The position numbers were made by a program, and so were the translations under genes. Source: Bacillus sp. Cs-700 (GTDB lineage: Bacteria; Bacillota; Bacilli; Bacillales; Guptibacillaceae). From it: 64,000 bases of DNA. Location of the stretch: NCBI RefSeq assembly GCF_011082085.1, contig NZ_CP041063.1:3148001-3212000 (forward strand), given 5' to 3'. The notes beneath the pieces were generated by a model that was given only the letters and a program-made list of their open reading frames with translations, did no database searches and was not told the DNA's origin. This document shows, piece after piece, positions 1 through 64,000 of this stretch (its first letter is position 1; the number at the start of each line of letters is the position of its first letter).

Positions 1-435
1 AATGCGGGTGGAAAAGGACCGTATGTTATTGCCCAAGAACTTAACCAAAAAGGGGTTACGAAACCAATGATTGATCAATCACTTGAAGAATACTCTTATG
101 AACAGCAGCTTGAGATTGCTAAAAATTTAGCTGAAAAGAAAGCGTCAAAGCTTAAGAAGTCATCAGCAACGGAGCAAAAACAGAAAGTGAACCAGGAGCT
201 GAGAGCGAAAGGATTTGACCGAGATATTATTCAAGAAGTGATGGAGCAAATCAATTTAGATAAAGGCGATAACGAAGAGTGGGAAGCCCTCGTTATGCAA
301 GCTCAAAAAGCCGAACGTCGATACAGTAAGCTAGGACGTAGAGAATTTGATCAAAAGATGAAGCAGTTTTTGTATCGAAAAGGATTCCCATTTCCATTAA
401 TTAATAAGTACCTTGAAGAATTTAACGATCAATAA
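1..435 (+). CDS. recX: RecX regulatory protein, 5'-truncated
   Basis: The reading frame is open from base 1, so the gene is cut by the window edge and only the C-terminal 144 residues are present. Two segments of the KGxxxIxxEL...KG type (near the window start and again at QELRAKGFDRDIIQEV) and a final YRKGFPFPLINKYLEEF helix are the three-helix repeats of RecX. RecX binds RecA filaments and modulates recombination and the SOS response. It converges on the next gene, and the two coding ends overlap by 14 bp. In B. subtilis recX likewise precedes yfhH, which supports the call. Confidence 0.9.
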   Translation, partial: NAGGKGPYVIAQELNQKGVTKPMIDQSLEEYSYEQQLEIAKNLAEKKASKLKKSSATEQKQKVNQELRAKGFDRDIIQEVMEQINLDKGDNEEWEALVMQAQKAERRYSKLGRREFDQKMKQFLYRKGFPFPLINKYLEEFNDQ

Positions 436-1093
436 AAATTTCTTTCTGCCCCTTATCTTCCTCAATGATTTGTTTTGCTTTCTCTAAAGCGGATTTTAAT
501 CTAGTGGGATCAGATATATGGTTCGAATGAGACCAGAAAGGCGTATTCATTCCACCCATATAGACCGCCGTAGCGCTTACACCAGTGCCTTCAAGTTCTT
601 TCCACAGGCTCTCTGTAAATCCTCTCACAGCGTATTTTGAGGCCACATAAACAGATTCATGTTTCTTTCCTTTCAAGCCTGCCGTAGAGATGATATTCAT
701 AATGCGACCTTTCCTTTCTTTTAATATCGGTAGAAAGGCTTGGGTCGTGAAAATCGTCCCTTTTACATTTGTATCTATGACATGGTGAATGTCTGAAATC
801 GTCATCTCTTCTAAGGAACCGAATGTCCCTATTCCGGCATTATTCACAAGAAGATCAACGCTAAGGTCATCTTCTTTCAGTTTCTTTGTCAAATGCGCTA
901 GATCATCAGGGTTTGTTATGTCGCATTGGTAGCTCAGACATGTCGCGTTTTCTTTCTCGATATGCTGACAGGTAGAGGTAAGTTTTTCTTTTGTTCTTCC
1001 TACTAATACCATACGATGTCCTTCTTTTGCCCAGCGCTTTGCAAGTTCAGCGCCTAGGCCAGACCCAGCTCCCGTAATTAAGATGGTTTTCAT
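422..1093 (-). CDS. Short-chain dehydrogenase/reductase
   Basis: A 223-residue Rossmann-fold oxidoreductase of the classical SDR family. The cofactor motif TGAGSGLG is at residues 7-14, followed by NNAG, the catalytic serine in the NIISTAG strand and YVASK carrying the catalytic Tyr and Lys. An arginine after the second beta strand (VLVGRTKEK) suggests NADP(H) preference. The C-terminus is short for the family, like the YqjQ/DltE-type SDRs. Its 3' end overlaps recX by 14 bp on the opposite strand. The substrate cannot be told from sequence. Confidence 0.85.
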   Translation of the reverse strand: MKTILITGAGSGLGAELAKRWAKEGHRMVLVGRTKEKLTSTCQHIEKENATCLSYQCDITNPDDLAHLTKKLKEDDLSVDLLVNNAGIGTFGSLEEMTISDIHHVIDTNVKGTIFTTQAFLPILKERKGRIMNIISTAGLKGKKHESVYVASKYAVRGFTESLWKELEGTGVSATAVYMGGMNTPFWSHSNHISDPTRLKSALEKAKQIIEEDKGQKEIFIDR

Positions 1094-1188
1094 AGTAAAT
1101 CACTCCTTGATGTAAGCGTAGCATATTTTTGTCAGGAAGCAGAAAATAAACTATACTTGGGGGAAGAATAGAGTAGTGGAGGTTAAGA

Positions 1189-1509
1189 ATGGAAAAGCGT
1201 TTCAGTGAAATGAGTGAGCAGGAATTACGAAGTGAAATAGCACTTCTTAGTGAAAAAGCACGTCGAGCTGAGCAGATGGGAATGGTGAATGAATTTGCTG
1301 TTCATGAGCGCAGAATAGCTCTTGCAAAATCCTATTTAATTAACCCTGAGAACTTTGCTCCTGGTGAGATGTATGAAATAGATGGCGACCCAGGTTCAAC
1401 ATTTAGAATAGACTATATGAACGGAACGTTTGCCTGGGGATATCGTGAGGGAAATAAGGAAATAGAAGCATTTCCTATCTCGATGCTCATTAAAAAAGAG
1501 CAGCAGTAA
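1189..1509 (+). CDS. yfhH: YfhH family protein (DUF1811)
   Basis: A 106-residue cytoplasmic protein with an N-terminal helical half (EMSEQELRSEIALLSEKARRAEQ) and a C-terminal beta-rich half (PGEMYEIDGDPGSTFRI...FAWGYREG) typical of YfhH. The function is unknown. The start is set by GGAGG about 10 bases upstream. Position between recX and sspK matches B. subtilis. Its last codons form the 5' arm of a terminator that serves the opposite strand. Confidence 0.85.
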   Translation: MEKRFSEMSEQELRSEIALLSEKARRAEQMGMVNEFAVHERRIALAKSYLINPENFAPGEMYEIDGDPGSTFRIDYMNGTFAWGYREGNKEIEAFPISMLIKKEQQ

Positions 1510-1518
1510 TGCTGCTCT
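1490..1518 (-). terminator. Rho-independent terminator of sspK-ypzG inside the 3' end of yfhH
   Basis: A 9-bp perfect stem (AGAGCAGCA / TGCTGCTCT, loop of four) spans the yfhH stop codon. Read on the minus strand it is followed by six T residues, so it is a strong terminator for the minus-strand pair and only weak on the plus strand. Confidence 0.75.
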
Positions 1519-1526
1519 CTTCATTT

Positions 1527-1685
1527 CTAAGATCGTTTTCTCGTTTGCACTTGAAGAACGATATCGTTATACGTTTGCTTTGATTGTCCATTTACCTGAT
1601 TGTGCGCGTGTTTTGGGTTTGCAGTTGGAGATTGGAATGGATCCTCATATTTCGGATGAAGCCGATTTCGGTTATTTTTACCCAT
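1527..1685 (-). CDS. YpzG-like small protein
   Basis: A 52-residue gene just downstream of sspK. It begins MGKNNRNRLHPKYEDPFQSP and continues with an N-P-K-H-A-x-N-Q-V-N-G segment, as in the small, basic, Asn/Gln-rich YpzG family of Bacillus, whose function is unknown. The start ATG has GGAGG about 9 bases upstream. It lies 25 bp after sspK on the same strand and probably forms a two-gene, late-sporulation operon with it. A role in spores is inferred from this neighbour only. Confidence 0.75.
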   Translation of the reverse strand: MGKNNRNRLHPKYEDPFQSPTANPKHAHNQVNGQSKQTYNDIVLQVQTRKRS

Positions 1686-1710
1686 AGCTGCTGCCTCCTA
1701 TATGAGAAAA

Positions 1711-1866
1711 TTATCCCTGACGGTTGCCTGTACGATTAGATGCGCTCATGCGCTCCTGTGGATGAGTGTTAATCGATCCGTCAGCTCGTTTCGATGCATA
1801 TTCTTCTTTCGCGCGTGGTTCTCCAGAAAACTTTGCATCTGGAAAACCGGTTTTTTTGTTTCTCAT
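1711..1866 (-). CDS. sspK: Small acid-soluble spore protein K
   Basis: A 51-residue minor SASP. The signature is [20 protein letters not shown] followed by a [18 protein letters not shown] block, characteristic of SspK. It is packed into the forespore core. A longer frame reaches 1908, but the start at 1866 is preferred because it has AAAGGGG about 10 bases upstream and gives the family's usual N-terminus. A sigma-G-like promoter lies upstream at 1914-1943. Confidence 0.9.
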
Positions 1867-1913
1867 GATTGTGCGCCCCTTTCCAATATCGTGTTGTGAA
1901 GCAGGCACACAAT

Positions 1914-1943
1914 TAGTATGCGAATCAGAACGTTATGTTATGT
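1914..1943 (-). promoter_or_regulatory. Candidate sigma-G promoter of sspK
   Basis: On the minus strand, ACATA (1939-1943) lies 18 bases before CATACTA (1914-1920). CATACTA is an exact match to the forespore -10 consensus CATWMTA, and sspK belongs to the sigma-G regulon in B. subtilis. Confidence 0.6.
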
Positions 1944-1994
1944 GTGATTTATTAAGTTCTACATTGAAAGTACAACATGAAAGGAGCATGCCTC

Positions 1995-2264
1995 ATGGAA
2001 GATCTATTTGAAAGGCTTACTCATAACCTTCTTGAGAAAAACGACCATCTTTCTTACGGACAGGCAAGAACAATGGTGGAATTACTGTGGGAAGATTTTG
2101 AATCATCAAGAGCGAAGGCTGGAAGAGAGTATAAAGGTCAAGATGTAACTGAAAAAATCGTGAAACAGTGGATTGATTATTATGGTCCAGTTCTTCATGA
2201 CTTTATGATGAGTAATCCAAAGTACAAAGGTTATTTTGGAGACGATAGAAGTATAAAGCACTAA
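1995..2264 (+). CDS. yfhJ: YfhJ family (WVELL domain) protein
   Basis: An 89-residue protein with the family hallmark around T-M-V-E-L-L-W-E-D-F-E-S-S, followed by K-A-G-R-E-Y-K-G and a C-terminal PKYKGYF segment. Function unknown. The start at 1995 is chosen over an in-frame ATG at 1977 because the RBS AAAGGAG (1979-1985) lies between them and is spaced correctly for 1995. It ends at a strong terminator. Confidence 0.8.
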   Translation: MEDLFERLTHNLLEKNDHLSYGQARTMVELLWEDFESSRAKAGREYKGQDVTEKIVKQWIDYYGPVLHDFMMSNPKYKGYFGDDRSIKH

Positions 2265-2267
2265 ATA

Positions 2268-2302
2268 GAAACCGGCTGGACAATTGTCCAGCCGGTTTCT
2301 TA
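2268..2302 (+). terminator. Rho-independent terminator after yfhJ, shared with yfhP
   Basis: An almost uninterrupted stem built from AACCGGCTGGACAATTGTCC and its mirror, with the AATT centre, is followed by TTTCTTA. It lies between convergent genes and can act in both directions. Confidence 0.9.
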
Positions 2303-2328
2303 TATAATCCTTCGAGTGACGTAGCAGT

Positions 2329-3309
2329 TCAGTCGACAGCAGGATCCAATTTTTTTCTAAGCGTGTCTTCACTGTATACCCAACCTGTGTAGGAGCTAGT
2401 GATTTCAAGCTGATCTTCCATCTGTACAACGGCAACAAAAGGATAGTGACCTTTATTGCGATAGCGAAGATCAATAAATCGCACCTCATATCCCACTTCT
2501 TTTTCTTCAATTTCCCATCGATATACGGGTGAAAAAGAGAGGAAAGCACTTAAGTTCGGGTCTTCTTTTGCAGATTCGAGTACAGGCGTTTTCGGAACTG
2601 GCACCCGTTCAAATTCATCTTGAACGTGTATGGTCGTTCCCTCAGCACGAGCGACATAGAACTGTGATTCGGATTTAACTGCAATGTGCCATTTACTCCA
2701 ACGAATTGTAGGTGAGACAATGACTTCCACGGCATCAGGAATTCGTTCTCTAACAGCACGAATCACTTTTTTCTGTTCTGAAATTCTCCATAGATAATAG
2801 AGAATGAGAACGCCGTATATCGTTAAAAAAGTGAAACCAGGATTTGCACCAATGTACCATAGAATCAGACCTGCAATATGGCTGAGGAAAATAAATGGGT
2901 CAAAGATATTTATGACGCCAAGTGCGACCCATCTATTGGAAAATGGTCGAATGGCCTGTGTTCCATAAGCATTGAAAATATCGACAAACACATGAATAAA
3001 GACGGCAAGAAATGTCCATAACCAGAGATGAAGCCAGTTTGTTTCTGGATAAAAAAGCATGATACCACTACTAATAATAATGGGCCAGAGAAGGACGGCA
3101 GGAATCGAGTGGGTAATCCCTCTGTGATGGCGTATATAGACAGCGTTATTTTTTAATTTTAATACTGTATCAAAGTCTGGGGCTTGCGATCCGATTAGCG
3201 CCCCAATTAGAACGCTTTGTGCGGTAATAGGGTCCTGCGCAATAGCTGGATCTAAAGTTGCGAGAGCTCCAATCCCCAGTCCCATGACCACATGTGTCCC
3301 AGTATCCAT
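2329..3309 (-). CDS. yfhP: YfhP family membrane-bound metal-dependent hydrolase
   Basis: A 326-residue integral membrane protein of the DUF457/YbcI family. It starts MDTGTHVVMGLGIG and carries APDFDTVLKL, YIRHHRGITHS (conserved metal-binding His cluster) and HVFVDIFNAYGTQ. These His/Asp positions lie between four to five hydrophobic spans in the N-terminal half; the C-terminal 120 residues are soluble. Family members are predicted membrane hydrolases of unproven substrate. The start at 3309 has AAGGAGG upstream and gives the usual length; a frame extending to 3393 lacks an RBS. Confidence 0.85.
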   Translation of the reverse strand: MDTGTHVVMGLGIGALATLDPAIAQDPITAQSVLIGALIGSQAPDFDTVLKLKNNAVYIRHHRGITHSIPAVLLWPIIISSGIMLFYPETNWLHLWLWTFLAVFIHVFVDIFNAYGTQAIRPFSNRWVALGVINIFDPFIFLSHIAGLILWYIGANPGFTFLTIYGVLILYYLWRISEQKKVIRAVRERIPDAVEVIVSPTIRWSKWHIAVKSESQFYVARAEGTTIHVQDEFERVPVPKTPVLESAKEDPNLSAFLSFSPVYRWEIEEKEVGYEVRFIDLRYRNKGHYPFVAVVQMEDQLEITSSYTGWVYSEDTLRKKLDPAVD

Positions 3310-3479
3310 AGGGTAAGATCCTCCTTGTGAAGCAAATCGATTAAGTTGCCAATATCGCGTGAAGTTTAGCGTTCTCTCTTTAGTTATACCCAATTAAAAC
3401 AAATGTGAAAAGTTAAAAGGTGAATGATAAGGTATGATGAGTTATTATATGTGATAGATGAAGATGGAGGAAGTTAAAA

Positions 3480-3539
3480 GTGAATTTTAATCGTTCTTTA
3501 ATACCATTTACTATATCATATCGGAGAGTTGATGCATGA
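3480..3539 (+). CDS. Possible 19-aa leader peptide translationally coupled to mutY
   Basis: A GTG codon at 3480 follows a strong GGAGG (3466-3470) by nine bases and opens the frame MNFNRSLIPFTISYRRVDA. Its TGA stop overlaps the mutY start as ATGA. No family is known for so short a peptide. The ideal spacing and start-stop overlap suggest coupling rather than chance, but conservation would have to be shown. Confidence 0.4.
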   Translation: MNFNRSLIPFTISYRRVDA

Positions 3540-4627
3540 CAAAGAAAGTGACAGACCTTTTACAATTATTTGACGAACAAAAATTTCAACAAGATCTTAT
3601 TACTTGGTTTAAAAAAGAACAGCGAACGCTTCCGTGGCGTGAAAGTAAGGACCCTTATCGGGTGTGGGTGTCTGAAATAATGCTACAACAAACAAGGGTC
3701 GATACGGTCATCCCTTATTACGAGCGGTTTATGACCCTTTTTCCTACAGTGGATGCACTTGCAGAAGCTGAAGAAGCAGACGTATTAAAGGCATGGGAAG
3801 GGCTGGGATATTATTCAAGAGCACGAAATCTCCAGAGTGCTGTTCGCGAAGTTGCAGAGTCCTATAACGGAATCGTACCCAATCAACCAAAGCAAATTTC
3901 TGCTCTGAAGGGTGTAGGTCCTTATACAGCAGGTGCAATTTTAAGTATTGCATACGACATACCTGAACCTGCAGTTGATGGAAACGTCATGCGTGTACTT
4001 TCAAGAATTATTGGGATATGGGAAGATATTGCAAAACCTTCAGCTCGTAAGACGTTCGAAGAAATAACACGACGAATTATTTCAAATGAGGACCCATCAT
4101 CATTTAATCAAGGAATGATGGAGCTAGGCGCAATCGTATGTACCCCAAGATCTCCTTCTTGTCTCTTATGTCCGGTACAGGAGCATTGTAGAGCTTTTGC
4201 GGAAGGATCACAAGAAGAGCTACCGATTAAATCTAAGAAAAAAGCCCCGCGCCCTGTCCCAATAGCGGTAGTAGCACTTGAAGATAATTCAGGGAGATTT
4301 CTTGTTAGGCAGCGACCGGAAACAGGCCTTCTAGCAAGCTTATGGGAATTTCCAAACGTTGAACTGAGTGAAGGGTCAAAAGAAAATCAGCTTCAAAATC
4401 ATATATGGGAAGAATATCAAATCGAAGTTGAAATTGAGAAAGAGTTAGCTACTTTTAACCATATTTTTAGTCATCTAAAGTGGCAGTTAACCGTGTATAA
4501 AGGATCGTATGATGGTGAAATTTCTCCTAAGAACTTTAAAATGGTAGAGAAAAAGGACTTGAAGAACTTCGCTTTTCCTGTTGCTCATCAAAAAATCACA
4601 CAAATGGTTCTAGAAGGAGAGGAATAA
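3536..4627 (+). CDS. mutY: A/G-specific adenine DNA glycosylase MutY
   Basis: This protein removes adenine mispaired with 8-oxoguanine in base-excision repair. The 363 residues contain an HhH-GPD fold with catalytic Glu47 (VSEIMLQQT), the helix-hairpin-helix LKGVGPYTAGA and catalytic Asp148 (PAVDGNV). The Fe-S loop is Cys202-x6-Cys209-x2-Cys212-x5-Cys218. A C-terminal NUDIX-like domain for 8-oxoG recognition starts near residue 235. Length matches the Bacillus family. The ATG overlaps the stop of a possible leader peptide and has CGGAGAG upstream. Confidence 0.97.
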   Translation: MTKKVTDLLQLFDEQKFQQDLITWFKKEQRTLPWRESKDPYRVWVSEIMLQQTRVDTVIPYYERFMTLFPTVDALAEAEEADVLKAWEGLGYYSRARNLQSAVREVAESYNGIVPNQPKQISALKGVGPYTAGAILSIAYDIPEPAVDGNVMRVLSRIIGIWEDIAKPSARKTFEEITRRIISNEDPSSFNQGMMELGAIVCTPRSPSCLLCPVQEHCRAFAEGSQEELPIKSKKKAPRPVPIAVVALEDNSGRFLVRQRPETGLLASLWEFPNVELSEGSKENQLQNHIWEEYQIEVEIEKELATFNHIFSHLKWQLTVYKGSYDGEISPKNFKMVEKKDLKNFAFPVAHQKITQMVLEGEE

Positions 4628-4629
4628 TT

Positions 4630-5391
4630 GTGGAGTTGAATTTAGAAAATAAACGCGTTTTAATTACAGGTGGTTCAAAAGGCATTGGCAAATCGATTGC
4701 GAAGGCATTTTATGAAGAAGGTGCAAAGGTAGGTATTTGTGGAAGGAATCGCGAGGATCTTGAGATGGCGAAAGATGAAATTGGCCCGAACCTTGCTTTA
4801 TTCGAAGCGGATGTAACTGATGAAAGAAAACGTGTACAGCTATTGGATTCATTTATAATGGAATTTGGTTCTATTGATATCCTCATAAATAATGCTGGAG
4901 GAAGCAGTGGAGGGACGATTATGGAAACAAATCTCTCTGAATTTCATAAGGCGATGGATCTAAATTTCTATTCAGCGGTTCACCTCAGTCAACTATCAGC
5001 AGAAAAAATGAAGGAGCTGGGTAAAGGGGTGATTGTCAATATCTCTTCGATCTTTGGTCGGGAATCTGGCGGCAAGCCAACTTATAATCACTCAAAAGCA
5101 GCCATGATTAGCTTTACAAAAGCAATGGGTGATGAATTAATTCAAGATGGTGTGCGGGTAAATGGCGTAGCACCAGGTGCGATTCTTCATCCTTCAGGAA
5201 ATTGGCAAAAGCGAAAGGAAGAGGATCCAGAGAAAATTGCTCAGTTTGTAGAAAAAGAAATTCCAGGTGGGAGATTTGGTACACCTGAGGAAGTAGCAAA
5301 TGCCGTCGTTTTTCTAGCTTCTGACAAAGCCTCCTGGATCGTCGGTGCCACCATCACGGTAGATGGTGGACAATCAAAATCTAATTTTTAA
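4630..5391 (+). CDS. SDR family oxidoreductase
   Basis: A 253-residue classical SDR with TGGSKGIG (cofactor loop), NNAGG, the catalytic Ser in NISSIFG, Y-N-H-S-K (Tyr and Lys) and the C-terminal W-I-V-G-A-T-I-T-V-D-G-G block. It starts at GTG two bases after mutY with AAGGAGAGG in front, so the two are co-transcribed. In B. subtilis the enoyl-ACP reductase fabL lies in this neighbourhood, but the active-site spacing here is that of a generic beta-ketoacyl reductase or alcohol dehydrogenase, so FabL is not assigned. Confidence 0.8.
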   Translation: MELNLENKRVLITGGSKGIGKSIAKAFYEEGAKVGICGRNREDLEMAKDEIGPNLALFEADVTDERKRVQLLDSFIMEFGSIDILINNAGGSSGGTIMETNLSEFHKAMDLNFYSAVHLSQLSAEKMKELGKGVIVNISSIFGRESGGKPTYNHSKAAMISFTKAMGDELIQDGVRVNGVAPGAILHPSGNWQKRKEEDPEKIAQFVEKEIPGGRFGTPEEVANAVVFLASDKASWIVGATITVDGGQSKSNF

Positions 5392-5398
5392 TGATGTT

Positions 5399-5429
5399 AA
5401 AAGCCCTCCGTGAATATCCGGAGGGCTTT
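5399..5429 (+). terminator. Rho-independent terminator of mutY-SDR
   Basis: A 9-bp stem AGCCCTCCG / CGGAGGGCT with an 8-base loop is followed by TTTTG. It also faces the small convergent gene at 5441. Confidence 0.88.
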
Positions 5430-5440
5430 TGTTTATCATT

Positions 5441-5632
5441 TTAATCAGGCATAAAGGCAGACAATCCACCACGTTGTTCAATTTCTTTCATGATTTCTCT
5501 ATGAATTGCCAGGCCCTCACTGTTTAAATAAGGTGCAATTTGCTGCAAACTGTGGTGAAAAAAAGAAAGCTCCTGGTCAGCCCAATCCTTTTTCGCCATC
5601 ATGGATAGCTCAGTCATATCTCGATGATCCAT
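5441..5632 (-). CDS. Small conserved hypothetical protein
   Basis: A 63-residue, His- and Met-rich soluble protein (N-terminal MDHRDMTELSMMAKKDWADQ) with an AAAGGAGG RBS eight bases before ATG. No catalytic motif or membrane span is visible. It sits where B. subtilis has yfhS-like small genes next to the gamma-SASP, but homology was not established. It appears to be a genuine gene from its RBS and flanking terminator. Confidence 0.65.
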   Translation of the reverse strand: MDHRDMTELSMMAKKDWADQELSFFHHSLQQIAPYLNSEGLAIHREIMKEIEQRGGLSAFMPD

Positions 5633-5735
5633 TTAAGATCCTCCTTTTCGATTATATTTTGCTACAGAAATGTATGTAGTATGAAGGGAAGTTTTGAGAA
5701 ACCAAGAGAGGATTTTTTATTTTTTGAAATAGCAT

Positions 5736-5764
5736 ACATAAGAATGTCTGATCTGGATATTCTA
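5736..5764 (+). promoter_or_regulatory. Candidate sigma-G promoter of the gamma-SASP gene
   Basis: ACATA (5736-5740) lies 17 bases before TATTCTA (5758-5764), six of seven matches to CATWMTA. The same ACATA -35 form precedes sspK. Gamma-SASP genes are sigma-G targets. Confidence 0.45.
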
Positions 5765-5787
5765 TTGTTTGTGGGAGGTGATAAGCC

Positions 5788-6120
5788 ATGGCAAAGAAAC
5801 CAGGACAAACTCAAGCTGGTACAAGTATTCAACACGTAAAACAGCAGAATCAACAAGCTTCTGCAGGACAAGCAGGTCAGCAACAATACGGTGCTGAATT
5901 TGCAAGTGAAACGGATGCTCAAGAAGTGAAAGCTCGCAATGCGAAGTCTGCTCAAAACAAGCAGCAAGCATCTGCAGGACAAGCAGGACAAGCAGGTCAG
6001 CAACAATACGGTGCTGAATTTGCAAGCGAAACGGATGCTCAGCAAGTGAAAGCTCGTAACGCAAAGTCTGCTCAAAATAAGCAGCAAGCATCTTCGAAAA
6101 ACAACCAGCAGCAACAATAA
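5788..6120 (+). CDS. sspE: Gamma-type small acid-soluble spore protein
   Basis: A 110-residue Gln/Ala-rich spore-core storage protein. Two tandem copies of a block ending G-A-E-F-A-S-E-T-D-A-Q-x-V-K-A-R-N are present; each E-F-A-S-E-T-D carries the cut site of the germination protease GPR. The repeats are nearly identical in DNA (about 5855-5960 and 5964-6082), with an extra GQA triplet of residues in the second. It is not a DNA-binding alpha/beta SASP but an amino-acid reserve used in outgrowth. RBS GGAGGTGAT precedes the ATG. Confidence 0.95.
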   Translation: MAKKPGQTQAGTSIQHVKQQNQQASAGQAGQQQYGAEFASETDAQEVKARNAKSAQNKQQASAGQAGQAGQQQYGAEFASETDAQQVKARNAKSAQNKQQASSKNNQQQQ

Positions 6121-6134
6121 GAGAACTTCCCATG

Positions 6135-6164
6135 CAGGGCTGACTTAGTCAGCCCTGTTTTTCT
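6135..6164 (+). terminator. Rho-independent terminator of sspE
   Basis: A 10-bp perfect stem CAGGGCTGAC / GTCAGCCCTG with a TTA loop, then TTTTTCTTT. Confidence 0.9.
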
Positions 6165-6237
6165 TTCAAATGATTAAAGGGTGATAGGGATTTCAACGAA
6201 AACATCGAAACACTTACTAGAAGGAAGGAGGCTTCAT

Positions 6238-6903
6238 ATGTGTGGACGCTTTTCCTTAACAACAGAACTCGACGCTCTATTAGAACGGTTTCAAATTGAA
6301 CAGACAACTATTGAAGGCTATGAGCCAAGGTTTAATGTCGCGCCATCTCAACAAATTCCAGCCGTTATTCGAGCAGGCCATTGTAATCGAATGGGAACAT
6401 TAAGGTGGGGGTTAATTCCTTTTTGGGCAAAGGATGCTTCGATGGCATCTAAATTGATCAATGCAAGGAGTGAAACGGCAGATAAAAAGGCAAGTTTTAA
6501 GCACGCACTTAAAAAGCAGAGATGCCTAATTTTATCCGATGGCTTCTATGAATGGAAACAAACGGAGAATAGGAAAGTACCTATGCGAATTCAAGTAAGA
6601 AAAGGTGAGCCGTTTGCAATGGCTGGATTATGGGAAAAATGGGATGATGGTAATCACACACACTATACGTGTACCATTTTGACGACTGAAGCAAATGAGC
6701 TAATGGAAGAAATACATAATCGAATGCCTGTCATTTTAACAAAAGAAACGGAAAAAATCTGGCTTGATTCTTCCGTGAATGATTTAGCCGAATTAAACCA
6801 GTGCATGAAGCCTTTTGCGTCTTCTGAGATGAATGCCTACGAAGTTTCCACAATTGTCAATTCACCTAAAAATGAAAAGCCTGAATGTATCATACCTATT
6901 TAA
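6238..6903 (+). CDS. SOS response-associated peptidase family (SRAP/HMCES-like)
   Basis: A 221-residue YedK/HMCES homologue that forms a covalent thiazolidine link to abasic sites in single-stranded DNA, shielding them from breakage. The catalytic set is Cys2 (exposed after Met removal, MCGRFS), Asn75 (LINARSET), Glu105 (FYEW) and His160 (HNRMPVIL), the same numbering as E. coli YedK. The start at 6238 is fixed by the need for Cys2 and by GGAAGGAGG upstream, although the frame stays open to 6181. It is monocistronic between sspE and ygaB. Confidence 0.93.
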   Translation: MCGRFSLTTELDALLERFQIEQTTIEGYEPRFNVAPSQQIPAVIRAGHCNRMGTLRWGLIPFWAKDASMASKLINARSETADKKASFKHALKKQRCLILSDGFYEWKQTENRKVPMRIQVRKGEPFAMAGLWEKWDDGNHTHYTCTILTTEANELMEEIHNRMPVILTKETEKIWLDSSVNDLAELNQCMKPFASSEMNAYEVSTIVNSPKNEKPECIIPI

Positions 6904-7068
6904 GCTGCTTCCCGTTACAGAGAGAGGCAGCGCAAAAATGTTTTTGACAAAACCTCCTACTTCTCTACAGAACTTTCCAAAGGTTTTTTATCTCACATAT
7001 GGAATTTGTTTGCTGAAGATGTTTCGTATCTGTGAGTTAACACGTTTAGTTTGAAAGGAGAAGGTTAG

Positions 7069-7293
7069 ATGACTGAGTTTGATGAGCTTATTCAACAACA
7101 GCTCAAGCTTGCTGATCAGATGATTTATACCAAGGAAGAAATACAGAAGTTAGAGGAGACGTTATGTGGGTCGGATGAAGCGATGAAAACGATTATTGTT
7201 GAAAAAAAAGAACGGCTGTTGCATTTGGAAGAAGAGTTTGAACGACTAATCGAGAATGTCATCTCTACCTTTGAAAATACACCAATTTATTAA
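7069..7293 (+). CDS. ygaB: YgaB-like coiled-coil protein
   Basis: A 74-residue acidic helical protein with heptad-like spacing (EEIQKLEETL..., EKKERLLHLEEEFERLIE), so a coiled coil is likely. RBS AAAGGAGAAGG. It is named by position directly before ntdP/ygaC, as in B. subtilis, and by general character; sequence identity with YgaB could not be measured. Function unknown. The 165 bases between SRAP and this gene hold no other feature. Confidence 0.65.
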   Translation: MTEFDELIQQQLKLADQMIYTKEEIQKLEETLCGSDEAMKTIIVEKKERLLHLEEEFERLIENVISTFENTPIY

Positions 7294-7500
7294 TAGCAAT
7301 TGAGGTGCCATTCAATTCGAGTGGCGCTTTTATTTTAATTTTATTTTGTTAAGCGTTATAATGGAGAAGAATATAGATGAGATGTAATAAATTTGATGAT
7401 AGCCATGTATTGAACGGTAAGAAAGAATGGATACTGTGAGTCTGCCTATATGCAAGAGGCATTCATCGTTTTCCGGAATTTCTTAGGAAAGGAGAAGGAG

Positions 7501-8028
7501 ATGAGTTTCCCAACGACCGGGACGAGAATTCAAATTCAAAGTTACAAACATCGCGGTACGCTTCATCGTACTTGGGAAGAAAGCATCGTACTGAAAGGTA
7601 CCTCAAAAGAAATCATTGGGGGGAACGATCGCATTCTCGTGACAGAAGCTGATGGAAGACAATGGCGTACGCGTGAACCTGCGATTTGCTATTTTAGTGC
7701 GAACCACTGGTTTAATGTCATTGGAATGATTCGGACGGATGGACTTTATTACTATTGTAATTTAGGTACACCATTTACGTACGACGAAGAGGCGTTAAAA
7801 TATATTGATTATGATCTTGATATTAAGATCTATCCTGATATGACCTTTAAACTTCTTGATGAAGATGAGTATGAAGCACACCGCGAAGAGATGAATTATC
7901 CCGAAGCCATTGACCGCATTATACAACAAAATGTAAAAGAGCTGATGAACTGGATTCATCAGCGTAAAGGACCATTTGCTCCAGGTTTTGTGGATCAGTG
8001 GTATGAACAATTTCTACAATATAGGTAA
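7501..8028 (+). CDS. ntdP: Nucleoside tri-/diphosphate phosphatase NtdP (YgaC, DUF402)
   Basis: A 175-residue DUF402 enzyme that hydrolyses nucleoside di- and triphosphates. The recalled B. subtilis YgaC sequence is almost collinear: [58 protein letters not shown] and [19 protein letters not shown]. The Asp/Glu residues in the DYDLDIK...LLDEDEYE stretch are the likely metal ligands. Start at 7501 has GGAGAAGGAG just upstream; the frame extends to 7450 without an RBS. Confidence 0.93.
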
Positions 8029-8029
8029 G

Positions 8030-8062
8030 AAAAACCTGTTGAATGTTTTTCAACAGGTTTTT
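8030..8062 (+). terminator. Rho-independent terminator of ntdP
   Basis: Stem AACCTGTTGAA / TTCAACAGGTT with a short loop, flanked by A and T runs. Confidence 0.9.
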
Positions 8063-8106
8063 GCATGATATTAAAAAGCATGTGAATAGCTAAAGGATGA
8101 TGCCAT

Positions 8107-9846
8107 CTGGGTAGTATAAAAAGATATATGACTTTCGTCAGGCCATATAAAAAACAAATTGGAATTACAATTGGAATCGGAATAGTAAAGTTTGGGATTC
8201 CTCTTCTTCTGCCATTGATTTTAAAGTATGTTATTGATGATATTATCAATGCAGAAATGCCAGCTGGGGATAAATATGAGCAACTTCTTTGGTTGATGGG
8301 AGGAGCTTTCTTCCTATTCGTGGTTGTCAGACCACCGGTAGAATACTTCCGTCAGTATTACGCTCAATGGATTGGAAGTAAGATTCTTTATGATATAAGA
8401 GATAAACTATTTTCTCATATTCAACAATTAAGTTTGAAGTTCTACTCTAATAACAAAGCTGGCGAAATCATTTCAAGAGTAATAAATGATGTGGAACAGA
8501 CAAAAACATTTGTGATTACTGGGATGATGAATGTTTGGCTTGATCTCATTACGATCGTTATCATTATCGGTATATTATCGTTTATGAATGTCTGGCTTAC
8601 GCTTGCAGCTATTGTTCTTCTTCCTCTGTATGGACTTTCAGTTAAGTTTTTCTATAAGCGACTTCGGGACTTAACGAAGGACCGCTCACAAGCACTTGCA
8701 GAAGTTCAAGGTCATCTTCATGAACGAGTTCAAGGGATGTCAGTGATTAGAAGTTTTGCCCTGGAAGATTATGAACAAGATCAATTTAACAAAAGAAATA
8801 CGAATTTCTTAGAACGAGCACTTGATCATACAAGGTGGAATGCCAAAACGTTCGCTGTCGTTAATACAATTACGGATGTAGCGCCTCTTATTGTTATTGC
8901 CTTTTCTGCGTACCTTGTAATTTCAGGAGGACTTCAAATTGGTGAGATGGTAGCCTTTGTAACTTATATGGATCGCCTATATAGTCCACTTAGACGATTG
9001 GTAAACTCATCTACAACCCTAACGCAATCCATTGCTTCAATGGATCGAGTTTTTGAATTTGTTGATGAGAAATACGATATTGTGGATAGAGAAGATGCTC
9101 GAAAGTTGAGTAACGTTCGAGGAAATATCCAGTTTGAAGATGTTTATTTCAAATATAATGAAAATGATCTTCCTGTTCTAAAAGGAATTGATCTAGATGT
9201 TAGGGCTGGGGAAACCATTGCTCTCGTTGGTATGAGCGGAGGTGGGAAATCGTCTCTAGTTAGTTTGATTCCTCGTTTCTATGAGGTAACGGGTGGGCGT
9301 ATTCTTATCGATGGCACGGATATTCGGGATTACGAAGCAAGAAGTCTTCGTGACAATATCGGAATGGTTTTACAAGATAATATCTTGTTTAGTGAATCGG
9401 TTCGAATGAATATTATGATGGGAAATCCGAATGCTTCTGAAGAAGATGTCATTCGTGCAGCAAAAGCAGCGAATGCGCATGAGTTTATCAACAGCCTTCC
9501 GGAAGGTTACGATACGCCCGTTGGTGAACGCGGTGTGAAATTATCCGGAGGACAAAAGCAAAGGATTGCCATCGCGCGTGTCTTTCTCAAAAATCCTCCT
9601 ATCCTCATTTTGGATGAAGCGACATCAGCTCTTGATCTTGAGAGTGAACATCTTATCCAGGAGGCGCTCGAAATACTTGCAAAAGATCGAACAACTTTCA
9701 TCGTAGCGCACCGTCTTGCAACAGTGACGCATGCGGATCGAATTGTTGTCGTTGAAAATGGACAAATTTCTGAAAGTGGAAACCATCAAGAACTGATGAA
9801 ACAAAAAGGGTCATACCATAATCTGTTCCAAGTACAAAATTTATAA
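8107..9846 (+). CDS. ygaD: ABC exporter, fused TMD-NBD half transporter (YgaD)
   Basis: A 579-residue half transporter. Six N-terminal membrane helices occupy about residues 20-310. The ATPase follows, with Walker [10 protein letters not shown], the Q-loop, signature LSGGQ, Walker [13 protein letters not shown] and the H-loop AHRLAT. It probably exports lipids or drugs as a homodimer. The first ATG (8128) has no RBS. The frame upstream reads CTG-GGT-AGT-ATA-AAA-AGA-TAT before that ATG, reproducing the GSIKRYM start recalled for B. subtilis YgaD, and CTG at 8107 has AAAGGATG eight bases upstream. A CTG start is therefore preferred. Confidence 0.85.
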
Positions 9847-9854
9847 CGATTCAT

Positions 9855-9884
9855 CAAAAAGCATCTATTTTAGATGCTTTTTTT
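9855..9884 (+). terminator. Rho-independent terminator of ygaD
   Basis: Stem AAAAAGCATCT / AGATGCTTTTT with loop ATTT, then a T run. Confidence 0.9.
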
Positions 9885-9948
9885 GTTTAATTATGCACAT
9901 TATCGCGTAAAAGTGACAAAGAAAGACAGAAAATTACCTCAATACACG

Positions 9949-9976
9949 TTGCCAATTGGTTAAATTAATGTAATAA
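9949..9976 (+). promoter_or_regulatory. Candidate sigma-A promoter of the oligopeptide operon
   Basis: TTGCCA (9949-9954) is followed after 16 bases by TAATAA (9971-9976), 59 bp before the first gene of the operon. Confidence 0.4.
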
Positions 9977-10034
9977 TGATAAACAGATTTTAGTTAAATT
10001 AAAAAATTCAGAATTCACAGAAAGGGGTGAGGGT

Positions 10035-11039
10035 GTGGAACAGCCAGTATTAAAAGTTAGCGGGTTAGAAACTCACTTTTTTACAGATGATGGAGAAATT
10101 CCAGCAGTCGATTCTGTTGATTTTTATGTCAATAAAGGAGAGGTGCTTGGGATTGTAGGGGAGTCCGGATCTGGGAAAAGTGTTACCTCATTATCCATTA
10201 TGCAGCTCATTCAGGCCCCTGGTAAGGTAGTCGGTGGCGAAATTACATACAAAGGCGAAAATCTTATCGCCAAATCTGAGAAAGAGATGAGGAAGATAAG
10301 AGGGAATGAAATTGGCATGATTTTTCAGGAGCCGATGACATCGCTAAATCCAGTCTTCCGAATAGGAAATCAGCTGATCGAAGGAATTCGAATACATAAG
10401 AAATGGAACAAGAAAAAAGCCTGGGAGCATGCTGTATCAATTCTTAAGTTGGTGGGACTACCAAGAGCTGAAGAGCTAATGAATGAATATCCTCACCAAT
10501 TATCTGGTGGGATGCGTCAGCGCGTTATGATCGCAATGGCAATGGCATGTGAACCAGAAGTTCTTATCGCGGACGAGCCAACAACTGCTCTTGATGTGAC
10601 CATTCAAGCTCAGATTCTTGAGTTGATGAAAAAGTTGAATAGAGAAACAAACACATCAATCATTATGATTACGCATGATCTTGGTGTAGTAGCAGAGATT
10701 TGTGATCGGATTGCTGTCATGTATTCTGGGAAAATCGTAGAGCAAGGGAAAACACAGGATATATTTCAGCACCCTAAGCATCCCTATACAATCGGTTTAA
10801 TCGAATCAGTACCTGACGTTCGCGTTCGAAAAGACAGGCTGTATTCAATACCTGGAAATGTTCCAAAACCAGGTTCTATCCATAAGGGATGTCACTTTGC
10901 ACCACGTTGTAGTTTCGCTTTTGATAAATGTTATGAAGAGAATCCAATGCTTTTAGATGCAGGACCGGCACAACAAGCCAGATGCTGGCTTCATGAAGAT
11001 GCCGAGAAAGCAGCTGTATTAGAGAGAGTGAAAAGCTAA
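10035..11039 (+). CDS. Oligo/dipeptide ABC transporter ATP-binding protein (OppD/DppD type)
   Basis: A 334-residue NBD with Walker [10 protein letters not shown]-loop [11 protein letters not shown], signature LSGGMRQR, Walker [13 protein letters not shown] and the H-loop MITHDLG. The C-terminal peptide-transporter extension has a Cys cluster ([15 protein letters not shown]) that in OppD/DppD binds an iron-sulfur cluster. It starts at GTG after AAAGGGGTGAGGG. First gene of a five-gene operon (ATPase, ATPase, binding protein, two permeases), which is absent from this place in the B. subtilis order. Confidence 0.93.
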
Positions 11040-11053
11040 AGGGGGCGCCTATT

Positions 11054-12034
11054 TTGCAAGAAGCACTACTTGAAGTTAAACAGCTCAAGAAACATTTTCC
11101 CATTCAGGGAGGCGTACTTAAGCAGCAGGTAGGAACAGTAAAAGCCGTTGATGGTGTGACCTTTACATTACATAAAGGAGAAACGTTTGGACTTGTTGGA
11201 GAAAGTGGATGTGGAAAGTCTACAACTGGACGGATGTTAATGAGACTGCTTGAACCAAGTGAAGGTGAAGTTCTTTTTGATGGGAAAGAAATGACGACCT
11301 TAAACAAAAAGGATCTCCGTCACCTTAGAAAAGATATTCAAATGGTATTTCAGGATCCTTTTGCATCGCTGAATCCGAGGCATACAGTTGAAAAAATTAT
11401 CGAAGAACCTCTTATTGTTCATCAGCTTGGTAATAAAGTAGACCGAAAAAAAAGGGTAAGAGAACTTCTTGAAATTGTTGGTCTAAGTGCCTACCATGCT
11501 AAGCGCTATCCTCACCAATTCAGTGGCGGACAGCGCCAAAGAATAGGTATAGCAAGGGCACTTGCCGTTAATCCGAAATTAATCATTGCAGATGAACCTG
11601 TTTCAGCACTTGATGTTTCGATTCAAGCTCAAGTATTAAATCTTTTAGAAGATCTTCAGAAAGAGCTTGGACTAACATATTTGTTTATTGCTCATGATTT
11701 AGGTGTTGTCCGTCATATTAGCGATCGCGTTGGAGTGATGTACCTTGGTCGCATAGTCGAAATGGCAGATAGTGAAAAGCTTTATTTGGATTCAAAACAT
11801 CCGTATACACAGGCTCTTCTTTCAGCGGTGCCGGTTCCAGATCCTGAATATGGGAAAGACAGAATTATTCTTACTGGAGATGTGCCAAGTCCATCGAATC
11901 CGCCATCAGGGTGTCCTTTTCACACGCGATGTCCTAAGGCGATGGACGTGTGCAGCTCCGTTGTTCCCGAATTCAGGGAGATAGAACCTGGGCACCATAC
12001 AGCGTGTCATCTGTATGAAGAAGACCTTGTATAA
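11054..12034 (+). CDS. Oligo/dipeptide ABC transporter ATP-binding protein (OppF/DppF type)
   Basis: A 326-residue second NBD, with Walker [11 protein letters not shown]-loop [11 protein letters not shown], signature FSGGQRQR, Walker [13 protein letters not shown] and IAHDLG. The C-terminal [15 protein letters not shown] is the Cys-rich extension. The start is TTG with AAAGGGGGCG upstream, 14 bases after the preceding stop. It would pair with the first ATPase as a heterodimer. Confidence 0.93.
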
Positions 12035-12062
12035 ATCACACACATGACTAAGGGGGAAGAAC

Positions 12063-13676
12063 ATGAAGAAAACCATTTTTTCATTAATGTTTGTATTGCT
12101 TCTTTCGATTGGTCTAGCCGGTTGCGGTGGATCTAACGAAACGAATGGCAATGGTGGGGGAGACTCCGGAGACGGAGGAGAAGAAGCAGGTGGAACGTTG
12201 ATCTTTGGTCGCGGTGGTGACTCGGTATCACTTGATCCAGCATCTGTTACAGACGGTGAATCATTTAAAGTAACAAAGAACATCTTTGATACGCTCCTTG
12301 ATTACGGTGATGATAACACAGATGTACAGGAAGCACTTGCAACAGATTGGGAAGTTTCAGACGATGGGAAGACATATACATTCACTCTTCGTGAAGGTGT
12401 AAAGTTCCATGATGGTACTGACTTTAACGCAGACGCTGTAGTTTACAACTTCGAACGTTGGATGAATGGGAATGAAGAAGCATTTTATTACTATAAGTCC
12501 ATGTTTGGTGGATTTAAAGGTGACGAAGGACATGTAATTGAAAGTGTAACGGCGACAGACGATTATACAGTCGAATTTAAGTTAAAGCGTCCACAAGCGC
12601 CATTCCTTAAAAATATCGCGATGTCTCCATTTGCGATCGCTAGCCCGGATGCACTTGAGAAGCAGGGCGATAAGTTTGGTGAAAATCCTGTAGGTACTGG
12701 TCCGTTTGTATTTGATCAGTGGAACAGAAATGACAAAATCGTTCTAAATAAAAACGAAGAGTACTGGATGGATGGTTATCCAAAACTTGATAGTGTTATT
12801 TTCAGAGCGATTCCTGATAACTCAGCACGTCTAAATGCCTTAATGGCTGGTGAAATCGATTTGATGGATGGTCTTAACCCTTCTGATGTTCAGCAGGTAG
12901 AAGACAATGGCGATCTTCAAACGTTCTTCCGACCTTCTATGAACGTTGGATACGTTGGATTGACAACAAATCGCGGACCATTAAAAGATAAGCTTGTACG
13001 TCAGGCGCTGAACCACGCCGTGGACAAGCAAGCGCTTATCGATTCTTTCTATGCAGGACAAGCGGAGCCCGCGAAAAATCCGATGCCTCCGGTAATCGGT
13101 GGATATAACGATGATATTGAAGGTTACGAGTATGATCTTGATAAGGCGAAGGATCTTCTAAAAGAAGCTGGCTATGAAGATGGATTTGAAATGGAGCTTT
13201 GGGCTATGCCAGTTCCACGTCCATATATGCCAGATGGTCAAAAAGTAGCAGAAGTTCTTCAGAAAAGCTTCGCTGAAATTGGCGTAGATGCTGAAATCAA
13301 ATCCTACGAGTGGGCAACTTATCTTGAAAAAGCTCGTAATGGTGAAGCAGATAGCTTCTTGTTAGGTTGGACTGGCGATAACGGTGACGCTGATAACTTC
13401 CTATACGTCCTTCTTGATCAAGATAACATTGGAAGCAACAACTATACGTACTATGAAAATCAGGAGCTTCATGATCTTCTAATCGAAGCACAGTCGACTC
13501 CAGATGAAGAAGAACGTAATAAGCTTTATAAAGAAGCACAAGAAATTATCCATGAAGATGCACCATGGATTCCTCTTGTACACTCCAAGCCAGCACTTGG
13601 TGGTTCAAGTACAATTAAAGGTTTTTCACCGCATCCAACTGGATCTGACAAGCTGACGAAAGTAACGCTTCAATAG
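12063..13676 (+). CDS. Peptide-binding lipoprotein of ABC transporter (SBP family 5)
   Basis: A 537-residue extracellular solute-binding protein anchored by a lipobox LAGC (Cys21) after a hydrophobic signal. A Gly/Asn/Asp-rich linker follows. Family-5 features are the DPASVTDGESFKVTKNIFDTL region, the WEVSDDGKTYTFTLREGVKFHDG block and a C-terminal HEDAPWIPLVHSKP. It delivers oligo/dipeptides (or possibly nickel or glutathione) to the permeases. It lies 28 bases after the second ATPase and is followed by a hairpin terminator before the permeases. Confidence 0.94.
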   Translation: MKKTIFSLMFVLLLSIGLAGCGGSNETNGNGGGDSGDGGEEAGGTLIFGRGGDSVSLDPASVTDGESFKVTKNIFDTLLDYGDDNTDVQEALATDWEVSDDGKTYTFTLREGVKFHDGTDFNADAVVYNFERWMNGNEEAFYYYKSMFGGFKGDEGHVIESVTATDDYTVEFKLKRPQAPFLKNIAMSPFAIASPDALEKQGDKFGENPVGTGPFVFDQWNRNDKIVLNKNEEYWMDGYPKLDSVIFRAIPDNSARLNALMAGEIDLMDGLNPSDVQQVEDNGDLQTFFRPSMNVGYVGLTTNRGPLKDKLVRQALNHAVDKQALIDSFYAGQAEPAKNPMPPVIGGYNDDIEGYEYDLDKAKDLLKEAGYEDGFEMELWAMPVPRPYMPDGQKVAEVLQKSFAEIGVDAEIKSYEWATYLEKARNGEADSFLLGWTGDNGDADNFLYVLLDQDNIGSNNYTYYENQELHDLLIEAQSTPDEEERNKLYKEAQEIIHEDAPWIPLVHSKPALGGSSTIKGFSPHPTGSDKLTKVTLQ

Positions 13677-13684
13677 GAAATAAG

Positions 13685-13710
13685 AAAGGGGAGTGATACA
13701 CTCCCCTTTT
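13685..13710 (+). terminator. Internal operon terminator between binding protein and permeases
   Basis: A perfect 11-bp stem AAAGGGGAGTG / CACTCCCCTTT with an ATA loop, then TATTCTT. Its place inside the operon suggests partial termination that lowers permease levels. Confidence 0.85.
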
Positions 13711-13775
13711 ATTCTTCATAACGTTACATACATATTATGACGACAAGATTTTTTACAGACGGAAGAGGTGAGTAG

Positions 13776-14780
13776 ATGCTTGCTTATACAGTTAGACGAC
13801 TGCTTATGCTTATCCCGGTTTTGTTTGGGATGACGTTAATCGTGTTTTTTATGATTCGAGCTATTCCTGGTGATCCAGCACAGGTTATTTTAGGACAACA
13901 GGCAACAGAGGAAGCAATAAAAAGTTTAACAAAACAGCTTGGCCTGGATCAGCCGTGGTATCTACAGTATATCGATTATATTAAAAACTTATTTACGGGA
14001 GATTTAGGTACTTCTCTTCGTACAAGTTCAGATATAAGTGGAGAGATTTGGCCATATCTTGCGGCTACTCTTGAACTTTCGCTTGTTGCGATGGTGATTG
14101 CGATTTTTATCGGTGTAAATGCAGGGATTATTAGTGCATGGTTTCAGAACTCATGGTTTGATTACACGGCTATGGTGTTAGCGCTAGTTGGTGTATCCAT
14201 GCCTGTTTTCTGGCTTGGGTTGATGGAACAGTGGGCTTTCTCTCTTGAACTCGGATGGCTTCCATCAACGGGTCGTGAAAATGTGAGAAACCCTGTAGAT
14301 GCGATTACTCACCTTTATCTTATTGATACCTTACTTCAGGGGAGAATGGATCAATTTGTTGAAGTGATTAAGCATTTGATTCTACCTGGGATTGCTCTTG
14401 GTACGATTCCAATGGCTATTATTGCACGAATGACACGCTCAAGCATGCTTGAAGTTATGCGCTCTGATTTTGTTCGAACAGCGCGTGCAAAAGGAACGAA
14501 AATGTTTTGGGTTGTCTATAAACACTCTTTAAAAAATGCCTTTATTCCCGTTCTAACCGTTATTGGACTGCAAATGGGTTTGCTTCTTGGGGGAGCGATT
14601 CTTACTGAGACGATCTTTGGTTGGCCAGGAATTGGTCGATACATTTACGACGCGATTAATTTTAGAGATTATCCTGTCATTCAATCCGGGATTTTAATCG
14701 TTGCGGTAATTTTCGTTTTCATTAATTTAATTGTCGATCTGCTGTATGCTGCAATTGATCCTCGAATCAAATACAACTAA
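13776..14780 (+). CDS. Peptide ABC transporter permease (OppB/DppB type)
   Basis: A 334-residue inner-membrane permease with six predicted helices. It has the family N-terminus (LLMLIPVLFGMTLIVFFMIRAIPGDPA) and the coupling-helix EAA motif at ...RTARAKGTKMFWVVYKHSLKNAFIPV. RBS GAAGAGGTGAG. It lies 100 bp after the binding-protein gene across the internal terminator and 14 bp before its partner permease. Confidence 0.95.
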   Translation: MLAYTVRRLLMLIPVLFGMTLIVFFMIRAIPGDPAQVILGQQATEEAIKSLTKQLGLDQPWYLQYIDYIKNLFTGDLGTSLRTSSDISGEIWPYLAATLELSLVAMVIAIFIGVNAGIISAWFQNSWFDYTAMVLALVGVSMPVFWLGLMEQWAFSLELGWLPSTGRENVRNPVDAITHLYLIDTLLQGRMDQFVEVIKHLILPGIALGTIPMAIIARMTRSSMLEVMRSDFVRTARAKGTKMFWVVYKHSLKNAFIPVLTVIGLQMGLLLGGAILTETIFGWPGIGRYIYDAINFRDYPVIQSGILIVAVIFVFINLIVDLLYAAIDPRIKYN

Positions 14781-14794
14781 AGGGGGCTTCTAAG

Positions 14795-15694
14795 ATGGCT
14801 GAAATTGCTCCGCAAAAAAAAGTGAATGTTCAAAAGCAACCAGATGAAGAAGTATTATCGCCATGGCGTGAAGCCTGGAAAGGATTCAGGAGAAATAAGC
14901 TAGCGATGGTCGGCATGGGGATTGTACTTTTTTTCATTCTTCTAGCGATCTTTGCAGGGGTCATCGCTCCTGAAGGGATTAACGAACAAAAATTAGGTGA
15001 ACGACTTCAATCGCCATCAGCCAGTCATTGGTTTGGAACCGATGATTTCGGTCGCGATATTTTATCACGTATTATTTATGGGGCACGTATTTCTTTATGG
15101 GTAGGTTTCTTTGCCGTACTCGGTTCAGCAGCGGTAGGAAGTTTACTAGGTATGGTAGCGGGATATTACGGTAAATTAGTAGATACAATTATTTCTCGTA
15201 TCTTTGATATCATGCTTGCCTTTCCAAGTATTCTTCTAGCGATTGCAGTTGTGGCAGTTTTAGGACCATCTTTAAGAAATGCGCTGATTGCGATTGCCAT
15301 TATTAATATTCCAAACTTTGGACGGCTTGTTCGTTCTAGAGTGTTAAGTGTGAAACAGGAAGAGTATGTGATGGCGGCGAGGGCTGTTGGAATGAGAGAC
15401 TCAAGAATCATTTTTCATCACGTATTACCGAATTCCCTCGCACCTATTATTGTGCAAGGAACGCTTGCGATAGCGACTGCTATTCTAGAAGCGGCTGCGC
15501 TTAGTTTTCTAGGTCTCGGTGCACAGGCGCCACAACCTGAGTGGGGGAAGATGCTAGCAGACTCCCGTTCATACATTATCCAGGCTCCGTGGACGGTGTT
15601 TTTTCCAGGACTTGCAATTATGCTAACAGTTCTTGGATTTAACCTACTAGGTGACGGTCTCCGTGATGCGTTGGATCCTAAAATGAAGAAATAA
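14795..15694 (+). CDS. Peptide ABC transporter permease (OppC/DppC type)
   Basis: A 299-residue permease with a cytosolic N-tail, six helices, the FGTDDFGRDILSRIIYGARISL signature of the DppC family and an EAA loop (AARAVGMRDSRIIFHHVLPNSLAPI). RBS AAAGGGGGC. Completes the five-gene uptake system; a bidirectional terminator follows. Confidence 0.95.
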   Translation: MAEIAPQKKVNVQKQPDEEVLSPWREAWKGFRRNKLAMVGMGIVLFFILLAIFAGVIAPEGINEQKLGERLQSPSASHWFGTDDFGRDILSRIIYGARISLWVGFFAVLGSAAVGSLLGMVAGYYGKLVDTIISRIFDIMLAFPSILLAIAVVAVLGPSLRNALIAIAIINIPNFGRLVRSRVLSVKQEEYVMAARAVGMRDSRIIFHHVLPNSLAPIIVQGTLAIATAILEAAALSFLGLGAQAPQPEWGKMLADSRSYIIQAPWTVFFPGLAIMLTVLGFNLLGDGLRDALDPKMKK

Positions 15695-15695
15695 A

Positions 15696-15722
15696 AAAAT
15701 CAGCCGATTCGGCTGATTTTTT
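15696..15722 (+). terminator. Bidirectional terminator between peptide operon and ygaE
   Basis: Stem AAAATCAGCCG / CGGCTGATTTT with flanking A and T runs, so it can stop both converging transcripts. Confidence 0.9.
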
Positions 15723-16803
15723 ATTTGGCATGAAGCTCTTGTATGTCGACTTCATTTTCTTCCTGGTGATACGAATGGAAGCTATCGACTAGCAGATCAA
15801 GATGTTCAAGATGGTCGTTGTAATCAATAATCATACCGATTAAAGGAAAGATTGTCATCCAAAGCTCGCGGTTACATTCACCACTTTCGTATAAATCAAC
15901 ATAGCGTTCGGTTAAAGTGGATTCACCGGATCCGACTGTGTTTAACATTTCCTCAGGAGACTGATGCCTCACTTTGCCGATATATTTTAAATGGATACGT
16001 TCGTGATAATTTGTCAGCTCATCAAGGTGAGTCTGAATCATCTTTCTTACCTCATCGGGCATGATCAAAATCTTGACATCAAGTTGATCAAGCATTTTTA
16101 GAATAGCGAGTGATTTTTCTGTTGTAGCGATCATCTGTCTGAATAGAACGAGCTTCCGAGCTTTTACAAAATCTCTTCGTTTAAAATAGGTTCGCTCTTC
16201 CTTATAAAGAAGAAAGTACTGATCACTTTTCACCGTGTCTTCTTTTAACTTAATTAAGTTTTCTTTAAGGACTTTGTGTTCAGCATCATTTCTCGTAGCA
16301 AGTCGAATCCATTGTGAGATATATTCAGTGTTGCTTACGATTTTATGAAACAATTTCGTTTCATACTTCGGTGGGAGGAAAATCAAATTCACAAAGAAAG
16401 AACTGACGACCCCAACCATAATGACGAGAAATCGATTCGTGGCAAAAGTGATAAATTCCTCTTGTGGCGCGTTCATAATTAATATCACTGTTACAACAGC
16501 TAGTGGAATTGTACTTTCAATCTTTAATTTAATATTAATGGCGATAATGATAATAGCGCCTAAACCAATGACAATGGGCTGATTTCCGAAAAGAAGAACA
16601 AGCACGACGGCTAGCAGGGCTCCGATAATGTTTGATTGAAATTGATCGATAATCGTTTGATACGATCTGTAGATGGATGGTTGGATCGCAAACAATGCAG
16701 CTACACCTGCGAAAGTAGGTGGCTCTAATCCAAGCCATGTTGCTAAATATAAGGCGATGGTAATCGCAAGCCCTGTTTTAAAAATACGGGCACCAAACTT
16801 CAT
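15721..16803 (-). CDS. ygaE: YgaE-like membrane protein (UPF0421/DUF939, FUSC-type)
   Basis: A 360-residue protein with about four to five N-terminal membrane spans (GLAITIALYLATWLGLEPPTFAGVAALFAI...) and a 200-residue cytosolic helical C-domain, the layout of the aromatic-acid exporter-like FUSC/DUF939 proteins. Substrate unknown. RBS GAAAGGAT. As in B. subtilis it lies between ygaD and gsaB, here separated from ygaD by the inserted peptide operon. Confidence 0.85.
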   Translation of the reverse strand: MKFGARIFKTGLAITIALYLATWLGLEPPTFAGVAALFAIQPSIYRSYQTIIDQFQSNIIGALLAVVLVLLFGNQPIVIGLGAIIIIAINIKLKIESTIPLAVVTVILIMNAPQEEFITFATNRFLVIMVGVVSSFFVNLIFLPPKYETKLFHKIVSNTEYISQWIRLATRNDAEHKVLKENLIKLKEDTVKSDQYFLLYKEERTYFKRRDFVKARKLVLFRQMIATTEKSLAILKMLDQLDVKILIMPDEVRKMIQTHLDELTNYHERIHLKYIGKVRHQSPEEMLNTVGSGESTLTERYVDLYESGECNRELWMTIFPLIGMIIDYNDHLEHLDLLVDSFHSYHQEENEVDIQELHAK

Positions 16804-16944
16804 TCTGTTATTATCCTTTCATTGCATACTATTAATATAGAGAGTAACCTCTATTTCCTCTTTTAAACATATGAGACGTTCTAGTTATACATCGGAATGG
16901 TTCGGATAGCAAGGCTTATTTCAAATAATACCAAAGATAGTAGA

Positions 16945-16978
16945 AAAGACAGAATGAAGGTGCTTCATTCTGTCTTTA
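16945..16978 (-). terminator. Rho-independent terminator of gsaB
   Basis: Stem AAAGACAGAATGAA / TTCATTCTGTCTTT; the T-rich side follows on the minus strand. Confidence 0.85.
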
Positions 16979-16988
16979 TCAATTTCCA

Positions 16989-18278
16989 TTAAGCCATCTG
17001 TTGGAAGACGCGTTTTACTGCTTCAAGCGTTTCATCAATATCTTCTTCAGTATGTTCTGTTGTTAGAAACCAAGCTTCGTATTTAGAAGGGGCAAGATTA
17101 ATTCCTTCTTGAAGCATGAGTTTAAAGAATCGGGCAAATTTCTCTCCATCAGAATCCTCGGCCTGTTTGTAATTGATTACTTTCTCGTTATTAAAGTAGA
17201 CGGTAAGAGCCCCTTTTAGACGATTGATTGTAATCTGAATCCCGGCTTCCTTTGCGTGTTGAAGGATGCCTAATTCAAGTCGTTCTCCAAGTTTGTCTAA
17301 GTGGTTATATACCCCTTCTTCTTGGAGGACTTCCAAACACGCTATACCTGCTGAGATCGAAGCGGGATTTCCGGCCATTGTTCCAGCTTGATAAGCTGGT
17401 CCTAGAGGAGCAACGTGTTCCATAATCTCGCGCTTACCGCCGTATGCGCCAATCGGGAGACCTCCTCCAATAATCTTTCCGAGTGCTGTCATATCTGGCT
17501 CAACACCAAGTAAGTTCTGAGCACCGCCGTACATAAAGCGGAACGCCGTGATCACTTCATCGTAGATTACGAGAGCACCGTGTTGGTGAGTGATTTCATT
17601 GACCTGTTCAAGAAAACCATCTTCAGGCTCAACGATTCCAAAGTTCCCAACAATCGGCTCAACGAGAACACCAGCTACTTCATCTCCCCATTTTTCCATT
17701 GCTTCTTTATAAGCCTCAATGTCGTTAAATGGTACCGTGATCACCTCTCTGGCAATGCTTTTTGGAACGCCAGCAGAATCCGGACTTCCTAGAGTAGCAG
17801 GGCCAGAACCAGCAGCAACTAGGACAAGATCTGAGTGTCCATGATAGCAACCAGCAAATTTCACAATTTTGTTGCGACCGGTATAGGCCCTTGCAACACG
17901 AATCGTTGTCATAACCGCTTCGGTACCGGAGTTTACAAACCGAACGCGTTCAAGAGAAGGAATGGCTTCCTGAAGCATTGATCCAAAGCGATTCTCTAGA
18001 ACGGTAGGCGTACCGTAAAGAACGCCATTCTCTGCAGCTTTTGTGATCGCTTTTGTAATATGAGGATGAGCATGTCCTGTAATAATAGGTCCATAAGCAG
18101 CTAGATAGTCTATGTACTTATTGCCATCTACATCCCAGAAATAAGGGCCTTTCGCCTTTTCCATGAAAACTGGTGTGCCGCCACCAACCCCCTTGTAGGA
18201 ACGGGATGGACTGTTTACGCCACCTAGCATAATATCAAGTGATTCTTTATGGTGTTGTTCTGATTTCGTGAAATTCAT
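16989..18278 (-). CDS. gsaB: Glutamate-1-semialdehyde 2,1-aminomutase
   Basis: A 429-residue PLP enzyme that converts glutamate-1-semialdehyde to 5-aminolevulinate in heme synthesis. Features are [15 protein letters not shown] at the N-terminus, [22 protein letters not shown], the [10 protein letters not shown] strand and the PLP lysine in [16 protein letters not shown]. Bacilli often carry two paralogues (hemL in the hem operon and gsaB); position next to ygaE and upstream of bcp/perR marks this as gsaB. RBS TAGGAGG. Confidence 0.95.
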
Positions 18279-18430
18279 GTTAACCTCCTAGTCTTACTTG
18301 TTCATCACTATCCATTGTAGCATGAGTAGAGTGGAACAAAACACTATTCCCACTTGCACTTAAGCGCAATGATTGTTTAATAGGAGTGGCTCTTGTAAAC
18401 TAAGTTGGTGTGTAAAAAGGAGGATAACGA

Positions 18431-19444
18431 ATGGAAAAGGTTATTGATGTGCAGTCGTTGCGTAAGGATTTTAAATCTCATTCAAGCCGCTCAGGATTAA
18501 AAGGAGCGTTTCGAGATCTGTTTACGCGTAATTATAAAGTGATTTCTGCTGTAAAAGATATATCGTTTACTGTTAACGAAGGGGAAATGGTAGGGTATAT
18601 CGGAGAAAATGGTGCTGGAAAGTCAACAAGCATTAAAATGCTAACTGGCATTTTAACACCAACTTCTGGGACTGTTCGGGTGAATGGAATGGATCCTCAT
18701 AAAGAACGTGAAAAATTTGTTCGTTCCATTGGTGTTGTGTTTGGTCAACGTTCTCAATTGTGGTGGGATATTGCCGTACAAGAATCGTTTCGTTTGCTTA
18801 AGAAAGTCTATAACGTGCCGGATGATGTGTATAACGAACATATGAATCACGTCATTGAATCACTTGATATTGGACCATTGCTTGATAAGCCTGTAAGAAA
18901 GTTATCGCTAGGACAACGTATGCGGTGTGAGCTAGCAGCAGCGCTTCTTCATAATCCAAAGCTTTTGTTTCTTGATGAACCAACTATTGGTCTTGATGTC
19001 CTTGTAAAGTTAAAGATTCGTAATTTCTTAAAGGAGATTAACGAGAAGTACAAGACCACCATCTTACTTACTACCCATGATCTTACGGATATTGAAGCAT
19101 TATGTGATCGTGTTGTGATGCTGGATGAAGGACAGATTATCTATGATGGGAAACTTGCTAAACTCCGTTCTAACTGGGGAGAAGGAAAGCAGATTGAATT
19201 TCAGTTTGGTGAACAGGTTAATGGTGAACAACTCCAACCTTTATTGAAAGAACTCGAAGCAGAATGGACAAAAGGTGACCGAGATAACGTATGGATTGCG
19301 AATGTCATTAACGAAGAGCACGTGATTTCTGAAGTGATTGGTCGAGTTGTGGCAGCAAATCGAATTACGGATATTAAAATTCATGAAATTTCGACGGAAG
19401 AGATTATTCGAAATATCTATGAAGAAGGTATGCTAAATGGGTAA
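18431..19444 (+). CDS. ABC-2 type transporter ATP-binding protein
   Basis: A 337-residue NBD, with Walker A GENGAGKST, signature LSLGQRMR, Walker B LLFLDEPTIGLDV and LTTHDLTDIEALCD. An N-terminal extension (HSSRSGLKGAFRDLFTRNYK) and a C-terminal 80-residue domain are typical of the ATPase that serves paired DUF990/ABC-2 permeases. RBS AAAGGAGG. Its stop overlaps the next start by 8 bp. Substrate unknown; such trios are linked to drug or lipid export. Confidence 0.93.
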   Translation: MEKVIDVQSLRKDFKSHSSRSGLKGAFRDLFTRNYKVISAVKDISFTVNEGEMVGYIGENGAGKSTSIKMLTGILTPTSGTVRVNGMDPHKEREKFVRSIGVVFGQRSQLWWDIAVQESFRLLKKVYNVPDDVYNEHMNHVIESLDIGPLLDKPVRKLSLGQRMRCELAAALLHNPKLLFLDEPTIGLDVLVKLKIRNFLKEINEKYKTTILLTTHDLTDIEALCDRVVMLDEGQIIYDGKLAKLRSNWGEGKQIEFQFGEQVNGEQLQPLLKELEAEWTKGDRDNVWIANVINEEHVISEVIGRVVAANRITDIKIHEISTEEIIRNIYEEGMLNG

Positions 19445-20228
19445 GTATCTCGAAATGATTCGAGTTCGTTTTTTAATGATGCTTGCCTATCGGACGAACT
19501 ATTATAGTGGAATTTTAATTTATAGCATTAATATCGGAGCGTACTACTTTTTGTGGAATGCCATTTATGGTGGAAAAGGAGAAATTGAAGGATTATCCGT
19601 GATTCAGATGACAACCTATGTTGCGGTTGCCTGGATGGCAAGAGCTTTTTATTTTAATAACATTGATCGAGAAATTGCTCAGGAGATTAAAGAAGGTAAG
19701 GTAGCAATAGAATTTATTCGGCCTTATCACTATTTAGTAATGAAGACGATGCAAGGACTAGGGGAAGGCATTTTCAGGTTAAGTTTCTTTTCAATTCCAG
19801 GTATGATTATCGTTAGCCTTATATTCCCTATTGAATTTTCAGCTGCATTTTCGACATGGATGTTCTTTATGATTGCAATTATTCTAAGTTTTATTGTTAA
19901 TACTCAAATTAATCTACTGACGGGTGTTATGACCTTTTTCTTCTTTAACAACGATGGACTGATTAGAGCAAAACGCGTTGTAATCGATTTGTTCTCGGGG
20001 TTATTACTTCCAATTAGTTTCTATCCAGGTTGGGCGCAGAATGTCATGGACTTTCTTCCATTTCAAGCTATTAGCTATATCCCAAGTATGATTTTTACAG
20101 AAGGTTTTACTGGGAGTGCGGTTTGGGAGGCGATTCTTTTCCAGCTTGTCTGGGCGGCTATTTTGATTCTTCCAATTCAAGCGCTATGGGTTATTGCCAA
20201 AAAACGTTTGATTGTGCAGGGAGGGTAA
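19437..20228 (+). CDS. ABC-2 family transporter permease (DUF990-like), first subunit
   Basis: A 263-residue membrane protein with six predicted spans. It starts inside the ATPase gene, so it is translationally coupled. EIAQEIKEGKVAIEFIRPYHY and LFSGLLLPISFYPGWAQ are features of the DUF990 exporters. Would pair with the next gene product as a heterodimer. Confidence 0.88.
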   Translation: MGKYLEMIRVRFLMMLAYRTNYYSGILIYSINIGAYYFLWNAIYGGKGEIEGLSVIQMTTYVAVAWMARAFYFNNIDREIAQEIKEGKVAIEFIRPYHYLVMKTMQGLGEGIFRLSFFSIPGMIIVSLIFPIEFSAAFSTWMFFMIAIILSFIVNTQINLLTGVMTFFFFNNDGLIRAKRVVIDLFSGLLLPISFYPGWAQNVMDFLPFQAISYIPSMIFTEGFTGSAVWEAILFQLVWAAILILPIQALWVIAKKRLIVQGG

Positions 20229-20231
20229 TAG

Positions 20232-21017
20232 ATGAAACATACGAGTGTTTTCTTTCTATATGTAGCGCAGTATATGAAAACAAGATTAACCTATCGTGTT
20301 GATATGCTGATGGAGATTATGTCTGATTTATTGTTTCAAGCAGTCAATCTTATTTTTATATTAGTAGTATTCGGACATACAAATATGTTGAGCGGCTGGT
20401 CGAAGGATGAAATTATTTTTATTTATGGCTTTTTTCTCGTTCCATTTGCCATTTTTGGCGCCTTCTTTAATATTTGGGATTTCAATGAAAGGTATATTGT
20501 TAAAGGGGAGATGGATCGAATCTTAACAAGACCCGTGCATAGTTTGTTTCAAATTATTTTAGAACGGATGGAGCTTGAATCATTGTTTGGGGTACTAACT
20601 GGTATCGCTGTTATGATATATGCAGGAAGTCGTCTTGATCTAAGCCTATCCTGGTATGACCCTATTGTTTTTATTTTCATGGTTCTAGGCGGAGCTTTTG
20701 TCTACGCAGGAATCTTTATTTTGCTGGCCAGTATCAGTTTTTGGTCAGATAGTAGAACAAGCATTATGCCAATGATGTATAATATCGGAAACTATGGTAG
20801 ATATCCAGTTGATATCTACAATAAAGTCATTCGCTTTGTATTAACGTGGATCTTACCTTTTGCTTTTGTTGGTGTTTATCCATCTGCTTATTTCTTGGGT
20901 CGTGAAGAATGGTACGGTTATGCTTTTCTTACCCCAGTGATGGGCGCTGTCTTTTTTGGATTTGCGATCTTTATGTGGAATATTGGCGTCACGAAATATA
21001 GAGGCGCAGGTAATTAA
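20232..21017 (+). CDS. ABC-2 family transporter permease (DUF990-like), second subunit
   Basis: A 261-residue membrane protein with six spans. It carries YIVKGEMDRILTRPVHSLFQ, the same 'RP' coupling motif as its partner, and a DIYNKVIRFVLTWILPFAFVGVYPS C-terminal region. It begins three bases after the preceding stop, with AGGGAGGG upstream. Confidence 0.88.
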   Translation: MKHTSVFFLYVAQYMKTRLTYRVDMLMEIMSDLLFQAVNLIFILVVFGHTNMLSGWSKDEIIFIYGFFLVPFAIFGAFFNIWDFNERYIVKGEMDRILTRPVHSLFQIILERMELESLFGVLTGIAVMIYAGSRLDLSLSWYDPIVFIFMVLGGAFVYAGIFILLASISFWSDSRTSIMPMMYNIGNYGRYPVDIYNKVIRFVLTWILPFAFVGVYPSAYFLGREEWYGYAFLTPVMGAVFFGFAIFMWNIGVTKYRGAGN

Positions 21018-21046
21018 AAGTCCAGAGGGAATCCCTCTGGACTTTT
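21016..21046 (+). terminator. Bidirectional terminator of the ABC-2 operon and the sigma-factor gene
   Basis: A perfect 15-bp stem (AAAGTCCAGAGGGA and its complement) directly abutting, then TTTTTG. Convergent genes share it. Confidence 0.92.
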
Positions 21047-21055
21047 TGTTTATGT

Positions 21056-21601
21056 TTAAACAGGTTCTAATAATGATGAATCGATCTTTTCTTTTAATTT
21101 TTTCATGCCAAGCCTAACGCGACTTTTCACTGTTCCAAGAGGAATCTTCTTTTTGGAAGCTACTTCTGCTTGACTATATCCCTCTAAATAGATGAGCTTA
21201 AGAATTTCCTTTTGATCCGTATTCAAAGAATTTAAGGCGCCATTAATGATATCTTTGTTTCCAAAGTCATCTTGATTATAAATTTCTTTATCAACTAAAT
21301 GATGATCTTCAACAACTGTTTCTTTAAAATTGCGCTGTTCTTTCTTAATCCGGTCAATAGCTCGGTTTCGTGTGATCTGGTTTACCCATGTGGAAAGCTT
21401 TCCTTTATCAGGCTGAAATTGGCTTCTCTTATTCCAAACTTCTAAATAAACATCCTGAACGATTTCTTCGGCAATTTGCTGGTCATTGACTATGCGACGG
21501 GCGATGCGTAAAAGCGTCTGATGGTTTTCAATACAAAAGACTTTAAAATGTTCCTCGTTTTCACTATCCCAGTAAGCAATCGCATAATTGCCTTTGCTCA
21601 T
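21056..21601 (-). CDS. RNA polymerase sigma-70 family factor, ECF-like
   Basis: A 181-residue two-domain sigma factor. Region 2 holds NDQQIAEEIVQDVYLEVWNK and STWVNQITRNRAIDRIKKEQ; region 4 holds LEGYSQAEVASKKKIPLGTVKSRVRLGMKKLKEKI. There is no region 1.1 or 3. The start at 21601 has GGAGGAGG nine bases upstream; the frame is open to 21664 without an RBS. No anti-sigma gene adjoins it. It is divergent from the DUF4397-sortase pair, which it may control (inference). Confidence 0.9.
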   Translation of the reverse strand: MSKGNYAIAYWDSENEEHFKVFCIENHQTLLRIARRIVNDQQIAEEIVQDVYLEVWNKRSQFQPDKGKLSTWVNQITRNRAIDRIKKEQRNFKETVVEDHHLVDKEIYNQDDFGNKDIINGALNSLNTDQKEILKLIYLEGYSQAEVASKKKIPLGTVKSRVRLGMKKLKEKIDSSLLEPV

Positions 21602-21726
21602 TAGTTTGTTCCTCCTCCGAGCTTTGCTAGTAGCCCTATTCCCTTGAATTTGAAATAAAAACAATAAAAGTGTAAAAAAAAGTGATCCAAATGCAAAGAT
21701 TTTGTCGTATTAACAAGTGAACAAAG

Positions 21727-21744
21727 GTTATACAAAAGTATAAC
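21727..21744. promoter_or_regulatory. Perfect 7-bp dyad, candidate operator
   Basis: GTTATAC-AAAA-GTATAAC lies between the divergent sigma-factor and DUF4397 genes, 28 bp before the latter's start. The symmetric form suits a dimeric DNA-binding protein. A TGAAC (21718-21722) just before it resembles an ECF -35 element. Confidence 0.4.
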
Positions 21745-21771
21745 AAAAATTAAATCAGGGGAGTGGATGGA

Positions 21772-22578
21772 ATGCTTAGGAAGTTTATGGCAGCTGCGGT
21801 CGCAATGGTTATGATGTTCGGAATTATTGGAGGAACAGCGTTTGCGGATAATCACGAAGCGATGGTACGTGTGATCCATGCTTCTCCAGATGCACCTGCA
21901 GTTGATGTGTATGTGGATGGTGAAGCAGTAGTAGAAGGTGCTGAATATAAGCAGGCAACAGATTACATGGCACTTCCAGCCGGAGATCATGATATTGAAG
22001 TATTCCCAGCTGGAGAGAATGGAGAAGGTGATCCAGTTATCAGTCAGTCCGTGACACTTGAAGAAGGAATGAAGTATTCTGCTGCAGCTGTCGGTAAACT
22101 TGATAGCATTTCGCTTTGGGCACTGAATGATGATATGGAAGCTTCTGAAGGTAAAGCAAAAGTAAGAGTAGTACATGCTTCTCCAGATGCACCTAATGTA
22201 GATATTGCGGTTAAAGATGGGGATGTTCTTTTCTCCGATGTTGCATTCAAATCGACGTCTGATTATGCAGAAGTTGATCCTATGACTGTTGATCTTGAAG
22301 TTCGACCAGCGGGTTCTGAAGACGTTGTTCTTGAAATCCCAGGTGTTGAGTTGAAAGAAGGATATGTTTATTCGGTATATGCCATCGGTCTTGTAGAAGG
22401 TGAACCAACACTTGAAGCATGGCCAATGGTTGATGCGACGAATATGCCTTCAGAAATGCCACAAACTGGTATGGGTGGTACAGCGGATCAGTCCAACACA
22501 GTTGCTTGGGCACTCCTAGGTGGAGCGATTTTAGCAGCAGGAACTGGAATCTATCTTCGTAAGAAGCAAACAGCTTAA
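21772..22578 (+). CDS. DUF4397 surface protein with sortase-sorting signal
   Basis: A 268-residue exported protein. A signal peptide (LRKFMAAAVAMVMMFGIIGG, cut near AFA-DN) is followed by two DUF4397 repeats, each opening V-R-V-(I/V)-H-A-S-P-D-A-P. The C-terminus has MPQTG (an LPXTG-like motif), a hydrophobic span and RKKQTA, the pattern of sortase substrates. The ATG at 21772 has AGGGGAG eight bases upstream; an in-frame GTG at 21763 overlaps that RBS. The sortase gene follows by 24 bp, which fits a dedicated substrate-enzyme pair. Confidence 0.88.
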   Translation: MLRKFMAAAVAMVMMFGIIGGTAFADNHEAMVRVIHASPDAPAVDVYVDGEAVVEGAEYKQATDYMALPAGDHDIEVFPAGENGEGDPVISQSVTLEEGMKYSAAAVGKLDSISLWALNDDMEASEGKAKVRVVHASPDAPNVDIAVKDGDVLFSDVAFKSTSDYAEVDPMTVDLEVRPAGSEDVVLEIPGVELKEGYVYSVYAIGLVEGEPTLEAWPMVDATNMPSEMPQTGMGGTADQSNTVAWALLGGAILAAGTGIYLRKKQTA

Positions 22579-22602
22579 ATCAAGGTAGAAGGAGGAGCAC
22601 AT

Positions 22603-23241
22603 ATGCTGTGTAAAAAGCTTTTATTAAGTATGTTACTTTTAGGAGCAGCGGCAGGCTGCTCCTCTTCTTCTGATCACACAGATGAAATGAAAGAAGTTTT
22701 ACCTAATAATGAAGACACACAACTGGTTTCTGCTCCAGACCTAACCGTATCTTCTTCATATAAGAGTAAAGAATCCATTGAACCTGCTTTAGTAGGGATC
22801 ATTCCAGCTCAATTATCCATACCAGCTATTCATGTAGACGCAAAAGTGGAACATGTGGGCCAATTACCAGATGGGCAAATGGATGTGCCAAAAGATGAAC
22901 GTAATGTTGGATGGTATCAGCCTGGAGCAAAACCTGGTGAAAGAGGAAATGCCGTCCTTGCTGGTCACGTTGATAACAAAACTGGACCATCGGTGTTCTT
23001 TCACCTTGGAGATTTAGAAGCTGGAGATCTCGTTACAGTTACGGATGAGCATGGGTTGGCATATGATTTTGAGGTGAATGCTGTGGAGTCTTATCCTAGA
23101 AATAATGCGCCACTCGAGAAAGTATTTGGAGCAAGTTCTAAATCAAGCCTCAATTTAATTACTTGTACAGGGACATTTGATCAAGATGCAGGAACCCACG
23201 AGGAGCGGATGGTTGTCTACACGACACTTGTTTCAGAATAG
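22603..23241 (+). CDS. Class F-like sortase, apparently lipid-anchored
   Basis: A 212-residue transpeptidase. The sortase core starts near residue 60 (IPAQLSIPAIHVDAKVEHVG), with the catalytic His in VLAGHVDN, the Cys in LITCTG and the Arg in EERMVVYT. The N-terminus (LLLSMLLLGAAAGCSSSS) looks like a lipoprotein signal with Cys19 after A-A-G rather than a plain membrane anchor. The lipobox is imperfect (Ala at -3). It likely attaches the preceding MPQTG protein to peptidoglycan. Confidence 0.88.
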   Translation: MLCKKLLLSMLLLGAAAGCSSSSDHTDEMKEVLPNNEDTQLVSAPDLTVSSSYKSKESIEPALVGIIPAQLSIPAIHVDAKVEHVGQLPDGQMDVPKDERNVGWYQPGAKPGERGNAVLAGHVDNKTGPSVFFHLGDLEAGDLVTVTDEHGLAYDFEVNAVESYPRNNAPLEKVFGASSKSSLNLITCTGTFDQDAGTHEERMVVYTTLVSE

Positions 23242-23259
23242 TTCGTCCTAAATTCAACG

Positions 23260-23288
23260 AACACCTCATAAACCTATTATGAGGTGTT
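23260..23288 (+). promoter_or_regulatory. Hairpin covering the RBS of the K+ channel gene
   Basis: A perfect 11-bp stem AACACCTCATA (23260-23270) / TATGAGGTGTT (23278-23288), loop of seven. The 3' arm contains GAGGTG, the RBS of the next gene. No T run follows it, so it is more likely a translational control element or a processing stem than a terminator. Confidence 0.5.
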
Positions 23289-23293
23289 TACTA

Positions 23294-23725
23294 ATGCTCT
23301 TATTGATTACTTGTGCGATTATTCTTGCCCTTATTAGTGTGGGGAGAAGTATGGTTGCTCTCATGAAAAGAACGAGAGTACCTGGAAGTCTGCTCTCTGT
23401 GTATAAGATGTTTCTGCTATTTCTTGTTTATTTAACGATGATTATCGCTTTTGGAAGTATGTATTTAAGTCTAATCATACTTGATATCCCTGTTCTACAA
23501 GAAGGACAAGTGGATCTAGCAGATATGACATTAACGCCGCTTACAAGAGTTCAATCTGTCCTTTATTTCAGTGCGGTCACGCTTCTATCTGTAGGCTATG
23601 GAGATCTCACACCAATTGGATTAGGAAGGTGGATTGCGATTATTGAAGCATTAATTGGCTATTTAATGCCTGCTGCTTTTTTTGTCACTACAATTGTCGA
23701 TTATCGAGAAAGCTCGAAGTTGTAA
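23294..23725 (+). CDS. Two-TM potassium channel (ion_trans_2)
   Basis: A 143-residue membrane protein with three hydrophobic segments and the selectivity filter SVGYGDLTPIG followed by a pore-lining helix. There is no RCK/TrkA regulatory domain, so it is a minimal K+ channel. Start at 23294 is preferred (GAGGTG seven bases upstream) over ATG 23279, which lies inside the hairpin. Confidence 0.85.
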   Translation: MLLLITCAIILALISVGRSMVALMKRTRVPGSLLSVYKMFLLFLVYLTMIIAFGSMYLSLIILDIPVLQEGQVDLADMTLTPLTRVQSVLYFSAVTLLSVGYGDLTPIGLGRWIAIIEALIGYLMPAAFFVTTIVDYRESSKL

Positions 23726-23778
23726 GTTATCATGAATTTCGTTACGCTTAACTTAATATGATCAAAGGAGGCGTAACA

Positions 23779-24249
23779 ATGAGTATAGAAATTGGCGAAA
23801 AAGCTCCTGATTTTAAATTAGAAGCAAGCACGGGGGAAACTGTGTCTCTTTCCGACTACAAAGGAAAAAATGTCGTGCTTTATTTTTACCCTAAAGATAT
23901 GACACCTGGTTGTACGACAGAGGCATGTGATTTCCGTGATCACATTGAAGGTTTTGAAGAACTAGATACAGTGATTTTGGGAGTCAGTCCTGATCCTGTC
24001 GAAAAGCATAAGAAATTTATTGATAAATATGATCTTCCGTTTCTTCTGCTTGCGGATGAGGATCATTCTGCTGCAGAGTCATATGATGTATGGCAGTTGA
24101 AGAAAAACTTTGGTAAAGAATACATGGGCATTGTCCGCTCTACTTTTGTTATTGATAAAGAAGGAAACCTTGTCAAAGAGTGGCGTAAAGTCCGTGTGAA
24201 AGATCACGTAGAGTCCGCCTTAAGCTATATTAAAGAAAATTTATCTTAA
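23779..24249 (+). CDS. bcp: Thiol peroxidase of the Bcp/PrxQ family
   Basis: A 156-residue atypical 2-Cys peroxiredoxin, with peroxidatic Cys45 (TPGCTTEAC) and the resolving candidate Cys50, five residues apart as in BCP. It reduces hydroperoxides using thioredoxin. Start at 23779 has AAAGGAGGCG; ATG 23758 lies before the RBS. In B. subtilis the homologue ygaF sits between gsaB and perR, so the five kilobases before it are an insertion. Confidence 0.94.
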   Translation: MSIEIGEKAPDFKLEASTGETVSLSDYKGKNVVLYFYPKDMTPGCTTEACDFRDHIEGFEELDTVILGVSPDPVEKHKKFIDKYDLPFLLLADEDHSAAESYDVWQLKKNFGKEYMGIVRSTFVIDKEGNLVKEWRKVRVKDHVESALSYIKENLS

Positions 24250-24324
24250 ACGTTTGTCTACCGGGCACTTGGCTATACTCCTTAGATTTTTGTACATAGA
24301 GTATAGTAGATCATATCTTCAGTT

Positions 24325-24352
24325 GAGGGCGCATCATGCGCTCTTTTTTTTT
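24325..24352 (+). terminator. Rho-independent terminator of bcp
   Basis: Hairpin around GCGCA-TCA-TGCGC with flanking GAG/CTC and a nine-base T run. No other feature is seen in 24250-24437. Confidence 0.8.
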
Positions 24353-24437
24353 GACTTAGAAGAAAGAGCTTATACTTAAATGCCACCGCTGATTCGGCTA
24401 TACTTATAGTTAAGAAACATATGAAAGTGGTGAAAAG

Positions 24438-25388
24438 ATGAAGGTAATATCAACTGGTAAACTTAAAACAACAATTAAAGATCACTTAAAAGAAAACTAT
24501 CCGGATCTCACATTTCTGTTCTTTTCATCAATGACAGAAGCCGAACCATATCTATCTGAAGCTGAAGTTCTTCTTACATATGGGGAAGACTTGAACGATA
24601 CTCTTATTCAGAAAGCTAACCAACTTAAATGGATAATGGTCCTTTCAGCAGGACTAGAACGTATGCCACTACAAGCGATTAAAGAGAAAAAAATTCTTCT
24701 TACAAATGCGAGAGGTATACATCGTATACCTATGGCTGAATATACCCTTTCCGTCATGCTTCAAGTCGCTAGAAACACAAAAGTAGTTCTCGCAAATGAA
24801 TCATCGAAGATTTGGAAGAAGAAAACTCCGATACGCGAAATCACTGGTAGCACTATCGGAATCATTGGCACAGGTGCTATTGGCAGTGAGATTGCAAGGG
24901 TAGCTAAAGCCTTTCGAATAAAAACGCTTGGCGTCAATCGCTCAGGTCATAGAGTAGACCACTTTGATGAAATTTATAAAAATGATGACCTTTTAACAAT
25001 GCTTCCAAAATGTGACTTCGTTATTAGTGTGCTACCTAGTACGAATGAAACAATGAATTATTTTAAGAAAGAGCAATTTTTAGCAATGAAAGACTCGGGT
25101 GTATTTATTAATATTGGTAGAGGAGATACTGTAGAGGAACAGGATCTTATTGATGCATTAAATGAAAATCATCTAGCCCATGCCGTGCTGGATGTGTTTA
25201 AAAACGAACCACTTGATGCGTCCCATCCTTTTTGGGGAATGGAGAATGTAACCGTTACGCCGCATCATTCTGCTATATCTGACAACTATCAACCTAGAGC
25301 AATTGAAATTTTTGAACATAACTTATTGCAATACCAAAATAGAATGAACGATTATAAGAACGTCATTGATCCAGATAGGGGGTATTAA
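24438..25388 (+). CDS. D-2-hydroxyacid dehydrogenase family protein
   Basis: A 316-residue NAD(P)-dependent enzyme. The nucleotide-binding loop is GTGAIGSEIARVAKAF, followed by an N-R-S that suggests NADP preference. The catalytic Arg is in LSAGLERM or the later INIGRGDTV, Glu in the LDVFKNEPLD region and His in PHHSAIS. No substrate can be assigned. The next gene starts two bases after its stop. Confidence 0.88.
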   Translation: MKVISTGKLKTTIKDHLKENYPDLTFLFFSSMTEAEPYLSEAEVLLTYGEDLNDTLIQKANQLKWIMVLSAGLERMPLQAIKEKKILLTNARGIHRIPMAEYTLSVMLQVARNTKVVLANESSKIWKKKTPIREITGSTIGIIGTGAIGSEIARVAKAFRIKTLGVNRSGHRVDHFDEIYKNDDLLTMLPKCDFVISVLPSTNETMNYFKKEQFLAMKDSGVFINIGRGDTVEEQDLIDALNENHLAHAVLDVFKNEPLDASHPFWGMENVTVTPHHSAISDNYQPRAIEIFEHNLLQYQNRMNDYKNVIDPDRGY

Positions 25389-25390
25389 AT

Positions 25391-25945
25391 TTGAAGATTT
25401 ATACGAAGACAGGCGATAAAGGGGAAACATCTCTGGTTTATGGACAGCGAGTATTAAAAAGCGATATTCGGGTTGAAGCTTATGGAACATGTGATGAGGC
25501 GAATTCTCAAATTGGACTTGCCTTAAGTTATCTTGGTGCGACTCAATTTGAAGGAAAAGAAGAGTGGGAGTCTATTTTTCATAAAGTACAAACGTGGCTT
25601 TTCCATGTTGGCGCTGAGCTTGCAACTCCAAAAGGAAAAAAAGTAGGATGGACAATTGAAGAAGCGCATATTAATGAAATGGAAAAGCAAATCGACGCCT
25701 GGGAGCAGCAACTTGAACCTTTGCGTAATTTTATTTTGCCAGGTGGCCACTCAGCGGGAGCATGCTTACATGTTGCGCGCACTATTGTTAGGCGTGCCGA
25801 GCGTCTGACGACTATGGTTGAAGAGACGAATCCACTTGTTCTTTCATTTTTGAATCGTCTGTCTGATTTCTTATTCGTTGCGGCACGTTTCATTAACTAC
25901 CATATGGGAGAAAATGAGTCAGTACTTCATCAAGATCAAAAGTAA
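25391..25945 (+). CDS. Cob(I)yrinic acid a,c-diamide adenosyltransferase (PduO type)
   Basis: A 184-residue ATP:cob(I)alamin adenosyltransferase. The N-terminal ATP loop is YTKTGDKGETSLVYGQRV, followed by VEAYGTCDEANSQIG, RTIVRRAERL and LNRLSDFLFVAARFIN, all diagnostic. It makes adenosylcobalamin. TTG start with an AGGGGG RBS overlapping the previous stop, so it is translated with the dehydrogenase. The B. subtilis relative is yvqK, elsewhere in that genome. Confidence 0.93.
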   Translation: MKIYTKTGDKGETSLVYGQRVLKSDIRVEAYGTCDEANSQIGLALSYLGATQFEGKEEWESIFHKVQTWLFHVGAELATPKGKKVGWTIEEAHINEMEKQIDAWEQQLEPLRNFILPGGHSAGACLHVARTIVRRAERLTTMVEETNPLVLSFLNRLSDFLFVAARFINYHMGENESVLHQDQK

Positions 25946-25969
25946 GAACCCTTCATAGACGTGCCGTTA

Positions 25970-25999
25970 TTGACAAAATACTCTTTTACCATGTACACT
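25970..25999 (+). promoter_or_regulatory. Sigma-A promoter of perR
   Basis: TTGACA (25970-25975), an 18-base spacer and TACACT (25994-25999), just before a PerR-box-like sequence. Confidence 0.65.
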
Positions 26000-26001
26000 A
26001 A

Positions 26002-26016
26002 TTATAAACATTACAA
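26002..26016. promoter_or_regulatory. Per box (PerR autoregulation)
   Basis: TTATAAACATTACAA differs from the Per-box consensus TTATAATnATTATAA at two positions. It overlaps the predicted transcription start of perR, where a bound repressor would block initiation. Confidence 0.65.
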
Positions 26017-26052
26017 AGTAAGAATGCTTGTTGAAAGCGAGGTGCATGACGA

Positions 26053-26487
26053 ATGGCTGAAGAGAAACTGCATGAAGCAATTGATGCAATGAAAAATTCA
26101 GGAGTGCGTATTACCCCGCAGCGTCATGCCATTCTGGAGCATTTAATCCAGTCCATGTCACATCCTACAGCAGATGAAATATATAAGTCTCTTGAAGGAA
26201 AATTTCCTAATATGAGTGTAGCAACTGTTTATAATAACTTGAGAGTATTTAAGGAAATTGGACTGGTGAAAGAATTAACGTACGGAGATGCTTCCAGCCG
26301 GTTTGATTGTGTCACAACAGATCACTATCATATTATTTGTGATGATTGTGGTAAGATTGTAGACTTTCATTATCCGGGATTGGACGAAGTAGAAACGCTT
26401 GCGGAACAGGTAACAGGCTTCCGAGTCGGCGATCACAGAATGGAGATTTACGGAAAGTGTCCAGATTGCCAAAAAAGCAAACATTAA
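26053..26487 (+). CDS. perR: Peroxide-responsive repressor PerR
   Basis: A 144-residue Fur-family regulator. A winged-helix domain ([43 protein letters not shown]) is followed by a metal-binding domain with [13 protein letters not shown] and a second Cys pair CPDC near the C-terminus. These supply the His/Asp iron site that is oxidised by H2O2 and the structural Cys4 zinc site. It represses catalase, bcp-like and iron-storage genes. Position downstream of bcp and upstream of ygzB and the rRNA operon matches B. subtilis. Confidence 0.96.
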
Positions 26488-26488
26488 T

Positions 26489-26527
26489 AAAAAAGAGCTT
26501 CCGCATATGTTGCGGAAGCTCTTTTTT
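26489..26527 (+). terminator. Bidirectional terminator between perR and ygzB
   Basis: A stem of AAAAGAGCTTCCGCA and its complement with a 5-base loop, flanked by A and T runs. Its end touches the ygzB stop on the other strand. Confidence 0.9.
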
Positions 26528-26892
26528 CACTGCGTTCTTTTTTGTGCTCTCTTTACATTATATTTCTCATCAAACTCTTTTCCATCCAAGTCAGGGTCCA
26601 TAGTTAAAGGCTGCTTACAATGCATACAGGCATCTACACGTCCGAGAACTTTCGTTGGTTTTTCACAATTTGGACAGACTACCTGTATCGCTCTTGTTGA
26701 GAGCATACCGATCCAAAAATAAACAACAGCACTTGCGATTGTTGCAAGAAATCCAATGAGCATGAAGATGGTCATAAGCAAGACGGAAGTCTTGAAGAAT
26801 ATTCCTATATACATAATCGCAATTCCAATAAAAACGAGACTCAGCGCGAACGTACGAATTTTATTAATCTTATTAGTATACTTTAATTGCAT
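26527..26892 (-). CDS. ygzB: YgzB family membrane protein (UPF0295)
   Basis: A 121-residue protein with two membrane spans (residues about 14-65) and a cytosolic zinc-ribbon-like tail with CPNC and CMHC. The [23 protein letters not shown]-terminal region and [19 protein letters not shown] region match recalled B. subtilis YgzB. Function unknown. Start at 26892 has GGAGGG upstream; the longer frame to 27018 does not. Confidence 0.92.
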
Positions 26893-27159
26893 TGCGTGTC
26901 CCTCCTGCACCCAATTATAGCATAAGCAAAAGGTGTAAGCACTTTCCTTATTAGGCAAACTGATTAAAGTTTTTCTTCGTAGCGTAATGTTTCTATAGAA
27001 GGAATTAGTAGTTTTCACAGTGAAACTTCAAATTCAGGGATTGCTTAATTTTCGACAGGATTTATAATATGGACTGTTGAATACTTAAGATAATACTGAA
27101 AAGAGAAAAATGATTTGTGTAATGAAACAAAAGTATAAGTAGTTCTGGAGGATCGAATA

Positions 27160-28029
27160 ATGGAAAATCTTTTAAGGCCGATTTATCAAGAGAGAGCGAG
27201 TCACCCAGGAACGCTCGGTGTACTAGTCATTGAAAAAACAAAGCCTTTTCATCCGCTTACTGATAATTTTGATGTAGTATTACTGATCATTGTTCAAGAT
27301 AATGAGAAACCATGGTTTGTTAAACATTATGATTTTGAAGGTAAGAAAGCAGCCATGCACGTAGTGTCGGAAGAGCAAGTTAACGAATGGTTGATTTCGG
27401 GTAGCCATCGACGTCTTGTAGCTTGGCTTGTTAATGGGAAAATTATTTTCGATCGTAACGAGTACATAGCTGGGGTGAAAGAGAGAATCAGGGACTTTCC
27501 TTATGAAGAGCGCACTCGTAAAATCGGCGTGGAGTTTGCAAGGTTAATTCGTCGCTATACAGAAGGAAAAGAATTGTTTGCATCAAGACAATATATGGAC
27601 GCCTATAATTTTATTCTTCATGCTTTGCATCACCTTGCTCGTTTATCAGTTATTGAGCATGGATTCCATCCAGAGATTACAGTATGGAATCAGGTGAAAC
27701 AAATTGAACCTGAAATTTTCAAGCTTTATACCGAACTCTTATCGGGGGAAGATCCGCTTGATAAGCGCCTGGAATTACTACTGCTTGCTAATGATTTTTC
27801 ATTATCATCAAAATCTAAAAACGCGACTGTTCATATTAGGAAGGTTATGAATGAACGTAGTAATGCCTGGACTTATCAGGAACTAATGGAAGAAGAGCAG
27901 CTTAAAGAATATGGAATAGATCTTGGTGCCCTGCTAGAATATATGATTGAAAAAGGTTTGGTTGAAGTGCATAGAAGCGAGACAAAAGGATCTGGTATAT
28001 TTATCAGAGAATACAGCGCAATCGAATAA
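27160..28029 (+). CDS. ygxA: YgxA nucleotidyltransferase-like protein
   Basis: A 289-residue protein with an N-terminal nucleotidyltransferase-like fold (residues about 10-110, VLVIEKTKPFHPLTDNFDVVLLI) in which the usual catalytic GS/DxD motif is degenerate. A helical domain follows (YMDAYNFILHALHHLARLSVIE) and a C-terminal winged-helix-like part. In B. subtilis ygxA is immediately upstream of an rRNA operon, as here. Function unknown. RBS GGAGG. Confidence 0.88.
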   Translation: MENLLRPIYQERASHPGTLGVLVIEKTKPFHPLTDNFDVVLLIIVQDNEKPWFVKHYDFEGKKAAMHVVSEEQVNEWLISGSHRRLVAWLVNGKIIFDRNEYIAGVKERIRDFPYEERTRKIGVEFARLIRRYTEGKELFASRQYMDAYNFILHALHHLARLSVIEHGFHPEITVWNQVKQIEPEIFKLYTELLSGEDPLDKRLELLLLANDFSLSSKSKNATVHIRKVMNERSNAWTYQELMEEEQLKEYGIDLGALLEYMIEKGLVEVHRSETKGSGIFIREYSAIE

Positions 28030-28039
28030 ATGTAATACG

Positions 28040-28084
28040 CGGAGAAAAAATATCAAGAAAAGGGTTGACCCTATTTTTTCTCCG
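28040..28084 (+). terminator. ygxA terminator overlapping the rRNA promoter
   Basis: A perfect 13-bp inverted repeat CGGAGAAAAAATA (28040-28052) / TATTTTTTCTCCG (28072-28084). The 3' arm forms the spacer of the first rRNA promoter, and the -35 lies in the loop. Confidence 0.65.
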
Positions 28085-28093
28085 TGGTATATT
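28065..28093 (+). promoter_or_regulatory. rRNA operon promoter P1
   Basis: TTGACC (28065-28070), a 17-base spacer and TATATT (28088-28093). Confidence 0.75.
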
Positions 28094-28147
28094 ATTACTT
28101 GTCGCCGCGAGAGATTAACACGGCAACAAAAAACTTCAAAAAAGTTG

Positions 28148-28177
28148 TTGACGCAAACTTGGTTAATGTGTTACATT
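28148..28177 (+). promoter_or_regulatory. rRNA operon promoter P2
   Basis: TTGACG (28148-28153), an 18-base spacer and TACATT (28172-28177), about 84 bp after P1: the tandem-promoter layout of Bacillus rrn operons. Confidence 0.65.
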
Positions 28178-28214
28178 AATAAAGTCGCTGAAAACGACAT
28201 TGAAAGAAACGAAT

Positions 28215-28248
28215 TGCTCTTTGAAAACTGAACGAAACGCCATGTAAG
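28215..28248 (+). promoter_or_regulatory. rrn leader: boxA antitermination site and 5' arm of the 16S processing stem
   Basis: TGCTCTTTGAAAAC (from 28215) is boxA-like. AACGAAACGCCATGTAAG (28231-28248) pairs with 29889-29907 after 16S, apart from one bulged base, to form the RNase III stem. Confidence 0.75.
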
Positions 28249-28298
28249 TAGTTGTTTCTACGGAAACAAAACATTGTTTTAAAAGCTAGATTAAGCTT

Positions 28299-33086
<4,788 letters not shown>

Positions 33087-33340
33087 AACGAAAAGTAAAG
33101 CAGGCTTGGTCACATTCGTAGACCATTGGAGCTCTTGAACGTAAGGCGCTTTTCGCCTGAAGTGAAAGAGTGAAATGGGCAAGAATGTAGCCTGCGGAAC
33201 TAGACATTGTTATTGGAATACGTTGTGCGTGCTATCTAGTTTTCAGGGAATAAATTTTTCTTGAAAAACTAGATGAAATATAGTATGATATATTTTGTCG
33301 CTGGCAAATCACAAAAAGTGAAATCCAGTCCAGTTATTAG
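33087..33340 (+). other. 23S-5S spacer with the 3' arm of the 23S processing stem
   Basis: 33210-33243 (TTATTGG...TGCTATCTAGTTTT) pairs with 30057-30090. A second boxA-like CTTGAAAAACTAGATGAAA lies before 5S. No other feature is seen. Confidence 0.75.
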
Positions 33341-33457
<117 letters not shown>

Positions 33458-33466
33458 TGATATTAT

Positions 33467-33541
33467 TCCACAGTAGCTCAGTGGTAGAGCTATCGGCTGT
33501 TAACCGATCGGTCGTAGGTTCGAATCCTACCTGTGGAGCCA
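33467..33541 (+). tRNA. tRNA-Asn (anticodon GTT)
   Basis: Acceptor TCCACAG/CTGTGGA, anticodon loop CTGTTAA, T-loop GTTCGAATC, encoded CCA. First of 16 tRNA genes transcribed with the rRNA operon. Confidence 0.97.
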
Positions 33542-33542
33542 T

Positions 33543-33634
33543 GGAGAGCTGTCCGAGTGGCCGAAGGAGCACGATTGGAAATCGTGTAGACGGTCAACGC
33601 CGTCTCGAGGGTTCGAATCCCTCGCTCTCCGCCA
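33543..33634 (+). tRNA. tRNA-Ser (anticodon GGA)
   Basis: 92 bases, acceptor GGAGAGC/GCTCTCC, anticodon loop TTGGAAA, long class II variable arm, encoded CCA. Confidence 0.96.
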
Positions 33635-33658
33635 CAAGCCTACATAAATAGCAACAAA

Positions 33659-33733
33659 GGCCCGTTGGTCAAGCGGTTAAGACACCGCCCTTTCACGGCG
33701 GTAACACGGGTTCGAATCCCGTACGGGTCACCA
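33659..33733 (+). tRNA. tRNA-Glu (anticodon TTC)
   Basis: Acceptor GGCCCGT/ACGGGTC, anticodon arm CCGCCCTTTCACGGCGG, encoded CCA. Confidence 0.96.
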
Positions 33734-33751
33734 ATATCATTTTTACTCTGT

Positions 33752-33827
33752 GGAGGATTAGCTCAGCTGGGAGAGCATCTGCCTTACAAGCAGAGGGTCG
33801 GCGGTTCGAGCCCGTCATCCTCCACCA
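33752..33827 (+). tRNA. tRNA-Val (anticodon TAC)
   Basis: Acceptor GGAGGAT/ATCCTCC, anticodon arm TCTGCCTTACAAGCAGA, encoded CCA. Confidence 0.96.
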
Positions 33828-33835
33828 TTTTCTAA

Positions 33836-33911
33836 GGTCCCGTGGTGTAGCGGTTAACATGCCTGCCTGTCACGCAGGAGATCGCGGGTTCGATTCCCGT
33901 CGGGACCGCCA
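33836..33911 (+). tRNA. tRNA-Asp (anticodon GTC)
   Basis: Acceptor GGTCCCG/CGGGACC, anticodon arm CCTGCCTGTCACGCAGG, encoded CCA. Confidence 0.97.
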
Positions 33912-33917
33912 TTTTTC

Positions 33918-34072
33918 TTTCATTAATATTATCGCGGGGTGGAGCAACAAGCGATACATCTTTGAAACAGCATCGAGTTGTTTCGACGGAGACGCTTCGG
34001 AGCATAACCTGGTAGAGAAAGAAACAGTGCACAGTGTAATGAGCAGGTGCAGCATTATTTCATTCACATTAT
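33918..34072. repeat. 140-bp footprint with a partial duplicate of the tRNA-fMet 5' end
   Basis: ATTATCGCGGGGTGGAGCA at 33928-33946 recurs at 34068-34086, where it runs into tRNA-fMet. With the flanks the match is 29 bp with two differences. The left copy has only the first 14 tRNA bases, so it is not a working tRNA. The 121 bp between the copies encode no recognisable RNA or protein. Confidence 0.85.
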
Positions 34073-34152
<80 letters not shown>

Positions 34153-34234
34153 ATTTTTATCTGCGTTGAGTAATCATCGTTGCTAAAATTAGATGTAGTC
34201 CTGTTAAGGGCAACCAAATTCAAATTCTAAACAT

Positions 34235-34310
34235 GGCTCTGTAGCTCAGTCGGTAGAGCAGTGGACTGAAAATCCACGTGTCGGCGGTTCGATTCCGTCC
34301 GGAGCCACCA
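34235..34310 (+). tRNA. tRNA-Phe (anticodon GAA)
   Basis: Acceptor GGCTCTG/CGGAGCC (one G-U), anticodon arm GTGGACTGAAAATCCAC, encoded CCA. Confidence 0.96.
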
Positions 34311-34314
34311 TGTT

Positions 34315-34390
<76 letters not shown>

Positions 34391-34460
34391 TTTTCTCGAA
34401 ATGAGATCAATTTCCATTGCACTTTCATAAGATATGTATTACAATGGTAATTGTCAATTT

Positions 34461-34545
34461 GGAGGGGTAGCGAAGTGGCTAAACGCGGCGGACTGTAAAT
34501 CCGCTCCCTCAGGGTTCGGCGGTTCGAATCCGTCCCCCTCCACCA
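34461..34545 (+). tRNA. tRNA-Tyr (anticodon GTA)
   Basis: 85 bases with a class II variable arm, anticodon arm GCGGACTGTAAATCCGC, encoded CCA. Confidence 0.96.
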
Positions 34546-34552
34546 TTTTCAT

Positions 34553-34626
34553 AGGGGTATAGTTTAAAGGTAGAACAGAGGTCTCCAAAACCTCCGGTGT
34601 GGGTTCGAGTCCTACTACCCCTGCCA
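34553..34626 (+). tRNA. tRNA-Trp (anticodon CCA)
   Basis: Acceptor AGGGGTA/TACCCCT, anticodon arm GAGGTCTCCAAAACCTC, encoded CCA. Confidence 0.96.
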
Positions 34627-34641
34627 ATTTAATTCTTTTAT

Positions 34642-34718
34642 GGCGGTTGTGGCGAAGTGGTTAACGCACCGGATTGTGATTCCGGCATTCGTGGGTTCAA
34701 TTCCCATCAGCCGCCCCA
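34642..34718 (+). tRNA. tRNA-His (anticodon GTG)
   Basis: Includes the genome-encoded G-1 paired with C73, the identity element for HisRS. Anticodon arm CCGGATTGTGATTCCGG, encoded CCA. Confidence 0.96.
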
Positions 34719-34722
34719 TTTT

Positions 34723-34797
34723 TGGGCTATAGCCAAGCGGTAAGGCAACGGATTTTGATTCCGTCATGCGCTGGTTCGAATCCAGCTAGCCCAGCCA
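34723..34797 (+). tRNA. tRNA-Gln (anticodon TTG)
   Basis: Acceptor TGGGCTA/TAGCCCA, anticodon arm ACGGATTTTGATTCCGT, encoded CCA. Confidence 0.96.
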
Positions 34798-34804
34798 TTT
34801 TGTT

Positions 34805-34879
34805 GCGGAAGTAGTTCAGTGGTAGAACATCACCTTGCCAAGGTGGGGGTCGCGGGTTCGAATCCCGTCTTCCGCTCCA
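34805..34879 (+). tRNA. tRNA-Gly (anticodon GCC)
   Basis: Acceptor GCGGAAG/CTTCCGC, anticodon arm CACCTTGCCAAGGTG, encoded CCA. Confidence 0.96.
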
Positions 34880-34888
34880 TTTTACAAA

Positions 34889-34963
34889 GGCGGCATAGCC
34901 AAGTGGTAAGGCACGGGTCTGCAAAACCCTTACGCCCCGGTTCAAATCCGGGTGCCGCCTCCA
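34889..34963 (+). tRNA. tRNA-Cys (anticodon GCA)
   Basis: Acceptor GGCGGCA/TGCCGCC, anticodon arm GGGTCTGCAAAACCC, encoded CCA. Confidence 0.96.
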
Positions 34964-34990
34964 ATCTTAATATTTTTTCTTTAAAGTCCT

Positions 34991-35080
34991 GCCGGAGTGG
35001 CGGAATTGGCAGACGCACAGGACTTAAAATCCTGCGGAGGGTGTACCTCCGTGCCGGTTCGAGCCCGGCCTCCGGCACCA
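34991..35080 (+). tRNA. tRNA-Leu (anticodon TAA)
   Basis: 90 bases, acceptor GCCGGAG/CTCCGGC, anticodon loop CTTAAAA, long variable arm, encoded CCA. Confidence 0.96.
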
Positions 35081-35113
35081 CTTATTTTTTGCCTAAATTA
35101 AACATGGTACTTT

Positions 35114-35198
35114 GCCGGTGTGGCGGAATTGGCAGACGCGCACGACTCAAAATCGTGTTCCGAGAGGAGTGTCGGTTCGAACCCGACCACCGGTACCA
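35114..35198 (+). tRNA. tRNA-Leu (anticodon CAA)
   Basis: 85 bases, acceptor GCCGGTG/CACCGGT, anticodon loop CTCAAAA, class II variable arm, encoded CCA. Last tRNA of the operon. Confidence 0.96.
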
Positions 35199-35214
35199 TT
35201 ACATACGTAATTAC

Positions 35215-35246
35215 AAGACTTCAACGTTCTCGTTGAGGTCTTTTTT
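35215..35246 (+). terminator. Terminator of the rRNA-tRNA operon
   Basis: 12-bp stem AAGACTTCAACG / CGTTGAGGTCTT (one G-U), loop TTCT, then TTTT. It is the first intrinsic terminator after 5S, so 5S and all 16 tRNAs probably share one transcript. Confidence 0.9.
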
Positions 35247-35348
35247 GTATATTATAACCTTTATAGTCTTATTTGGGTGAAACCAGATTTAACTAACTAG
35301 AAAACGGCATACTAAGCGATAGAATTAAATATAGCTAGGAGGCTGTTT

Positions 35349-35984
35349 ATGGATTTCGATCTACTATGGAAAGCTGTGTTAATTGTGATCGGGGGAACGT
35401 TGCTCTTACGTGTGGCAGGTCGTAAATCGATCTCCCAAATGACGCTTGCCCAAGTTGTCATTATGATTGGGATTGGCTCATTACTTATTCAACCCATTGT
35501 AGGTAAAAACGTATTTTCGACACTTTTAGTAGGCCTGGCGCTTGTTCTAACTCTCGTTGTTGTTGAATATAGTCAGCTGAAATTTGATTGGTTAGAACGG
35601 TTTATTACTGGGCGCTCAAAGATTCTAATTAAAAATGGGGTACTCCAAGAAAATAATCTTAAAAGATTACGATTTACTGTTGATCAGCTTGAAATGAAAC
35701 TAAGACAATCACAAATTCACTCTATCTCGGATGTAGCTGATGCTACGTTAGAACCAAATGGCCAGCTTGGATTTCAGCTTAAAGAATCGAAGCAACCCGC
35801 GACGAAGGAGGAGGTCGCCAAGATTTACGAAGAGTTAAAGAATCTTAATCAAGTTATCCATGGTTTATCAAGCAGTCCTGTACTAAAGACACCTCCGCCA
35901 AATTCTGTTGATAAAAAATCCACTTTATTTGATGAAGTGGGGTCAAATGTTCATAATCCACCAGTACGTAATAAACTTCAATGA
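35349..35984 (+). CDS. DUF421 (YetF-like) membrane protein
   Basis: A 211-residue protein with three N-terminal membrane spans and the family motif LLRVAGRKSISQMTLAQVVIMIGIGSL. The cytosolic domain (WLERFITGRSKILIKNGVLQENNLKRLRFTVDQLEMKLRQ) is typical of DUF421. The tail of about 40 residues is unconserved-looking. Spore-former paralogues affect germination or spore wet-heat resistance; no specific role can be stated. RBS TAGGAGG. Confidence 0.85.
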   Translation: MDFDLLWKAVLIVIGGTLLLRVAGRKSISQMTLAQVVIMIGIGSLLIQPIVGKNVFSTLLVGLALVLTLVVVEYSQLKFDWLERFITGRSKILIKNGVLQENNLKRLRFTVDQLEMKLRQSQIHSISDVADATLEPNGQLGFQLKESKQPATKEEVAKIYEELKNLNQVIHGLSSSPVLKTPPPNSVDKKSTLFDEVGSNVHNPPVRNKLQ

Positions 35985-36085
35985 TTCATAGGGAAAACCT
36001 TGTTGAGCAAATTCCTGCTCATTTGAAAATAGAGGTGATAAAATATAAGTACGTAAAAATAATGATAAACTGAAAGAGTGATTTG

Positions 36086-36787
36086 ATGAGAATTGAAGTA
36101 TGGTCTGACTTTGTATGTCCATTTTGCTATATAGGAAAAAGACGTCTGGAGAGTGCGCTTCAGACTTTCCCACAGCGTGATCAAGTAGAAGTCGTTTTTA
36201 AAAGCTTTGAACTTGATCCGAATGCGAAAGAATCTAATGGAGAAAGTATGGCTGAGCTTTTAGCAGCGAAATATAATGTGAGTCTAGAACAAGCTCAGGG
36301 TATGTGTGAGAATATGAGGCAACAAGCTGAAGGAGAAAACCTTACGTATGATTTCGATCAAATGATTCCTACGAATTCATTTGATGCCCATCGTCTAGTT
36401 CACTATGCATCAGAGCATGGTAAAAGTAATGAGATGTCAGAACGTCTTTTTTATGCCTTCTTTACTGAATCTAAAAATATCGGTGATCATGAAACACTTG
36501 CGTCACTTGGTGAGGAACTTGGGTTAGACGCTCAGGATATAAAACGTATGCTAGGAACTGAAGAGTTTACGAAAGAAGTTCGCAGTGATGAAGCAATGGG
36601 AAGTCAACTAGGCATCCAGGGTGTACCGTTCTTTGTATTTGACGGTAAATATGCGGTGTCAGGTGCTCAGCCTGTAGAAATGTTTAAACAGGCTGTTCAG
36701 AAGGCTTGGGGAGAAGGTAACCAGCTTGAGGTTGTTGGTGGTAATGCAGAAGCGTGTTCTGCTGATTCATGCGATTTTCCTAAATAA
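36086..36787 (+). CDS. DsbA family oxidoreductase, FrnE-like
   Basis: A 233-residue thioredoxin-fold protein without a signal peptide. The active site is CPFC (Cys11, Cys14) after MRIEVWSDF. An all-helical insertion and the cis-Pro loop GVPFFVFDGKYAVSGAQP are FrnE features. A C-terminal CSADSC may be a second redox pair. Cytosolic, probably an oxidative-stress disulfide exchanger. The start could be TTG 36083; ATG 36086 is preferred. Confidence 0.9.
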   Translation: MRIEVWSDFVCPFCYIGKRRLESALQTFPQRDQVEVVFKSFELDPNAKESNGESMAELLAAKYNVSLEQAQGMCENMRQQAEGENLTYDFDQMIPTNSFDAHRLVHYASEHGKSNEMSERLFYAFFTESKNIGDHETLASLGEELGLDAQDIKRMLGTEEFTKEVRSDEAMGSQLGIQGVPFFVFDGKYAVSGAQPVEMFKQAVQKAWGEGNQLEVVGGNAEACSADSCDFPK

Positions 36788-36801
36788 ATGAAAAGCGTAA
36801 G

Positions 36802-36832
36802 AAAGCTCTCTTATTGAAAAGAGAGCTTTTTC
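36802..36832 (+). terminator. Bidirectional terminator
   Basis: Stem AAAGCTCTCTT / AAGAGAGCTTT with loop ATTGA-like and T run; between convergent genes. Confidence 0.85.
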
Positions 36833-37054
36833 TTATACGTCTGTATGCTCTTGTTTAATCGTTTTGTAAGCTGAATCGAGGTTACGAATGCGACGAACAA
36901 TTTCAGAGTTTTTGTTAAGGTTGTCATAGATCATAGAAGAAACGACAGAACGATAATAGCTATTCATTGCCTCTAATTTTGAAAATACATCTCGGTTTTT
37001 CTGTATGTATTGTCGAAAATTTTCTTCGAAAAATGGTGTTGAGAATGGTTCCAT
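36833..37054 (-). CDS. Small helical hypothetical protein
   Basis: A 73-residue protein with no membrane span or known motif. It looks all-helical with a Tyr/Asn/Arg-rich surface (N-terminal EPFSTPFFEENFRQYIQKNR). A good RBS (GAAAGGAG) eight bases upstream and a terminator at its end support a real gene. Function not recognised. Confidence 0.65.
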   Translation of the reverse strand: MEPFSTPFFEENFRQYIQKNRDVFSKLEAMNSYYRSVVSSMIYDNLNKNSEIVRRIRNLDSAYKTIKQEHTDV

Positions 37055-37188
37055 ATGTGTTCTCCTTTCTACTGATAGTTCCGATTATAGATGGACATCT
37101 AGAAACCGTCAAACTTGCTATCGGACATAAATGCCTCCTCTAGAGTTGAGTAGAAGAGATGTTTTGTTAAGAAATTATGAAAAATGTG

Positions 37189-37315
37189 TTGTTTCTTACA
37201 TACATTCTATGGTATTCTAGCTACATCAGCGAGGATTGTAGAAATTCCTCGAATTTTTACCATTGACCCAACGCAGTGTTTCGTTAATATTAACGAAGCG
37301 TTGCGTTTTTTTATG
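37189..37315 (+). ncRNA. Candidate orphan small RNA (promoter plus terminator, no ORF)
   Basis: Both flanking genes are on the minus strand. On the plus strand TTGTTT (37189-37194), 18 bases and TATTCT (37213-37218) could start transcription. A hairpin GAGGA...TCCTC (37231-37250) follows, and then a large imperfect stem around TTCGTTA-ATAT-TAACGAA (37271-37306) with a seven-base T run. CATTCTA (37203-37209) also matches the forespore sigma -10. No RBS or frame is seen. Confidence 0.45.
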
Positions 37316-37329
37316 CCTATATACTCCCT

Positions 37330-37998
37330 TTAAATGGAAACTCCACTTTCAACATGACCACCATGAATTTGATGGAACATTTCAGCAGAAGCATTAACAA
37401 GCTTTTTACATTCCGATAAGGGGAGTGACGGTTGGAGATAAAAGAGCTGAATCGCGTTAGTTGAATTTTCCGTCACAGCAGTTCGTTTAGAATCGACAAT
37501 CGGACTTCCGAACGCACCTCTTTGGTCGGACGAATGGATTTTGTTATTAAAAGAAACCTCACGACCATTTAAACCTTCATAGAAGGTATTATTATCTCCA
37601 ATATCGATTGTAATATCTCCTTCGATTTGATCAAGATCGTAGATTCCAATTGGAATTTTGAATTGAAGCGATAATAAGTTGTTGATGTCGGCAGCAGAGT
37701 GAACGAGAGGTATCGTACTTCCTTTTTTTAATCGCCGTAAGAGAGATTCAGAAGAGGGACGATATCGAGCAGGATCCGTGCCGAATTTTTTGAAAATGGA
37801 TCGCCATTCAGAGACGGCGGAAAATGAATTGAGATCGATCTGTTCAAGGTCCATCATCATTGTTTCTTGATAAAATTGAAAGCGACCGCGTACCATTTGC
37901 GGTGACTTTTCAACCACGATATTATGATAAATAGCATAACCAATTTTAAAATCAGGATAAAGCTCTTTAATAGATGGAGCGAGAGTAATATTAGTCAT
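37330..37998 (-). CDS. B3/B4 domain protein (PheRS-beta editing-domain homologue)
   Basis: A 222-residue stand-alone B3/4 domain, the fold used by phenylalanyl-tRNA synthetase beta for editing. Typical segments are WRSIFKKFGTDPARYRPSSESLLRRL, DINNLLSLQFKIPIGIYDLD and the C-terminal AIQLFYLQPSLP. The cellular role of free B3/4 proteins is not established; a trans-editing or tRNA-binding role is inference. ATG 37998 has TAGGAGG eight bases upstream. Confidence 0.85.
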   Translation of the reverse strand: MTNITLAPSIKELYPDFKIGYAIYHNIVVEKSPQMVRGRFQFYQETMMMDLEQIDLNSFSAVSEWRSIFKKFGTDPARYRPSSESLLRRLKKGSTIPLVHSAADINNLLSLQFKIPIGIYDLDQIEGDITIDIGDNNTFYEGLNGREVSFNNKIHSSDQRGAFGSPIVDSKRTAVTENSTNAIQLFYLQPSLPLSECKKLVNASAEMFHQIHGGHVESGVSI

Positions 37999-38080
37999 CA
38001 CACTTTCCTCCTAGTTCATATTTTCCGTTCATTTTACCATATACCAAATTTTGAAGCTTAATAGGAGGTTTGCCTCACAT

Positions 38081-39775
38081 ATGAAGGAACTAAAAAAACA
38101 GCTAGAACGCATTGATGGAAAAGGGTATAAGGCATACAAGGACATTAAAGGACACTATAACTTTAATGATTTTACCCTTGCGATTGATTATGTTCAGGGA
38201 GACCCGTTTGCAAGCCCTTCTCGGATAAGAATCATCGTTCCTCGTATGAAAACAATTATAGAACGTGAATGGTTTGAATCGTCTGTGAGGAGAGTCCGAA
38301 CGGAAGATTGGATTGCGCGAGAAGTAGGAGGGGCCATTAAAAAGACGGAGAAGCATGCAAAAGGCACCGGGAAAAGTGGATTGCTCTTTATCGATCAACC
38401 TGGTCAAAAGGTCATTGAGCGAGCCGCTGTGAACCTAACAGAGGAAGTCATTACAATTTGTCTATCAGTTGGATTACCCGCTCAAGGTAGGAAAGTTCTT
38501 GGCAGACAGGCGCTTGACCTGCTTTTGAATCGTATTCCAGACGTTATGAAAAAATCTGTCTTTGCACTAAATAAAGATCTCATTGTTAAGGCGCTTTTTC
38601 TAGCAGATCAACAGGAGGCGATTCGTGACTATCTCACTGAAAACGGATATGTTAGCTTTGTAGCAAATGGAGCTATTTTGCCACGTGAGAGTGGGGTTAG
38701 CGATCGTCCTATGCAGCAAGAGCCCGTCCAATTTGAATCACCTGAAAGTATGGAAGTATCTCTTAAGATTCCACATCGGTCAGAAACTTTAACAGGGATG
38801 GCGGTAAAAGAAGGGATTACTTTAATTGTTGGTGGTGGTTACCATGGAAAAAGTACCCTTTTGCATGCTATGGAGCATGGCGTCTATGATCATATTTCAG
38901 GAGATGGAAGAGAGTATGTGCTAACAAATCACCACGCAATGAAGATTCGTTCAGAAGATGGGCGTCAGGTAACTGGAGTTGACATATCGCCATTTATCAA
39001 CAATCTTCCATATGGCAAGAATACACGGTCTTTCACATCTGAAAATGCTAGTGGCAGTACGTCACAAGCTGCGAATATTATAGAAGCACTAGAAGCTGGT
39101 GCAGATACGATCCTAATTGACGAAGATACGAGTGCGACAAATTTTATGATTCGAGATTATCGGATGCAACAGTTAGTTGCAAAAGAAAAAGAACCCATTA
39201 CCCCATTTATTGATCGTGTAAAGCAATTGAGTACAGAACGACACATATCAACCGTACTTGTTATGGGGGGATCTGGGGATTACTTTGAGGTAGCTGATCA
39301 TGTCATTTTAATGGAAAATTATCGTCCATACGATGTAACCAAAAAAGCGAAAGAAATTGCGCAAGAATCGGCCCGCCAAAAAGAAGGTGGAGAAACGTTT
39401 GGTGATGCAAGAAAGAGAGTACCTGAACGAAGTAGTTTGAACAGTCAAAAGGGAAAGAAATCGAAAGTAACTGCTCGAGGACTTCACCAAATTCAATATG
39501 GTCATACGGAAGTTTCCTTTCTTCAAGTAGAGCAACTTGTTGATCCCAGCCAAACAAGATTTGCTGCTGATGTTCTTCATTTCCTAGAAAGAAATCATAT
39601 GTTAGGAAATAAGTCGATTCCTGAGCTATTGGATTTCATTGAAGAAAGAATAAATAGTGTAGGTCTAGGGTCCTTTTCGTTATTTCAAGATCAGCATCCA
39701 GGAGACATTGCTCGAATTAGAAGAACGGAAATGGCAGCGATATTAAATCGGATTAGAACGTTAAAAATAAAATAA
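38081..39775 (+). CDS. ABC-ATPase domain protein (COG3044-like)
   Basis: A 564-residue soluble predicted P-loop ATPase. The N-terminal 200 residues form a conserved accessory region (GDPFASPSRIRIIVPR). Walker A-like GGGYHGKSTLL is near residue 260, and a Walker B region ADTILIDEDTSATNFMIRD follows. A second conserved domain lies at the C-terminus. The signature loop is replaced by SGSTSQAANIIEAL, so it is not a canonical transporter NBD. Function unknown. ATG 38081 has TAGGAGG; the frame continues to 38051 through the RBS. Confidence 0.8.
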   Translation: MKELKKQLERIDGKGYKAYKDIKGHYNFNDFTLAIDYVQGDPFASPSRIRIIVPRMKTIIEREWFESSVRRVRTEDWIAREVGGAIKKTEKHAKGTGKSGLLFIDQPGQKVIERAAVNLTEEVITICLSVGLPAQGRKVLGRQALDLLLNRIPDVMKKSVFALNKDLIVKALFLADQQEAIRDYLTENGYVSFVANGAILPRESGVSDRPMQQEPVQFESPESMEVSLKIPHRSETLTGMAVKEGITLIVGGGYHGKSTLLHAMEHGVYDHISGDGREYVLTNHHAMKIRSEDGRQVTGVDISPFINNLPYGKNTRSFTSENASGSTSQAANIIEALEAGADTILIDEDTSATNFMIRDYRMQQLVAKEKEPITPFIDRVKQLSTERHISTVLVMGGSGDYFEVADHVILMENYRPYDVTKKAKEIAQESARQKEGGETFGDARKRVPERSSLNSQKGKKSKVTARGLHQIQYGHTEVSFLQVEQLVDPSQTRFAADVLHFLERNHMLGNKSIPELLDFIEERINSVGLGSFSLFQDQHPGDIARIRRTEMAAILNRIRTLKIK

Positions 39776-39806
39776 CCTCACGCCAATAAAGAAAGGAGGG
39801 TAATTC

Positions 39807-40946
39807 ATGACAAACGCACAATTAAAAGCTGATATTGTGGCATACAGTAAAACAATTGGGATTGATAAAATAGGCTTCGCTGCTGCAGATCCGTTTAAAA
39901 CACTGAAACAACGATTGCAGCGTCAGCAGGAGCTTGGGTATCAGTCCGGGTTCGAGGAATCTGATATAGAGAAGAGAACAAATCCTGAGCTTTTGTTGAG
40001 CGGTGCTACGACAATTGTTTCGATTGCTATTGCTTATCCTTCACGAATGAAGGATAGCCCACGAAGTAAGAAAGGCGAACGAAGAGGACTATTCTGCCGC
40101 GCTTCATGGGGTGTTGATTATCATCATGTGCTTAGAGAGAAACTCTCCCTCCTAGATGCATATATTAAATCGAAGGTTCCTGAAGCTAGAACGAGTTCAA
40201 TGGTCGATACGGGCGAATTATCCGATCGAGCTGTAGCTGAAAGGGCCGGCATTGGTTTTAGCGGTAAAAACACAATGACCATAACAGAAGAATTTGGATC
40301 ATGGGTCTACCTTGGTGAAATGATTACTGATCTGAATTTGGAACCTGACGAGCCTGTTGAGGAGGGATGTGGAGACTGTAATATTTGTGTAGATGCCTGT
40401 CCAACGGGTGCCTTGATTGAAGGTGGTCAGCTTAACGCGAATAAATGCATTGCTTTTCTTACGCAAACAAAGGGTTTTTTACCTGACGAATACAGGTCTA
40501 AATTAGGCAATCGTTTGTATGGGTGTGATACGTGTCAGCTTGTTTGTCCTAAAAACAAAGGAAAAGATTTTCATCACCATCCTGAACTCGAACCTGATCC
40601 AGAAATGGTGAAACCAAAATTAATCCCACTCTTAACCATGACGAATCGTGAATTTAAAGAGCAATTTGGTAAAGCAGCAGGCTCATGGAGAGGGAAGAAG
40701 CCAATCCAGAGAAATGCGATTCTTGCTCTTGCTCATTATAAAGATGAAACAGCAGTTGATACCCTTGTGGAATTGATGGAAAAAGATCCTCGTCCGGTGA
40801 TCCGCGGAACCTCAGCGTGGGCACTTGGAAAAATCGGTGGTAAGAAGGCCCTTCATGCCCTTATGAAGGAGCAAATGAGAGAAAAAGATACAGATGTGGC
40901 AGATGAGATCGCTAAGGGCCTGTCAATGCTTGAAAATAAGGCTTAA
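39807..40946 (+). CDS. queG: Epoxyqueuosine reductase QueG
   Basis: A 379-residue cobalamin- and Fe-S-dependent enzyme that makes queuosine from epoxyqueuosine in tRNA. Two 4Fe-4S motifs are seen: CGDCNICVDACPTGAL and CDTCQLVCPKN. The cobalamin domain precedes them (SMVDTGELSDRAVAERAGIGFSGKNT region), and a C-terminal HEAT-like repeat (RPVIRGTSAWALGKIGGKKAL) follows. RBS AAAGGAGGG. In B. subtilis the homologue yhbA opens the yhb cluster. Confidence 0.95.
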   Translation: MTNAQLKADIVAYSKTIGIDKIGFAAADPFKTLKQRLQRQQELGYQSGFEESDIEKRTNPELLLSGATTIVSIAIAYPSRMKDSPRSKKGERRGLFCRASWGVDYHHVLREKLSLLDAYIKSKVPEARTSSMVDTGELSDRAVAERAGIGFSGKNTMTITEEFGSWVYLGEMITDLNLEPDEPVEEGCGDCNICVDACPTGALIEGGQLNANKCIAFLTQTKGFLPDEYRSKLGNRLYGCDTCQLVCPKNKGKDFHHHPELEPDPEMVKPKLIPLLTMTNREFKEQFGKAAGSWRGKKPIQRNAILALAHYKDETAVDTLVELMEKDPRPVIRGTSAWALGKIGGKKALHALMKEQMREKDTDVADEIAKGLSMLENKA

Positions 40947-41012
40947 TGCTGATGGTCAAACGATTAGATGCGTTGTAAGATAGTGAAAAATGTACAATAA
41001 AGAAGGGATAGA

Positions 41013-41549
41013 ATGGAGAAACAAGTGATTTATTATGGGGAGTTTCAATCACCGATTGGTCCATTAACGTTGTTTGCTAGTTCGAAAGGAGTTAGTAGGC
41101 TCGATTTTGGTTGCCAGGAGGATGTGCTACCTGCTGCTGAAACATGGTACAAGAAACATCATGTAAATGCGGACCTTGTTTTTAATTCTGATATGATTGA
41201 ACCAATTGTCATGCAATTGGAGGAATACTTCAGTGGAAAAAGAAAGGTTTTTGATCTCCAGCTTGATCCAATAGGAACGATTTTTCAGCAGAAAGTATGG
41301 AAAAACCTCTCGGAAATTCCATATGGGGAAACGCGTTCCTATAGAGATGTTGCCGTCGGTATTTCCGCCCCCAAAGCTGTTCGAGCAATTGGTTCAGCTA
41401 ATAATCGAAACCCGATTCCTATTATTGTACCTTGTCATAGAGTAATTGGAAGCAATGGTGCTCTCGTTGGATACGGTGGTGGCGTGACGAAGAAAGAATA
41501 TTTATTATCACTTGAACAACACCATGCTATGCATGCAATGTTGCCATAA
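41013..41549 (+). CDS. ogt: Methylated-DNA-[protein]-cysteine S-methyltransferase
   Basis: A 178-residue suicide DNA-repair protein that takes the alkyl group from O6-alkylguanine. The acceptor Cys is in IPIIVPCHRVIG, preceded by YGETRSYRDVA (DNA-binding helix) and AVRAIGSANNRNP, and followed by GYGGGVTKKEYLL. There is no Ada N-terminal domain. ATG 41013 has an AGAAGGG RBS. Confidence 0.94.
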   Translation: MEKQVIYYGEFQSPIGPLTLFASSKGVSRLDFGCQEDVLPAAETWYKKHHVNADLVFNSDMIEPIVMQLEEYFSGKRKVFDLQLDPIGTIFQQKVWKNLSEIPYGETRSYRDVAVGISAPKAVRAIGSANNRNPIPIIVPCHRVIGSNGALVGYGGGVTKKEYLLSLEQHHAMHAMLP

Positions 41550-41558
41550 CAAGATTTG

Positions 41559-41601
41559 AAGCCTGTTTGCTACGATTTATCCGTAGCAAACAGGCTTTTT
41601 T
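41559..41601 (+). terminator. Rho-independent terminator of ogt
   Basis: A perfect 14-bp stem GCCTGTTTGCTACG / CGTAGCAAACAGGC with a T run. Confidence 0.92.
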
Positions 41602-41754
41602 GAATTTTTCGTCTTAGGCATAATGCTACAAAAAGCGTGTGCTTTCTTGTAAAATAGCAAATGCGGTTAAATGACAGATGAAAAATATAAATAAAAAGTA
41701 ATGAATGCAACAAGCAAATGGATTGTATTCAGAGTCTTCTTAAGAGGAGTGGAA

Positions 41755-42384
41755 ATGATGAACAGCTTTTTGTCCAAAAGCCTTATTTACGTAGCAGGCC
41801 TTTTTACCCTTGCCTTTGGAGTAGTATTGTTAATCAATGCTGATGTTGGAATTGCTCCTTGGGATGCTCTTTATGTAGCTCTTTCTGATCAAATCGGATT
41901 TACAGTAGGATCATGGGTGTTTATTGTTGGAGGTATTTTGATTTTCATTAACAGTCTCATTATGATGAGAAAGCCTAATCTGGCTGGTTTTATCCCGATT
42001 ATTTTACTAGGCCTGTTTGTAGATTTATTGAATTTAAAAATATTAACTTTTATCGACGTAAATGGAATCGTTCCCAGATGGATGTTGTTTCATGTTGGAT
42101 TAGTCATTATGGGACTGGGGATAGCTGTGTATTTATTTGCTTCATTGGCATCTATTCCAAATGATGAATTAATGCTTGCACTTACTGAACGAACTGGATG
42201 GAGTATCGGTGTTACAAAGACGATAACGGAAGCAATTGCATTTGTTTTAGCTTTTCTTCTTGGTGGCCCCATTGGTGCAGGTACGTTTGTTGAAGTCCTC
42301 CTACTCGGTTTCCTTGTCGGTTGGTTTGATAAACTCCTAAAAAAAATAAATCATTCTTCACCTGAAGCAGCTGCTCATTCTTGA
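41755..42384 (+). CDS. YczE/YitT-like integral membrane protein
   Basis: A 209-residue protein with five to six hydrophobic spans. The AGLFTLAFGVVLLINADVGIAPWDAL and ERTGWSIGVTKTITEAI segments are typical of the YczE/YyaS family. No transport substrate is known. ATG 41755 has AGAGGAG in front; the frame runs on to 41701. Confidence 0.82.
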   Translation: MMNSFLSKSLIYVAGLFTLAFGVVLLINADVGIAPWDALYVALSDQIGFTVGSWVFIVGGILIFINSLIMMRKPNLAGFIPIILLGLFVDLLNLKILTFIDVNGIVPRWMLFHVGLVIMGLGIAVYLFASLASIPNDELMLALTERTGWSIGVTKTITEAIAFVLAFLLGGPIGAGTFVEVLLLGFLVGWFDKLLKKINHSSPEAAAHS

Positions 42385-42439
42385 TTCCATGTCATGTGTG
42401 AGTTTCCCTTATCATAAATTGCGATGAGGGGGGACGCAT

Positions 42440-43327
42440 ATGGGGTGGGGAGAAGAGTTGAAATCTTTTTGGAAAGATCAAGCAACTAGTCTAATAAATG
42501 GTACGGAATTAGCTAGGTTAGGAATTCGTCCTACAACAGAAGAAGAAGCAGCGGCCCGATATCTGCAACAATGTGAGGATAGAGGAGCCGCTGTTATTCG
42601 AATAAAAAACAAAGGAATCCTTCTTAGCAAGAAAGGTTTTTCAAAGGATCAAATGTATGAATACCTTCTCCATCAACAGTTCTTGATCAAGCAAGGAAAG
42701 AAACTTTATCAAGAAGAACGAATGGAAAAGAGATTCGCGAAGATGAGTGAAGGTGATCTTGTTTTAGATTGTTCTGTGGAGGTTGAAGGAGAGCCACCTC
42801 AAACAATAGAGAGTGAAGGAGACGATCGCGTTCGTATGAAAGGGTCATACTATGATCGATTATCTGCTCTTAAGTATGCTGAACGTTGGTGGGACGATTA
42901 TAATCCGTCATATCAATCATTTGATGTTGATTGTACGAACTATATTTCACAATGTCTTCATGCGGGAAAGGCTCCAATGCGTGGTTATCCTGATCGCACA
43001 AAGGGATGGTGGATGAAAGGGAGTAATTGGAGTTATTCTTGGACAGTGGCCCATGCTCTTCGCTGGCATTTAAGTGGCTCGAAGACTGGTCTACGCGCAC
43101 GTGAAGTAGCAAATCCTGATGATTTAATTCCTGGAGATATTATCTGCTATGACTTCGATGGAGATGGTCATTGGCAACATACTACTTTCGTTGTTGATAA
43201 TGATGAGAAGGGGTATCCTCTCGTAAATGCTCATACGACAAACAGCAGAATGCGCTATTGGGCTTATGAAGATTCTACGGCGTGGACACCTGAAATCAAG
43301 TATAAGTTTTTTCATATTGAAGATTAG
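42440..43327 (+). CDS. yhbB: YhbB-like amidase domain protein
   Basis: A 295-residue protein with a C-terminal papain-like (amidase_6) domain, with the catalytic Cys in FDVDCTNYISQCL and His in GHWQHTTFVVDN. The N-terminal 130 residues are a helical region with no match I recognise. There is no signal peptide. Such domains cut peptidoglycan or peptide bonds. Its place between queG and trmL matches B. subtilis yhbB. RBS GAGGGGGGA. Confidence 0.85.
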   Translation: MGWGEELKSFWKDQATSLINGTELARLGIRPTTEEEAAARYLQQCEDRGAAVIRIKNKGILLSKKGFSKDQMYEYLLHQQFLIKQGKKLYQEERMEKRFAKMSEGDLVLDCSVEVEGEPPQTIESEGDDRVRMKGSYYDRLSALKYAERWWDDYNPSYQSFDVDCTNYISQCLHAGKAPMRGYPDRTKGWWMKGSNWSYSWTVAHALRWHLSGSKTGLRAREVANPDDLIPGDIICYDFDGDGHWQHTTFVVDNDEKGYPLVNAHTTNSRMRYWAYEDSTAWTPEIKYKFFHIED

Positions 43328-43391
43328 TGAATTCCATCTCCATTTAAAAACATGCTATAATAGAAATGTTTTGAAGTGGAGGTGAATGAAG

Positions 43392-43865
43392 ATGTCTTTA
43401 AATATCGTCCTTTTTCAGCCAGAAATACCGGCGAATACGGGAAATATCGCACGAACATGTGCAGCTACTCATACAAGTTTACATTTAATTCGTCCATTAG
43501 GCTTTTCAACTGATGATAAAATGTTGAAACGTGCGGGATTGGATTACTGGCAATATGCTGACGTTCATTATTATGATTCTCTAGATGAGTTTTTTGAAAA
43601 AAATCAGGATGGGAAATATTACTATATAACGAAATATGGTACAAATACACATACTGATTTTGATTACTCTGATCAAGACGAGCATACGTATTTTGTTTTT
43701 GGAAGAGAAACAAACGGCTTACCAGATGAATTGATTGAGAATAATAAAGAACGTTGTCTTCGTCTACCGATGACTGATCACGTTCGCGCTCTTAACCTAT
43801 CTAATACAGCTGCAATTATGGTTTATGAAGCGTTAAGACAGCAAAATTACCCTGGAATGAAATAA
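43392..43865 (+). CDS. trmL: tRNA (cytidine(34)-2'-O)-methyltransferase TrmL
   Basis: A 157-residue minimal SPOUT methyltransferase (former cspR). Motif 1 is ANTGNIARTCAATHTSLHLI, motif 2 FVFGRETNGLPDEL and motif 3 LRLPMTDHVRALNLSNTAAI, which together form the trefoil knot that binds SAM. It methylates the wobble base of tRNA-Leu(CAA/TAA); both of these tRNA genes lie earlier in the window. ATG 43392 is nine bases after GGAGG; ATG 43386 is too close. Confidence 0.94.
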   Translation: MSLNIVLFQPEIPANTGNIARTCAATHTSLHLIRPLGFSTDDKMLKRAGLDYWQYADVHYYDSLDEFFEKNQDGKYYYITKYGTNTHTDFDYSDQDEHTYFVFGRETNGLPDELIENNKERCLRLPMTDHVRALNLSNTAAIMVYEALRQQNYPGMK

Positions 43866-43910
43866 AAAAGAACGACTTTTCAGCTAAGAGCTGTAAGTCG
43901 TTCTTTTTTT
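43866..43910 (+). terminator. Rho-independent terminator of trmL
   Basis: Stem around GAACGACTT and its complement with an inner CAGCT/AGCTG arm, flanked by A and T runs. Confidence 0.88.
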
Positions 43911-43930
43911 GATAGACGATCGAAGCGTTA

Positions 43931-44467
43931 CTTAGATAAAGAGTTCCAATATCTTCGTTTCTAAACGCTCGTCTCCGCTTTTCGAGAGATCCAGCTGCAG
44001 TGGCCAGGTCCTCGATCGCTTCACCCTTCAATCCGAACACAAAGACCGTGTTCATATTGAAGAGCTCCAGCGCTTGTCGGACCTAATCGGCCACTTCCGC
44101 TTTTCTTGTCCAGCTGCAGCGCCCAGCCTCTCGATCGCTTCACCCCATAAAATGAACACAAAAAGCGTGTTCTTTTTATAGGGCTCCAGCGCTTGTCGAG
44201 GCTAAACGGGCGCTTCCGCTTTTCGAGAGATCCAGCTGTGACTCGCAGAAACTGCGATATTTCACTCTTTCACCAGAACACAAAGGGCGTGTTCTAGTTC
44301 AAGAGTTCCAATATCTTCGTTTCTAAACGCTCGTCTCCGCTTTTCGTTAGATCCAGCTGCAGTGGCCAGGTCCTCGATCGCTTCACCCTTCAATCCGAAC
44401 ACAAAGACCGTGTTCATATTGAAGGGCTCCAGCGCTTGTCGGACCTAACCGGCCACTTCCGCTTTTC
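43931..44467. repeat. Array of about 4.5 structured 120-bp repeats
   Basis: A half unit (43931-43983) is followed by full units at 43984-44105, 44106-44224, 44225-44345 and 44346-44467. Each runs from a TCCAGCTG-like start to CTTCCGCTTTTC or CTCCGCTTTTC. All full units share a central GAACAC...GTGTTC hairpin with outer stems that differ in sequence but stay paired (GTGGCC/GGCCAC in units 1 and 4, GCGCCC/GGGCGC in unit 2). Units 1 and 4 with their left flanks are a near-identical block of about 168 bp. No coding frame or transposase is seen. Confidence 0.9.
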
Positions 44468-44470
44468 GTT

Positions 44471-44575
44471 TTACCGACTACCTTTTTTGGTTTTGCTTGG
44501 TCGGTCGTTGTAGCCAGCTGTGAAGATTGCTGCTAGGAATGCCAGGATTACTACTAAAATACCCAGGAAACTCAT
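44471..44575 (-). CDS. Small single-span membrane protein (34 aa)
   Basis: Starts MSFLGILVVILAFLAAIF with one membrane helix, then a short basic tail ending in K-T-K-K-G-S-R. ATG at 44575 has GAGGAGG eight bases upstream. The gene abuts the repeat array. No name is assigned; its form resembles small Bacillus membrane peptides that regulate larger partners. Confidence 0.7.
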   Translation of the reverse strand: MSFLGILVVILAFLAAIFTAGYNDRPSKTKKGSR

Positions 44576-44749
44576 GGTCTCATCCTCCTCAGGTAAAATT
44601 GTGTCCAAATCTACCTCTCATTATAAACCATGTGAGGTGAGGTGTGAATGTTTTGAGGGGAATTCTTGGAGTTGTGGGTGGTTTGAATTGGAAAAAAATA
44701 CGGTTATTCGATAGGATAGAGATAGAAAGATAAAGGAGGCTTTTAAATT

Positions 44750-45055
44750 ATGTATGTTGTCATGAATGAATTAAAGGTGCCAGATGAAGCAAAGGACATG
44801 ATGAAACAACGTTTTGGTAAGAGCGCAGAAAGTATGAAGAATGTAGAAGGTTGTTTAGAATTTATGTTTCTGGAACAATCTGCTGAGAATGGAAAGTTAA
44901 TTGTGTTTACGAAGTGGGAAAATGAAGAAGCTTATCAGAACTGGGTACATTCCGATTCCTTCAAGAATGCTCATAAAGAAAAACGTGAATCGAAAGAGAA
45001 ATCACCCGCAACTGGTAATGAACTTAGTGAGTTTACTGTTGTCTATCATACGTAA
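44750..45055 (+). CDS. Antibiotic biosynthesis monooxygenase / IsdG-like heme oxygenase
   Basis: A 101-residue ferredoxin-like ABM domain. N-E-L near the start, a central FMFLEQSAENGKLIVFTKW strand pair and WVHSDSFKNAHKE with Trp and His at the positions used by IsdG/HmoA for ruffled heme binding suggest heme degradation with iron release. The homologues HmoA and HmoB in B. subtilis do this; the exact orthologue is not resolved. RBS AAAGGAGG. Confidence 0.8.
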   Translation: MYVVMNELKVPDEAKDMMKQRFGKSAESMKNVEGCLEFMFLEQSAENGKLIVFTKWENEEAYQNWVHSDSFKNAHKEKRESKEKSPATGNELSEFTVVYHT

Positions 45056-45059
45056 GAGT

Positions 45060-45086
45060 GAGAGCCGGCTGAGCTGGCTCTTTTTG
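45060..45086 (+). terminator. Rho-independent terminator of the hmo-like gene
   Basis: Stem AGAGCCGG / CTGGCTCT with loop CTGAG and TTTTTG. Confidence 0.85.
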
Positions 45087-45170
45087 TTTGTTTTATAAAG
45101 TTCTTGTGATCTCTCTTTTACGTGAACTTATTTAGCCCTTATCCGTGTCTTTACGTTCAAAAAGAAAGCC

Positions 45171-45199
45171 GAATGTTATAGGACATCCCCGCATAACAT
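45171..45199 (+). promoter_or_regulatory. Candidate sigma-E promoter of prkA
   Basis: GAATGTT (45171-45177; six of seven to KMATATT) lies 14 bases before CATAACAT (45192-45199; close to CATACAAT). PrkA is a mother-cell sigma-E gene in B. subtilis. Confidence 0.6.
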
Positions 45200-45238
45200 G
45201 TATTAAATCCGATGAATCAAACTTGGAGGGGGCTCGTA

Positions 45239-47134
45239 ATGGATATCTTACGTAAAATCCAGCAGCATCGAGAAGATGAAAGGCGGCTGAAGTGGGAAGG
45301 AACCTTCAGCGAGTATTTAGACATTATCCGGGAACGACCTGAAGTAGCGCAGTCAGCTCATTCACGTGTTTATAATATGATAAAAGATGCCGGGATCGAT
45401 GAAGTTGACGGGAAGCGTAGTTATTCTTTTTTCTCAGAAGAACTGTACGGTCTCGAGGAAGCTATCGAACGTCTTGTAGAAGAATATTTTCATCCAGCTG
45501 CCAAACGGTTAGATGTCCGCAAACGAATTCTCTTATTGATGGGACCAGTTAGTGGTGGTAAATCGACGCTAGTTACTGTATTGAAAAGAGGTTTAGAAAA
45601 ATATTCGCATGAAGATTCAGGTGCCGTATATGCCATTAAAGGGTGTCCTATGCATGAAGATCCCCTTCATTTGATTCCACATCATTTAAGAGATGAGTTC
45701 CATGAGGAATATGGAATACGAATTGAAGGAAGCCTCTCTCCGCTTAACGTTATGCGTCTTGAGGAAGAGTATGGTGGCCGTATTGAAGATGTCATGATTG
45801 AACGTATTTTCTTTAACGAAGATAAGCGGACAGGTATTGGTACATTTAGTCCATCAGATCCAAAGTCGCAAGATATAGCAGACTTAACAGGGAGTATTGA
45901 CTTTTCAACGATTGCTGAGTTTGGATCGGAGTCTGACCCAAGAGCATATCGATTTGATGGCGAGTTAAATAAAGCAAATCGCGGTATGATGGAGTTCCAG
46001 GAAATGTTGAAATGTGATGAGAAGTTTCTATGGCATTTGCTGTCACTCACACAAGAAGGGAATTTCAAGGCCGGGCGCTTTGCTTTAATTTCGGCGGATG
46101 AATTAGTTGTGGCCCATACGAATGAAGCGGAGTACCGTTCATTTATATCCAACAAAAAGAATGAAGCTCTTCACTCTCGTATTATTGTTATGCCGGTTCC
46201 ATATAACTTGAAAGTTAGTCAGGAAGAACGTATTTATGAGAAAATGATTCGTGAAAGCGATGTGGCAGATGTTCATATTGCTCCGCATGCTCTTAGAGTG
46301 GCTGCCATTTTCTCTATCTTGACGAGGTTAAAAGATACGAATCGTCAGGGAGTAGATCTTGTTAAGAAGATGCGACTCTATGATGGAGAAATCGTGGAAG
46401 GATTTAATCAAGTAGATGTGGATGAGCTTCATAAAGAGCATTCAGATGAAGGGATGAGCGGGATTGATCCACGGTATGTCATTAACCGGATTTCTTCCAC
46501 CATTATAAGAAAAGAAGTACCGTCCATTAATGCACTAGATGTATTACGTTCATTGAAGGATGGACTAGATCAACATGCTTCTATTTCGAAAGAAGACAAA
46601 GAGCGCTATATGAATTTCATCTCCATCGCACGTAAAGAATATGATGAAATTGCGAAGAAAGAAGTACAGAAAGCTTTTGTATACTCTTATGAAGAAAGTG
46701 CGAAAACCTTAATGGATAACTATCTTGATAACGTAGAAGCATACTGTAATAAAAATAAATTGCGTGATCCACTGACTGGTGAAGAAATGAGTCCAGATGA
46801 CAAACTCATGCGTTCGATTGAGGAGCAAATCGGAATTTCTGAAAATGCGAAGAAAGCATTCCGTGAAGAGATCTTGATTCGAATCTCTGCTTACGCAAGG
46901 AAAGGTAAGAAATTTGATTACAATTCTCATGAGCGTTTAAGAGAAGCGATTCAGAAGAAATTGTTTGCAGACTTAAAAGATGTCGTGAAAATTACAACTT
47001 CATCTAAAACACCAAATGAGAACCAACTCAAAAAAATCAATGAGGTTATTGCTTGTCTTATTGATGAACATGGCTACAATTCGATTTCAGCCAACGAACT
47101 GCTCCGTTATGTTGGAAGTCTCCTAAACCGATAA
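45239..47134 (+). CDS. prkA: PrkA AAA+ ATPase/serine kinase-like sporulation protein
   Basis: A 631-residue protein, the family's usual length. An N-terminal AAA+ module with Walker A GPVSGGKSTL is followed by a C-terminal kinase-like region. It is described as a serine protein kinase and, more recently, as an AAA+ protease-like factor needed for sporulation. Start at 45239 (MDILRKIQQHREDE) has GGAGGGGG and matches B. subtilis; the frame to 45212 adds nine residues. It is functionally linked to yhbH and spoVR, both in this window. Confidence 0.96.
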   Translation: MDILRKIQQHREDERRLKWEGTFSEYLDIIRERPEVAQSAHSRVYNMIKDAGIDEVDGKRSYSFFSEELYGLEEAIERLVEEYFHPAAKRLDVRKRILLLMGPVSGGKSTLVTVLKRGLEKYSHEDSGAVYAIKGCPMHEDPLHLIPHHLRDEFHEEYGIRIEGSLSPLNVMRLEEEYGGRIEDVMIERIFFNEDKRTGIGTFSPSDPKSQDIADLTGSIDFSTIAEFGSESDPRAYRFDGELNKANRGMMEFQEMLKCDEKFLWHLLSLTQEGNFKAGRFALISADELVVAHTNEAEYRSFISNKKNEALHSRIIVMPVPYNLKVSQEERIYEKMIRESDVADVHIAPHALRVAAIFSILTRLKDTNRQGVDLVKKMRLYDGEIVEGFNQVDVDELHKEHSDEGMSGIDPRYVINRISSTIIRKEVPSINALDVLRSLKDGLDQHASISKEDKERYMNFISIARKEYDEIAKKEVQKAFVYSYEESAKTLMDNYLDNVEAYCNKNKLRDPLTGEEMSPDDKLMRSIEEQIGISENAKKAFREEILIRISAYARKGKKFDYNSHERLREAIQKKLFADLKDVVKITTSSKTPNENQLKKINEVIACLIDEHGYNSISANELLRYVGSLLNR

Positions 47135-47138
47135 TTTT

Positions 47139-47174
47139 CAAAAAGCATACCTCAAAAGGGGGTATGCTTTTTGG
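47139..47174 (+). terminator. Rho-independent terminator of prkA
   Basis: 12-bp stem AAAAAGCATACC / GGTATGCTTTTT. Confidence 0.92.
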
Positions 47175-47290
47175 AATGTATGAATGTGCCAAACATTCTT
47201 TATGTAATCGCTTACCAAGACGGGTACGCTTGTGCCAGCTAATTAGGAGTGATAGATTAGACGTAAAGACGTATTGAAAAGAGGTTTGAG

Positions 47291-47848
47291 ATGGAGAAGG
47301 AACGCAATCCGCTTTGGGAGTGGATAAAGGCTTTTTCAATAGCTGTCGTCCTGGCGATTGTTATTCGTGAATTTCTCATCACGAATTATGTGGTACACGG
47401 CGAATCGATGATGCCAACGATTCAAGACGGGAATCGTTTAATAATTAATAAAATTGGCTACGAAGTATCTGAGCCTGATCGGTTTGATCTTGTCGTATTT
47501 CATGCGAATGAACAAGAAGATTATATTAAGAGAGTGATTGGTCTCCCGGGGGATACAATCGAATACAAAAATGATCATCTTTATGTAAACGGCGAGAAGA
47601 TGAGTGAACCTTATCTTGAACGATACAAGGATGAGATATTTAACGGTAATTTAACGGAAAACTTCAATCTTGAAGATAAAACAGGCAAAATGAAGGTTCC
47701 AGAGAACTCTTTGTTTTTAATGGGTGATAATCGGAGACATAGTTATGATAGTCGGCATATTGGTTTTGTACCAATGGATCAAGTAGTTGGAGAAGTAAAC
47801 CTTCGTTATTGGCCACTTGAAAAATTCGACTTCACGTTCGAAAAATGA
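47291..47848 (+). CDS. Type I signal peptidase
   Basis: A 185-residue membrane protease with one N-terminal anchor (IKAFSIAVVLAIVIREFLI). The catalytic Ser is in VVHGESMMPT and the Lys in DYIKRVIGLPGD, followed by LFLMGDNRRHSYDSRHIG. It cleaves signal peptides on the outer side. It belongs to the Sip group; which paralogue (sipS, T, U, V or W) cannot be told. RBS AAGAGG. Confidence 0.93.
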   Translation: MEKERNPLWEWIKAFSIAVVLAIVIREFLITNYVVHGESMMPTIQDGNRLIINKIGYEVSEPDRFDLVVFHANEQEDYIKRVIGLPGDTIEYKNDHLYVNGEKMSEPYLERYKDEIFNGNLTENFNLEDKTGKMKVPENSLFLMGDNRRHSYDSRHIGFVPMDQVVGEVNLRYWPLEKFDFTFEK

Positions 47849-47907
47849 AGTGAAAATAGGTTAATAATGATGAGATCTGGGTACGTAAATTAATGAGGTG
47901 ATGCATG

Positions 47908-48075
47908 ATGGCAGACCGAAAAGATAAACCGGACAATAGCTCAATGGCAATGGATGAAAAGGAAATGCAGGCGCTTGGTAAAGAGATGGAAGAACTAGAG
48001 ACAAATGATGAACTTAAGAAAAAGGGTCGTCGTCCAGACCCAGTTCAACATGAAGAGAAAGCGGATGAAAAATAA
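47908..48075 (+). CDS. Small highly charged protein (55 aa)
   Basis: A soluble, Glu/Lys/Asp-rich peptide beginning MADRKDKPDNSSMAMDEKEM, with a helical centre (ALGKEMEELE) and a C-terminal RRPDPVQHEEKADEK. GAGGTGAT lies upstream of two consecutive ATG codons; the second is better spaced. A terminator follows. Not recognised; no function proposed. Confidence 0.7.
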   Translation: MADRKDKPDNSSMAMDEKEMQALGKEMEELETNDELKKKGRRPDPVQHEEKADEK

Positions 48076-48101
48076 CTCCCAACCGGGGTTATTTTTTTTT
48101 G
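48068..48101 (+). terminator. Terminator of the 55-aa gene
   Basis: Stem ATAACTCC / GGGGTTAT with a nine-base T run. The rest of 48102-48361 holds only a possible yhbH promoter and a GCAGC/GCTGC hairpin near 48245-48276. Confidence 0.7.
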
Positions 48102-48211
48102 GAATAATCGTAGGAATAGCAAAAGAGGAAAGGAAGTGTCCATATTTTGTCCAAATCCAGTAAGAAGTTTGATAAAACGTTAATTTGTCAGAATTAATTG
48201 TCAATTATCGC

Positions 48212-48240
48212 TTGTATTTGCATAGGATAAAGTATACTAT
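48212..48240 (+). promoter_or_regulatory. Possible yhbH promoter (sigma-E-like, overlapping a weak sigma-A form)
   Basis: TTGTATT, 14 bases, TATACTAT. Five of seven and six of eight matches to the sigma-E elements. Leaves a leader of about 115 bases. Confidence 0.35.
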
Positions 48241-48361
48241 TCAACGCAGCCAGGGGATGTCCATATAAGGATGCTGCTTTTGAACAATCATCATGAGCGA
48301 TCATCGATCATTGAATAAATTTCCGATAGAAATTTTATTTTTTTAAGGAGGGGAATAAGGC

Positions 48362-49531
48362 ATGAAAGACAAGGATTCCAACAATTTCGTCGTCTCTCAG
48401 GAGAATTGGTCCCTCCACCGAAAAGGCTATCAGGATCAACAACGCCATGCCGAAAAAGTTCAGGATGCTATCCAAAACAATCTCCCGGATCTCATCAGTG
48501 AAGAGAACATTATTCTTTCCAACGGTCGAGATGTCATTAAAATACCAATTCGATCACTTGATGAATATAAAATTCGTTACAACTATGATAAATCAAAGCA
48601 CGTTGGGCAGGGCGAAGGCGATAGCCAGGTGGGAGACGTAGTAGCACGTGATGGCTCCGGCGAAAAACAGCCAGGAGCAGGTAAGGGTGAGGGAGCAGGT
48701 GATCAACCTGGAGAAGATTACTACGAAGCGGAAGTGTCGCTTGTAGAACTTCAGGAGATTCTATTTAAGGAACTTGAATTGCCGAATTTACGTGAAAAAG
48801 AAACAGCAGATGTTGTCCAGAAAAAAGTGGAATTTAACGATATTCGAAAAACTGGTCTAATGGGTAATATTGATAAAAAACGTACCATATTAACTGCGTA
48901 TAAGCGAAATGCCATTAGCGGTAAACCAGCAATTGCACCGATCTATCAAGATGACCTTCGGTTTAAAACATGGAATGAAGAAATTAAGCGTGAGTCAAAA
49001 GCGGTTGTTTTAGCGATGATGGATACAAGTGGCTCGATGGGAAAGTGGGAAAAGTATATGGCTAGAAGCTTTTTCTTCTGGATGTCTCGTTTTCTTAGAT
49101 CAAAATACGAAACAGTGGAGATCGAGTTTATCGCTCATCATACAGAAGCAAAAGTCGTCACAGAAGACGATTTTTTTTCAAAAGGAGAAAGCGGTGGAAC
49201 GATTTGTTCATCCGCTTATCGAAAAGCACTTGAATTAATTGATGAAAAGTATTCTCCATCACGCTATAACATCTATCCATTCCACTTCTCAGATGGTGAT
49301 AATTTAACGTCTGATAACACAAGATGCGTTAAACTGGTGAATCAAATTATGAAGGTATCTAATATGTTCGGATATGGAGAAGTAAATGCTTATAACAGAC
49401 ACTCTACACTAATGAGCGCTTATAAGAATATTCATGACCCGAAATTTAGGCATTATATTTTAAAAGAGAAAAAAGATGTTTACCATGCCATGAAAAGTTT
49501 CTTTCGAAAGGAAGAAGAAGTTCGTTCATAA
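48362..49531 (+). CDS. yhbH: Sporulation protein YhbH
   Basis: A 389-residue protein of the YeaH/YhbH family with a von Willebrand-like metal site DTSGSMG near residue 220. The N-terminus is [16 protein letters not shown], a Gly-rich linker lies near residue 100 and the C-terminus holds [14 protein letters not shown]. In B. subtilis it is sigma-E dependent and downstream of prkA; in enterobacteria yeaG-yeaH are adjacent and linked to ycgB (spoVR). Here a signal peptidase and a small gene separate it from prkA. Confidence 0.94.
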
Positions 49532-49562
49532 AACTTCCCTGAAATGGGGAGTTTTTTCTTTT
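49530..49562 (+). terminator. Rho-independent terminator of yhbH
   Basis: Stem AAAACTTCCC / GGGGAGTTTT (one G-U) with T run. Confidence 0.85.
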
Positions 49563-49655
49563 TGTACGCAAAGTAACGGATTACCAGCAACATTCTGCTT
49601 TTAGTTAAGAAAGGAAAGAGCATACTAATGGGAAGAAAAAATAGGAGGGACGATG

Positions 49656-50525
49656 ATGAAGTTTTTAATCGCTCTTGTTTTCTCCCATCTTATCCTATTA
49701 CAAATGCCGTATCTCGTGACTGCAGAAACAAATTTGGTTGAGGTCCACTTTCTGGATGTTGGACAGGCTGATAGTATTTTCATTACATTTGGAGAAGAAA
49801 CCATGTTAGTGGACGCAGGCGATAATGGTGATGGGGGAATGGTAACCAATTATTTAAAAGAGCTAGGAGTTAAGCAATTGGATTATCTCGTAGCTACTCA
49901 TCCTCACCACGATCATATCGGTGGCATGGATGAGGTGATAAAAGGTTTTGAAGTGGAACGGGTGCTGATGCCAGATGTATCTTATCCAACTACTCATTAT
50001 AAATCTTTACTTAAGGAATTGAAGAAAAAAGACATTCCTGTTACGACGGCGCAAGAAGGCGTGAAGATAAAACTTGGGCGTCGCGTTAGTGTACAGGTGG
50101 TTTCACCTTCTGAAAATGCAGAGTACGAGGATTTTAACGACTATAGTGCAGTGCTGCGTCTTAAACATGGGAATAATCGTTTTTTATTTATGGGGGATGC
50201 CGGTGTAGAAGTGGAAAAGCAAATGCTCAATGGAATGAAAAAGAAACATCTAGTATCTGAAGTGTTGAAAATCGGACATCACGGAGCAAACTCTGCGACG
50301 ACAGAAGCGTTTATAAAAGCTGTGAGTCCTGAAACTGCTGTGATTTCAGTCGGAAAAGATAACCGGTATCATTTTCCTGATAATGATGTGCTTCAAAGGT
50401 TGCGTGGAAATAATATTTCAATTCTTAGAACGGATCAAATCGGTACAATTATTGCAACAAGTGACGGAAAGAATATTAGCTTCCATACCGAAAATAATCT
50501 TATCTCACATAAAAAGGAAAAATAA
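49656..50525 (+). CDS. Secreted ComEC/Rec2-like MBL-fold hydrolase
   Basis: A 289-residue exported metallo-beta-lactamase-fold protein: signal peptide to about VTA-ET, metal motif THPHHDHIGG, then FMGDAG, IGHHGANSAT and the C-terminal HFPDNDVLQRL. This is the soluble domain found at the C-terminus of ComEC, here without the membrane channel, so it is not comEC itself. It is a likely extracellular nuclease or phosphodiesterase. ATG 49656 is better spaced from AGGAGG than 49653. Confidence 0.87.
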   Translation: MKFLIALVFSHLILLQMPYLVTAETNLVEVHFLDVGQADSIFITFGEETMLVDAGDNGDGGMVTNYLKELGVKQLDYLVATHPHHDHIGGMDEVIKGFEVERVLMPDVSYPTTHYKSLLKELKKKDIPVTTAQEGVKIKLGRRVSVQVVSPSENAEYEDFNDYSAVLRLKHGNNRFLFMGDAGVEVEKQMLNGMKKKHLVSEVLKIGHHGANSATTEAFIKAVSPETAVISVGKDNRYHFPDNDVLQRLRGNNISILRTDQIGTIIATSDGKNISFHTENNLISHKKEK

Positions 50526-50609
50526 TATACTCGAATTGAGTCTACACTATAACGGCGGAAGGCAATGCCTTTCCAAGCTCAATGATCATACAACCTGGGA
50601 GGAATGCTT

Positions 50610-51041
50610 GTGCAAAACAATCTGCAAAATCTCATGTCTAAGAACATTGTGTCTGTAACGCCAGAGCAGTCCATTCAAGAAGCAGCCGCGTTAATGAACC
50701 AACACAACATTGGCTCATTACCAGTAATGAAGAACGGTCAGCTTTATGGAATGGTCACGGATCGTGATATTACAACTCGTGCCACTGCGACTGGAGGAAA
50801 TGCTAACTGTCAGGTGAGTCAATGTATGTCTGATAACATTGTTTCAGCCACTTCTAGCATGAGTGCAGAAGAAGCTGCGGCTTTGATGGCTCAGAATCAA
50901 ATCCGTCGCTTGCCTGTTGTAGAAAACAATCAGGTTGTTGGAATGGTGTCACTTGGAGATTTTGCAACCAAAACACCGGAGCAACAAGAAGCAGGTACAG
51001 CACTATCCAGCATTTCTCAAAATGGTTCTCCAAAGGCGTAA
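50610..51041 (+). CDS. CBS-domain pair protein (YhcV-like)
   Basis: A 143-residue protein consisting of two CBS motifs (MSKNIVSVTPEQSIQEAAALM... and MSDNIVSATSSMSAEEAAALM...) that form one Bateman module, with a short flexible tail. It probably binds an adenine nucleotide. An ATG at 50604 is only one base from GGGAGG, so GTG 50610, seven bases away, is the better start. Neighbour of the yhcX-like gene, as in B. subtilis. Confidence 0.88.
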   Translation: MQNNLQNLMSKNIVSVTPEQSIQEAAALMNQHNIGSLPVMKNGQLYGMVTDRDITTRATATGGNANCQVSQCMSDNIVSATSSMSAEEAAALMAQNQIRRLPVVENNQVVGMVSLGDFATKTPEQQEAGTALSSISQNGSPKA

Positions 51042-51047
51042 AGCTAG

Positions 51048-51078
51048 GGAGACTGACAACGTCAGTCTCCTCTCTTTT
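51048..51078 (+). terminator. Rho-independent terminator of the CBS gene
   Basis: 10-bp stem GGAGACTGAC / GTCAGTCTCC, loop AAC, then TCTCTTTTT. Confidence 0.9.
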
Positions 51079-51156
51079 TACATATGATAAAATTAAGGTA
51101 CAAACAGTCATAAAAAGGGTACATAGTAAAATAGATCTAAAGTGGAGGGAAAGCAG

Positions 51157-52692
51157 ATGTCAGAATTAGACGTATCGAAATTCGAAAAAAAGATTGAGAT
51201 CAGGCAAATTCGTCACGCGGATATCGAAGAAATCCTAGCGTTACAAAAAAAGTGTTTTCCTGGAATGGATCCCTGGAAAAGAGAACACCTGGAAAGTCAC
51301 CTTGATATCTTTCCGGAAGGTCAGTTTTGTGTAGAGCTTGAGGGAGAAATTATTGGTTCCTGTTCAAGTCTGATGGTTAACTTTGATGAGTACGATGATC
51401 AGCATACATGGGACGATATTACAGATGAAGGTTATATTACAAACCATAATCCCGATGGCTATAACCTATATGGAATTGAAGTAATGGTTCATCCTGAATA
51501 TAGAAGAATGAAGATCGGCAAGCGCTTATACGATGCACGTAAAGATCTTGCTCGTGAATTAAATGTTAAGAGTATCATAATCGGTGGACGAATTCCGAAT
51601 TATCATAAACATGCAGATGAAATGAAGGCATCTGAATATGTGGAGGAAGTAAAATTCCAAAATATTTATGATCCGGTGTTAACGTTCCAGTTAATGAATG
51701 GTTTTAACGTGATGAGGATCAATCCAAACTACTTACCAGACGATAAAGCGTCAAAGCAGTTTGCTACGTTAATGGAATGGAATAACGTTGAATATAAGGC
51801 AGTGACAAGAAGGCACTTTAGGTCCTCTTTCCCTGTAAGGATTTGCGCCATTCAATATGCCATGAAGAAGATATCTTCCTTTGAGGAATTTGCAAACCAG
51901 GTAGAATATTATGTAGATGTGGCAGCTGATTTTGGGTCTGATTTTGCAGTCTTCCCAGAGATCTTTACAACACAACTTATGTCGTTTATGGATGAGAAAA
52001 TCCCAAGTAAAGCCGTGCGTAAATTAACCGAGTATACAGAGCCATACATCGAACTTTTCACTGAATTAGCAGTTAAGTACAATGTGAACATTATTGGTGG
52101 CTCTCACTTTGTATTAGAGGATGAAAAAATCTACAATATTGCCTATTTGTTTAGAAGAGACGGAACGATTGAAAAACAATACAAAATCCATGTTACACCG
52201 AATGAGCGTCGCTGGTGGGGCATCCACGGTTCTGATGGGATCGAAGTTTTCGATACAGACTGTGGCAAAATCGCAATCCAAATTTGTTATGATATCGAAT
52301 TTCCAGAGCTCGGTCGGATTGCAACGGATAAAGGGGCAAATATCTTGTTTACCCCTTTTTGTACCGATGATCGTCAAGGATATTTACGCGTCCGATACTG
52401 CGCGCAGGCTAGAGCAGTTGAAAATCAAATTTATACAGTGATTGCTGGTACAATTGGCAACCTTTCTCAAGTAGAGAATATGGATGTCCAGTATGCGCAA
52501 TCCGGCATTTTTACGCCATCTGACTTTGCATTTTCAAGAGACGGGATTGCCGGAGAGTGTCACCCGAATATTGAAACTGTCGTTGTAGGAGATGTCGATC
52601 TTGAAATTCTAAGAAGGCAGCGTCAGTCTGGAACAGTTCGTCAATTACGAGATCGTCGAAAAGACTTATATGAAATTCATTATAAAAAGTAA
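51157..52692 (+). CDS. yhcX: GNAT acetyltransferase fused to carbon-nitrogen hydrolase (YhcX-like)
   Basis: A 511-residue two-domain enzyme. Residues about 10-200 form a GNAT fold with VMVHPEYRRMKIGKRLYDAR for acetyl-CoA. Residues about 225-500 form a nitrilase-family amidase with the catalytic triad Glu (FAVFPEIFTT), Lys (IEKQYKIHVTPNE) and Cys (IAIQICYDIEFPE). Substrate unknown. The same fusion and neighbourhood occur in B. subtilis. Start 51157 has GGAGGGA; the frame to 51142 has none. Confidence 0.92.
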   Translation: MSELDVSKFEKKIEIRQIRHADIEEILALQKKCFPGMDPWKREHLESHLDIFPEGQFCVELEGEIIGSCSSLMVNFDEYDDQHTWDDITDEGYITNHNPDGYNLYGIEVMVHPEYRRMKIGKRLYDARKDLARELNVKSIIIGGRIPNYHKHADEMKASEYVEEVKFQNIYDPVLTFQLMNGFNVMRINPNYLPDDKASKQFATLMEWNNVEYKAVTRRHFRSSFPVRICAIQYAMKKISSFEEFANQVEYYVDVAADFGSDFAVFPEIFTTQLMSFMDEKIPSKAVRKLTEYTEPYIELFTELAVKYNVNIIGGSHFVLEDEKIYNIAYLFRRDGTIEKQYKIHVTPNERRWWGIHGSDGIEVFDTDCGKIAIQICYDIEFPELGRIATDKGANILFTPFCTDDRQGYLRVRYCAQARAVENQIYTVIAGTIGNLSQVENMDVQYAQSGIFTPSDFAFSRDGIAGECHPNIETVVVGDVDLEILRRQRQSGTVRQLRDRRKDLYEIHYKK

Positions 52693-52717
52693 GCCCCAGC
52701 GGCTTGCTTTTTTTGTC
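52690..52717 (+). terminator. Terminator of yhcX
   Basis: Short stem AAGCC / GGCTT followed by a seven- to eight-base T run. Confidence 0.65.
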
Positions 52718-52886
52718 GTTTTTTAGGAAATAGTGTCTTTTTCCTAAATAGCATTGGCTGTTCAAACAATTCGTATTATGATTAAGTAAGGATAGGAGAA
52801 AATCTGACCAAAAGGAAGGACTTCAGTCGGTTTTCTAGAAATGATACAAACGTGATAATGAAGCTATACATAACGGGAGGAAAAAA

Positions 52887-54623
52887 ATGGACTGGAAAAA
52901 CGCGTACAAGAGATGGACATCAGCAACTTCACTTGATGAGGAATTAAAAAAGGATCTGGATGCTCTTAGTGGACAGGATAAAGCACTTGAAGATGCTTTT
53001 TACAAAAACCTTGAGTTTGGAACAGGTGGGATGCGTGGAGAAATCGGTCCTGGTACTAATCGTATGAACCTATATACGATACGTAAAGCGTCTGAAGGCC
53101 TAGCGCAATACATAGATGCAAACGGGGAGGAATATCAAAAACGAGGAGTAGCTATTGCATACGATTCACGTCACAAGTCACCAGAGTTCGCAATGGAAGC
53201 CGCTAAGACGTTAGCGACACATGGGATTCAAACCTATGTCTTTGAAGAGCTACGCCCTACACCAGAGCTTTCTTTTGCTGTTCGAACGTTAAATGCCTGT
53301 GCTGGAATCGTTATCACAGCTAGTCATAATCCGCCAGAGTATAATGGGTACAAAGTATATGGCGAAGATGGAGGACAACTTCCTCCTAAAGCTGCTTCAG
53401 AAGTGATTTCATATGTAGACGGCATAGAAAATGAGTTAGAGGTGACCGTTTCTTCTGAACAAGAATTAAAAGACAAAGGTCTCATCCAAATGATTGGCGC
53501 AGAGATTGATCGTCAATACGTGGAGCAATTAAAAACGCTTCGCGTGAATCAATCACTACTTTCAGAAATGGGTGAGCAGTTAAAAATTGTCTTCACTCCT
53601 TTACATGGAACAGCTAATATCCCTGTTAGAGAAGGATTAAAAGCTTATGGTTTTAACAATGTGACGGTGGTAAAGGAACAGGAGATGCCAGATCCTAACT
53701 TCTCTACTGTATCTTCTCCAAATCCGGAAGAGCATGCAGCATTTGAACTTGCTATTCAATACGGTGAGCAGCAAGATGCTGACATTCTTTTAGCTACTGA
53801 CCCTGATGCTGATCGCGTTGGTGTAGCTGTAAAGAACAAGGAAGGTAAATATGTTGTTCTTACTGGGAATCAAACAGGTGCTCTTCTGTTGAATTATATT
53901 ATTACTCAGAAAAAAGAAAATGGTGAACTTCCACAAAATGGCGCAGTCCTAAAGACTATTGTTACTTCTGAAATCGGTCGTAAGATTGCAGAAGACAATG
54001 GCCTGACTTCATATGATACGTTAACTGGATTTAAGTTCATTGGCGAGAAAATAAAAGAGTTTGAAACGACTGGGGAGCATACTTTCTTATTCGGATATGA
54101 AGAGAGCTATGGCTACCTTGTTGGAGACTTTGTTCGAGACAAAGATGCTGTTCAAGCGTGTCTTGTCGCCGCAGAAGTTGCTGCATTTTACAAATCCAAA
54201 GGGATGACACTTTATGAAGGACTTCTCGAGGTATTCGAACAATATGGCTATTATCAAGAAGGGCTGGAATCACTAACACTTAAAGGAAAAGAAGGCGCTG
54301 AAAAAATCGTATCATTACTTGCGAAATTTCGTGCAGAGCCGCCTACTGAAGCAGCTGGATTAACTGTTCATAGCGTAGAAGACTACGAGATAAGTAAACG
54401 AACTTATTTAGGTCAAGATAAGAGTGAACAAATTAATTTGCCTACTTCAAATGTATTAAAGTATAAACTCGAAGATGGATCATGGTTCTGTCTGCGACCT
54501 TCAGGAACCGAGCCAAAGGTGAAGTTTTATTTTGGAGTGAATGGTGATAATCTAGAACACAGTCAGAGTAAATTGGCTGATCTTAGAAAATCTGTGATGA
54601 GTAAGGTGAATGACCGGTTATAA
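52887..54623 (+). CDS. pgcA: Alpha-phosphoglucomutase PgcA
   Basis: A 578-residue enzyme that interconverts glucose-1-phosphate and glucose-6-phosphate for UDP-glucose, glycolipid and teichoic acid synthesis. The phosphoserine loop is [14 protein letters not shown], Mg site DPDADRVG, sugar loop GYEESYGYL and phosphate site [22 protein letters not shown]. In B. subtilis (yhxB) it lies in the same region. Confidence 0.95.
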
Positions 54624-54638
54624 TAGGATAGTGGTGAA

Positions 54639-54673
54639 AGAAAACCAGGACAATGATCGTCCTGGTTTTCTTA
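54639..54673 (+). terminator. Rho-independent terminator of pgcA
   Basis: 12-bp stem GAAAACCAGGAC / GTCCTGGTTTTC, then TTATT. Confidence 0.9.
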
Positions 54674-54692
54674 TTAAACTAAAGACATGAAA

Positions 54693-54722
54693 AAAAAACC
54701 GGTTAGCTAACCGGTTTTTCTA
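54693..54722 (-). terminator. Terminator of the small gene at 54723
   Basis: Perfect stem AAAAACCGGTTAG / CTAACCGGTTTTT; an eight-base T run follows on the minus strand. Confidence 0.85.
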
Positions 54723-54911
54723 CTATTGGTGAAGTTGTTGTTTATTCAATTGATGTTCGTAATCAGCTTTATTCTTACGAATGAGATGAAATACTTTGTC
54801 TTTCGTTTCGCTATCTAGTTTTTCGAGAATTTTACCTGCCTTGTATTCGTTCGAGGTAACAATTTTTCGATAAATTTTAGATAACCGTTTATCATCTTCG
54901 GATAAATCCAA
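54723..54911 (-). CDS. Small helical hypothetical protein (62 aa)
   Basis: Charged, helix-rich, no membrane span (MDLSEDDKRLSKIYRKIVTS at the N-terminus). TTG start nine bases after AAGGAGG and a dedicated terminator make it a credible gene. Not recognised. Confidence 0.65.
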   Translation of the reverse strand: MDLSEDDKRLSKIYRKIVTSNEYKAGKILEKLDSETKDKVFHLIRKNKADYEHQLNKQQLHQ

Positions 54912-55068
54912 AAGGCACTGCCTCCTTATAATGATCTAAACCTTTTTCCTATCCTTAAATTACGATTTATTTTACAATATATGAAGAGAAGTAGCAAGAA
55001 ATTAATATAATTATGACAGAATATTCTTATATAAAATAAATTAAATGGACATGAAAGGGAGTCATACC

Positions 55069-55329
55069 ATGGAATATACAAATGAAATGAAAAATCGTTT
55101 AAAAAGAGTGGAAGGTCAAATTCGCGGTGTTCTTCGGATGATCGAAGAAGAAAAAGATTGTAAAGACGTTATTACTCAGCTTTCTGCGAGTCGGACGGCA
55201 ATTGACCGTACGATTGGATTAATTGTAGGTTCTAATCTTGAAGAATGCATTCGAGAACAACTTGATAAAGGTGAGTCCACAGAAGATGTCGTAAAAGAAG
55301 CCGTACAACTATTAGTGAAAAGTCGCTAG
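55069..55329 (+). CDS. CsoR-family repressor, CstR/YrkD-like persulfide sensor
   Basis: An 86-residue all-helical DUF156 repressor (NRLKRVEGQIRGVLRMIEEE). The regulatory positions are Cys31 and Cys60, with Asn56 where copper-sensing CsoR has His. That Cys-Cys pair without His, at the same residue numbers, is the CstR pattern, which senses persulfides by forming di- or tetrasulfide links. It closely resembles recalled B. subtilis YrkD. No rhodanese or sulfur-dioxygenase gene adjoins. ATG 55069 has GGGAG in front. Confidence 0.88.
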   Translation: MEYTNEMKNRLKRVEGQIRGVLRMIEEEKDCKDVITQLSASRTAIDRTIGLIVGSNLEECIREQLDKGESTEDVVKEAVQLLVKSR

Positions 55330-55531
55330 TTCAAATTTCCCTCAAATATTTTATAGTGTCGGATACAATTCATCTTATGGTCAATTGAAGCGGATGAGAG
55401 TGTATATTACTTGCAAGCTGGAGAAATAGTGAATAATAGATCTTCTCATTTCTGTTATTTACTTTTAGTTCTATTTGTATGAATGGATAGAGATGATTGC
55501 TTTTACGTTTATTTGAAAAAAGGAGGAGCAA

Positions 55532-56101
55532 ATGAAACGTCTAAGAATAGGAATCGTTGTTGTTCTCGGTTTTCTGGCGTATAGTCTCTATTCTTCTCAT
55601 CAAGAAAAGGAAGTGAGCGATCCAGCTCAAATGCAAGCTGCTGAAGTAACGTCTAATGCTCATGAAATAGGAATTCAAGAAGGAAATCGTGCACCTGATT
55701 TTACATTATATTCGCTTGAAGGGAAGGAAGTGAGCCTTTCAGATTCCAAAGGAAAGGTTACCTTTATTAATTTCTGGACCACCTGGTGTCCTCCATGTAA
55801 AGAAGAAATGCCTGATATGCAGGAGTTTTATGAGGAAGGTGGGGAAGAGTTTGATGCGGAAATCTTTGCGGTTAATCTTACAACGAATGAGTCATCCTCA
55901 CAAGTTGTAAAAGATTTTGCAAGGAAAAATAATCTTACTTTTCCTATTTTATTAGACACAGAGGGACAATTAATGGAAACATTCGCGACCATTACAATTC
56001 CTACTACTTATGTTATTGACAAAAATGGTATAATTATGAAGAAAGTGATTGGTCCTATGAGTAAAGAAATGATGAGCGATTTGGCATTCTCTGCTCGATA
56101 A
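55532..56101 (+). CDS. Membrane-anchored thiol-disulfide oxidoreductase (TlpA/ResA-like)
   Basis: A 189-residue protein with an uncleaved N-terminal anchor and an extracytoplasmic thioredoxin fold: FWTTWCPPCKEEMPD (active-site WCPPC) and cis-Pro in TITIPTTYVIDK. ResA, StoA and YneN of B. subtilis are the family; cytochrome c or spore-cortex roles are possible but not decided by neighbours. RBS AAAGGAGGAG. The 200 bases before it hold nothing recognised. Confidence 0.88.
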   Translation: MKRLRIGIVVVLGFLAYSLYSSHQEKEVSDPAQMQAAEVTSNAHEIGIQEGNRAPDFTLYSLEGKEVSLSDSKGKVTFINFWTTWCPPCKEEMPDMQEFYEEGGEEFDAEIFAVNLTTNESSSQVVKDFARKNNLTFPILLDTEGQLMETFATITIPTTYVIDKNGIIMKKVIGPMSKEMMSDLAFSAR

Positions 56102-56214
56102 AGTGATCACTAGTTGGTTATTTATGTCTTGTTGTTCGTTCCTTTGTTCTTTTTAGAAGACGAATTTAGGAAACACTGAGGGTAAACAGTTGACACATAA
56201 GGGGGGAGTGAACT

Positions 56215-56403
56215 GTGACAAATCTAGGATTTGGTGTAATGCTATTTGCTATTCTCGGGTATGTCCAATACAGTTGGATTTATGAAACAGTAGATGGAAT
56301 TGGGTACGAATTCAAATCAAAATGGTCTTACATATCGATGTCAGTGTTTCTGGGTGTGTTAGTTGGCTACTTCATTACAACTGGTCTTTATCAAGCTTAT
56401 TAA
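56215..56403 (+). CDS. Small two-span membrane protein (62 aa)
   Basis: GTG start after GGGGGGAGTG. Two hydrophobic segments (residues about 4-22 and 38-58) flank a short loop. No match recognised; function unknown. Confidence 0.65.
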   Translation: MTNLGFGVMLFAILGYVQYSWIYETVDGIGYEFKSKWSYISMSVFLGVLVGYFITTGLYQAY

Positions 56404-56446
56404 AAAGAGTTATTCATTTTATAAAGTTTGAAAGAATAGGTTTATG

Positions 56447-56475
56447 TTGACGTTTTGTGAAATAGCACTTATGCT
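56447..56475 (+). promoter_or_regulatory. Sigma-A promoter of the DMT transporter leader
   Basis: TTGACG, 17 bases, TATGCT. It drives a leader of about 180 bases. Confidence 0.65.
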
Positions 56476-56493
56476 GTACATTGTATACTAAAA

Positions 56494-56588
56494 CCAGCCA
56501 AAGATGGCTGGACGGCGATTTTTCTGAGAGACCGATCTCTCATTTTCATCGCCCTCTGTTGATTAAATCGACAGGGGGCGATTTTTTA
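56494..56588 (+). promoter_or_regulatory. Candidate riboswitch/attenuator: mutually exclusive hairpins ending in a terminator
   Basis: Hairpin 1 is CCAGCCA-AAGA-TGGCTGG (56494-56511). Hairpin 2 is closed by GGCGAT (56514-56519) / ATCGCC (56548-56553), with an inner TGAGAGA-CCGA-TCTCTCA. A terminator stem of 16 bp (56548-56563 / 56567-56582, two G-U pairs) plus T run reuses ATCGCC, so hairpin 2 and the terminator cannot both form. It does not match a riboswitch class I recognise. Confidence 0.6.
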
Positions 56589-56660
56589 TTGTTTACATAT
56601 AGTAACAAGCTCTTTCTGAAGTTGATAGGAAGAAAAGTGGAATGAATGGGGGATTTACAA

Positions 56661-57560
56661 ATGTGGAAGTATGTATTGCTTGTTTTAACTGCTGGATGCA
56701 GTCTGGGATCACTATCCACAATTACAAAGATAGGGATTACAAGAGGATTTTCTGTTGGAGAACTTTTAGCAGGACAGTTTGTCATTGGGTGGTTGATCTT
56801 ACTTGTTCTACTTCTAATCTTTAAACAAAAGCCAAATTTTAAAGGAGCTAAATTTTTGTTGATTGGCGGGGCTATGATCGGATGTGTTTCCATATTTTAT
56901 ACGCTTGCTGTCTCAAAGCTACCAGCTTCCATAGCTGTACTGCTTTTGTTCCAATTTACATGGATTGGTATTGTCTTTGATTCCTTATATCAAAAAAAAT
57001 GGCCAGACTTAAAAACGTTATTTTCCGTTAGCATTCTTCTTATCGGGACGATTCTAGCGAGTGGAATTATTGGAAGTGAGAAGATCGCTTATGATCCAAC
57101 CGGAATCATGTTAGGGCTTTTATCAGCAATATGTTTTGCTATGTACATTTTTATTATGGATAAAACTTCAGCGGAAGTCCCTGCAATACAGAAAAGCTTT
57201 TTCATGGTAACGGTGGCAGGAATTCTGGTGTTAACGACATTTTCTCCAGAATCTCTTCTAAATGGTGGACTATCGTTAGAATGGACGCTGTTCGGTTTCT
57301 TCTTAGCGATCCTTGGGAATATATTCCCTGTTCTTTTTATGGCAATAGGTGTACCGAAAGTTGGTTCGAGTGTTGGAACAATCCTTAGTTCTTCAGAGCT
57401 CCCCGCAGCAGTGTTTCTCTCGGCTATCATTCTCCATGAAGCCGTTCATATGATTCAATGGTTTGGCGTTTTTCTCGTTCTTGCTGGCATTGTCATTTCC
57501 CAATGGGATGTTTTCGGTGAAAGTAAATCCAAAAAAAGCAGTATAATTTTAGATAACTGA
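56661..57560 (+). CDS. DMT-superfamily transporter (EamA type)
   Basis: A 299-residue protein with ten predicted membrane helices in two EamA repeats (first helix WKYVLLVLTAGCSLGSLSTI; second repeat from about residue 150). Substrate unknown; family members move amino acids, drugs or metabolites. ATG 56661 is seven bases after GGGGGA; ATG 56646 is possible. It lies behind a switch-like leader, which suggests ligand control. Confidence 0.88.
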   Translation: MWKYVLLVLTAGCSLGSLSTITKIGITRGFSVGELLAGQFVIGWLILLVLLLIFKQKPNFKGAKFLLIGGAMIGCVSIFYTLAVSKLPASIAVLLLFQFTWIGIVFDSLYQKKWPDLKTLFSVSILLIGTILASGIIGSEKIAYDPTGIMLGLLSAICFAMYIFIMDKTSAEVPAIQKSFFMVTVAGILVLTTFSPESLLNGGLSLEWTLFGFFLAILGNIFPVLFMAIGVPKVGSSVGTILSSSELPAAVFLSAIILHEAVHMIQWFGVFLVLAGIVISQWDVFGESKSKKSSIILDN

Positions 57561-57627
57561 CAAATAGAAGTAAATGAAAACGAATGTATATCTTTATAAC
57601 CTATTTTTGTAAAGGGGAAATTGCGTA

Positions 57628-58707
57628 ATGGATTTGTTACGTATTGATGACACCTGGATTCAGCTTGGAATTGCTATTGGAATCTTCCTTCTTTTTCTAT
57701 TAATGAGGAAAATTTTCGCGAAGTATATTTATAATCTCGTTCTTAAATTAAGCAGAAAATCTTCTAATGAATTTTTTACACATCTTTTTTTAGCATTTGA
57801 AAGACCGCTACGAATGCTGTTTGTGATTATAGGGTTAAATATTTCTGTTCGATATGTTTCTTTTCTTGATCATCATAATGAACTCTTCACAGAAATTATG
57901 AGTTCATCGTTAATTTTCTTAGCGGCTTGGGGGCTGTATAACTTATCCTCAGCTTCTTCATTGTTTTTCCAAACGATGAACACGAAATATAATTTAAAAA
58001 TTGATCAACTTCTAATTCCATTTCTATCAAAAACGCTCCGTCTCTTAATTGTTGCCATGACGTTCAGCGTCATTGCTGGAGAATTTGGTTATGATGTGAA
58101 TGGGTTTATTACAGGGCTTGGACTAGGAGGTTTAGCCTTTGCTCTTGCAGCAAAAGAAACGATTGAGAACTTCTTTGGTGGCATTGTGATTATTACAGAA
58201 AAGCCATTCTCAATTGGGGAATGGATTAAAACACCGAGTGTTGAAGGGGTCGTTGAAGACATTACGTTTAGAAGTACGAAAATCCGTACGTTTGCTCAAG
58301 CGCTTGTTACCGTTCCAAATGCGAGACTAGCTAATGAAAATATTACAAACTGGTCAAAAATGGGGAAACGTCAGATTACGTTCCATATTGGTGTCACGTA
58401 CAATACGCCTTCAGAAAGACTTGAAACGTGTATTTCTCGTATTGAGAAGATGCTTCGAGATCATGATGAAATTCACCCTGAAACGATTTTTGTTTCATTT
58501 GATGAATTTAATCATAGTAGCCTTGATGTTTTTCTTTATTTCTTTACAAATACGACAACGTGGGGCGATTTTTTAAATGTGAAGCAAGACGTGAACTTTA
58601 AAATTATGAAAATAATGGAAGAGGAGCAAGTTTCGTTTGCATTCCCTACGCAAACACTCCATGTTGAAAGTGCACGCTCTCATGAAGAAGAGAAGATGTA
58701 TAGCTAA
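57628..58707 (+). CDS. MscS-family mechanosensitive channel
   Basis: A 359-residue small-conductance channel. Four to five N-terminal spans are followed by the pore helix GFITGLGLGGLAFALAAKETIENFFGG. The beta domain is GEWIKTPSVEGVVEDITFRSTKIRTF with VPNARLANENITNWS, and an alpha/beta C-terminal vestibule follows. It releases solutes on hypo-osmotic shock. RBS AAAGGGG. Confidence 0.93.
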   Translation: MDLLRIDDTWIQLGIAIGIFLLFLLMRKIFAKYIYNLVLKLSRKSSNEFFTHLFLAFERPLRMLFVIIGLNISVRYVSFLDHHNELFTEIMSSSLIFLAAWGLYNLSSASSLFFQTMNTKYNLKIDQLLIPFLSKTLRLLIVAMTFSVIAGEFGYDVNGFITGLGLGGLAFALAAKETIENFFGGIVIITEKPFSIGEWIKTPSVEGVVEDITFRSTKIRTFAQALVTVPNARLANENITNWSKMGKRQITFHIGVTYNTPSERLETCISRIEKMLRDHDEIHPETIFVSFDEFNHSSLDVFLYFFTNTTTWGDFLNVKQDVNFKIMKIMEEEQVSFAFPTQTLHVESARSHEEEKMYS

Positions 58708-58712
58708 AGAAG

Positions 58713-58746
58713 AAGGCAGGTCTCCATTTGAGAGACCTGCCTTTTT
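58713..58746 (+). terminator. Bidirectional terminator between mscS and the BASS gene
   Basis: Stem AAGGCAGGTCTC / GAGACCTGCCTT with T run. Confidence 0.9.
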
Positions 58747-58747
58747 G

Positions 58748-59713
58748 CTATGCGCTTCTCTTTGATAAAACGTTTTGTTCTTTAGTAGCCGGCTTCCTTT
58801 TACTCCAGATGGTAGCAAGAATAGGACCGGATATATTATGCCATACACTGAAGATTGCACTCGGTACGGCGGCAATTGGATTGAAATGAGCTGCCGCGAG
58901 TGCTGCTCCAAGTCCCGAATTCTGCATCCCAACTTCAATAGAGATAGCTCGTTGATCCCGTTCATTAAGTCGTAATAATTTTGCCAGAAAATAGCCAATC
59001 AGTAGGCCGAGCAAATTATGAAGAATAACAATTGAGAAGATCAAGAGTCCTGTGTCTGCGATGCGGTCCTTACTTGCGCCTACGACTGCAGCCACAATGG
59101 CGACGATAGAAATGACCGAAACAAGGGGTAACGCTTTTACACTTTCAGCAACTTTTTCTTTGAAAATAAGCTTTACGATAACGCCGAGAGTGATTGGTAT
59201 GACGACCATTTGGAAAATCGATAAGAATAGATCTCCAGCTGAGATCGGTAGCCACTGACTCGCAAATAATAAAACGAGTGCAGGCGTTAATAAAGGAGCG
59301 AGTAGTGTTGAGACAGCTGTAATGGCTACAGATAAAGCTGTATTTCCTTTAGAGAGATAAGTGATCACATTGGAAGCTGTTCCGCCAGGACAGCAGCCGA
59401 CTAGGATGACACCTACAGCAACTTCAGCGGGTAACTGAAATACAACCGCTAGAGCATACGCGAGTAATGGCATAATGATGAACTGAGCTGCCACCCCAAT
59501 AGCAACACTTTTTGGTTGCTTCACCACTTCTTTAAAATCGTTGGTAGAGAGGGTCATCCCCATCCCAAACATGATAACGCCTAGTAGTATGGTTATGTAA
59601 GAAGTAATCCACGTAAATCCTTCAGGATAAATAAAACCTAACACTGCAAAAAGAAGTACCCATACTGCAAATGTATTTCCGGCAAAGCGACTTGCCTTTT
59701 CAAGAGCTTTCAT
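58748..59713 (-). CDS. Bile acid:sodium symporter family (BASS) transporter
   Basis: A 321-residue protein with about ten helices. [30 protein letters not shown] and the [14 protein letters not shown] segment are the two crossing, Na+-binding regions of the family. B. subtilis YocS is similar. The real substrate may be a keto acid or pantothenate-like anion. RBS AAGGATG. Confidence 0.92.
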
Positions 59714-59825
59714 TCTACCACATCCTTAGAAATTTTAACCTTGATTATACGCTTATTAAAGGAATTTTCAATACTATCTGAAAACTTATTCAGCTATTTT
59801 TCCATAACGATTTTCTTCCCCCTAA

Positions 59826-59854
59826 TCATGAACCTACTTGTCCGGTCATACATA
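59826..59854 (+). promoter_or_regulatory. Candidate sigma-E promoter of spoVR
   Basis: TCATGAA (59826-59832), 14 bases, CATACATA (59847-59854), seven of eight to CATACAAT. SpoVR is a sigma-E gene in B. subtilis. Confidence 0.5.
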
Positions 59855-59884
59855 TTAGTAAGCAATACATTAGGAGGGAATGAC

Positions 59885-61288
59885 ATGTCTACAGAGAAAG
59901 AAATCTTTTATGCCATAGAAGAGATTACGGAGATCGCAAAAGGGTTCGGACTCGATTATTACCCAATGCGTTATGAGATATGTCCAGCAGATATTATTTA
60001 CACATTCGGAGCATATGGAATGCCAACGCGGTTCTCTCATTGGAGCTTTGGAAAACAGTTTCATAAAATGAAGCTCCAATATGATCTAGGACTAAGTAAA
60101 ATCTATGAGCTTGTTATTAATTCAGATCCTTGCTACGCCTTTTTATTAGATACAAATAGCCTCATTCAAAATAAGCTTATTATTGCTCATGTATTGGCGC
60201 ACTGTGACTTTTTTAAGAATAATGTTCGTTTCTCAAATACACGAAGAGACATGGTGGAAAGTATGACGGCCACTGCTGAGCGTGTTGCTTATTATGAACA
60301 TCACTATGGGAAAGACGAAGTAGAAAACTTCCTTGATGCCGTCCTCTCGATACAAGAACATATAGATCCTTCTATCATGCGCCCTAGACTAACTTATAAT
60401 TATCAAGACGATACACCAATTCCTGTGAAACATGATTCACCATACAATGATTTATGGTCAATCGATAAGGATGATTCTGCGGACGAGCCAGCTCCAAAGA
60501 AAAAGAAGAAATTCCCTCCACAACCAGAAAAAGATCTTCTTCTTTTCATTCAGGAATACAGCACGGAGCTAGAAGACTGGCAACGAGATATTTTGACCAT
60601 GATGAGAGAAGAAATGCTTTATTTCTGGCCACAGCTTGAAACAAAGATAATGAATGAGGGCTGGGCGAGTTACTGGCATCAGCGTATTCTGCGCGAAATG
60701 GATTTAACGACGGATGAAGCAATCGAATTTGCTTCTTTAAATGCTAATGTAGTGCAGCCTTCACGCACACGTATTAATCCTTACTACCTGGGGCTTAAAA
60801 TTTTCGAGCATATTGAAGAAGTCTACGATAACCCAACGGAAGAGATGAGGCAGCGTGGCTTCGAGCCTGGGAAAGGGCGAGAAAAAATGTTTGAGGTCCG
60901 TGAAGTAGAAGCTGATATTTCATTCATTCGAAATTATTTAACGAAAGACCTCGTCCACAAAGAGGATTTATATTTATTTCAGAAAAAGGGGCGGGATTAT
61001 AAAATTGTAGATAAAGAATGGGAGCATATTCGCGATCAACTTGTGACAATGAGAGTAAATGGCGGCTTTCCTTATTTAACTGTCAATGACGGAAACTATA
61101 TGAAAGCTGGCGAAATGTATCTTCATCATTCTTTTGAAGAAACAGAACTTGATCTTCAATATCTAGAGCGCGTTATTCCTTATATTTATCAACTTTGGGG
61201 GCGTCCGGTTCATATGGAAACAAAAGTGGAAGATAAAGAAGTTCTTTTTTCGTATGACGGAAAGAAATTACATCGAAGGTATTTGTAG
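59885..61288 (+). CDS. spoVR: Stage V sporulation protein R
   Basis: A 467-residue protein, the same length as in B. subtilis, required for normal spore cortex. The conserved [28 protein letters not shown] and [15 protein letters not shown] are present; the His/Glu residues suggest a metal site. Start 59885 ([14 protein letters not shown]) has TAGGAGGG; the frame runs upstream to 59741 without an RBS. Functional partner of prkA and yhbH. Confidence 0.95.
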
Positions 61289-61291
61289 GCC

Positions 61292-61864
61292 TTGGACATC
61301 CTGAGTCATTTAAATGATCATTTCTGGACTTATCTTCTCTTTATTACGGTTGCTGGCGCAGTAGGAGGAGTTGGGAATATTCTGATCTCAGGTGAATTCC
61401 AGCGTTTTCGTAAAGTTATTAATTACGAAAATCAAACAGTTTATTACAGTCTAGGGTCTATTAAAGAGCCGTTTGTAGGAGCTATTGGTGGTATTTTAAC
61501 AACGCTTTTGTTTATCGAAACTGCTTCAGCTCAGTATTTGTTATACTTAGCGCTACTTACAGGATTTGGGAGCAGTGCTTTTCTAAAGCGATACGTGGAT
61601 CAAAAAACAGATCAAATAATTAATCAGAATAACAGTGCGATTCAAAATGAAAATATTCAAATGTATGTTGTGAAAAATGAAGCAGACGGGTCAAAGGTAA
61701 AAGGAATTATGAGTCCATCACCTGTTTACTTAACGCAAGAAGAAATGGAACGTCTCACAAAACTTCAAGCAAAAGTGGGTGAAGCGGTAGGTCCGAAAGA
61801 AGCAAAACTGTATCAGTGTGAAATTAATTCGCTTCTAAGTCAAGGCAAGCAGCGATCGTTTTAG
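61292..61864 (+). CDS. Membrane protein downstream of spoVR (possibly DUF4257-like)
   Basis: A 190-residue protein with two to three N-terminal spans (YLLFITVAGAVGGVGNILI and PFVGAIGGILTTLLFIETAS) and a soluble C-terminal half. TTG start three bases after the spoVR stop with only a weak RBS, so translational coupling is likely. The DUF4257 suggestion is from general appearance and is uncertain. Co-expression with spoVR in the mother cell is inferred. Confidence 0.7.
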   Translation: MDILSHLNDHFWTYLLFITVAGAVGGVGNILISGEFQRFRKVINYENQTVYYSLGSIKEPFVGAIGGILTTLLFIETASAQYLLYLALLTGFGSSAFLKRYVDQKTDQIINQNNSAIQNENIQMYVVKNEADGSKVKGIMSPSPVYLTQEEMERLTKLQAKVGEAVGPKEAKLYQCEINSLLSQGKQRSF

Positions 61865-61934
61865 GTGTCTCTTGTCGAAGTATGAGATCTATCGTATGAT
61901 ATATGTGATTATGCACATATAAAGGGGATCTCAT

Positions 61935-62648
61935 ATGATAAAAATGATAAAACGAATCAGCCTTATTGTTTTACTGTTAGTAGTGGTCCTTTCGATCGCT
62001 TTCTTTTTCTGGGCGCGCACTGCATATGAACCAACGAAAGAAGCGCTAGCTTATCTGGAAAAATCAAATGAAAATCAATTAACTTTTGGATCAACAGACG
62101 CAGATAAAGGGATTATCTTTTATCAAGGCGGCAAAGTAGAAGAAGAAGCCTATGCGTACCTAGCGCACCAGCTTGCTGAGAAAGGTTATTTTGTTGTCAT
62201 CCCGCGACTAACGTTAAACCTCGCTATTCTGGATGGCGACGAAGCTACGAGTATTATCGATCGGTATAGCACGATCGATAATTGGTACATTGGTGGTCAT
62301 TCACTAGGTGGTGCTGTGGCTTCCTCATTTGCAGTCGAACATCCCGATCGCATACAGGGGTTGTTTTTTCTCGCTGCTTATCCGATTGAAGACATGTCTA
62401 ACTTAGAGATGCCAACTTTAACAATATACGGGGAGGAAGATGGAGTAGCTACCTTATCTGACCAAAAGGAAAAAGAAAGCTTGCTATCTACTCAAGCTGT
62501 CATTCATATAATTGAAGGCGGAAATCATGCGAATTACGGTATGTACGGTGAGCAAAAAGGAGATAATCCTGGATCACTTACATCGGAACAACAAATCGAT
62601 GAAACTGTCCGAACCATTTCAACTTGGATAGAAACCTCACAAAAATAA
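61935..62648 (+). CDS. Membrane-anchored alpha/beta hydrolase
   Basis: A 237-residue protein with an N-terminal anchor (residues about 7-27) and an extracytoplasmic hydrolase fold. The nucleophile Ser is in IGGHSLGGAVA, acid near YGEEDGVA and His in EGGNHANYG. An esterase, lipase or carboxypeptidase-like role cannot be narrowed. RBS AAAGGGG. Confidence 0.87.
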   Translation: MIKMIKRISLIVLLLVVVLSIAFFFWARTAYEPTKEALAYLEKSNENQLTFGSTDADKGIIFYQGGKVEEEAYAYLAHQLAEKGYFVVIPRLTLNLAILDGDEATSIIDRYSTIDNWYIGGHSLGGAVASSFAVEHPDRIQGLFFLAAYPIEDMSNLEMPTLTIYGEEDGVATLSDQKEKESLLSTQAVIHIIEGGNHANYGMYGEQKGDNPGSLTSEQQIDETVRTISTWIETSQK

Positions 62649-62680
62649 GAAGCTGTCACTGACAGCTTCTTATTTTTGTG
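62640..62680 (+). terminator. Rho-independent terminator of the hydrolase gene
   Basis: Stem AAGAAGCTGTC / GACAGCTTCTT with flanking A and T runs. Confidence 0.9.
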
Positions 62681-62758
62681 AGGTTTTTTAGTTCGGATAA
62701 AGCAATAAGGAATAGAAGGTAAGAAGATTCTCAATAATGGGGGATATAGGAAAGAGAT

Positions 62759-62787
62759 TGACAGAAAGCGTATATGGGTTAAGATAG
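62759..62787 (+). promoter_or_regulatory. Sigma-A promoter of the K+ transporter gene
   Basis: TTGACA followed after 17 bases by TAAGAT. The leader of about 115 bases holds two hairpins: one around GGGTTA...TAACCC and a perfect CTCCTAAC/GTTAGGAG stem (about 62822-62864). Confidence 0.55.
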
Positions 62788-62907
62788 GGAATGTGATTAT
62801 CTAACCCTTCATATGAGTTCAACTCCTAACTTTAAATGATAAATTACGGAACAAATGGTTAGGAGCTCTCTCAAAAGTTTGTATTATATGAAAAGGCTGT
62901 GGATGCT

Positions 62908-64000
62908 TTGTTAAGATCTCGATTTCGACGAATTCGATTAACGTCTGTTCAGTTAATCGTTTTGTTTTATTTAATAGCGGTAACGGTCTCCACTTTTTTA
63001 ATTGGTTTACCGATTGCCCATCAACCAGGTGTGCAGCTTTCTTTTATTGATGCACTATTTACAGCCGTTAGTGCGGTAAGTGTAACGGGCCTTTCTGTAG
63101 TATCTATTGCGGATACATTCAGTGTTCCAGGCATTTTTATACTCGCTGCAGTCCTCCAAATTGGTGGGATTGGAATTATGACACTCGGTACATTTGTGTG
63201 GCTTGTCATGGGCAAGAAAATTGGGTTGAAAGAAAGACAGTTGATTATGACAGATCAAAATCAATCAACCCTCGCAGGCCTAGTGCAACTGATGAAACAA
63301 ATTCTTGGCTTGATTTTCATTATAGAAGTGATTGGAGCTCTTGTTCTCGGTACGTATTACCTTCGCTTCTTTGAAACTTGGCAGGAAGCCTATTTACAGG
63401 GGTTCTTTGCCTCTGTTAGTGCTACGACAAATGGTGGCTTTGATATAACAGGTAGCTCGCTTCAGCCGTTCGCTCAAGACTATTTCGTGCAATTTATTCA
63501 TATCTTATTGATTGTGACTGGAGCAATAGGGTTTCCAGTTTTAATTGAAGTGAAGAACTTTTTGTTTTCTAGACAAAATAGTTATCGCTACAAATTTTCT
63601 TTATTTACAAAACTAACTACAATGACGTTCTTTGTGTTAGTTGTATCAGGTGCTATTCTGATTTGGGCTTTTGAAGCGACGACCTTCTTTGCGGATAAAA
63701 GCTGGCATGAATCGTTTTTCTATGCCATGTTTCAGTCGGTAACTACTCGTAGTGGGGGACTCTCAACGATGGATGTGAATCAGTTCCAAGAGCCTACACA
63801 GCTACTATTATCTGCATTAATGTTTATTGGTGCTTCCCCAAGCAGTGTTGGAGGAGGAGTTCGAACAACAACCTTTGCAATTGTACTACTTGCTATTTTC
63901 TTCTTCGCAAAAGGCGGGACATCGATCAAAGTCTTTGGACGAGAATTGCATCATGAGGACATTCACAAAGCATTTGTCGTCTTCACCGTAGCCATTATCG
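62908..64000 (+). CDS. Ktr/Trk-type potassium uptake membrane subunit, 3'-truncated
   Basis: The frame is open from here to the window end and lacks its C-terminus. Three of the four pore segments are seen, with TVSAVSVTGLS-type, SATTNGGFDITG and TTRSGGLSTMD loops carrying the K+ filter glycines, then SSVGGGVRTTTF. It resembles KtrB/KtrD. The start is uncertain: TTG 62908 has AAAAGG 11 bases upstream, and GTG 62899 is in frame but too close to it. No regulatory KtrA/C gene is in view. Confidence 0.88.
   Translation, partial: MLRSRFRRIRLTSVQLIVLFYLIAVTVSTFLIGLPIAHQPGVQLSFIDALFTAVSAVSVTGLSVVSIADTFSVPGIFILAAVLQIGGIGIMTLGTFVWLVMGKKIGLKERQLIMTDQNQSTLAGLVQLMKQILGLIFIIEVIGALVLGTYYLRFFETWQEAYLQGFFASVSATTNGGFDITGSSLQPFAQDYFVQFIHILLIVTGAIGFPVLIEVKNFLFSRQNSYRYKFSLFTKLTTMTFFVLVVSGAILIWAFEATTFFADKSWHESFFYAMFQSVTTRSGGLSTMDVNQFQEPTQLLLSALMFIGASPSSVGGGVRTTTFAIVLLAIFFFAKGGTSIKVFGRELHHEDIHKAFVVFTVAII

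Follow-up and report, generated by a model that had tools for sequence, protein, structure and literature searches.

What is the repeated DNA that fills the gap beside trmL in Bacillus sp. Cs-700, which of its strands is kept in a folded form, and how do its units come and go? In the window, i.e., the whole stretch of 64,000 nucleotides that was analysed (contig NZ_CP041063.1, positions 3,148,001 to 3,212,000), the initial annotation described a tandem array of four units of about 120 bp and a half unit, in which the stem sequences change while their pairing is kept. Both TRF and a profile search recover this array. Over the window, TRF detects 4.0 copies of a repeat with period 119 at 43990-44467, and with the profile search the array runs head to tail on the minus strand from 43933 to 44467, with four full units of 117-118 nt and a 5' half-unit (Table 1). 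Read in sense, the partial unit is the 5' half of a unit, and it sits at the end of the array nearer to the terminator, which corrects the earlier description.

The first unit in sense order starts 3 nt past the stop codon of a 34-aa open reading frame (ORF), for which no NCBIfam match was found. At its other end the array faces, with its stub, a terminator-like hairpin that has an A-tract on one side and a T-tract on the other and is common to the array and the convergent trmL. Elsewhere in the window (5863-6093), a 120-bp direct duplication with 93% matches, rich in GCAGGACAA, probably lies inside coding sequence.

Table 1 Coordinates of the trmL-side array, its neighbours and the rRNA-spacer copy in the window
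Feature	Position in window	Strand	Evidence
Full unit, first in sense order, type A2	44350..44467	-	R1 130.6 bits; genome 3192350-3192467
Full unit, type B (unit 3 of the initial annotation)	44229..44345	-	R1 111.2 bits; genome 3192229-3192345
Full unit, type A2 (unit 2 of the initial annotation)	44107..44224	-	R1 129.5 bits; genome 3192107-3192224
Full unit, type A2 (unit 1 of the initial annotation)	43988..44105	-	R1 128.3 bits; genome 3191988-3192105
5' half-unit (stub), profile positions 1-52, terminator-proximal end	43933..43983	-	nhmmer
Bidirectional intrinsic-terminator-like hairpin between trmL and the array	43864..43909	.	15-nt perfect inverted repeat I1
Small ORF, 34 aa, stop codon directly before the array	44471..44575	-	Open frame read from sequence
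trmL, convergent neighbour	43386..43865	+	TIGR00185 225.5 bits (cut-off 190.6)
Single divergent element copy, 23S-5S rRNA spacer	33090..33206	+	R1 71.9 bits; genome 3181090-3181206

Fold, covariation and sense strand

Each full unit folds into one long rod, in which five helices are split by conserved purine-rich internal loops. The order along the rod is P1 (AGC/GCT), an internal loop, P2, a 4-nt bulge, P3, a loop, P4, a UGGA/GA loop and a long apical helix that ends in a G.U closing pair over a short, conserved apical loop. The internal loop between P1 and P2 has G.A in 55/55 and A.G in 53/55 sequences, the loop between P3 and P4 has G.A in 52/55, and the G.A and A.G columns of the UGGA/GA loop are invariant. 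The tandem G.A pairs of one loop raised the possibility of a kink-turn, which is not claimed. The stem pairings listed in the initial annotation are present in the sequence and in the computed folds, and the folds are more stable than those of shuffled sequence: z-scores of the minimum free energy (MFE) are -2.5 to -6.8 on the plus strand and -5.2 to -7.3 on the minus strand, with 0-2 of 200 shuffles at least as good. Folded as DNA, the four units reach -21 to -33 kcal/mol in sense versus -16 to -28 kcal/mol for the other strand.

Covariation was scored in two alignments. A2 comprises 55 distinct units out of the 86 full units of the genome, aligned by sequence only; 92.2% of its cells pair, and 29 of the 39 pairs change on both sides. 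A4 comprises 150 of the 173 matches from the pattern-scan loci (98 of at least 119 stretches), mostly from named Bacillales; here 94.1% pair and 37/39 pairs change on both sides, in an alignment that was made to the model and leans towards structure. In A2 none of 500 shuffles reaches any of five covariation measures, in A4 none of 500 reaches the observed covariation, and sliding the partners abolishes the signal. The copies of a single genome of another family (G324) give 24/39 pairs on their own, again with 0/500 shuffles reaching the covariation. We also applied a tree-aware test, a simplified procedure resembling R-scape in which Fitch changes are re-dealt along the branches of a FastTree tree and scored by an APC-corrected G statistic. 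It finds 5 significant pairs in A2, all of them in the structure (5/39), and 29 in the multi-genus A4, with 26 in the structure (26/39) and 3/29 outside it. This is covariation beyond phylogeny, by which structured RNA families are recognised.

The two strands can be told apart by the mismatches that the helices tolerate. With one pair that is always G.U left out, G.U outnumbers A.C by 92:21 in A2 and by 312:52 in A4, and therefore the strand whose fold is kept is the sense strand, which in the window is the minus strand instead of the one used in the initial annotation. Thus, the covariation seen inside this genome and between genera, the tolerance of G.U on one strand and the conserved internal loops support selection on a single-stranded fold. 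The earlier proposal had named selection or templated copying of such a fold. The former is supported, whereas templated copying alone is insufficient, since the internal loops keep their mismatches instead of having them corrected.

Copies and distribution

The array beside trmL is one of many. A BLAST search with one unit gives 68 matches in the genome, and the covariance model R1, made from an alignment of 55 units and used at E <= 0.01, gives 100, in keeping with the dispersed copies foreseen in the initial annotation. These matches form about 33 arrays, of which one at 2.60 Mb was found by R1, and single copies in rRNA spacers. By a simple ORF call the arrays lie between ORFs (32 arrays), i.e., the genome holds many dispersed, short, intergenic copies, as is characteristic of MITEs.

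The single copies occupy six 23S-5S rRNA spacers, including the one in the window, and follow the end of the 23S gene after 4-5 nt (4 nt after the 23S match for the window copy). Four of them score 106.9-110.4 bits with R1 and two score 71.9 bits. All are in sense with the rRNA, and copies likewise lie directly behind 23S in two other genera; this location suggests that the spacer copies are transcribed. At another locus (L042, genome 2406253-2406604), three units stand in sense between two co-directional genes, which, from the start of AtpD, presumably belong to the atp operon; the units are absent from two related genomes, G009 and G007. Downstream of three other arrays (L048, L050 and L060), a TTCCGCGA-like motif is repeated in the flank.

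Matches to R1 were found in 64 of 81 genomes (this genome and 80 relatives), in 43 of 57 genera and in 14/14 genomes of the same genus. A second model, R2, built from A4, was run on 398 genomes sampled from the class and has matches in 67. Of these, 31 belong to the same order, with this genome counted, and 36 to three other families (31, 3 and 2). Presence may differ between genera of the same family, with R2 matches in 0/5 genomes of genus g44 and 3/3 of genus g58. The highest number in one genome is 128 (G324), and another genome, G023, has 104. A pattern scan of named genomes gave at least 119 stretches, and among those listed all but two contigs from metagenome-assembled genomes (MAGs) are Bacillales by name; the genera among the matches listed include Rossellomorea, Cytobacillus, Neobacillus, Metabacillus, Mesobacillus, Planococcus, Sporosarcina, Pseudalkalibacillus and others. 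The two MAG contigs, labelled Oscillospiraceae (L171) and Alphaproteobacteria (L172), have no match to R1 or R2 and were set aside.

No element match was found in a phage collection searched with two arrays, nor among IMG/VR viral contigs searched with one exact pattern. The plasmid matches are one 690-kb Cytobacillus replicon and one weak match of 42 nt. With no phage or viral match and this replicon as the sole strong plasmid match, carriage by phages or plasmids was rejected. The replicon, annotated as a plasmid of Cytobacillus spongiae (NZ_CP089998.1, L314), has dpaA and another sporulation gene beside the element, and because sporulation genes adjoin the match it may be a fragment of chromosomal DNA or a chromid.

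Orientation, context and turnover of arrays

The arrays are not oriented at random with respect to replication. In Bacillus sp. Cs-700, dnaA lies at 2.67 Mb, and GC skew switches sign within the intervals 2.65-2.69 and 0.56-1.26 Mb. With the rRNA copies left out and a weak match at 1562773 merged with its neighbour, the sense strand reads against fork movement in 26:7 of the 33 arrays (p = 0.0013), or 27:7 if that match is counted separately. The same bias appears in two genomes of other families, at 53:6 in G324 (p 2e-10) and 31:13 in G023 (p 0.0096), among the matches listed with defined skew. These counts started from the 73 of 128 and 46 of 104 matches listed, with neighbours in the same array merged by hand and with 14 G324 and 2 G023 sites left out for undefined skew. 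When the skew switch points were placed by hand, the ratios among the matches listed were 67:6 and 32:13, with one G023 site still out. The rRNA-spacer copies are an exception and are co-directional with the fork. Of the ORFs of at least 100 aa in the window, 47 use the leading strand and 11 the opposite one, so the orientation bias of the element runs counter to that of genes.

The arrays are also placed with respect to gene ends. Taking the stop codon of a same-strand ORF (100 aa or longer) as zero, 11/32 arrays start at -6 to +3 nt, compared with 3.6% of control intergenic positions in a window of -8..+10 (p about 9e-9). Within 120 nt, a terminator-like hairpin follows 16/32 arrays on the 3' side and precedes 0/32 on the 5' side, in a scan that misses the hairpin of the window array and scores the other half (16/32) without one. 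Antisense placement between two opposite-strand genes was counted for 15/32 arrays of this genome, by an ORF call that misses small ORFs such as the one in the window, and for 25 of the 40 loci examined in G324.

Arrays have a polarity of their own. Among the 31 arrays with a full unit, 25 are closed by the start motif of another unit and 1 is opened by a unit-end motif, so that an array typically reads (5' half - 3' half)n - 5' half. By eye, the stub ends at the apex, behind the array, at a locus of Rossellomorea aquimaris (L144), and at another (L085) it continues into a terminator-like hairpin. Chi (AGCGG) was considered for the unit starts and set aside, as many G324 copies read AGCGC or AGCGT. 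Many copies at the G324 loci L335-L373 are followed by one of two conserved tails of about 36 or 65 nt. An exact TTATCCACA, which resembles the consensus of a DnaA box, occurs in 5 of the 35 copies listed, with near-matches in others. Given these longer conserved tails, what moves in some lineages may extend beyond the rod.

Comparison of related genomes separates the history of sites from that of units. Of the 14 genomes in the genus, 12 carry an array at the trmL site; it has between one and four full units and, in 9/12, a terminal partial unit. In the other two (G010 and G003), the small ORF continues straight to a similar terminator-like hairpin, and these sites could be losses rather than pre-insertion sites. 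All 32 sites of the genome were located in G009 and G007. The strings of unit types differ at nearly every site among the three genomes, and two sites in G009 and five in G007 have no profile match; judged by eye, the empty alleles at sites 0, 2, 9 and 16 retain a fragment of a unit, and that at site 11 retains none. A same-site counterpart at 95% identity or more exists for 18 of 88 full units in G009, where trmL is 98% identical, and for 19/88 in G007. The nearest relative of 31/88 units is at another site of the same genome, as opposed to their own array or the same site in G009 or G007. Some units appear by eye to join the 5' half of one type to the 3' half of another, with pairing lost. 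Types B and C are too uniform for the polarity of array growth to be read from unit orthology. The sites thus persist, whereas between close species their units are gained and lost, duplicated and swapped.

Explanations and known systems

We give about an even chance to the explanation that the element is a chromosomal, non-autonomous Bacillales repeat of about 120 nt, MITE/REP-like, which is under selection through the fold of its sense strand and whose units recombination reshuffles. Single-stranded hairpins at replication forks would let host recombination copy units, delete them or swap them at the resident 5' stub, and orientations that put the stabler strand on the lagging-strand template would be lost or never made. 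From the known behaviour of hairpins, keeping the stabler sense DNA hairpin off the lagging-strand template would reduce deletion. Copies within transcription units (3' UTRs of head-on genes and 23S-5S spacers) lie in sense and would be read into RNA rods at transcript 3' ends, and these rods would probably be substrates of a structure-reading protein, e.g., an RNase III-type enzyme. The conserved loops, together with the rRNA and 3'-UTR positions, point to such a putative reader of the fold, possibly of RNase III type. Several observations stand against this explanation. Our searches found no transposase, target duplication or parent element for it; covariation across many genera is more than passive repeats need; within the genome, tree-aware support is limited to 5/39 pairs; and the rRNA-spacer copies, as well as 7, 6 and 13 sites in the three genomes, break the orientation rule. 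The 16/32 arrays scored without a terminator-like hairpin, and the chance that the two empty trmL sites are losses, also count against it.

That the element is a REP/BIME-type repeat moved through single-stranded DNA by a Y1 transposase (RAYT or IS200-like) would fit its hairpin, its replication-strand polarity and the two RAYT-like genes of the genome (L062 at 2370351 and L063 at 2187698, both below the NCBIfam cut-off). These genes, however, are flanked by other hairpins (GGGGTCAGG.. and GGTGACAGGCACC..), unit size and array form are unlike those of REPs, and matches to Y1_Tnp occur in 14/20 element-rich versus 11/19 element-poor genomes, sets that are phylogenetically uneven and of which the second, defined by zero R1 or R2 matches, may hide missed copies (G054 has 0 with R1 and 3 with R2). 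Because 6/20 element-rich genomes have no Y1 match and the RAYT-like genes carry other hairpins, REP/RAYT as an obligate origin was rejected, the link to a REP-type transposase suggested in the initial annotation was not upheld, and we consider this account decidedly improbable. Copying from RNA by a reverse transcriptase would likewise suit the RNA-like fold, the orientation bias and the position next to terminators, where group IIC introns also sit, but it is barely credible: RVT_1 matches, in 7/20 element-rich versus 10/19 element-poor genomes of the same uneven sets, do not track the element, a reverse transcriptase as an obligate origin was rejected, and none was found in this genome (G000), in G007 or in 13/20 element-rich genomes. 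Five element-rich genomes (G131, G027, G268, G207 and G412) have matches to neither Y1_Tnp nor RVT_1. Inspection of array junctions by eye gave no clear target duplication and possible short inverted ends in some G324 copies. A motif search of the loci collected, for a parent element with a gene in its apex, gave no convincing element split by a gene, but 149/388 unit starts have no recognisable partner end; 12 have one 136-5000 nt away, ten of them spanning 173-356 nt. The two longest candidates (L085 and L144) were discarded as 5' stubs followed by unrelated sequence.

Two further accounts ascribe a function to the copies themselves. The rod may be a functional 3'-end RNA, transcribed with the upstream gene or pre-rRNA and bound or cut by a protein that reads double-stranded RNA, which would set the 3' end or the stability of the transcript while arrays spread as useful or harmless passengers. 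Folding of the sense strand with its excess of G.U over A.C, the conserved G.A and apical loops, the sense copies directly behind 23S (in six spacers here and in two other genera), the array starts at stop codons (11/32) and the terminator-like hairpins found solely on the 3' side all favour it. On the other hand, 25/40 sites in G324 are antisense between two opposite-strand genes, orientation tracks replication rather than transcription, and units are swapped rapidly, which implies that the number and kind of units per site hardly matter; we regard this account, the chief alternative, as possible, though on balance unlikely. A role in DNA architecture, with the element as a polar site (a hairpin or the target of a protein) that signals the direction of the replichore or helps to organise the chromosome, would explain the strong replichore polarity (53:6 in G324, among the matches listed) and the many sites per genome. 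It is nevertheless improbable, given that the stem sequences vary under a kept fold with one strand protected, which a protein that binds double-stranded DNA would not need, that several genomes of the same order have no model match, and that the rRNA copies are oriented oppositely.

A bolder form of the repeat explanation, which we hold to be distinctly unlikely, is that the element represents an unnamed class of Bacillales repeats whose sense fold is read by a dedicated protein, whose units are added to a permanent 5' stub with replication and mostly opposed to the fork, and whose RNA rods lie at the 3' ends of head-on genes and 23S rRNA. If this were true, a structured, self-renewing element would be tied to replication direction instead of to a transposase. 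The element draws attention for its covariation-supported fold, found in 43/57 genera with up to 128 matches per genome and copies in rRNA spacers, and without a match in Rfam. The replichore polarity and the polar, fast-turning arrays allow the influence of hairpin strand and fork direction on the gain and loss of bacterial repeats to be tested in nature, and any protein that reads the rods would be a new RNA- or single-stranded-DNA-binding activity in well-used relatives of Bacillus.

Among known systems, Rfam families resemble the element as structured RNAs with covariation. No Rfam family matched it at threshold: the window gave rRNA and tRNA and the 12 related loci gave 5S rRNA, and the sub-threshold matches near the window array look like chance. 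The literature searched, in which most subscription papers were outside coverage, held no description of it either. REPs are palindromes of 20-40 bp, and the MITEs listed with them have terminal inverted repeats of 15-30 bp (available text of PMC3733652). Like REPs and BIMEs, the element consists of dispersed extragenic hairpins, and movement through single-stranded DNA would predict strand polarity; unlike them, it has no linked RAYT gene, and its unit size and array form differ. The NEMIS/Correia elements of Neisseria are gene-adjacent, MITE-like hairpins for which cutting of the RNA by RNase III has been proposed; the available text of PMC2229807 does not mention stubbed tandem arrays or rRNA-spacer copies, such as the element has.

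Bcr1 is an intergenic folded repeat of similar size from the Bacillaceae. It is 147 bp in the literature and 167 in the available text of PMC2267715, is counted among MITEs in that of PMC3733652, and is specific to the B. cereus group according to the title of its source paper. As described, it is set apart from the element by this restriction, the element being found in many genera. The Efa-1 repeat, with 163 bp and 65 copies, is a pair of adjacent stem-loops (available text of PMC2267715). Both Efa-1 and the element are intergenic repeats that fold. The EFAR of Enterococcus faecalis, which we take to be the same as Efa-1, insert themselves into stem-loops and are put together from several types of sequence. 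In contrast to these repeats as they are described, which belong to a different order, the element forms a single rod per unit with conserved internal loops, its units stand head to tail with a 5' stub, and its arrays follow replichore polarity.
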